IMG/VR virus record: IMGVR_UViG_3300009514_000092
Coordinates: 1-23,325 of that record
Length of the DNA stretch: 23,325 bases
Source: a virus
Reading direction: 5' to 3' (one strand)
The position numbers and the translations under genes were made by a program. A model generated the notes under the pieces. It ran no database searches and was not told where the DNA came from. It saw only the letters and a program-made list of their open reading frames with translations. Below, piece by piece: positions 1 to 23,325 of this stretch (positions within the stretch are counted from its first letter, which is position 1; every line of letters begins with the position of its first letter).

Positions 1-289
1 CCGCGCGCCGCCCGGCTTCCTTCCGTAGATGTTCCGGCTTCCGCTCGAACCGCAACCAGAAGGATTCTCGGTCGGCAACTTCCGGTTGAGGCGCCGGAGC
101 CTTGCGCCCCGCCAAGGCCGCCTGGGTCTCTTTTGGCAATGACGAAATGTGATATTCACTTCCACCACCACGCCCCTGGCGCGGGCGTGATTGCCACTTC
201 TCCTTTTTGGCGCGCCTAACCAAATGGGCTGGTAATAGTGGCATACCCGGTGTACCGGCCAGTTCAGCGGCTGAATACCATTCCTTCAT
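1..289 (-). CDS. A: MuA-type phage transposase, N-terminal part (runs off left edge)
   Basis: This is the first 96 codons of a gene that continues beyond position 1. The protein starts MKEWYSAAELAG and goes on through WQSRPRQGRGGG and EYHISSLP (about residues 33-52), the signature of the Mu-type winged-helix DNA-binding domain found at the N-terminus of MuA transposases and some Mu-like repressors. In MuA this domain binds the internal enhancer/operator, while later domains (not in view) bind the phage ends and carry the DDE catalytic core. Its ATG overlaps the TGA of the upstream helicase gene as ATGA, so the two are likely translationally coupled. A Mu-like repressor sharing this domain is the alternative, but the S24 repressor at 4198-4899 already fills that role. 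The DDE domain cannot be checked here. Confidence 0.85.
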   Translation of the reverse strand, partial: MKEWYSAAELAGTPGMPLLPAHLVRRAKKEKWQSRPRQGRGGGSEYHISSLPKETQAALAGRKAPAPQPEVADRESFWLRFERKPEHLRKEAGRRA

Positions 290-1671
290 GCTGCACACTC
301 TTCCGTTGCCCGATATTGCTTGTCGGCACCGTTATCGAACGCGGTGGTAGTAGCTTCGAATTGCAGGATCACCTTGCCGGTAGGGCCGTTGCGTTGCTTG
401 GCAATAATTACTTCAGCGCAGCCCTCTACCCGCTGCCGCTCCTGCTCGTCGGCCTCGAACATTTCCTGGCGGTGCAGGAAGAGCACCACGTCGGCGTCTT
501 GCTCGATGCTCCCGGACTCGCGCAAGTCGGCCAGGATCGGGCGCTTGTTCTTGCCGGGGCGTTTTTCGAATTCGCGGTTGAGCTGGCTCAGTGCCAACAC
601 CGGGGTATCGAGTTCCTTGGCGATTATCTTGAGCGCCCGCGAGATGAAACTGACCTTGTTGGTGTTGCTGTCGAAGCGCCCGGCCGCATCCAGTAGCTGG
701 AGATAATCGACAATCAAAAGGTCGAGCCCGGTTTCCCGCTTCAGCCTTCGGGCCTTGGCCCGGAGCTGCTGCACGGTCATGTCGGTGCTGTCGTCGATAT
801 ACAGATTCATCTCCGAGATAACAGCCGCCGCGTTCGCCAGATGGGGAAATTCCTTTTGCTTCAGGTGCCCCGAGCGCAGGCGCTTGAGGTCGATGCGCGC
901 TTGCACCGCCATCACGCGTTGGAGCAGCTCACGCGAGGTCATTTCGAGCGAGAAAACGCCGACCGTATACCGCTGTTTATGGGCGCAGGCGTTGCGCGCC
1001 AAATTGAGCGCGAGGGCGGTTTTGCCCATACTCGGGCGGGCGCCGAGCACCACCAGGTTACCCCGCTGAAAACCATCGGTGAGCCGGTCCACTTCGAAAT
1101 ACCCACTTGATAATCCGGTGATACCGCTGCCGCGCTGGTAGCGCGCTTCAATCTCTTTGAACGTGGGAGCGATCAGGTCGTGAGCCTTGGTGAAACCACC
1201 CGCATAGTGATGCTCCCCAAGTTCAAAGATGCGTTGCTCGGCTTCCTGCAGGTACTCGGCCGCCGACCTGGTCTCGTCGTAAGCCCCTTGGGTCAACTCC
1301 CGCAGCAGCTCGATCGAGCGGCGTCGGATGGTCTTGTCCCGCAACAGGCTCACGTGTTCACGCAGGTTGACCGTGGTGTAAACGTCGTCCAACAACTCGC
1401 TAAGGAACAAACGCCCGCCCACCTGCTCTAATTGACCACGGGCCTCGAGGGCCTCGGCTAGGATCAATACGTCGAACGCGGTTGAGGCGTCGTCGAGCGC
1501 GAGCATGGCCGCGTATACTCGTGCATGCCGCGGGTTGTAGAAATCGGCCGGGGCCAATCCCTCGTCGCGTACCAGATCCAACAACCCGTTATCGAGCATC
1601 AGGGCACCAAGCACGGCCCGCTCGATGTCGATGGATTTGGGAACCTCTCTAGTTGCTGCGGCTTTGGGCAT
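286..1671 (-). CDS. dnaB: DnaB-family replicative DNA helicase
   Basis: A 461-residue protein with the full DnaB layout: an N-terminal domain (about 10-105), a linker, and a RecA-like helicase domain. The Walker A motif GARPSMGKT is at about 210-218, SLEMTSREL at about 241-249, Walker B LLIVDYLQLL at about 318-327, and the conserved LSQLNREFEKR and ADLRESGSIEQDADVV stretches follow. DnaB is a ring hexamer that unwinds DNA 5'-3' at replication forks. I chose the ATG at 1671 because MPKAAA leads straight into the usual N-terminal sequence (IERAVLGALMLDN); the GTG at 1713 would add 14 unlikely residues and has no ribosome site. The start overlaps the preceding small gene by 23 bp and the stop overlaps the transposase start (ATGA). 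A helicase in this slot is unusual, since Mu relies on host DnaB. The identification itself is secure. Confidence 0.93.
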   Translation of the reverse strand: MPKAAATREVPKSIDIERAVLGALMLDNGLLDLVRDEGLAPADFYNPRHARVYAAMLALDDASTAFDVLILAEALEARGQLEQVGGRLFLSELLDDVYTTVNLREHVSLLRDKTIRRRSIELLRELTQGAYDETRSAAEYLQEAEQRIFELGEHHYAGGFTKAHDLIAPTFKEIEARYQRGSGITGLSSGYFEVDRLTDGFQRGNLVVLGARPSMGKTALALNLARNACAHKQRYTVGVFSLEMTSRELLQRVMAVQARIDLKRLRSGHLKQKEFPHLANAAAVISEMNLYIDDSTDMTVQQLRAKARRLKRETGLDLLIVDYLQLLDAAGRFDSNTNKVSFISRALKIIAKELDTPVLALSQLNREFEKRPGKNKRPILADLRESGSIEQDADVVLFLHRQEMFEADEQERQRVEGCAEVIIAKQRNGPTGKVILQFEATTTAFDNGADKQYRATEECAA

Positions 1672-1846
1672 CGTTGTAAATGCAATCGTCGCAGTCCGCC
1701 AGGCGGAAGCCACAAAGGGTGAGGTTATTGCACTGGCTTTGGTTGATCCGCGATGGTTCTCCCATCGCTTGCAGCACCGGACAGGTAAAGCTCTCGTCGT
1801 TTGCCGCGCGGCTTTCCCGCGCCAGTTCCACTGCTCTATCGTTCAT
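1649..1846 (-). CDS. Small cysteine-rich early protein, function unknown
   Basis: A 65-residue ORF with five cysteines (22, 39, 45, 52, 55), including a C-x2-C pair in ADCDDCIYND. This suggests, without proving, a small metal-binding fold. An AAGGCGG-like ribosome site lies upstream of the ATG. It overlaps the end of the preceding small gene by 11 bp and the start of the helicase by 23 bp, as expected for a gene inside a compact early operon. I do not recognise the family. It may be a phage regulator or host-takeover factor, but nothing in the sequence decides this. Confidence 0.55.
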   Translation of the reverse strand: MNDRAVELARESRAANDESFTCPVLQAMGEPSRINQSQCNNLTLCGFRLADCDDCIYNDAQSRSN

Positions 1847-2036
1847 TGTCTTGCCGCCTTGTATGTTCTTGGATCAGGGCCGCCAGTCGGCGGGCCTTTT
1901 CCCGGGACATCACGAACTTCCGGTTGCCGAGCAGTAGATAAACCTCGGTTTTGCCGTGTGGCGTGAAGATGCCCATTTGCGGGTCGCGCAGCGCCCAGCA
2001 AAAGAACGTGTACAAACGAAGGATCAGGTTTTTCAT
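1836..2036 (-). CDS. Small early protein, function unknown
   Basis: A 66-residue protein starting MKNLILRLYTFFCWALRD, with a hydrophobic/aromatic N-terminal helix (about 4-16) too short and mixed to be called a definite membrane span. The C-terminal half is basic and predicted helical (SREKARRLAALIQEH). The reading frame is open to 2129, but the ATG at 2036 is preferred because it overlaps the Gam stop codon as ATGA, the same coupling seen elsewhere in this operon. I do not recognise the family. Its position between gam and the helicase suggests an accessory early function. Confidence 0.6.
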   Translation of the reverse strand: MKNLILRLYTFFCWALRDPQMGIFTPHGKTEVYLLLGNRKFVMSREKARRLAALIQEHTRRQDNER

Positions 2037-2536
2037 GCGGCCACTCCTTCCGGGGTTACGTTTTCGATCGCTTCGAGATCCGGCTCGACCTTCACGGTCT
2101 CGGCTCCGGGGCTGCGCACGATGCCGCAACGGCGCAGGGTTTCTTCGGGCAGCCCGGGCAATTTACTCTTTTTTATGGTGCGCTTGATCTCGACCACAGT
2201 ATCGAGACAGAAAGAAAGCAGGGCATCGACCACCTGCGGCTCGGGTTTCTTGAGCGTGAAGGTGTCCGGTTTTTTGCGGAAGCTGATCTTCCCGAAGGTG
2301 CCCTTCCAGCTCTTTTTCTTGACACCCAGATCCGGCTGATGCGCCCAGGCAAAGCGCTCGATTTCCGCTTCCAGCCGTTCGTACTCCACCAAAAGCGGGT
2401 TTAGCTGCTTCTGGTAGCGGTCATTCAGCCGCGTGCTCAGGCGAGCCAATCGAGCGTTGCGCTTGTTTATCTCGGCCTGCAGTAGCGCCAATTCTTTCAG
2501 GGCGGTGTCGGCCGCCTCCCAGGTTTGCAATGACAT
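2033..2536 (-). CDS. gam: Gam-family host-nuclease inhibitor
   Basis: A 167-residue protein matching the Mu Gam pattern. There is a long N-terminal coiled-coil/helical part (about 10-68, NKRNARLARLSTRLNDRY, EYERLEAEIERFAWAH), then the conserved core KKKSWKGTFGKISFRKKPD (about 73-91), then a helical C-terminal region. Mu Gam is a Ku-like dimer that binds double-stranded DNA ends and blocks exonucleases such as RecBCD. A strong AAAGGAG ribosome site lies about 7 nt before the ATG. It sits in the leftward early operon, after the HTH/cysteine-cluster gene and before two small genes, and its stop overlaps the next start as ATGA. The family assignment rests on recognising the core motif and the context. 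Confidence 0.88.
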   Translation of the reverse strand: MSLQTWEAADTALKELALLQAEINKRNARLARLSTRLNDRYQKQLNPLLVEYERLEAEIERFAWAHQPDLGVKKKSWKGTFGKISFRKKPDTFTLKKPEPQVVDALLSFCLDTVVEIKRTIKKSKLPGLPEETLRRCGIVRSPGAETVKVEPDLEAIENVTPEGVAA

Positions 2537-2586
2537 GATGCTCTCCTTTGGTGAGGTTGGTATAAAGGGGTAAAGATGGGTGCTAC

Positions 2587-3156
2587 CTATGAAGTGCCGC
2601 GATTAGAAACCGCGACGCCGTCCTCGCAATCGCTGAGCCGCTGCTCGGCGGCGTCGGCGAGCGATTTGCCGCTGAAATGCCCGCGCTTGCAGTCGACGTG
2701 CAGCTCGTCGCCCTCGTCGCGCTTGCGGTGGAACTTGCAGTCGATGCACGACCGACCGCTGGACTTCTTTTGTAGGGGCGCCGCCTTCTTGGCCTTTTCC
2801 ACGGTCGGTTCAGTGCCGCGTTGCTCGCGGGCCTTTTTCATCGCGTAGTAAATGCCCGAGTGCGTCATGCCGTATTCGACAGCGAGAGCCGTTGCCCCCA
2901 CGCCCGCCTCGAACCGTTGCAGTATTTCCTCGTTGCGTATGCGGTTCGGTGCGCTTTTGCCCGGCCGGCGCTTGGCCCGCGCCGGTGTCGGTGCCGCATA
3001 CTCGAGGCCCAGCTCGGTGGCCAATAGGGCTTCCTTTTTCAAGTACTCTGCCGCAATTATCGGCCATTCGGGGTCTCGCATTTCGGCCAAGTTCCGCAAC
3101 CGCTCCCACATATCGGTCACTTCGCCGCAGAGGTTGATCAATTCAGCTCTGGTCAT
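2587..3156 (-). CDS. Early protein with HTH and C-terminal cysteine cluster, function unknown
   Basis: A 189-residue protein in three parts. The N-terminal half is helical (1-55). A helix-turn-helix-like stretch follows (about 74-107, EEILQRFEAGVGATALAVEYG then SGIYYAMKKA), of the kind seen in resolvase and Mor-like proteins. After a basic linker there is a C-terminal cluster with Cys137-x2-Cys140, Cys156, His160 and Cys177, plausibly a zinc site. The combination suggests a DNA-binding regulator. The ATG has an AGGAG ribosome site about 9 nt upstream. The gene follows an intrinsic terminator at 3214-3253, so it may need its own promoter or read-through. It could be an activator of later transcription in the sense of Mu Mor/C, but there is no specific sequence evidence for that. 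Confidence 0.65.
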   Translation of the reverse strand: MTRAELINLCGEVTDMWERLRNLAEMRDPEWPIIAAEYLKKEALLATELGLEYAAPTPARAKRRPGKSAPNRIRNEEILQRFEAGVGATALAVEYGMTHSGIYYAMKKAREQRGTEPTVEKAKKAAPLQKKSSGRSCIDCKFHRKRDEGDELHVDCKRGHFSGKSLADAAEQRLSDCEDGVAVSNRGTS

Positions 3157-3213
3157 CTGGTCTGCTCCTACTGGGTAAACTTCTGATTGCGTCGTTCGTG
3201 CTTGCAGGCTGGG

Positions 3214-3253
3214 GAAAAACAGGCGGCGCCGGCGCCTTCAACCCGGCGCCGCC
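3214..3253 (-). terminator. Intrinsic terminator inside the early region
   Basis: Read on the minus strand, GGCGGCGCCGG and its perfect complement form an 11-bp GC-rich stem (plus-strand arms 3222-3232 and 3243-3253) with a 10-nt loop, followed by TGTTTTT. It lies directly after the Rha-family gene and before the HTH/cysteine-cluster gene. It would end or attenuate the ner-rha transcript and separate it from gam, dnaB and the transposase. Confidence 0.8.
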
Positions 3254-3280
3254 CGAATCGAAAATAGGGGCTTGGTTGCA

Positions 3281-3916
3281 TCAGGCGGCCGGCTCGGCGT
3301 CCGGGTCGGGCCGGTTGAGATAGCTGTTGAGAGTGAACCAGACCGTGGCCTTCGAGCGCTTCACCTCGCGGGCGATCTCGGATTGATTGAGACCCTGCCG
3401 GTACAGGCGCACGATCTGCAGGCGGTCCTCGTCGGTGAAGGGGCGTTTGGAGCGCGGAAGCTGCTGGTCTTTCTTCGGCAACTTGCGCTGCAGGGCCTCG
3501 ATCAGGTCGGTCTGGTATTCGTCGAGCCGTCGCAGCAGCGCGATGTATTCGTCCTTCTCCAGGGAGACCTGGTCGGACACCAGCAGATCATCGCGCAGGG
3601 CCGCCTCCATGCGATTGAAAGCCTCGATGTAGGCCTCCTTGACGGCCGCCGCCTTCTTGCCCGTGAATCCCATCACCAGGAACATGAACCCGTCCTTGGT
3701 AATCTCGGTCAGGGGCTGCTTCTTTCCGCGGTCGTCGATGTAATTTGACGGTCCAAAATTGGACCGCGAGAATTCGTTTGAACACTCCAGATTGTCGATG
3801 TCGCGCAGCACATGCTTGTGCTGTTTCTCAAAATGATCGGCCACGGCCAGCGAGGTGGTGACGGGCCGTCCGTCCTTGGTAATGATAGTGGGGGTGATGC
3901 TTGCCAACTGGTTCAT
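3281..3916 (-). CDS. rha: Rha-family phage regulatory protein with C-terminal HTH
   Basis: A 211-residue protein. Residues about 8-110 match the Rha family: RPVTTSLAVADHFEKQHKHV, LRDIDNLECS, then LTEITKDGFMFLVMGFTGKK and KEAYIEAFNRME. A charged helical linker and a C-terminal helix-turn-helix follow (about 165-200, FTDEDRLQIVRLYRQGLNQS, EIAREVKRSKATVW). Rha proteins are phage and prophage regulators, first described as interfering with growth of phages in hosts lacking IHF; the biochemical target is not generally known. The start overlaps the Ner/Cro-like stop as ATGA, so both are expressed from the early promoter. An 18-bp palindrome lies in the coding sequence at 3749-3766. Confidence 0.85.
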   Translation of the reverse strand: MNQLASITPTIITKDGRPVTTSLAVADHFEKQHKHVLRDIDNLECSNEFSRSNFGPSNYIDDRGKKQPLTEITKDGFMFLVMGFTGKKAAAVKEAYIEAFNRMEAALRDDLLVSDQVSLEKDEYIALLRRLDEYQTDLIEALQRKLPKKDQQLPRSKRPFTDEDRLQIVRLYRQGLNQSEIAREVKRSKATVWFTLNSYLNRPDPDAEPAA

Positions 3917-4128
3917 GCTGCCTCCTGCTGGGCCAGATAGGGGAAAAGCCGGGCGGCCGGGCGCTCCAACAGCTCGGCCAAGGCGCGGGCCACGCGCTCT
4001 GAGCGGTCGCGTCCGGCAATGATGTGGCTGAGGTGGCTCTCGCTGATTCCGATGCGCTCAACGATCTCGCGCTGCGAGAGCTCCGAATCGATGATGGCCT
4101 TTTTTATGAGTTTCGTGTTTGCATTCAT
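3913..4128 (-). CDS. Ner/Cro-like HTH early regulator
   Basis: A 71-residue protein that is almost entirely an XRE-type helix-turn-helix: ELSQREIVERIGISESHLSH (about 16-35), followed by IIAGRDRSERVARALAELL. It is the first gene of the leftward early operon and is divergent from the S24 repressor, the position of Ner in Mu or Cro in lambdoid phages. By analogy it would bind the 69-bp intergenic region and turn down early and/or repressor transcription. A modest AAGG ribosome site lies about 8 nt before the ATG. The HTH is clear; the Ner/Cro role is inferred from position. Confidence 0.8.
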   Translation of the reverse strand: MNANTKLIKKAIIDSELSQREIVERIGISESHLSHIIAGRDRSERVARALAELLERPAARLFPYLAQQEAA

Positions 4129-4131
4129 ATG

Positions 4132-4147
4132 TGGTACCTTTTTACCA
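4132..4147. promoter_or_regulatory. Candidate operator half-site pair near the early gene start
   Basis: TGGTA and TACCA form a 5+5 inverted repeat separated by 6 nt. It lies between the predicted early transcription start and the Ner/Cro-like ATG, where a bound regulator would block early transcription. It is short, so chance occurrence is possible. Confidence 0.35.
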
Positions 4148-4152
4148 AGATG

Positions 4153-4181
4153 TTGGGCACTGTATCCATTTTTGATACAGC
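4153..4181 (+). promoter_or_regulatory. Possible weak repressor promoter, rightward
   Basis: TTGGGC (4153-4158), a 17-nt spacer and TACAGC preceded by TGA (4176-4181) could serve the S24 repressor gene, giving a leader of only about 10 nt. Both hexamers match consensus at only three positions. The site overlaps the strong early promoter on the other strand, so the two would compete. Confidence 0.3.
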
Positions 4182-4187
4182 TGTCAA
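4159..4187 (-). promoter_or_regulatory. Early promoter (sigma70 type), leftward
   Basis: Read on the minus strand there is an exact -35 TTGACA (plus-strand 4182-4187), a 17-nt spacer and a -10 TACAGT (4159-4164, 4 of 6 consensus bases). Transcription would start near 4152, about 24 nt before the Ner/Cro-like ATG. It drives the early operon ner-rha and possibly genes beyond. Confidence 0.75.
4161..4179. promoter_or_regulatory. Probable repressor operator overlapping the early promoter
   Basis: TGTATC and GATACA are perfect 6-bp inverted arms separated by 7 nt. The repeat lies between the -35 and -10 of the leftward early promoter and overlaps the possible repressor promoter. This is the expected place for a CI-like or Cro-like dimer to shut off early transcription. 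Confidence 0.65.
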
Positions 4188-4197
4188 GAGGTGAAGT

Positions 4198-4899
4198 GTG
4201 GCTGACCGAGCGATAGCGAGGAGACTGAAAACTCTGCAGGGCGAGCGGTCAATCAGAGCTTTTGCTTCTGATCTGGACATGCATTTTGCAACGCTAGATA
4301 AGTACCTGAAGGGTGCCCGGTTCCCGCCTTCTGACTTTTTGCAAAAGATTGCGAAAAGCGAACGCGTGAATCTTCATTGGCTGTTAACAGGCGATGGATA
4401 TCCCAGCACAACGCGGCAAAGCGGGCCCGTCGCCCTGGCCGAGCCGCCCGAGGATTACCGCGTAACCAGGCGCCTCGATACATCCGAGGGCACCCTGGCA
4501 CTGGTGCCGCGCTACGATGTGCGGGCGGCCGCCGGTGCCGGCGCCGCCGTGGACAACGAGGAGGTCATCCAGCTCTTGGCTTTCCGCGAGGATTGGCTGC
4601 GCCGCCTGGGAGCCAGCCCGGGCAATGTCGCGTTACTGAACGCCGCCGGCGATAGCATGGAACCGACCCTGCGCCACGGCGACCTGTTACTCGTCGATAC
4701 CGCCGCCCGGGAACTTACCAAGCCCAACGCGATATTCGTCCTGCGGCGCGAAAGCGACCTGCAGGTCAAACGCCTGCGCAAGGCGGCCGGGGCCAAGCTG
4801 GAGCTCGCCAGCGATAACCGAGAATACAAAGTGGAAAAGGTGGCCGCGGACGATATCGAGATCATCGGCCGCGTGCTTTGGTTCGGGCGGAGCGTCTGA
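4198..4899 (+). CDS. LexA/CI-like phage repressor (HTH plus S24 self-cleaving peptidase)
   Basis: A 233-residue protein with an N-terminal DNA-binding domain (about 1-65, ending in NLHWLLTGDG as in many phage repressors) and a C-terminal S24 domain. The catalytic serine sits in AAGDSMEPTL (Ser153) and the lysine in LQVKRLRK (Lys191). An Ala-Gly cleavage site is visible in VRAAAGAGA (about 112-113). Proteins of this family dimerise on operators and cut themselves when RecA filaments form, so the prophage is probably SOS-inducible. It starts at a GTG; an AGAGGTG ribosome site just upstream supports it. It is divergent from the early operon, with 69 bp between. Mu's own repressor is of a different type. 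A duplicated terminator-like sequence begins right after its stop codon. Confidence 0.9.
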   Translation: MADRAIARRLKTLQGERSIRAFASDLDMHFATLDKYLKGARFPPSDFLQKIAKSERVNLHWLLTGDGYPSTTRQSGPVALAEPPEDYRVTRRLDTSEGTLALVPRYDVRAAAGAGAAVDNEEVIQLLAFREDWLRRLGASPGNVALLNAAGDSMEPTLRHGDLLLVDTAARELTKPNAIFVLRRESDLQVKRLRKAAGAKLELASDNREYKVEKVAADDIEIIGRVLWFGRSV

Positions 4900-4940
4900 A
4901 AGTGACGTAAGTCTAGTTTAACTCTAGGCTTTTTCTGATT
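4900..4940 (+). repeat. 41-bp direct repeat, copy 1
   Basis: This 41-bp sequence, beginning AAGTGACGTAAG and ending TTTTTCTGATT, is identical to 5082-5122. It starts at the base after the repressor stop codon and contains the hairpin and T-run described separately. The flanking bases on both sides differ between copies, so the repeat is exactly 41 bp. Confidence 0.97.
4910..4934 (+). terminator. Terminator-like hairpin after the repressor gene (copy 1)
   Basis: AGTCTAG pairs with CTAGGCT (7 bp, one G-U pair) around a 7-nt loop and is followed by TTTT, then C. The stem is AU-rich and moderate in strength. Its position just after the repressor stop fits termination of that transcript. Confidence 0.55.
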
Positions 4941-5081
4941 TGCTTTCCGCGCCGCCCGTTTGACGCGAAGCGGCGAATACACGCACCGAGTGCTAAGTGC
5001 GCGTAATCACGGGAGATATTGCAAACGCCGCCGAGTCGGGTACGCGGGCGGGTTTCGGCGCCGGAGCTGAGCGAGCGGCGC
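4941..5081. other. 141-bp GC-rich segment between duplicate terminators
   Basis: No convincing ORF. The segment is rich in complementary GC runs, for example CGCCGC with GCGGCG near its left end, and GCAC with GTGC. Because it lies between two identical terminator-like sequences, it could be the body of a short structured RNA ending at the second copy. No clear promoter was found: a TTGACG exists near 4960 but lacks a matching -10. Confidence 0.3.
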
Positions 5082-5122
5082 AAGTGACGTAAGTCTAGTT
5101 TAACTCTAGGCTTTTTCTGATT
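5082..5122 (+). repeat. 41-bp direct repeat, copy 2
   Basis: Perfect second copy of 4900-4940, offset by 182 bp. It precedes the long leader of the head/tail operon. Perfect identity over 41 bp in non-coding DNA implies recent duplication or selection for the sequence itself. Confidence 0.97.
5092..5116 (+). terminator. Terminator-like hairpin (copy 2)
   Basis: Same 7-bp stem, 7-nt loop and T-run as at 4910-4934. It would end any transcript crossing 4941-5081 before the late operon, which helps insulate late genes from repressor-region transcription during lysogeny. Confidence 0.5.
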
Positions 5123-5428
5123 CCGGCCCCGAAACAGGCCGAAAATACCTTAAAAACGCCGCTTCCGTGTTTGGGCAACATGCCCTAGAACGCACGAGAA
5201 TGCCCCAAATTCCGTTTCTGGGGTATAGGGATTCGTGCCCGGCAAAGGAGGCCCCTGTTAAATGAACCTCGGCGTTTTTAAATGGGGTTGGTGCGCGGCG
5301 ACCCCCGCTTTTTACGGTCGGCTGGAAAAAAGACCCTAAAACGGCGATTTTCCTCCTATTTTCCGCACTCGGTTTTTTACTGCTGTTAAAAGACCGGCTG
5401 CGGCCTGAGTGTCATTCTTCGCGGCGAC
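5123..5428 (+). other. Leader region of the head/tail operon
   Basis: About 300 bp with no large gene. It holds a 12-bp inverted repeat (TTAAAAACGCCG at 5150-5161, complement at 5270-5281) enclosing two smaller hairpins: GGGCA/TGCCC at 5173-5185 and CCCCA/TGGGG at 5203-5223. An AGGAGG (5246-5251) could pair with a CCTCCT (5352-5357). The late promoter is probably here but I could not identify one; in Mu it needs an activator and lacks a normal -35. Confidence 0.4.
5262..5339 (+). CDS. Possible 25-residue leader peptide
   Basis: An ATG 10 nt after AAAGGAGG opens a short frame encoding MNLGVFKWGWC and so on to a TAA. The ribosome site is among the best in the window, but the ORF is very short and spacing is slightly long. 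It overlaps the right arm of the 12-bp inverted repeat, so it may be a regulatory leader rather than a functional protein. It is equally likely to be chance. Confidence 0.3.
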   Translation: MNLGVFKWGWCAATPAFYGRLEKRP

Positions 5429-6544
5429 ATGGGAAAGCTGCTCCATCTGATTCGCGCCGGCAGGCACGTCGACCGTAGGGGAACCGCGGTCGACTTGTCC
5501 GCAGGCGATCTTGCGCTGATCGCGAAAAATTATAATCGCGAGCGGCATGAAGCACCCATCGTCATCGGCCACCCCAGCAGCGATTCGCCCGCCTACGGCT
5601 GGATCGAATCGTTGACCGCCGAGGGTGACGGGCTCTACGCCACGCCCCGCGAGGTCAATCCCCAATTCGCCGAGCTGGTTCGCCAGGGTGCCTACAAGAA
5701 GATCTCCGCGGCGCTCTATCCGCCCGACTCGCCGCAAAACCCGGCGCCCGGCGCTTGGTCCCTGCGGCACGTGGGTTTTCTGGGTGGCGAGGTGCCGGCG
5801 GTCAAGGGCTTGAAACAAGCTGAGTTTGCGGAGAACGACGTGACTTTCGTCGAGCTTGAGCTTAGCGAGAACTTCGACCGCGAAGTCGTCTCTTTTTTTC
5901 GCCGGATGCGCGAATTCCTGATCGAAAAGTTCGGACGGGAATCGGCCGACGAAGCCATACCCGATTGGACCATCGAGTTTTTATCCCGCGAAGCCGAAGA
6001 CCCGAGCAGCTCCGATTTCAATGAAACCTTACACGAGGAGACCAACATGGACGAAAAAGAACTGGCCGCGCGCCAAGCCGAACTGGACCGGCGCCAAGCC
6101 GAGTTGGACGAGCGGGACGCCGAACTCAGCGAGCGCTCGGCGACCTTGGCCGCCCAGGCGCGGGAAACCGCCCAAGCCGCGGCCGCCGAGTTTACCGAGG
6201 GCCTGGTGAAAGCCGGTCGGCTCTTGCCGCGTTTCCGCGCCGGCGTTGTCGAGCTGCTCACCGAGCTGGATGACGGCGAGCAACGCCAGGTCGAGTTCAG
6301 CGAATCCGACACGGCGGCCGCCTCGGCAAAAGTTTCGACCGGGGTTTTCCTGCGCAAACTGCTTGAAGCGCAGCCGGTCTCCGTCGAGCTGGGTGAGCTC
6401 GCCCGCGAAGACGGGAAGGTGCCGGAAGCCGGCAATTCCATCGAGCTCGCGGAGGCTGCCAAAAACTACCAAGCCGAAATGAAGGCCAAGGGTGTCGAAA
6501 TCACCACCCGTCAGGCCTGGGCACACGTAAAACAGGGCCAATAG
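5429..6544 (+). CDS. Mu I-like head maturation protease with C-terminal scaffold
   Basis: A 371-residue protein. The N-terminal half follows the pattern common in Mu-like phages: HLIRAGRHVDRRG, EAPIVIGHPSSDSPAYGWIE (about 46-65), QFAELVRQGAYKKISAALY (about 80-98), and LRHVGFLGGEVPAVKGL. This is the gpI-type protease that cleaves the scaffold and itself during capsid maturation. The C-terminal half is a coiled coil (about 207-250, ELAARQAELDRRQAELDERD) typical of a capsid scaffold. It is the first gene of the late operon in this window. The start is the only ATG before the conserved sequence; its ribosome site is weak. Terminase and portal, which precede this gene in Mu, are absent here. Confidence 0.85.
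   Translation: MGKLLHLIRAGRHVDRRGTAVDLSAGDLALIAKNYNRERHEAPIVIGHPSSDSPAYGWIESLTAEGDGLYATPREVNPQFAELVRQGAYKKISAALYPPDSPQNPAPGAWSLRHVGFLGGEVPAVKGLKQAEFAENDVTFVELELSENFDREVVSFFRRMREFLIEKFGRESADEAIPDWTIEFLSREAEDPSSSDFNETLHEETNMDEKELAARQAELDRRQAELDERDAELSERSATLAAQARETAQAAAAEFTEGLVKAGRLLPRFRAGVVELLTELDDGEQRQVEFSESDTAAASAKVSTGVFLRKLLEAQPVSVELGELAREDGKVPEAGNSIELAEAAKNYQAEMKAKGVEITTRQAWAHVKQGQ
6047..6544 (+). CDS. Nested in-frame scaffold protein (Mu Z-like internal start)
   Basis: Within the protease gene an ATG at 6047 is preceded by GAGGAG with a 6-nt spacer, a better ribosome site than that of the full-length gene. It yields the C-terminal 165 residues, starting MDEKELAARQAELDRR, exactly where the coiled-coil scaffold begins. 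Mu makes scaffold Z from an internal in-frame start in gene I, and lambda makes Nu3 within C in the same way. The ribosome site and position are visible; production of the shorter protein is inferred. Confidence 0.7.
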   Translation: MDEKELAARQAELDRRQAELDERDAELSERSATLAAQARETAQAAAAEFTEGLVKAGRLLPRFRAGVVELLTELDDGEQRQVEFSESDTAAASAKVSTGVFLRKLLEAQPVSVELGELAREDGKVPEAGNSIELAEAAKNYQAEMKAKGVEITTRQAWAHVKQGQ

Positions 6545-6571
6545 CCGCGAAGCGGCGAGGAGTAATACGAA

Positions 6572-7318
6572 ATGCCGGGACTAAATCCATTATTGCAACA
6601 ATCGTACAATGCCGACGGGGCGATCGCGGCTTACCGCGTCGTCAAACACGGAACCGACGATGACCACGTCGCGCAAGCCAGTGCGGCCACCGACGCCTTC
6701 GTCGGCGTCACCGGAAACCTCGGGGCGGATACCGCCGAGGACCGGGTGGATATCATCACTCACGGCTTTGCCCCCGTCGACTGCGGCGGAACCGTCACCA
6801 GGGGTGATCGGGTAACCGCGGATGCCAACGGCAAGGTAATCGCGGTGGCCGCTGACGCCGGCAACGTCAACGTCATCGGCACGGCCGAAATGTCCGGCGT
6901 CGTCGGTGACCGCATCGTCATCAACCTACTGATCGGCAGCGAGCTTGCTTACGCAGACCTTGCAGGCTTGATGGCGCAATACGCCAAGCTCTCGAACGTC
7001 CTGGCGCAGAACGACGCAGTCATCCACTCGGGTGACGGTGCTGTCGCCATCTCGGGAGTCGCTTTGATCACCGGCGGTACCGGCATCGCGGGCCTCACCT
7101 TGGCCGCGCCCACGCCGGGCGCGCGCTGCGAGTTGCGCGTCCGAAGTCTCAGCAGCGGCACGGTCGTACTGACCACCGCCGCCGGCGTCACCTTTGACGG
7201 CACCAACAACACCGCGACTTTCGACGCCGCGAATGAGGGTTTGATTCTTGTCTACAAGTCGGCGACCCAGTGGGAAATCGTCGTAAACATCGGCTCCGCA
7301 GCCCTCAGCTCCGTGTAA
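6572..7318 (+). CDS. Capsid cement/decoration protein (DUF2190-like) with C-terminal beta domain
   Basis: A 248-residue protein. The first ~115 residues resemble the capsid cement (DUF2190-like) proteins: AAYRVVKHGTDDDHVAQASA, then FVGVTGNLGADTAEDRVDII and GGTVTRGDRVTADANGKVI. These sit on the outside of the head shell and stabilise it. Residues about 150-248 form a glycine/threonine-rich beta segment seen as an add-on in various phage structural proteins and could be surface exposed. It has a GAGGAG ribosome site 9 nt before the ATG and lies between the protease and major capsid genes, the normal place for a decoration protein. Confidence 0.75.
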   Translation: MPGLNPLLQQSYNADGAIAAYRVVKHGTDDDHVAQASAATDAFVGVTGNLGADTAEDRVDIITHGFAPVDCGGTVTRGDRVTADANGKVIAVAADAGNVNVIGTAEMSGVVGDRIVINLLIGSELAYADLAGLMAQYAKLSNVLAQNDAVIHSGDGAVAISGVALITGGTGIAGLTLAAPTPGARCELRVRSLSSGTVVLTTAAGVTFDGTNNTATFDAANEGLILVYKSATQWEIVVNIGSAALSSV

Positions 7319-7346
7319 ACACGGTCAACCGGATTAGGAGAAAATC

Positions 7347-8285
7347 ATGGCTCAACCCGCACCGTTTACCCTCCACCCGGACTACACCGGGTTGGTGCTC
7401 GCCTACAACTGGGGCCCGGGCATCGCCGACGACGTGCTGCCGCGCGTGCCGGTAGGCAAGCAAGAGTATCGCCGTAAAGAATACAACAAGAAAGACGCCT
7501 TCTCGCTCCCGGACGACCTGGTCGGACGCAAGGGTAAACCGAAGCAGATCGAGACGACCAGCACGGAAGTCAGCGGTCTTACCAAGGATCGGGGCTTCGA
7601 CTACCCGGTACCGGTGGTTGATATCGAAAATGCCGGTCAGGGCGAAGACCTGCAAGCCGATGCGGCCGAGTTCACGACCCAGGCGATCCTGCGCAAGCGC
7701 GAAAAGCGCGTCGCCGACCTGGTCATGACCGCCGCCAATTACGCAGCGTCCCAGAAAGTTACCCTCACCGGCAACGATCAGTGGGATTCCGGGCATGCCG
7801 ATTCCGATCCGGTCGAGGACGTCGACGCCGGCAAGGAAAAGATTCTCGCCGCCGATTCGCTTTACGGCGCGGTCGGAATTTCCGGCTGGAACGCCATGAA
7901 GAAAAACCCGAAACTCATCCAGGCGATCCGCAAACAAGCCGTTACCTCGGGCATCCTGACCCGTCGCGAGGTTGCGGACTTCTTCGAGCTCGAGGACCTG
8001 TACGTGGGTGTCGGCCGGGTAGACACGGCCAATCCCGGTCAGAGCGCGACTATCGTCCGCGTGTGGCCCGACAGTTTCCTGCTTTTCCACAAGAACCTCT
8101 CGGCGAACACCCGTCAGGGAACGACCTTCGGTTACACCGCCCAGTTCGGTCAGCGTACGGTCATGACCAAATTCGACGACGACATGGGCGTGCGGGGCAG
8201 CCACATCGTCCGCGTTTACGAATCCGTCGATGAAGTGCTCTGGTCCGACGATTTCGCGTACCTCATTTCCGACGTCGCCGCCTAG
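7347..8285 (+). CDS. Major capsid protein (Mu T-like position, HK97-type)
   Basis: A 312-residue protein with features of Mu-like major head subunits: LADDVLPRVPVGKQEYRRKE-type N-terminus (ADDVLPRVPVGKQEYRR at about 27-43), a mid section EDLQADAAEFTTQAILRKRE, and a C-terminal core FGYTAQFGQRTVMTKFDDDM followed by SHIVRVYESVDEVL. It forms the icosahedral shell. A strong AGGAG lies 6 nt upstream. Its place after the protease/scaffold and cement genes is diagnostic. The family was assigned from motif recognition and gene order; fold assignment is inferred. Confidence 0.85.
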   Translation: MAQPAPFTLHPDYTGLVLAYNWGPGIADDVLPRVPVGKQEYRRKEYNKKDAFSLPDDLVGRKGKPKQIETTSTEVSGLTKDRGFDYPVPVVDIENAGQGEDLQADAAEFTTQAILRKREKRVADLVMTAANYAASQKVTLTGNDQWDSGHADSDPVEDVDAGKEKILAADSLYGAVGISGWNAMKKNPKLIQAIRKQAVTSGILTRREVADFFELEDLYVGVGRVDTANPGQSATIVRVWPDSFLLFHKNLSANTRQGTTFGYTAQFGQRTVMTKFDDDMGVRGSHIVRVYESVDEVLWSDDFAYLISDVAA

Positions 8286-8336
8286 GAGAGAACCACTCGA
8301 ACACATAACTGGTAGTACACCACCCAACGATTAGGT

Positions 8337-8366
8337 CGGCGGTTCGTCTTACCCAGGCAACCGCCG
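8337..8366 (+). other. Hairpin downstream of the major capsid gene
   Basis: CGGCGGTT and AACCGCCG form a perfect 8-bp stem with a 14-nt loop in the 108-nt gap after the capsid gene. There is no T-run, so it is more likely an RNA-stability or processing element protecting the abundant capsid message than a terminator. Confidence 0.4.
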
Positions 8367-8393
8367 GCCGCCTTACAAACAACGGGAGCAACC

Positions 8394-8624
8394 ATGCCGA
8401 AATTCAAAGTACTCGAGCCGATCAAAGTGAACCGCCGGCGGCGTGAAATCGAACAGATAGTGGAGCTCGAGGCCGAGTTGGGCGACGAGCTGGTCGCCCG
8501 CAAATTGGTGAAGCCCGTCAAAACCCAGCCGGAAACCCAGCCGGAAGAGCAGCAGACCAAGAAACCTGACAAAAATACGGCGAAGGCTCCCGCGGCCGAA
8601 AAACCCGGCAAGGGTAAAAAATAA
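8394..8624 (+). CDS. Small head-tail region protein, charged C-terminus
   Basis: A 76-residue protein. The N-terminal 40 residues (FKVLEPIKVNRRRREIEQIV then ELEAELGDELVARKLVKPV) resemble the small gp35-like proteins that lie between major capsid and gp36 genes in Mu-like phages. The remainder is a lysine/glutamine/proline-rich low-complexity tail. A GGGAG ribosome site precedes the ATG. Position suggests a neck or head accessory role; function is not known. Confidence 0.65.
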   Translation: MPKFKVLEPIKVNRRRREIEQIVELEAELGDELVARKLVKPVKTQPETQPEEQQTKKPDKNTAKAPAAEKPGKGKK

Positions 8625-8629
8625 CAGCA

Positions 8630-9061
8630 ATGTCCTACTGCACGCTCAGCGACATCCAGCAGCGCGTCGATGATCGGCTCCTTATCGAACTGACCGATCC
8701 GGCCCGCGCAGCGATTCAAACCGCCGTCGTCACCGAGGCTGCTGCATCCGTGAGCGGTCTGATCGACACCTACCTGCGGCCTCGTTATGGCGTGCACCTA
8801 CCACTGGAATCTCCACCGGCCGAAATCGTTGAGGCTGCCTGTGTCTTGGCGTTGTATTGGATGTACTCGCGGCGCGGGATCGACGAGGAAAGTGCCGAGC
8901 AAACGGTCGGGCGGAACAAAACGGATACTTTGACCTGGTTGCGGGATATTTCCTCCGGTAAAGCCGAATTGAATTTGGATGCACCCGAATCGGCCGATAT
9001 CAAAATCAGTGCTCGTGACCAGGTCTTTACGGATTCTGTACTCGCGGAGTACGGCGAATGA
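8630..9061 (+). CDS. Mu gp36-like head-tail joining protein
   Basis: A 143-residue protein matching the Mu gp36 family (DUF1320): starts MSYCTLSDIQQRVDD, continues LIDTYLRPRYGVHLPLESPP and VLALYWMYSRRG, and ends TLTWLRDISSGKAELNLD. Such proteins act at the connector between head and tail. It begins five bases after the previous stop and has a poor ribosome site, so it may depend on coupling. Its stop overlaps the next start as ATGA. The family match is clear from the N-terminal DIQQRV and RPRYG motifs. Confidence 0.88.
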   Translation: MSYCTLSDIQQRVDDRLLIELTDPARAAIQTAVVTEAAASVSGLIDTYLRPRYGVHLPLESPPAEIVEAACVLALYWMYSRRGIDEESAEQTVGRNKTDTLTWLRDISSGKAELNLDAPESADIKISARDQVFTDSVLAEYGE

Positions 9062-9561
9062 TCACGGCGCTCAAAGCAGAACTCAAAGCGGCACTGGAAG
9101 CCGCTGCCGCGGCGGTTGAACCGCCGATTACCAACCTGGTCGTTGAGACGAAGTTGGCGGAAAAGGATCGGTTGAATGCGCCGCCTTTCGTGGTGTTGTC
9201 GGCCGGTCGCGGCTCGTTAGAGCAAGACGGCACCAAGGTGAGGCGCGGTACCCAGCAATATCTGACCCGCCATTTCGGATGGAAACAAGACATCGTCGTG
9301 GTGCTGGTCGGTAGTGATCAGGAACAGGTCGACCTACTGCTCGCAGAGTTTCTCATTCAGATCGAAACCAACCGTTTCCATGACTCTGCCGGTCATTACC
9401 TCGATCTTTCAACTGTGAGTGTCTTGGCCGAGGAGGAGGAATCACTGATCCGTGAGCGCTTCATGATCTCGCTGGTCATGACCTACGAGGGCGGTGTTTA
9501 CAGCGAGACCGATACGGTCGAGATCACCTCAGTTGGGGCAACCCCCGGAGTAAAACCGTAA
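9058..9561 (+). CDS. Mu gp37-like (DUF1834) neck/tail terminator protein
   Basis: A 167-residue protein: an alanine-rich N-terminal helix, a PPFVVLSAGRGSLEQDG segment, GTQQYLTRHFGWKQDIVVVL, and a C-terminal FMISLVMTYEGGVY strand. The arrangement fits the Mu gp37 family, a likely tail terminator or head-tail completion protein. The start overlaps the gp36-like stop (ATGA) and its TAA shares one base with the next ATG. The role is assigned largely from position between gp36 and the sheath. Confidence 0.72.
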   Translation: MITALKAELKAALEAAAAAVEPPITNLVVETKLAEKDRLNAPPFVVLSAGRGSLEQDGTKVRRGTQQYLTRHFGWKQDIVVVLVGSDQEQVDLLLAEFLIQIETNRFHDSAGHYLDLSTVSVLAEEEESLIRERFMISLVMTYEGGVYSETDTVEITSVGATPGVKP

Positions 9562-9854
9562 TGGAAGAAAAAGAAATCCAGGCCGACGTCGAAGAGGCAC
9601 CGGTTAAAATGGAAGAACCAGAAACCAAGGAATCTAAAAAGCCCCGCAAGCCCCGGAATCATTCCGGGCCGGAAGAGGCGCCCATCGAAAAGTGGGCGGA
9701 ACAACTCAAGACGCCAGGGTGGGCCCTGGCCGGCACCAAACGGCTAAACCGTTGGGGCCAGGGCCGGGTGGTTACGCAGCGGCAATACGAAAAGGCAATC
9801 GAAGAGTTTACCCGCGGGCCAATGGACCAGCCGCGCAAAACCGGAGGTAACTAA
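9561..9854 (+). CDS. Small conserved protein between gp37-like and sheath genes
   Basis: A 97-residue protein. The first ~50 residues are charged and low in complexity (Glu/Lys/Pro). The C-terminal part contains EKWAEQLKTPGWALAGTKRL and VVTQRQYEKAIEEF, a short motif of the sort found in small proteins next to the sheath in other Mu-like phages. It occupies the gp38 position. One-base overlaps with both neighbours suggest tight translational coupling. Function unknown. Confidence 0.6.
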   Translation: MEEKEIQADVEEAPVKMEEPETKESKKPRKPRNHSGPEEAPIEKWAEQLKTPGWALAGTKRLNRWGQGRVVTQRQYEKAIEEFTRGPMDQPRKTGGN

Positions 9855-11308
9855 TGTCTCAAGCAGGTGTTGAACAATATCAAGGCGATGGTGGCGTTGG
9901 CGGCGGCGGTGCGGTTGTCGAAGGGCGGCATGCCAAAATCGGCGTCAGTCAATCCGGCACCAACAACGTGGTTACCGTCCAACGCGATCCCAATGCGGTC
10001 GCGACTGATTTCGGCGAGGGGCCGTTGGCCGACTCCCTACGTCAAAGCCTGCTGAGCGGAGCGCGCGAGATCTATGCGGTCAAGGCCGATGCGGATGTTG
10101 ACGGTACCGTTGGCGCCACGGCGGCCGACGCCGGCAACGGCGGCGACGGAACCTTGGCCTCCGGACTCTCGGCTGGTTACAGCAGCCCGCTCAATGCCTA
10201 CGACGCTGTCGTCGAAATAGTCGACCCCGGTGAGCAGGGCGTAGCTACCTTCCGCTATTCGTTGGACGGCGGCGACACCTGGAGCCAGGCGATTACCGTC
10301 CCGGTCGGAGCTCCCGGTGTCTACGATATTCCCAACACGGGTGTAAAGCTGAGCTGGGCGGACGGAACTCCGGTTTCGTTCCAAGCCGGAGACAAGTGGA
10401 CCTTTACCTGCACCCAGCCCACCGCGAGTTCCAGCAGCATCATCGCGGCGATCGACGCGCTCTTGGCGACGCCGTACGTTTACGAATTCATTCACGTGGT
10501 CGGGCCCGGCGCTTCCGCACTCTGGACGGCCTTACAAACCAAAGCCGACGCTTTGGTCGTCGCCAATAAATTTCTCGGCATTGTGGTCGAGTGGCGTGGT
10601 TTGAATTCGGGCGAGACGGTCGCCCAATGGCAAACGGCCTACCTGGCCGAGGTCGCGTCATTCGTCGGCAAGCATATCTGCGTCGTCGTCGGGCGCTGTA
10701 ACATCGTCGACCCGATCACCCTGCGTCAGTTCGAGACCTCGGCCGCCGGCATCATTTGCGGGCGCCTGTCGAAGATTCCGGTACAGGCCGAAGCGGGCCG
10801 CGTGGCCGACGGACCCTTGCCGATGATCGCCGGAACCAGCGAAACCGATTCCGGCATTCGCCCGGTGGGCGCTGAAACCTACACCAGCGTCATTGACGAT
10901 GCCTACGGCACCATGCTCACCACCCACCCGGGAAAGAAAGGCGTCTTCGTCAACGCGACGCGCCTCTCGGGCGGTCCCGGCTCCGACTATCAGCACTTCG
11001 ACCGGCGCCGGACGATGGACAAAGCCTGCCGCATCACGCTCGCCAAGTTGATCGAGCGGGTCAACGACGAGTTCGCCGGCGACCAAAGTGCACTCGATGC
11101 CGTCAAGAATGATGTCGAGGGAGAGCTGAAAAAGCAAATGCGCTCCGGCGCGCGGCCGAACGTCGTGGCCGTCGGGGTTACTTTCCCGGCCGGGCAGGAT
11201 GTCCTGTCGAGCGGGATTCTCGAAGTCGAAACCTGGATGGTACCCGTCGGGCATACCCGACGGCTCAAGAATACCCTGCGCTTCGTCGTCTCGGCGCCCA
11301 GCGCCTAA
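9854..11308 (+). CDS. Contractile tail sheath protein (Mu L/gp39-like)
   Basis: A 484-residue protein of the tail sheath family. Visible landmarks are the N-terminal VSQSGTNNVVTVQRDPNAV region, a central beta insertion (about 85-185, with VATFRYSLDGGDTWSQAITV), and a C-terminal region with DKACRITLAKLIERVNDEFA and the final LEVETWMVPVGHTRRLKNTL strand. The sheath contracts to drive the tube into the cell. GGAGG lies 6 nt upstream and the ATG overlaps the preceding TAA by one base. The next gene is the tail tube, as in all contractile phages, so the pair identify each other. Confidence 0.88.
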   Translation: MSQAGVEQYQGDGGVGGGGAVVEGRHAKIGVSQSGTNNVVTVQRDPNAVATDFGEGPLADSLRQSLLSGAREIYAVKADADVDGTVGATAADAGNGGDGTLASGLSAGYSSPLNAYDAVVEIVDPGEQGVATFRYSLDGGDTWSQAITVPVGAPGVYDIPNTGVKLSWADGTPVSFQAGDKWTFTCTQPTASSSSIIAAIDALLATPYVYEFIHVVGPGASALWTALQTKADALVVANKFLGIVVEWRGLNSGETVAQWQTAYLAEVASFVGKHICVVVGRCNIVDPITLRQFETSAAGIICGRLSKIPVQAEAGRVADGPLPMIAGTSETDSGIRPVGAETYTSVIDDAYGTMLTTHPGKKGVFVNATRLSGGPGSDYQHFDRRRTMDKACRITLAKLIERVNDEFAGDQSALDAVKNDVEGELKKQMRSGARPNVVAVGVTFPAGQDVLSSGILEVETWMVPVGHTRRLKNTLRFVVSAPSA

Positions 11309-11318
11309 GGAGTAAATC

Positions 11319-11771
11319 ATGCCATTGGTAAACGGACGTCATTATGACTGGGGCAGCATGAAGCTGGTGCTTCCGAGCGGCTCCATTGTGGTATCCCTCC
11401 AGGATATCAATTTCAAGGGTGAACTCGAAAAGGAGAGCACCTACGGCAAGGGGCAGATTCCCATCGGTAGCGGCCAGGGAAACTACTCTTCCGATGGTGA
11501 CTTTTCGGTGCTGCGCGATGACTTCGAGGACATTCTCGCCTTGGGTGTGGCCACGGGACGCGGCTTGCTCAAGACTCCACCGTTTCCGCTCCTGCTCGAA
11601 TACGGCAACGAAGACCAGGAAACCAAACAGACCGTCCTACCGGCGGTCGACATCACTTCGGTAGATGAAAGCGCCAGCCAAGGCGACAAAAACCTGAAGG
11701 TAAAAATTGGCTTCAAAAACCATAAACCGATCATTCGCAACGGAGTCCCCGACATCGTCGAATTGATCTAG
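11319..11771 (+). CDS. Tail tube protein (Mu M-like)
   Basis: A 150-residue protein starting MPLVNGRHYDWGSMKLVLPS, with FKGELEKESTYGKGQIPIGS and the tail DKNLKVKIGFKNHKPI. This is the pattern of Mu-type tail tube subunits, which stack in hexameric rings inside the sheath. An AAGGAG ribosome site lies 6 nt before the ATG. It sits 10 bp after the sheath gene and before the tail assembly chaperone and tape measure, as expected. Confidence 0.87.
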   Translation: MPLVNGRHYDWGSMKLVLPSGSIVVSLQDINFKGELEKESTYGKGQIPIGSGQGNYSSDGDFSVLRDDFEDILALGVATGRGLLKTPPFPLLLEYGNEDQETKQTVLPAVDITSVDESASQGDKNLKVKIGFKNHKPIIRNGVPDIVELI

Positions 11772-11782
11772 TACGGAACAGG

Positions 11783-11803
11783 AAAGGGCAAAGGGCAAAG
11801 GGC
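11783..11803 (+). repeat. Three tandem AAAGGGC heptamers at a ribosome site
   Basis: Three exact tandem copies of a 7-bp unit end one base before the ATG of the tail assembly chaperone gene. They supply its purine-rich ribosome site. Copy-number change would move or alter the site. Confidence 0.9.
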
Positions 11804-11804
11804 G

Positions 11805-12182
11805 ATGGACGAAAATACAAAACGAACCCTCGAGCAGGTCGGGGTCTCAACGGAAACCTTCGAACTCGGCTTCACTGTCGACGGTCGGGTTTGGCGCTTG
11901 GAATGCAAGCGTCCGTCGTTTTCGCAAATGGAGCGTTACTATACGAACCGCGGCACCAAGAGCCTACTGGCCGCCGCGCTGTCGCTGATCCGTGATTGCA
12001 CGGTGCAACCGGCCTGGGCAGTGCTCTCGGGTTTATTCGATCAAAAGCCCGTCATCGCGATCGATATTGTGGGCCTGCTGCTCGACGAAGTCGGAGCCAA
12101 CGTCAAGGTGGAGCGCTTGGACCCTACTTTATCGCCGAGCAAGCAGTCCGCGGCAACGCCTACACCCAGCGCCGCCTCCTGA
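11805..12182 (+). CDS. Tail assembly chaperone, short form (Mu gp41-like)
   Basis: A 125-residue protein in the conserved slot between tail tube and tape measure: FELGFTVDGRVWRLECKRPS, then KSLLAAALSLIRDCTVQPAW and IDIVGLLLDEVGANVKVERL. The last ~18 residues (Ser/Pro/Ala/Thr-rich) look unlike a folded protein, typical of a reading frame past a shift site. In contractile and siphophages this gene produces a long form by programmed frameshift that binds the tape measure during tail assembly. The ribosome site is formed by tandem AAAGGGC repeats. Confidence 0.75.
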   Translation: MDENTKRTLEQVGVSTETFELGFTVDGRVWRLECKRPSFSQMERYYTNRGTKSLLAAALSLIRDCTVQPAWAVLSGLFDQKPVIAIDIVGLLLDEVGANVKVERLDPTLSPSKQSAATPTPSAAS

Positions 12183-12319
12183 TAACGATGATGCTGGGCG
12201 TCCCCGAGCGGGAGGTCGCCCAGCTCGACAACATCGAGGTCGCCAGGCTCCACGGTGAAGCTTTGTGGTGCTTAGACGTTTGGATGCGCCTGATTTCAAC
12301 AGCGCTGTACGGTAAGTAA
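12122..12319 (+). CDS. Tail assembly chaperone extension, read by -1 frameshift
   Basis: In the -1 frame relative to the preceding gene there is a protein-like segment PYFIAEQAVRGNAYTQRRLL followed by ITMMLGVPEREVAQLDN and LHGEALWCLDVWMRLISTAL. The frame is open back to 11996, but the sequence upstream of about 12122 is arginine-rich and unnatural, so the join is probably near 12110-12125. No good ribosome site precedes the in-frame ATG at 12188, so separate initiation is less likely. The coordinates given are the extension only. I see no classic X-XXY-YYZ slippery heptamer at the join. Confidence 0.65.
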   Translation, partial: PYFIAEQAVRGNAYTQRRLLITMMLGVPEREVAQLDNIEVARLHGEALWCLDVWMRLISTALYGK

Positions 12320-12320
12320 A

Positions 12321-14441
12321 ATGGGCAATCCGCGCGTAAAAGTCATCCTCGAGGGCGTCGATCGCAGCGGCGTTACGTTCGAGAAATTCGAGCGCCAGCT
12401 TTCCAAGCTGGAACGGCACGGCGCCAAGATGGACAAGCTCGGCCGTGGCCTGCAGGCGTCCGGATTTTTCATGGATCAGTACGCGCAGAAGGCCCAACGA
12501 GCCTTCGCGGGCATGCTCGGCCCGGCGCGGCAATTCGAGAGCGGCATGGCCGAGATCTCGACGCTGCTGCCTGATCTGCCGGCGGATGAATTCGACAAAT
12601 TGAAGGACTCGGCTCAAGCGCTGTTCAGAACCGACCCTTCCGAGATGACTCAGAAAACCAGAGCCCTGTACGATACGATCAGCGCCGGAATTACAGACCC
12701 GGTAAAAGCTCTGCGGTTTCTTGAAGTCGCCAGCAAAGCTGCCGTCGCCGGCGTCAGCGATATTTCAACCGCTGTCGATCTCGGCACGACCGTGCTCAAT
12801 AACTACGCCAAGGCCAATCTGAACCCGATCGAGGCGTTCAATAAATTACAGGCGACAGTGCGCCAGGGAAAAACCGACTTCAACAAGCTGGCGGCTTCCC
12901 TGGGAAACGTCCTACCCGTCGCGGCGAATTTCAATTTCTCCATCGATGAGACCCTGGCCGCGATGGCCACCCTGACGGCGGCAACCGGTCAAACGGCGGA
13001 GTCCGCGACGGCTTTGCGGTCGTTGATGAGCAGTCTGGCGGCCGGGCCGGAAACGGCCAAAGGACTTAGGGAGATTGGCGGCGAGGCTTTACTGACCCAG
13101 GCGCGGGGCGGCGACTTGTTGGGCGTGATGGACAAACTGGCGCGGTTGAACCTGAAACCGGACCAGATACGCAAGATATTCCCCGACATCGAGGCCGTGA
13201 AAGCCGTGGCCGTGCTTACCGGCGCGGTCGATAAATTGCGGAGCAACGTCGACGGTACAGCTAAATCAGCCGAAGAGCTCGATCACGCATATGAAAAGAT
13301 GACGAAGACGTTCGACTACCAGGCGTCGATCGTGGAATCAGGACTGAATGACGCTTTGATCGAACTCGGCAGTGTGGCCATGCCGATGATAAAGGATGGA
13401 TTCGAGGTCATCCTGCCCCTCGTCGAAGGTTTCACTGATTTAGTAAAAGAACACCCGACGCTCACCAAGTTCTCTGTCGCCGCCCTCGGGATCGGTACCG
13501 GAGTACTCACCGCGGGCGCGGCTGTAACCGGGTTGGTCGGATCAGTGTTGGTACTCGAGGCCGGACTCACGCGCGGCGCGGCCAAGGCGGGACTATTCGG
13601 CCTGCGGGTCGCTAGGGCGGGCAGGGAATCGGCGGCCGCGCGCAAGCAAATGAATCTGCTCGGCGGAGCCACCGACAAAGCCGGCAAGAGTTTCCTCAGC
13701 TTGAGCGGGCGCAATCTCCTTGGCGACTTCATCATCCTCAAGGAAGGTGCGGAAGCGTGGATGAAGGTGATCGAACTCGTACAGGGTAAGGATTTCAAAC
13801 AAGCGGTCGGATGGGCCAGGAACGATTTTCAGGCCTGGTTACTCGGTACATCTTCCGGCAAGTTGGAACAACAGCAACAACAGTTCTCTAACTTGGTGGA
13901 GAGCGAAACGGCCCGTCTGGCATCGGAGTCCGGGCCGGCAAAGAGCGGCAGTGATGTCGTATTCAAGGATTGGGAGTCCGATTGGATCGCCGGAGGCGAG
14001 AAACTCACCAAAACCCTCGCCGGCGGAATAGATAAAGGTAATCCTGCGCTTGAGCGCTCGATGAAAGATTTGGCAGCCGCGGCCGCCGATCACCTGCCTC
14101 ACTCCGACGCCAAGCGTGGCCCGCTTTCCGATCTTACCCATATGGGCTCAATGCTGCCGCGAACCTTTGCCGCCGGCATGCGCGGATCGGCCTCTGAACT
14201 ACCGCGTGCACTAACCGATATCATAAATCCGGCCGCCGCTCTTTTGAGTGGTGCGTCCGGCGCCGGTGCCGCCTTTTCGCCCGGGGCGGCGCCGGCAAAC
14301 AAAGCAGGCAGTGTTGTACACGTAACCATTGCGCCAGGTGCGATCCGCATCGATGGGTCGGGCAAGAATACTCGTGAGCTTGCGGCACTGGTGCGGCAGC
14401 AACTTGAGAACATCATCGATGATGTGAGCAGGTCTCGCTGA
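12321..14441 (+). CDS. Tail tape measure protein
   Basis: A 706-residue protein, the longest of the tail-shaft genes. The N-terminal third carries the TP901-type minor tail pattern: FESGMAEISTLLPDLPADEF, TRALYDTISAGITDPVKALR, then AVDLGTTVLNNYAKANLNPI. A long hydrophobic segment follows (about 384-415, AALGIGTGVLTAGAAVTGLV), then helical and low-complexity parts with a QQQQ run at about 515 and a DLTHMGSMLPRTFAAGMRGS stretch near the C-terminus. The protein sets tail length and is ejected with DNA. The start lies two bases after the chaperone stop. It is short compared with many tape measures, predicting a tail of roughly 100 nm by the usual 1.5 Angstrom per residue rule. Confidence 0.88.
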   Translation: MGNPRVKVILEGVDRSGVTFEKFERQLSKLERHGAKMDKLGRGLQASGFFMDQYAQKAQRAFAGMLGPARQFESGMAEISTLLPDLPADEFDKLKDSAQALFRTDPSEMTQKTRALYDTISAGITDPVKALRFLEVASKAAVAGVSDISTAVDLGTTVLNNYAKANLNPIEAFNKLQATVRQGKTDFNKLAASLGNVLPVAANFNFSIDETLAAMATLTAATGQTAESATALRSLMSSLAAGPETAKGLREIGGEALLTQARGGDLLGVMDKLARLNLKPDQIRKIFPDIEAVKAVAVLTGAVDKLRSNVDGTAKSAEELDHAYEKMTKTFDYQASIVESGLNDALIELGSVAMPMIKDGFEVILPLVEGFTDLVKEHPTLTKFSVAALGIGTGVLTAGAAVTGLVGSVLVLEAGLTRGAAKAGLFGLRVARAGRESAAARKQMNLLGGATDKAGKSFLSLSGRNLLGDFIILKEGAEAWMKVIELVQGKDFKQAVGWARNDFQAWLLGTSSGKLEQQQQQFSNLVESETARLASESGPAKSGSDVVFKDWESDWIAGGEKLTKTLAGGIDKGNPALERSMKDLAAAAADHLPHSDAKRGPLSDLTHMGSMLPRTFAAGMRGSASELPRALTDIINPAAALLSGASGAGAAFSPGAAPANKAGSVVHVTIAPGAIRIDGSGKNTRELAALVRQQLENIIDDVSRSR

Positions 14442-15103
14442 TGCCGGCGTATGCACCAAATGCGGATGCAAACACCCTCCGCACCGGGCTCGGCGTGGGT
14501 ATTGTGGCTGCTGATGCCCTGCTGGGTCAGGACGCCGGCACGATAGGGTTACGACCGGTAGATGCAACGAACAATCCTTTAGTCGCAGGCCCGCTTACGG
14601 TACCGGGGATTTTTCTCCGACATTCGTTCCAATCAAAAGATGAGCTTGAGCGACCGCCACTCGAAGGCCGGAGCGCCGGAGTACTGTTCGACTACGGACC
14701 ACGCCCGGCGGAATTCGACATTTCATTACGATTGTTGGATGACCGCATATTTCCTGGTGCCGAGCTGCTCCCGGGTTTCACCACACCGGAGCAGAAGCTT
14801 GAGTACCTGCAGCTGCTGCGAGCCACGCGACGGGCGAATGGCTCGCGCCTGGCTTGGCAAATCGACTTCCCCTCGATCAACGCCGTAGGAATAACCATAG
14901 TCATTATCACCGGGATCGCCTGGGAAGAAACGAATCAGAAAAACTATATCGACGCCGTCGTCAGCTTTTCGCAACACGAGCCGAATGCCACCCGTCTCGG
15001 GGCGCAAGCCGCCGCGGTACCGGCAACCGAGGCTCCACCGGATTCTACAGTGGGATTACCGTCAGATACTTCAGCTCTCGATACCGCGGTGGGAGGGTTC
15101 TGA
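14441..15103 (+). CDS. Tail/baseplate protein in the Mu gp43 (N) position
   Basis: A 220-residue protein whose start overlaps the tape measure stop (TGATG) and whose stop overlaps the next start. The middle, GIFLRHSFQSKDELERPPLE through PAEFDISLRLLDDR and TPEQKLEYLQLLRATRRANG, looks like a tail-end protein that joins tube and baseplate. The C-terminal 40 residues are Ala/Pro/Thr-rich and likely disordered. In Mu this slot holds gene N, often annotated as DNA circularisation or tail protein. I do not recognise the family with confidence. Confidence 0.6.
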   Translation: MPAYAPNADANTLRTGLGVGIVAADALLGQDAGTIGLRPVDATNNPLVAGPLTVPGIFLRHSFQSKDELERPPLEGRSAGVLFDYGPRPAEFDISLRLLDDRIFPGAELLPGFTTPEQKLEYLQLLRATRRANGSRLAWQIDFPSINAVGITIVIITGIAWEETNQKNYIDAVVSFSQHEPNATRLGAQAAAVPATEAPPDSTVGLPSDTSALDTAVGGF

Positions 15104-15969
15104 TGATCATCGAGCCGTTTGCTCTTCTTGCGCTGGGATCGACTCTGCGGCCCTTGGCCGGAGTAGTCACCCAATTCGAAACCGAGCGCTCCATCCTCGA
15201 CCCGATCGGGAGAGCGCGCTTGAGTGTGCTCGCGACCGAGCTGGGTGACGATTATACCTCGTTGCTCGACACCGGCGAGTTCCTGGAGCTTTGGTACGGA
15301 GATCTCCAACACGGCCAACGCTGGCCGGTCTTTCGCGGCTACGTCGACGATATAAACTGGCCGCCTACTAACGAGATCGAAATCAGAGCCGTCGATTACT
15401 GCTATCACCTGGCGGTCACGGAAGTACCTGCACCGCAGGCGGCTCAGGGCCGGCCCATGAGTCATTGGGTTGAGGTCGCCTTGGAGCTCGCCGGCGGGCC
15501 GGGCGTGCATCAAACAAGTCTCGACCTTCCCACCAGGCTACCGCTAACGAGGACCGACAGTGGTCACGTTTCGTGGCCGCAACGCGCTGAGTCGATCAAA
15601 CTGGCCGAGTTTCTTGATCTCGTCGGCGAGCGGTATGGGGTGCGCGAGCATCTCGGCGAGGACATCAGTTACTACATCACTATCGATAACGAATTCGTCT
15701 GGCAGCCCTGGGTCGACCCCGGCGCTTCCTCGGCAAAGATTGCCTGGGGCAACAACTTGCTCAACTTCATGGCGGGGCAGGACGGCAGTCCGCACCTTTG
15801 GGAATGCACGCCTTTGCCTTGGCTGCACCCCGGCCAAACCTTCGATTGGGAGGAACGCCCGAGCGATGTGCGTTTGGCCGGCGGCCGCTTTCGGGCGGAT
15901 ACCGTGCGTCACACCTTTGCTCAAGGTTGGGTGCGTACCGAAGTTTACAGCGATCGGAGGGTCGGATGA
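15103..15969 (+). CDS. Baseplate hub protein (Mu P/gp44-like position)
   Basis: A 288-residue protein. The N-terminal region RSILDPIGRARLSVLATELG, WYGDLQHGQRWPVFRGYVDD and NEIEIRAVDYCYHLAV resembles the hub proteins (P2 D / Mu P type), which form a ring beneath the tube and hold the spike. The frame is open further upstream, but the ATG at 15103 overlapping the previous TGA, with GGGAGGG upstream, is clearly the start. The stop overlaps the spike gene start (ATGA). Confidence 0.68.
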   Translation: MIIEPFALLALGSTLRPLAGVVTQFETERSILDPIGRARLSVLATELGDDYTSLLDTGEFLELWYGDLQHGQRWPVFRGYVDDINWPPTNEIEIRAVDYCYHLAVTEVPAPQAAQGRPMSHWVEVALELAGGPGVHQTSLDLPTRLPLTRTDSGHVSWPQRAESIKLAEFLDLVGERYGVREHLGEDISYYITIDNEFVWQPWVDPGASSAKIAWGNNLLNFMAGQDGSPHLWECTPLPWLHPGQTFDWEERPSDVRLAGGRFRADTVRHTFAQGWVRTEVYSDRRVG

Positions 15970-16631
15970 CTCGCCGTAACGATACTGCGCAACTGCGCCG
16001 CAAGTTCGCCGAGTTGGCCCAGAAGGCCGGCGGACGGCAAGTCTGGCCGATCGACGGAAAGGTAGTCAGACAAGGTAAGACGGGTGGCCGTTACACGGTC
16101 GACGTGCAACCCACGAAAGCGGACGGCAGTGTCGACGATAGCTGGCCGTTGTTGGCCGATGTTCCCGTCGGCACTCTCATGGGCACTTATACCGACGAGG
16201 TCGGTTGCTTTTTCACCGTCGAAAACGACACCGCCGTGGTGGTTAGCTTCCGGCGTGGGGACCCTTCGCTACCGTACGTTTCGGACATTTTTAGCGAGGT
16301 TGTACCCGATTTGTCCGGTATTTACTGGATGATCAAAACCCGCAATACCCGTATCGGCGTGGACCCATCGCGCAACTTTTTTATCGAGAGCCTCGACGGA
16401 GCTGCTTCGATCACGCTCAACCTCAACGGGCTTAAGGTGGTACTCGGCGGCGGTGAAATCAAGCTGGGTGAAGGTGCCGCCGAAAGCCTGGTTTTGGGTG
16501 ACACATTTATCGCGGAGTACTTGAACCACACGCATCCGACACCCGCCGGACCTAGCGGAAAGCCGACCACCACCAGAGTACTCGCCGATCTGGTCTCCTC
16601 GATCGTCAAAGTACTGAAGGGGGGTGCGTGA
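15966..16631 (+). CDS. Baseplate spike / assembly protein (Mu gp45, P2 V-like)
   Basis: A 221-residue protein. It has an OB-fold-like N-terminal part (about 18-105, KVVRQGKTGGRYTVDVQPTK, VPVGTLMGTYTDEVGCFFTV), a beta-helical middle with repeating short strands (IGVDPSRNFFIESLDGAASI), and a C-terminal NHTHPTPAGPSGKPT motif. The HxH motif matches the metal-binding tip of P2-type spikes. It pierces the outer membrane, consistent with a Gram-negative host. The true start is the ATG at 15966, which overlaps the previous stop. Confidence 0.82.
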   Translation: MTRRNDTAQLRRKFAELAQKAGGRQVWPIDGKVVRQGKTGGRYTVDVQPTKADGSVDDSWPLLADVPVGTLMGTYTDEVGCFFTVENDTAVVVSFRRGDPSLPYVSDIFSEVVPDLSGIYWMIKTRNTRIGVDPSRNFFIESLDGAASITLNLNGLKVVLGGGEIKLGEGAAESLVLGDTFIAEYLNHTHPTPAGPSGKPTTTRVLADLVSSIVKVLKGGA

Positions 16632-16882
16632 TGTCTCTGAATAAGACAACGCTGAAAGGCGAGTTCCTCGCGGCCATGCAGGCAGCACTTGCGGTGACCG
16701 ATCCGGAGGAACGGGAAACGGCAATGAATAACCTGGCGGATGCGTTGGCAACCGCCGTCGATAACTTCGTGCGCTCGGCCGTTGTCAACACGAACATTTC
16801 GGTGGTCAGCGTTTCGGGAGTCACCACCGGTGGCGGCGTTAGTGGGCCTGGCTCGGGTACGGGTACGGGAGCGCTCTCATGA
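16631..16882 (+). CDS. Small baseplate-region protein
   Basis: An 83-residue protein: an acidic/amphipathic helical N-terminus (LKGEFLAAMQAALAVTDPEE) followed by VDNFVRSAVVNTNISVVSVS and a Gly/Ser/Thr-rich end. Proteins of this shape recur between the spike and gp46 genes in Mu-like phages. The start overlaps the spike stop (TGATG) and the stop overlaps the gp46-like start (ATGA). An in-frame GTG just before the ATG is also possible. Function unknown. Confidence 0.65.
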   Translation: MSLNKTTLKGEFLAAMQAALAVTDPEERETAMNNLADALATAVDNFVRSAVVNTNISVVSVSGVTTGGGVSGPGSGTGTGALS

Positions 16883-17244
16883 CGGATGTATTACTCGACA
16901 GCAACGGGGAGTTCGTCCTCGACGCGCAGTATGGCGACCTGACCGCGGTGTCGGGAATCGAGCAGGTGTTGCAGGACTTGCGCCACCGGGCGCTTACGCC
17001 ACGCGGTTCCCTGGCCGAGGACACCAGTTATGGGTTCGGCCTGGTGCAATTCGTAAACGAGGAAGCAGCTATCGCGCGTCGGCTGCTGGTAGGCGGCCTG
17101 GCCGCCGAGCTCGCCCGCGATGAACGCCTAGACGCAACACCTTCCGTCAGTGTTCGGCAGTCGGCAAGCGAAACGGATACGACCGAGGTGATCGTGACCG
17201 GCACGATTGACGGCACACAAGTAAGTTTCACGGAGACAGTCTGA
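16879..17244 (+). CDS. Baseplate protein, Mu gp46 / P2 W / T4 gp25-like
   Basis: A 121-residue protein with the compact gp25/W-type fold signature: FVLDAQYGDLTAVSGIEQVL, then LRHRALTPRGSLAEDTSYGF, and C-terminal VSVRQSASETDTTEVIVTGT. It is a central wedge component that starts sheath polymerisation. It overlaps both neighbours (ATGA and TGATG). Gene order spike-gp46-gp47-gp48 is the canonical Mu/P2 baseplate order. Confidence 0.85.
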   Translation: MTDVLLDSNGEFVLDAQYGDLTAVSGIEQVLQDLRHRALTPRGSLAEDTSYGFGLVQFVNEEAAIARRLLVGGLAAELARDERLDATPSVSVRQSASETDTTEVIVTGTIDGTQVSFTETV

Positions 17245-18398
17245 TGGCGGTACCGGAATTCAAAACGCAAGAAGAAGTACTCGAGGACATGATGACCGAC
17301 GCTGAGTCGACGGTCGGCATTTCCAGTTTCGATGTTCGTCGCACCGGCGGTGTCATTCACGGTATCCTATATATAGTGTCCAAGGCGATCGCGGCCGCTT
17401 ACTCGGTGTTGAATGACGCGTTGAGCCAGGCCTTTATCACACTTGCCGGCGGGACCTATCTCGATAACCTGGGAAACGATTACGCGCGGCCGCGCGCCGT
17501 GGGTACTAAGACGCGGGGAAAGGCTCGCTTTTACCGGGCGTCGTCGAGCGGTAATAAAACGATACCCCTTGGCACCATCGTCGGGACCGATGAAGACGCC
17601 AACGGAAATGTGCTGACATTCCTCGTATTGGCCGACACGATATTGCCGGACGGTGAAACCGAGGTGCAGGTCTTGGTTGAAGCGGCGCAGATCGGCAAGC
17701 GCTATAACGTCGGCCAACTCGCAATTACTCAAATACTCACACCGATCGCGGGGATCGACGGAGTTCTAAACGATTTCAGCCCGCAGTGGATCACCGTCTT
17801 TGGCACCGACGCGGAAACCGATGATACGTATCGGGCGCGATTACTCGGCCGCTGGGACGCGATCGCGGCTACTAAGCCGACCGAAGGATTTGCCGAATGG
17901 GCCTTTGAGGTTTCGGGTGTCGGCACCGTTGCCGTCGACGATACAAACCCGCGGGGCGCCGGTACCGTCGATATCATTATTTTGGGGGCGGACGGAGGGC
18001 TACCTTCAGCTCAGCTGATCGCAGACGTTCAAGCTTTATTTGATTCTAGGACTGGGTTGACCGACGACGTATTAGTGCTCGGCCCGTCCACCGTTGCAGT
18101 CGATATTGACGTTACGGTCAGCAAACACCCCACCGACGGCGAGCTCGCGGCCGTGCAGGCCGACATCGAGGGCGCGCTGACCGCCCTGTTTACCTACGAT
18201 GCCAATTACCCCGGAATCGCTCAGCTCGGTATCGGCGACGATGTGAAGCTTGCGCGAATCAAACAGGTGGTGATGAGCAGACCCTACGTCGTCGACGTTA
18301 CGGTTACGACCCCGGCCGCGAATGTAGTCATCCAGTTCACCGAGATGTCAACCCTCAACAGCCTGAACGTTGTGATGCAAACGGCTGACGAGACCTAG
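17244..18398 (+). CDS. Baseplate wedge protein, Mu gp47 / P2 J-like
   Basis: A 384-residue protein of the baseplate J family: starts with FKTQEEVLEDMMTDAESTVG, contains QAFITLAGGTYLDNLGNDYA and RPRAVGTKTRGKARFYRASS, then TDAETDDTYRARLLGRWDAI and the C-terminal VAVDIDVTVSKHPTDGELAA. J proteins form the wedge ring with gp46 and gp48. It shares a base with the upstream stop and ends three bases before the next ATG. Confidence 0.9.
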   Translation: MAVPEFKTQEEVLEDMMTDAESTVGISSFDVRRTGGVIHGILYIVSKAIAAAYSVLNDALSQAFITLAGGTYLDNLGNDYARPRAVGTKTRGKARFYRASSSGNKTIPLGTIVGTDEDANGNVLTFLVLADTILPDGETEVQVLVEAAQIGKRYNVGQLAITQILTPIAGIDGVLNDFSPQWITVFGTDAETDDTYRARLLGRWDAIAATKPTEGFAEWAFEVSGVGTVAVDDTNPRGAGTVDIIILGADGGLPSAQLIADVQALFDSRTGLTDDVLVLGPSTVAVDIDVTVSKHPTDGELAAVQADIEGALTALFTYDANYPGIAQLGIGDDVKLARIKQVVMSRPYVVDVTVTTPAANVVIQFTEMSTLNSLNVVMQTADET

Positions 18399-18401
18399 AC
18401 G

Positions 18402-19010
18402 ATGAGTAGCGCAATCACCTTTTTCGAGTACCTTTGGCAGCTGCGGCCGCCGTACTTGTCGCGCGTGATCACGGGCGTCAGCGCCGCGCGCGGATTACTG
18501 CAGGTATTCGGCAACGCGCTCGAGGTTTTGCGCACAAATGTCGCCAGAGCGGTTGCCCAATTTACCGTGACAACGGCAGAGGGCAGCTATCTCGACGAGC
18601 ACGGCAAGGTGCGCGGCGCGCCACGCGTCGTCGACGCCGGCGGCACACCCGAGACGGACTCGGTTTATCGTGCCTGGTTGCTGGGGCATTTCGAGCGCTC
18701 AAAATACCGGGGCAACCAGTCTTATTACGTCGCGATTTTGGCACGCTATGGCTTCGACATCACCGTGCAGGAGAAGTACACGACGTACGGTCCCAAGGGT
18801 CCGATCTATACCCGAACAGACTGGAGCGTATTCACAGTCACCCTCAACAGCACCACGGGCGCATATGACGACAGCGTCTTTTTCAACCTCGTGCGGGCAC
18901 TCAAACCGGCTCACACGAAAATCGTTTTCGTGTTCGGACCAGGCATCGTAGGCAAGAACTTCGATACCGGCTGGAACTTCGATACCGGCCTTACCTTCGA
19001 CCGCTTCTAG
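18402..19010 (+). CDS. Baseplate/tail protein, Mu gp48 / P2 I-like position
   Basis: A 202-residue protein. The N-terminal part FFEYLWQLRPPYLSRVITGV through TAEGSYLDEHGKVRGAPR and TDSVYRAWLLGHFERSKYRG resembles the J family in its SYLDEHG and DSVYRAWLL motifs. The middle resembles P2 I in placing HTKIVFVFG before the end. It closes with near-repeats: KNFDTGWNFDTGLTFDRF. It links the baseplate to the fibre encoded next. Assignment to the gp48/I class is by position plus these motifs. Confidence 0.72.
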   Translation: MSSAITFFEYLWQLRPPYLSRVITGVSAARGLLQVFGNALEVLRTNVARAVAQFTVTTAEGSYLDEHGKVRGAPRVVDAGGTPETDSVYRAWLLGHFERSKYRGNQSYYVAILARYGFDITVQEKYTTYGPKGPIYTRTDWSVFTVTLNSTTGAYDDSVFFNLVRALKPAHTKIVFVFGPGIVGKNFDTGWNFDTGLTFDRF

Positions 19011-19021
19011 GAGATCGCAGA

Positions 19022-21709
19022 ATGATACGACCCAAATATAAGTTATTGCTCGTTGCAGTCATATTGGCGGCCGTTGGAGCGCAGGCCGCCCAGGATGTAA
19101 CGATCGATTTTCGTGCACCAGCGAATGCCTCGGTGGTGAACAAGCATATCAGTACCGGAATCCCAGCCGGTATTCATACGGGTTTCGAAGTAATCGACGG
19201 CAGCTCCGCCGGCGAGCTGACAATCACAGCCGGCGTCTTATACACCGATGAAGGAGTGCGCATCGAGGAAACGACCAATATGGTCGACGCCGTGACCGTT
19301 CCGACCAATTCGAGCGGTGTCGACCGGATAGACCTGGTTGTGGCCGAATACACCTACGCGCAAACGATTCCTCAACCGACGGCGAGTTATTCGATAGTGG
19401 TGGGAAGCCCAGTTGCCGCCGGAAGTGCCGGGCAATACGCCTTGGCAACTTTGTACGTACCGAACGGCACGAATGTTCCGACGCGGATCTCGTCGACGGT
19501 CAGGCATTCCCGAACAGCCGACCCGGGTTTCGGCTGGGGATTCGCCAACAACGTATTGAACAAGATTATCATCGGCGACGGTGTCACCTCCGGAGGGCAA
19601 CTGCAGGGGCACGGCGGAATCATCTACGCGATCGACCAGGTCAACCAGCTCGGTGGCGGAACGGTGGAGCTGGTTGGTGATGATTTCGGCGCATACGACC
19701 CGACCCCGGTGAAGCTGAAATCCGGTGTGATCCTCGACGGTGTATCTTCGCGCCAGCTGCGCAACCTCGCCGGTGGATATTTCGGCATCGAGGGAACCAG
19801 CGGCACCGGCGCAATCGCGGACGACGACCGCCTGACCGACGGCGCGAAGGATTTCAACGATTACGGCATCGGCAGCATGGTCTGGGTCACCTCGGGTGTG
19901 AATGCAAACGTTTACTATATTAAGGAGATCGTTTCCGCGACCGAGATCCGCTTGGTATCAATCGACTATGATCCGGTCACATTAACTAATGATGCATCGG
20001 CAACCTATGACCTCTACATCAGCCGTGCCGGTATCCGTAACCTGTATCTCCAAGGCGAGCTGCTCACCTCGGTCAGCGACGCCATTAGACTCAACAATAC
20101 TGTAGGCTGCTTCATCGAGAATGTGGTGATCGACAATCTGGGCAGCGCCGAGACCAACGCGATCGTAACCAGCGGTAACAACCTCTCGTTGCGGCTCGAT
20201 AACCTGGAGGTGGTGCAGGGTTATACCAATGCGCTCAACGCCGCCAGCGGGCTGAACGAAAACTGGAGAGTGCTCAATGGTCAATTTTCCGGGAACGTCC
20301 TGATAGCGACGACCGGCGCCGGCGAGATCATGTACGACAATAACCTAGTGTCCGGTACCGAGACGATTCCCGCGACAGCTGGGTGGCGGGGCCGCAGCGC
20401 GCTGGCGGAGCATAATAAGGATGGAACCCACGCGTTTATCAACACTTTGAACGCCGGCACGGTGACCGGTACCTCCGGCACCTTCGAATCCGCGAAGGTC
20501 GATCATGATCAGGACGCGACGACCTCATTCCACGTGGAAAACGATAACAACACCGGAGGCGCCGCATCGGAAATTGCCGTTACATCCGACAGCGAGGCAA
20601 ATGGTCTCTTCATGATCTGGGTTGAAGGTGCGGGAGTCAACCTGGGCCAAATGACGAGTATCCACGGTACCAGAACCACCGGTATCGCATTTGATGCCGT
20701 ACCGAGCGGGTCGGCCGCTTCCCTCTATTTATATGCTTCCGATTCCGGTGACGTGGTGCGGAACGGGGTGCAGCTGTACCCCGACGGAGACGTGGCTATT
20801 GGTACTTATGACCTGGCACTTTCGTCGACCAACGGTTTCCCGCATCTCTCTGCGGTGACCGGCAAACCGACCGGCAGCCCAGCGCTACTACCAAGTGGGT
20901 TTGCTCCAGTGGTTATGGACGACAGCAATAATGCCGTTTGGGTGTATCTCAGCAGCGCGTGGTACGGGATCGAGCTCTCGACCGATGGAAAGGTGAGCGG
21001 GCAGTTGGCCGAGGATTCCGTGACTGCGCTCGAGCTGCAGGACGACGCTTCGGTTGACGCCAACCGGGCGGTAACGACCAATCATGTGCGCGACTACGCT
21101 ATCACCTCCGCGAAGCTTGCGGAGGACGCGGTCGATGCCACCGCGCTGCAGGACGATGCCTCCGTCGACGCCAACCGGGCGGTAACGACCGACCACATAC
21201 GGGACAGTGCCGTAACCTCGGCGAAGATCGCAAACAGCACTATCGTTGCGGACGATCTCGCGAGTTTCTCGATTAGCAATCTCAAGCTGCAGAGTGGTTG
21301 TGTGAATGAATACAAGGTATCTGGAGCCGTAGCTCGTTGGGTTGCCGGTGCGCACGGTGATGCGAGTGCCGGGCAGTTGGCCGTCGGCAGCAACGAAGCC
21401 GGGCGAGCAGGGAACGTGTCTGCCACGGGAACCAACGGCACCGACGCATACACTGGTGCGGATCACTCGGATTTCTTGATAAGGCGCGAGATCGACGGTC
21501 AGTACAGCATCGAGCCGCCCGTGGTTTCGGGCGCGGCCGATCTTGGTGATTATATTCTGACGGTTTTTCCCGAAACCGGTGACCGCTCTCACAATGTCGC
21601 GATCAATACCACCTACGGAATCCCACACTGGTCGGTTCACTTTTATGACCTTGGTACCGGTGTTCCGGCACTGACGGACTTCTATTTCTACGTTCTGAAG
21701 GTCAACTAA
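19022..21709 (+). CDS. Large tail-fibre/spike-like protein with apparent Sec signal peptide
   Basis: An 895-residue protein in the tail fibre slot. Residues 1-22 look like a Sec signal peptide: positive MIRPKYK, hydrophobic LLLVAVILAAVG, and an AQA-A cleavage site. Residues 24-165 form a beta-rich N-terminal domain. Residues about 205-450 have the repeating short strands of a right-handed beta-helix (VKLKSGVILDGVSS, GCFIENVVIDNL, NLSLRLDNLEVV). Two 37-residue repeats lie at about 663-736. The C-terminal ~130 residues are probably the receptor-binding tip. AGGAG lies 8 nt upstream of the ATG, so the start is well supported. No tail-fibre chaperone follows. It could instead be a secreted or surface protein carried by the phage, but position argues for a fibre. 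Confidence 0.75.
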   Translation: MIRPKYKLLLVAVILAAVGAQAAQDVTIDFRAPANASVVNKHISTGIPAGIHTGFEVIDGSSAGELTITAGVLYTDEGVRIEETTNMVDAVTVPTNSSGVDRIDLVVAEYTYAQTIPQPTASYSIVVGSPVAAGSAGQYALATLYVPNGTNVPTRISSTVRHSRTADPGFGWGFANNVLNKIIIGDGVTSGGQLQGHGGIIYAIDQVNQLGGGTVELVGDDFGAYDPTPVKLKSGVILDGVSSRQLRNLAGGYFGIEGTSGTGAIADDDRLTDGAKDFNDYGIGSMVWVTSGVNANVYYIKEIVSATEIRLVSIDYDPVTLTNDASATYDLYISRAGIRNLYLQGELLTSVSDAIRLNNTVGCFIENVVIDNLGSAETNAIVTSGNNLSLRLDNLEVVQGYTNALNAASGLNENWRVLNGQFSGNVLIATTGAGEIMYDNNLVSGTETIPATAGWRGRSALAEHNKDGTHAFINTLNAGTVTGTSGTFESAKVDHDQDATTSFHVENDNNTGGAASEIAVTSDSEANGLFMIWVEGAGVNLGQMTSIHGTRTTGIAFDAVPSGSAASLYLYASDSGDVVRNGVQLYPDGDVAIGTYDLALSSTNGFPHLSAVTGKPTGSPALLPSGFAPVVMDDSNNAVWVYLSSAWYGIELSTDGKVSGQLAEDSVTALELQDDASVDANRAVTTNHVRDYAITSAKLAEDAVDATALQDDASVDANRAVTTDHIRDSAVTSAKIANSTIVADDLASFSISNLKLQSGCVNEYKVSGAVARWVAGAHGDASAGQLAVGSNEAGRAGNVSATGTNGTDAYTGADHSDFLIRREIDGQYSIEPPVVSGAADLGDYILTVFPETGDRSHNVAINTTYGIPHWSVHFYDLGTGVPALTDFYFYVLKVN
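21008..21229 (+). repeat. Two tandem 111-bp (37-residue) repeats in the fibre gene
   Basis: Units 21008-21118 and 21119-21229 encode AEDSVTALELQDDASVDANR... and AEDAVDATALQDDASVDANR..., each ending in TSAKL/TSAKI. The shared core ANRAVTT is identical at the DNA level over more than 20 bases. A degenerate third start (ANSTIVADDL) follows. Confidence 0.92.
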
Positions 21710-21818
21710 CAGCTACGATGTTTTCTCGGTTTGAAAACGAGAGAGGCGAGGATGTTCGCCATATCCTCACAAGCGCTTGTCACCCCAAGCCCTTCCGGCG
21801 GTCGCCCGTTATCGGCTC

Positions 21819-21841
21819 TCTCCCGAATAAGATCGGGGAGA
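21819..21841 (+). other. Hairpin upstream of the methyltransferase gene
   Basis: TCTCCCGA pairs with TCGGG-(G)-AGA around a 6-nt loop ATAAGA: 8 bp with one bulged G. It contains a GATC at the loop/right arm and lies 42 nt before the chosen start. No T-run follows, so it is not a standard terminator. The 173 bp between fibre and methyltransferase hold no other clear feature. Confidence 0.35.
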
Positions 21842-21882
21842 TACAGGACAGAATGGGTCCGCTATTTCCAGGAGTGCACAAC

Positions 21883-22665
21883 GTGCCGAAATCATCGACT
21901 CCGTTTCGTTGGATGGGTGGCAAGAGCCGCTACGCCAACCGAATTATTGCTTTGTTTCCAAATGATCACCGCTGCTACGTAGAGGTTTTTGGCGGCAGTG
22001 GGGCAGTGTTGTTTTCGCTGCCGCCAGAGATTCGCGTGCGCTCCGAGGTGTACAATGATCTCAACGGGGATCTCGCTAACTTTTTCAGGGTGGCCCGAGG
22101 AGATTATCGATCACTCATTGAGCGCTTGCGGCTCCACCTGGCCAGTCGCGAGGATTTTGAATTCTATCTGCAACAGGATGTTCGCGACCTGGACGCGGTC
22201 GGCCGAGCCGCTCGATTCTTCTACCTCATCAAGAACGGGTTCGGTGGAAAACGGGAGCATTTTGGTTATGCCAGGACGCAGCCACCGGGATTTCATCCGG
22301 AGAGGTTGCCACAAGTCATCGCGGAAACGCACGCGAGGCTCATCAGTGTCTTCATCGAGCAGCAGAGTTTTGGCGAGTTGATCCGGCGGTACGACTCAAA
22401 AGATACACTGTTTTATTGTGACCCACCATACATTGGTCTAACCGGTTACGAGCTGCCTTTTGAAATGGATGATCACTATGCATTGAAAGAGAGTTTGCAG
22501 GCCATTCAAGGACGGTTTTTATTGTCATTGAACGACTGCGAAGAGGCTCGGGATATGTATCGCAATTTTCATTTCGAGACGATCGAGACGGTCTATACCG
22601 TCGCGGCAACCCATTCCAAAAAAGCGAGGGAGTTATTGATCAGCAACTATGAAATAATTACATAG
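21883..22665 (+). CDS. Dam-type (D12 class) DNA adenine-N6 methyltransferase
   Basis: A 260-residue protein with the D12-class layout: N-terminal FRWMGGKSRYANRI, SAM-binding motif VEVFGGSGAVLF (FGGSG about 36-40), a target-recognition region, and catalytic DPPY (about 180-183) followed by the C-terminal SLNDCEEARDMY. It transfers a methyl group from S-adenosylmethionine to adenine, probably in GATC. At the right end of the phage it holds the place of Mu's mom modification gene and may protect phage DNA. I chose the GTG at 21883, with AGGAG 8 nt upstream, because MPKSSTPFRW is where the family sequence begins. ATGs at 21853 and 21718 are in frame; the latter has no ribosome site. Confidence 0.88.
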   Translation: MPKSSTPFRWMGGKSRYANRIIALFPNDHRCYVEVFGGSGAVLFSLPPEIRVRSEVYNDLNGDLANFFRVARGDYRSLIERLRLHLASREDFEFYLQQDVRDLDAVGRAARFFYLIKNGFGGKREHFGYARTQPPGFHPERLPQVIAETHARLISVFIEQQSFGELIRRYDSKDTLFYCDPPYIGLTGYELPFEMDDHYALKESLQAIQGRFLLSLNDCEEARDMYRNFHFETIETVYTVAATHSKKARELLISNYEIIT

Positions 22666-22688
22666 CGGGGTGACGCGGCGGCGAATTC

Positions 22689-22708
22689 TTGCTGCAATTA
22701 TTTTTGTC
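22689..22708. repeat. Transposase end-binding repeat, inner copy
   Basis: TTGCTGCAATTATTTTTGTC. It differs at one base from the copy starting exactly 22 bp to the right. Twenty-two bp is two helical turns and the size of a MuA end site. Inferred to bind the phage transposase. Confidence 0.75.
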
Positions 22709-22710
22709 TT

Positions 22711-22730
22711 TTGCTGCAGTTATTTTTGTC
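22711..22730. repeat. Transposase end-binding repeat, outer copy
   Basis: TTGCTGCAGTTATTTTTGTC, 8 bp from the inferred right terminus. Read inward the end is TGTAGGCGGACAAAAATAAC, the TGT...ACAAAAAT style of Mu/Tn552-family element ends. Confidence 0.75.
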
Positions 22731-22737
22731 CGCCTAC

Positions 22738-22738
22738 A
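22738..22738. mobile_element. Right end of the Mu-like prophage
   Basis: The terminal bases ...CGCCTACA give the obligatory CA-3' end (TG-5' on the other strand) just outside the paired repeats. The next five bases, GTGAT, would be the target-site duplication. Its partner lies beyond the left edge of the window, so this cannot be confirmed here. Confidence 0.65.
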
Positions 22739-22757
22739 GTGATCTAACATCGCGCAA

Positions 22758-22799
22758 GGGATAACGGGGCCTTAGGCCCCCTTGGGCCGGCCGTTACCC
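22758..22799. other. Nested inverted repeat in flanking DNA
   Basis: GGGATAACGG pairs with CCGTTACCC (one bulged A), enclosing the palindrome GGGGCCTTAGGCCCC. It starts 20 bp outside the phage end and precedes the truncated ORF at 22864. No T-run follows; it could be a leader or transcription-end structure of the host locus. Confidence 0.4.
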
Positions 22800-22863
22800 G
22801 CCCGTTGCCCGGGGCCCCGAGTACGGTTAGTATCGAAGGCCTTTCGAGAGGAGAGAAAAGCCC

Positions 22864-23076
22864 ATGACTGAAGCCAGTTTGCAGGCCTTGGCCCAGCTGC
22901 GGACGGTGGACTCGCTGTTCCCGCCGCTTCCCGCATTCGAGTCGTTCGTGTGGACCTGTCGTCGCGAGCCCGCGACGGCAATGGAGTGCGGAGCCCAGGC
23001 CGTGGAGCTGCACCCGTACCTGCAGCTCAGCCGCGTCTGCAGAGGTGATGGCCGCCGCAAAGTCTGTCAACGGTGA
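22864..23076 (+). pseudogene. 5' fragment of an unrecognised flanking gene
   Basis: An ATG with a good GAGAGGAGAG ribosome site opens a frame starting MTEASLQALAQLRTVDSLFP. Residues 1-54 (to about 23025) look like genuine coding sequence with GC-biased third positions. After that the frame runs antisense through a lon-like fragment, so the original 3' end is missing. I do not recognise the family. It lies outside the phage end and is therefore host or other flanking DNA. Confidence 0.45.
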
Positions 23077-23325
23077 TGGCTCGTTCGGCGTGAAGTAGTT
23101 AAGGTACTGCTTGAGTTCCTCGTTGTAGAGAGGGTTGAGTGTCATCAGTTCCTTGATAATGTTGATCAACGACATTGCGTACGCCCGCAGTTGGTCTTCC
23201 TCGCCTACTGCTGGATTGCCTTCCAGAAAATGATAGACATAGCGCCACACCAGCCGTCCGGACTCCGTTTTGCCAATCTCTTTGTGCATCTCTTGCTTGA
23301 GTAAGAAGTTCAATATTTCCATCAA
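23020..23325 (-). pseudogene. lon: lon-like ATP-dependent protease fragment (both ends incomplete)
   Basis: On the minus strand 102 codons encode a segment resembling the N-terminal region of bacterial Lon just before its coiled coil and AAA domain: QLRAYAMSLINIIKELMTLN, PLYNEELKQYLNYFTPNEPS, then PLTDFAAAITSADAAELQ. In Lon the next residues would be of the type EVLDTV; instead the frame enters unrelated sequence at the CTGCAG at 23020-23025. The 5' part continues beyond the window. The open frame runs on to 22744 by chance. Whether this is a truncated gene in the host or a join made in assembly or cloning cannot be told from the sequence. Confidence 0.6.

What the first reader, a model, noticed from the sequence alone, without database searches (positions are those of the whole stretch)
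19022..19090. Sec signal peptide on a phage tail-fibre-like protein
The start is firmly set by AGGAG, and the first 22 residues are a textbook signal peptide with AQA cleavage. Tail proteins assemble in the cytoplasm, so export would be incompatible with normal assembly. Options are that the protein is exported and acts at the lysogen or dying cell surface, that assembly of the fibre occurs outside, or that the hydrophobic end is used as an anchor to the baseplate or target membrane.
Basis: partly seen in the sequence, partly recalled or inferred. Interest (0 to 1): 0.6.

Follow-up and report, generated by a model that had tools for sequence, protein, structure and literature searches.

The report
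Signal peptide on phage tail fibre
A virus of bacteria carries, exactly where its tail-fibre gene should be, a fibre protein that begins with a near-perfect export tag, which is odd because phage tails are built inside the cell; the tag is real by sequence, a few other phages have tagged fibre-like proteins too, and what the export is for is still unknown.

Summary
The 895-aa ORF at 19022-21709 starts at ATG 19022 behind AGGAG; no in-frame start lies upstream and none with a Shine-Dalgarno before residue 87. Residues 1-22 (MIRPKYK-LLLVAVILAAVGA-QA) have the layout of a Sec/signal-peptidase-I peptide and scored highest of 1,090 SD-preceded ORFs by a simple rule; SignalP was not available. The protein is a phage fibre by position (directly after J and a gp48-like gene) and by modules. 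Conserved virion-type sequence begins near residue 61 but near position 44 of the profiles, so the peptide looks like an add-on to a complete fibre. Fibres at the same position in about 17 related phages, and 48 viral ORFs sharing a fibre module (about 40 with a visible N-terminus), lack it. It is not unique: fibre-like ORFs with such peptides occur in L020, L050, possibly L031, a Rhizobium plasmid, and the tail-region protein gp16 of phage PBC5. Best reading: a fibre gene that acquired a Sec signal peptide, its product exported late and acting outside the cytoplasm, free or joined to tails after lysis. Export, cleavage and function are inferred. Main rival: an ordinary virion fibre despite the peptide.

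The parts
19009..19013 (+). AGGAG Shine-Dalgarno of the fibre gene, overlapping the gp48 stop codon
19022..19087 (+). signal peptide, residues 1-22: n-region 1-7, h-region 8-20, AQA at 20-22
19022..21709 (+). tail-fibre gene, 895 aa
   Evidence: position behind gp48; phrog_28766 and phrog_892 tail fibre, E 1e-9
19202..19423 (+). residues 61-134, conserved segment shared with phage families phrog_9994, phrog_13141, phrog_25635
   Evidence: E 3.5e-8 to 2e-3
20786..20977 (+). residues 589-652, fibre module related to the YIPTCAGTPTGVP module
   Evidence: phmmer E 1e-10 and weaker in viral fibres; Rhizobium plasmid protein E 3e-10
20999..21415 (+). residues 660-798, tail-fibre repeat region (ITSAKLAEDAV type)
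   Evidence: phrog_28766, phrog_892; tblastn hits to cyanophage fibres
18402..19010 (+). Mu gp48-like baseplate/tail protein
   Evidence: PF10076 weak (E 4e-4, below Pfam cut-off); phrog_1160, phrog_203
17244..18398 (+). baseplate J protein
   Evidence: PF04865 E 9e-39
9854..11308 (+). tail sheath, DUF2586
   Evidence: PF10758 E 5e-55; phrog_907

Best explanation
The gene is the phage's tail-fibre gene in its canonical place (J, gp48, fibre), carrying a Sec signal peptide fused in front of an otherwise complete fibre. Most likely the product is made late with the other tail proteins, exported through the Sec system and cut after Ala22, and gathers in the periplasm to be set free at lysis. There it would act as a receptor-binding or surface-modifying spike, either free (masking receptors on debris or neighbours) or joined to tails outside the cytoplasm. 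Shown by sequence: start, signal-peptide layout, fibre identity, gene position, absence of the peptide in relatives. Inferred: a diderm host, export, cleavage, and either use outside the cytoplasm.
For: Start and peptide. Fibre position and modules. Three profile families place their conserved segment about 17 residues nearer the N-terminus than here, as expected if a signal peptide had been added. In a looser scan the large SP-bearing ORFs that are not internal to a longer ORF were fibre-like or tail-region proteins (window, L020 16286-17779, L031 18327-18983, L050 12575-13489, L039 Rhizobium plasmid, L101 PBC5 gp16) or a lysozyme (L002). The L020, L050 and L039 proteins have even numbers of Cys, 1.2-2.1 per 100 aa against about 0.5 in SP-less fibres, as for proteins folded in an oxidising compartment (few cases).
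Against: If this is the phage's only fibre, efficient export should deprive cytoplasmic tails of it. There is no experiment. No homologue of the N-terminal part was found, so conservation of the peptide cannot be tested. The window fibre has only 2 Cys, so it does not share the Cys signature. The rule used is cruder than SignalP. The comparison cases were partly found by homology or picked by me, so recurrence is not an unbiased rate. The host is unknown.
Confidence: 0.42

Rival explanations
1. Ordinary virion fibre with an inefficient or masked signal peptide: the long fibre folds or trimerises too fast to be exported, enough stays in the cytoplasm for assembly, and the N-terminal tail is retained or trimmed without consequence.
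For: Canonical fibre position and virion-type N-terminal segment; no second fibre gene seen in the fragment; signal-peptide predictions on core virion proteins are reported, e.g. capsid proteins of Porphyromonas gingivalis phages (PMC10367356).
Against: The peptide is the strongest in the whole sample and relatives at the same position do without it; a strong export signal that costs fibres should be lost.
Confidence: 0.3
2. The protein is a second, accessory fibre-like protein made for export only (for example to block receptors or modify surface polysaccharide), and the true virion fibre is encoded outside this fragment.
For: The fragment lacks terminase, portal and lysis genes, so more genes exist. 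In L020 and L050 the SP-bearing fibre-like gene accompanies an SP-less fibre gene.
Against: In relatives the gene directly behind gp48 is the fibre itself, and this is that gene.
Confidence: 0.17
3. The hydrophobic end is an uncleaved anchor that tethers the fibre to the baseplate or to a membrane.
For: A hydrophobic N-terminus at the end expected to attach to the baseplate (sequence).
Against: Core of 13 residues, short for a membrane span; canonical AQA site and polar sequence follow; related fibres attach without such a segment.
Confidence: 0.07
4. Chance or mis-called start: the peptide is an accident of composition or the real start lies downstream.
For: Only a rule-based score is available; one metagenome-derived sequence.
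Against: Chance of the score about 1e-4 from the fibre's composition; strong Shine-Dalgarno at 19022 and none before residue 87.
Confidence: 0.04

Closest known systems
Tail fibres behind gp48 in Mu-like phages (Mu gene S; Thermus phage Riverbug, Meiothermus phage MMP7)
   Same: Gene order sheath, tape measure, J, gp48-like, fibre, with a small gap or overlap behind gp48
   Different: None of these fibres has a signal peptide, and the N-terminal sequences are unrelated
Viral fibres ending in the YIPTCAGTPTGVP module (48 viral contigs)
   Same: Share the module at window residues 589-652
   Different: No signal peptide in any; the module is usually at the C-terminus there, internal here
Rhizobium lusitanum plasmid protein WP_183686451.1
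   Same: Signal peptide and the same fibre module, 39% identity over 64 residues
   Different: Not in an obvious prophage; rest of the sequence not detectably related
Sinorhizobium phage PBC5 gp16 (GDSL hydrolase-like)
   Same: Signal peptide on a protein encoded among virion genes, close to a tail-fibre gene
   Different: A weak GDSL-hydrolase match, unrelated sequence; function untested
Phage endolysins exported by Sec (Lys44 of fOg44; SAR endolysins)
   Same: Phage protein made with a Sec signal (PMC6116005)
   Different: Lysis enzymes, not tail proteins

Membership tests
Mu-like phage tail fibre | gene directly after J and gp48 in the tail operon | tested here: met
   J 17244-18398, gp48-like 18402-19010, fibre 19022; same order in relatives
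Mu-like phage tail fibre | sequence similarity to known fibres | tested here: met
   phrog_28766 and phrog_892, module shared with viral fibres
Mu-like phage tail fibre | present in the virion | not testable with these tools
   needs virion proteomics
Mu-like phage tail fibre | fibre-assembly chaperone gene following | tested here: not met
   A D12 methyltransferase follows instead; not all related phages have such a chaperone annotated
Sec/signal peptidase I signal peptide | positive n-region, hydrophobic core, AXA at -3/-1 | tested here: met
Sec/signal peptidase I signal peptide | trained predictor score (SignalP) | not testable with these tools
   not available
Sec/signal peptidase I signal peptide | export and cleavage in cells | not testable with these tools
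   needs PhoA fusion or N-terminal sequencing
Lipoprotein or Tat signal peptide | lipobox Cys or twin-arginine motif | tested here: not met
   No Cys near the cut, no RR in MIRPKYK

The most novel reading that the evidence does not exclude
A tailed phage exports its own main tail fibre through Sec and completes its tails outside the cytoplasm, at or after lysis, so that fibre attachment is spatially separated from tail assembly.
Probability: 0.15. Interest if true: 0.8.

Novelty: new variant of a known kind. Interest (0 to 1): 0.5.

Why it matters
Tailed-phage assembly is generally taken to be wholly cytoplasmic. A fibre with a strong Sec signal in the main fibre position, with scattered tagged fibre-like proteins in other phages, points to an exported class of receptor-binding proteins that could block superinfection, protect progeny from debris, or be added to tails late. 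It can be tested with one fusion and one N-terminal sequence. Ten searches of the held open-access library found no description of it, which is limited evidence because most subscription papers are not held.

Tried and rejected
Single-protein scans of viral contigs found no relative of the fibre, J or capsid, nor did a scan of genome contigs with J; tblastn of the N-terminal part found nothing convincing in phages. A query I made up as a domain consensus pulled one weak hit, the receptor-binding protein of Dulem virus 30, and was not used as evidence. phrog_9994 was not found in 22 related records. DUF2586 was not found in 396 genomes of the phylum of the Acidobacteriaceae MAG, so the host stays unknown. 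A survey with a DNxxGxITP pattern returned only out-of-frame or fragmentary hits. The single-sequence AlphaFold model was useless (pLDDT 33), so no fold search was made and the beta-helix character of the middle is unconfirmed. L031 as a second case at the same position is ambiguous, since an ATG 37 codons downstream could be the real start. Lipoprotein and Tat signals and an alternative start were considered and rejected.

Full report
Observation. The ORF 19022-21709 (895 aa) begins at ATG 19022, 8 nt behind AGGAG, which overlaps the stop of the preceding gene. No start codon lies upstream in frame, and the next in-frame start with a clear Shine-Dalgarno is at residue 87, inside a conserved segment. 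Residues 1-22 read MIRPKYK LLLVAVILAAVGA QA: positive n-region, 13-residue hydrophobic core, AQA before the likely cut, no lipobox, no twin Arg. With a simple rule it scored highest of 1,090 SD-preceded ORFs of at least 100 aa in the window and the loci held at that time; random sequences of the fibre's composition reach that score in 0.01%. SignalP was not available, so this is a strong rule-based assignment, not a trained prediction.

What the protein is. The window is a 23,325-base virus record of a Mu-like contractile-tailed phage with repressor and Rha-like genes, hence probably temperate: Gam-like protein, head protease, scaffold, capsid, DUF2586 sheath, tape measure, J, gp48-like protein, fibre, D12 methyltransferase. 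The fibre matches tail-fibre profiles in residues 660-798 and fibres of cyanophages and others in tblastn. Residues 589-652 are related to a module of many viral fibres (YIPTCAGTPTGVP), found in 48 viral contigs by pattern and supported by phmmer in most of them. Residues 61-134 match phrog_9994, phrog_13141 and phrog_25635 at profile positions from 43-47, so those families have some 17 fewer residues in front: the signal peptide looks like an addition to a complete N-terminal domain.

Comparison with relatives. A sheath alignment brought in 27 viral loci, besides five phages found by tblastn. Where J and the following genes are present, the gene behind gp48 has no signal peptide in about 17 cases. 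None of the 48 viral ORFs with the YIPTC module has one, though several of those ORFs are cut at the contig end. The tail or fibre genes checked in Mu, KS10, RcapMu and D3112 have none.

It is not unique. A looser scan for SP-bearing ORFs of about 180 aa or more returned, apart from starts internal to longer ORFs and a lysozyme in L002, these: the window fibre; L020 16286-17779 (497 aa, fibre-like, in the tail operon of a DUF2586-sheath relative that also has an SP-less fibre behind gp48); L050 12575-13489 behind an SP-less fibre, with a second hydrophobic-leader Gly-rich gene after it; L031 18327-18983 directly behind gp48, though a downstream ATG could be its true start; the Rhizobium plasmid protein L039 that shares the fibre module; and PBC5 gp16 close to a tail-fibre gene in an isolated phage. 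Some of these were reached by homology or chosen by me, so this is recurrence, not a rate. The L020, L050 and L039 proteins have 4-8 Cys, even in number, at 1.2-2.1 per 100 aa against about 0.5 in SP-less fibres; the window fibre has 2 Cys, PBC5 gp16 none, and L031 one.

Mechanism. Best supported is a fibre gene that gained a Sec signal peptide, with late synthesis in the tail operon (no promoter signal above chance), export, and action in the periplasm or outside after lysis. Whether it is used free or is added to tails outside the cytoplasm is open. The strongest rival is that it remains an ordinary virion fibre despite the peptide; signal-peptide predictions on phage capsid proteins are known (PMC10367356). 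Phage use of Sec is established for endolysins, and diffusing depolymerase activity from virions or free enzymes is known from plaque halos (PMC6116005).

Novelty. In ten searches of the open library I found no description of Sec signal peptides on tail fibres; the library is limited and I opened only some of the papers listed. I rate it a new variant of a known kind, moderately interesting, with a clear and cheap test.

Noticed in passing
L020 16286-17779: 497-aa fibre-like protein with signal peptide and three close Cys pairs, inside the tail operon of a DUF2586-sheath phage that also has an SP-less fibre behind gp48.
   Followed up: partly
L050 12575-13489 and 13480-14400: Two consecutive genes with signal-peptide-like starts behind a fibre gene, the second with a Gly-rich domain (PF21722).
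   Followed up: partly
L101 10482-11531 (phage PBC5 gp16): GDSL-hydrolase-like protein with a signal peptide encoded among virion genes of an isolated Sinorhizobium phage.
   Followed up: partly
window 21718-22665: D12-class adenine methyltransferase directly behind the fibre gene, where Mu has a fibre-assembly gene.
   Followed up: no
window 21030-21270: Two similar repeats in the fibre (ELQDDASVDANRAVTTNHVRDYAITSAKLAEDAV and ALQDDASVDANRAVTTDHIRDSAVTSAKIANSTI).
   Followed up: no
window 20786-20977 and L039 5001-5186: In both signal-peptide-bearing proteins the fibre module lacks the Cys (YIPTC) that about 60% of the 48 SP-less copies carry; too few cases to weigh.
   Followed up: no
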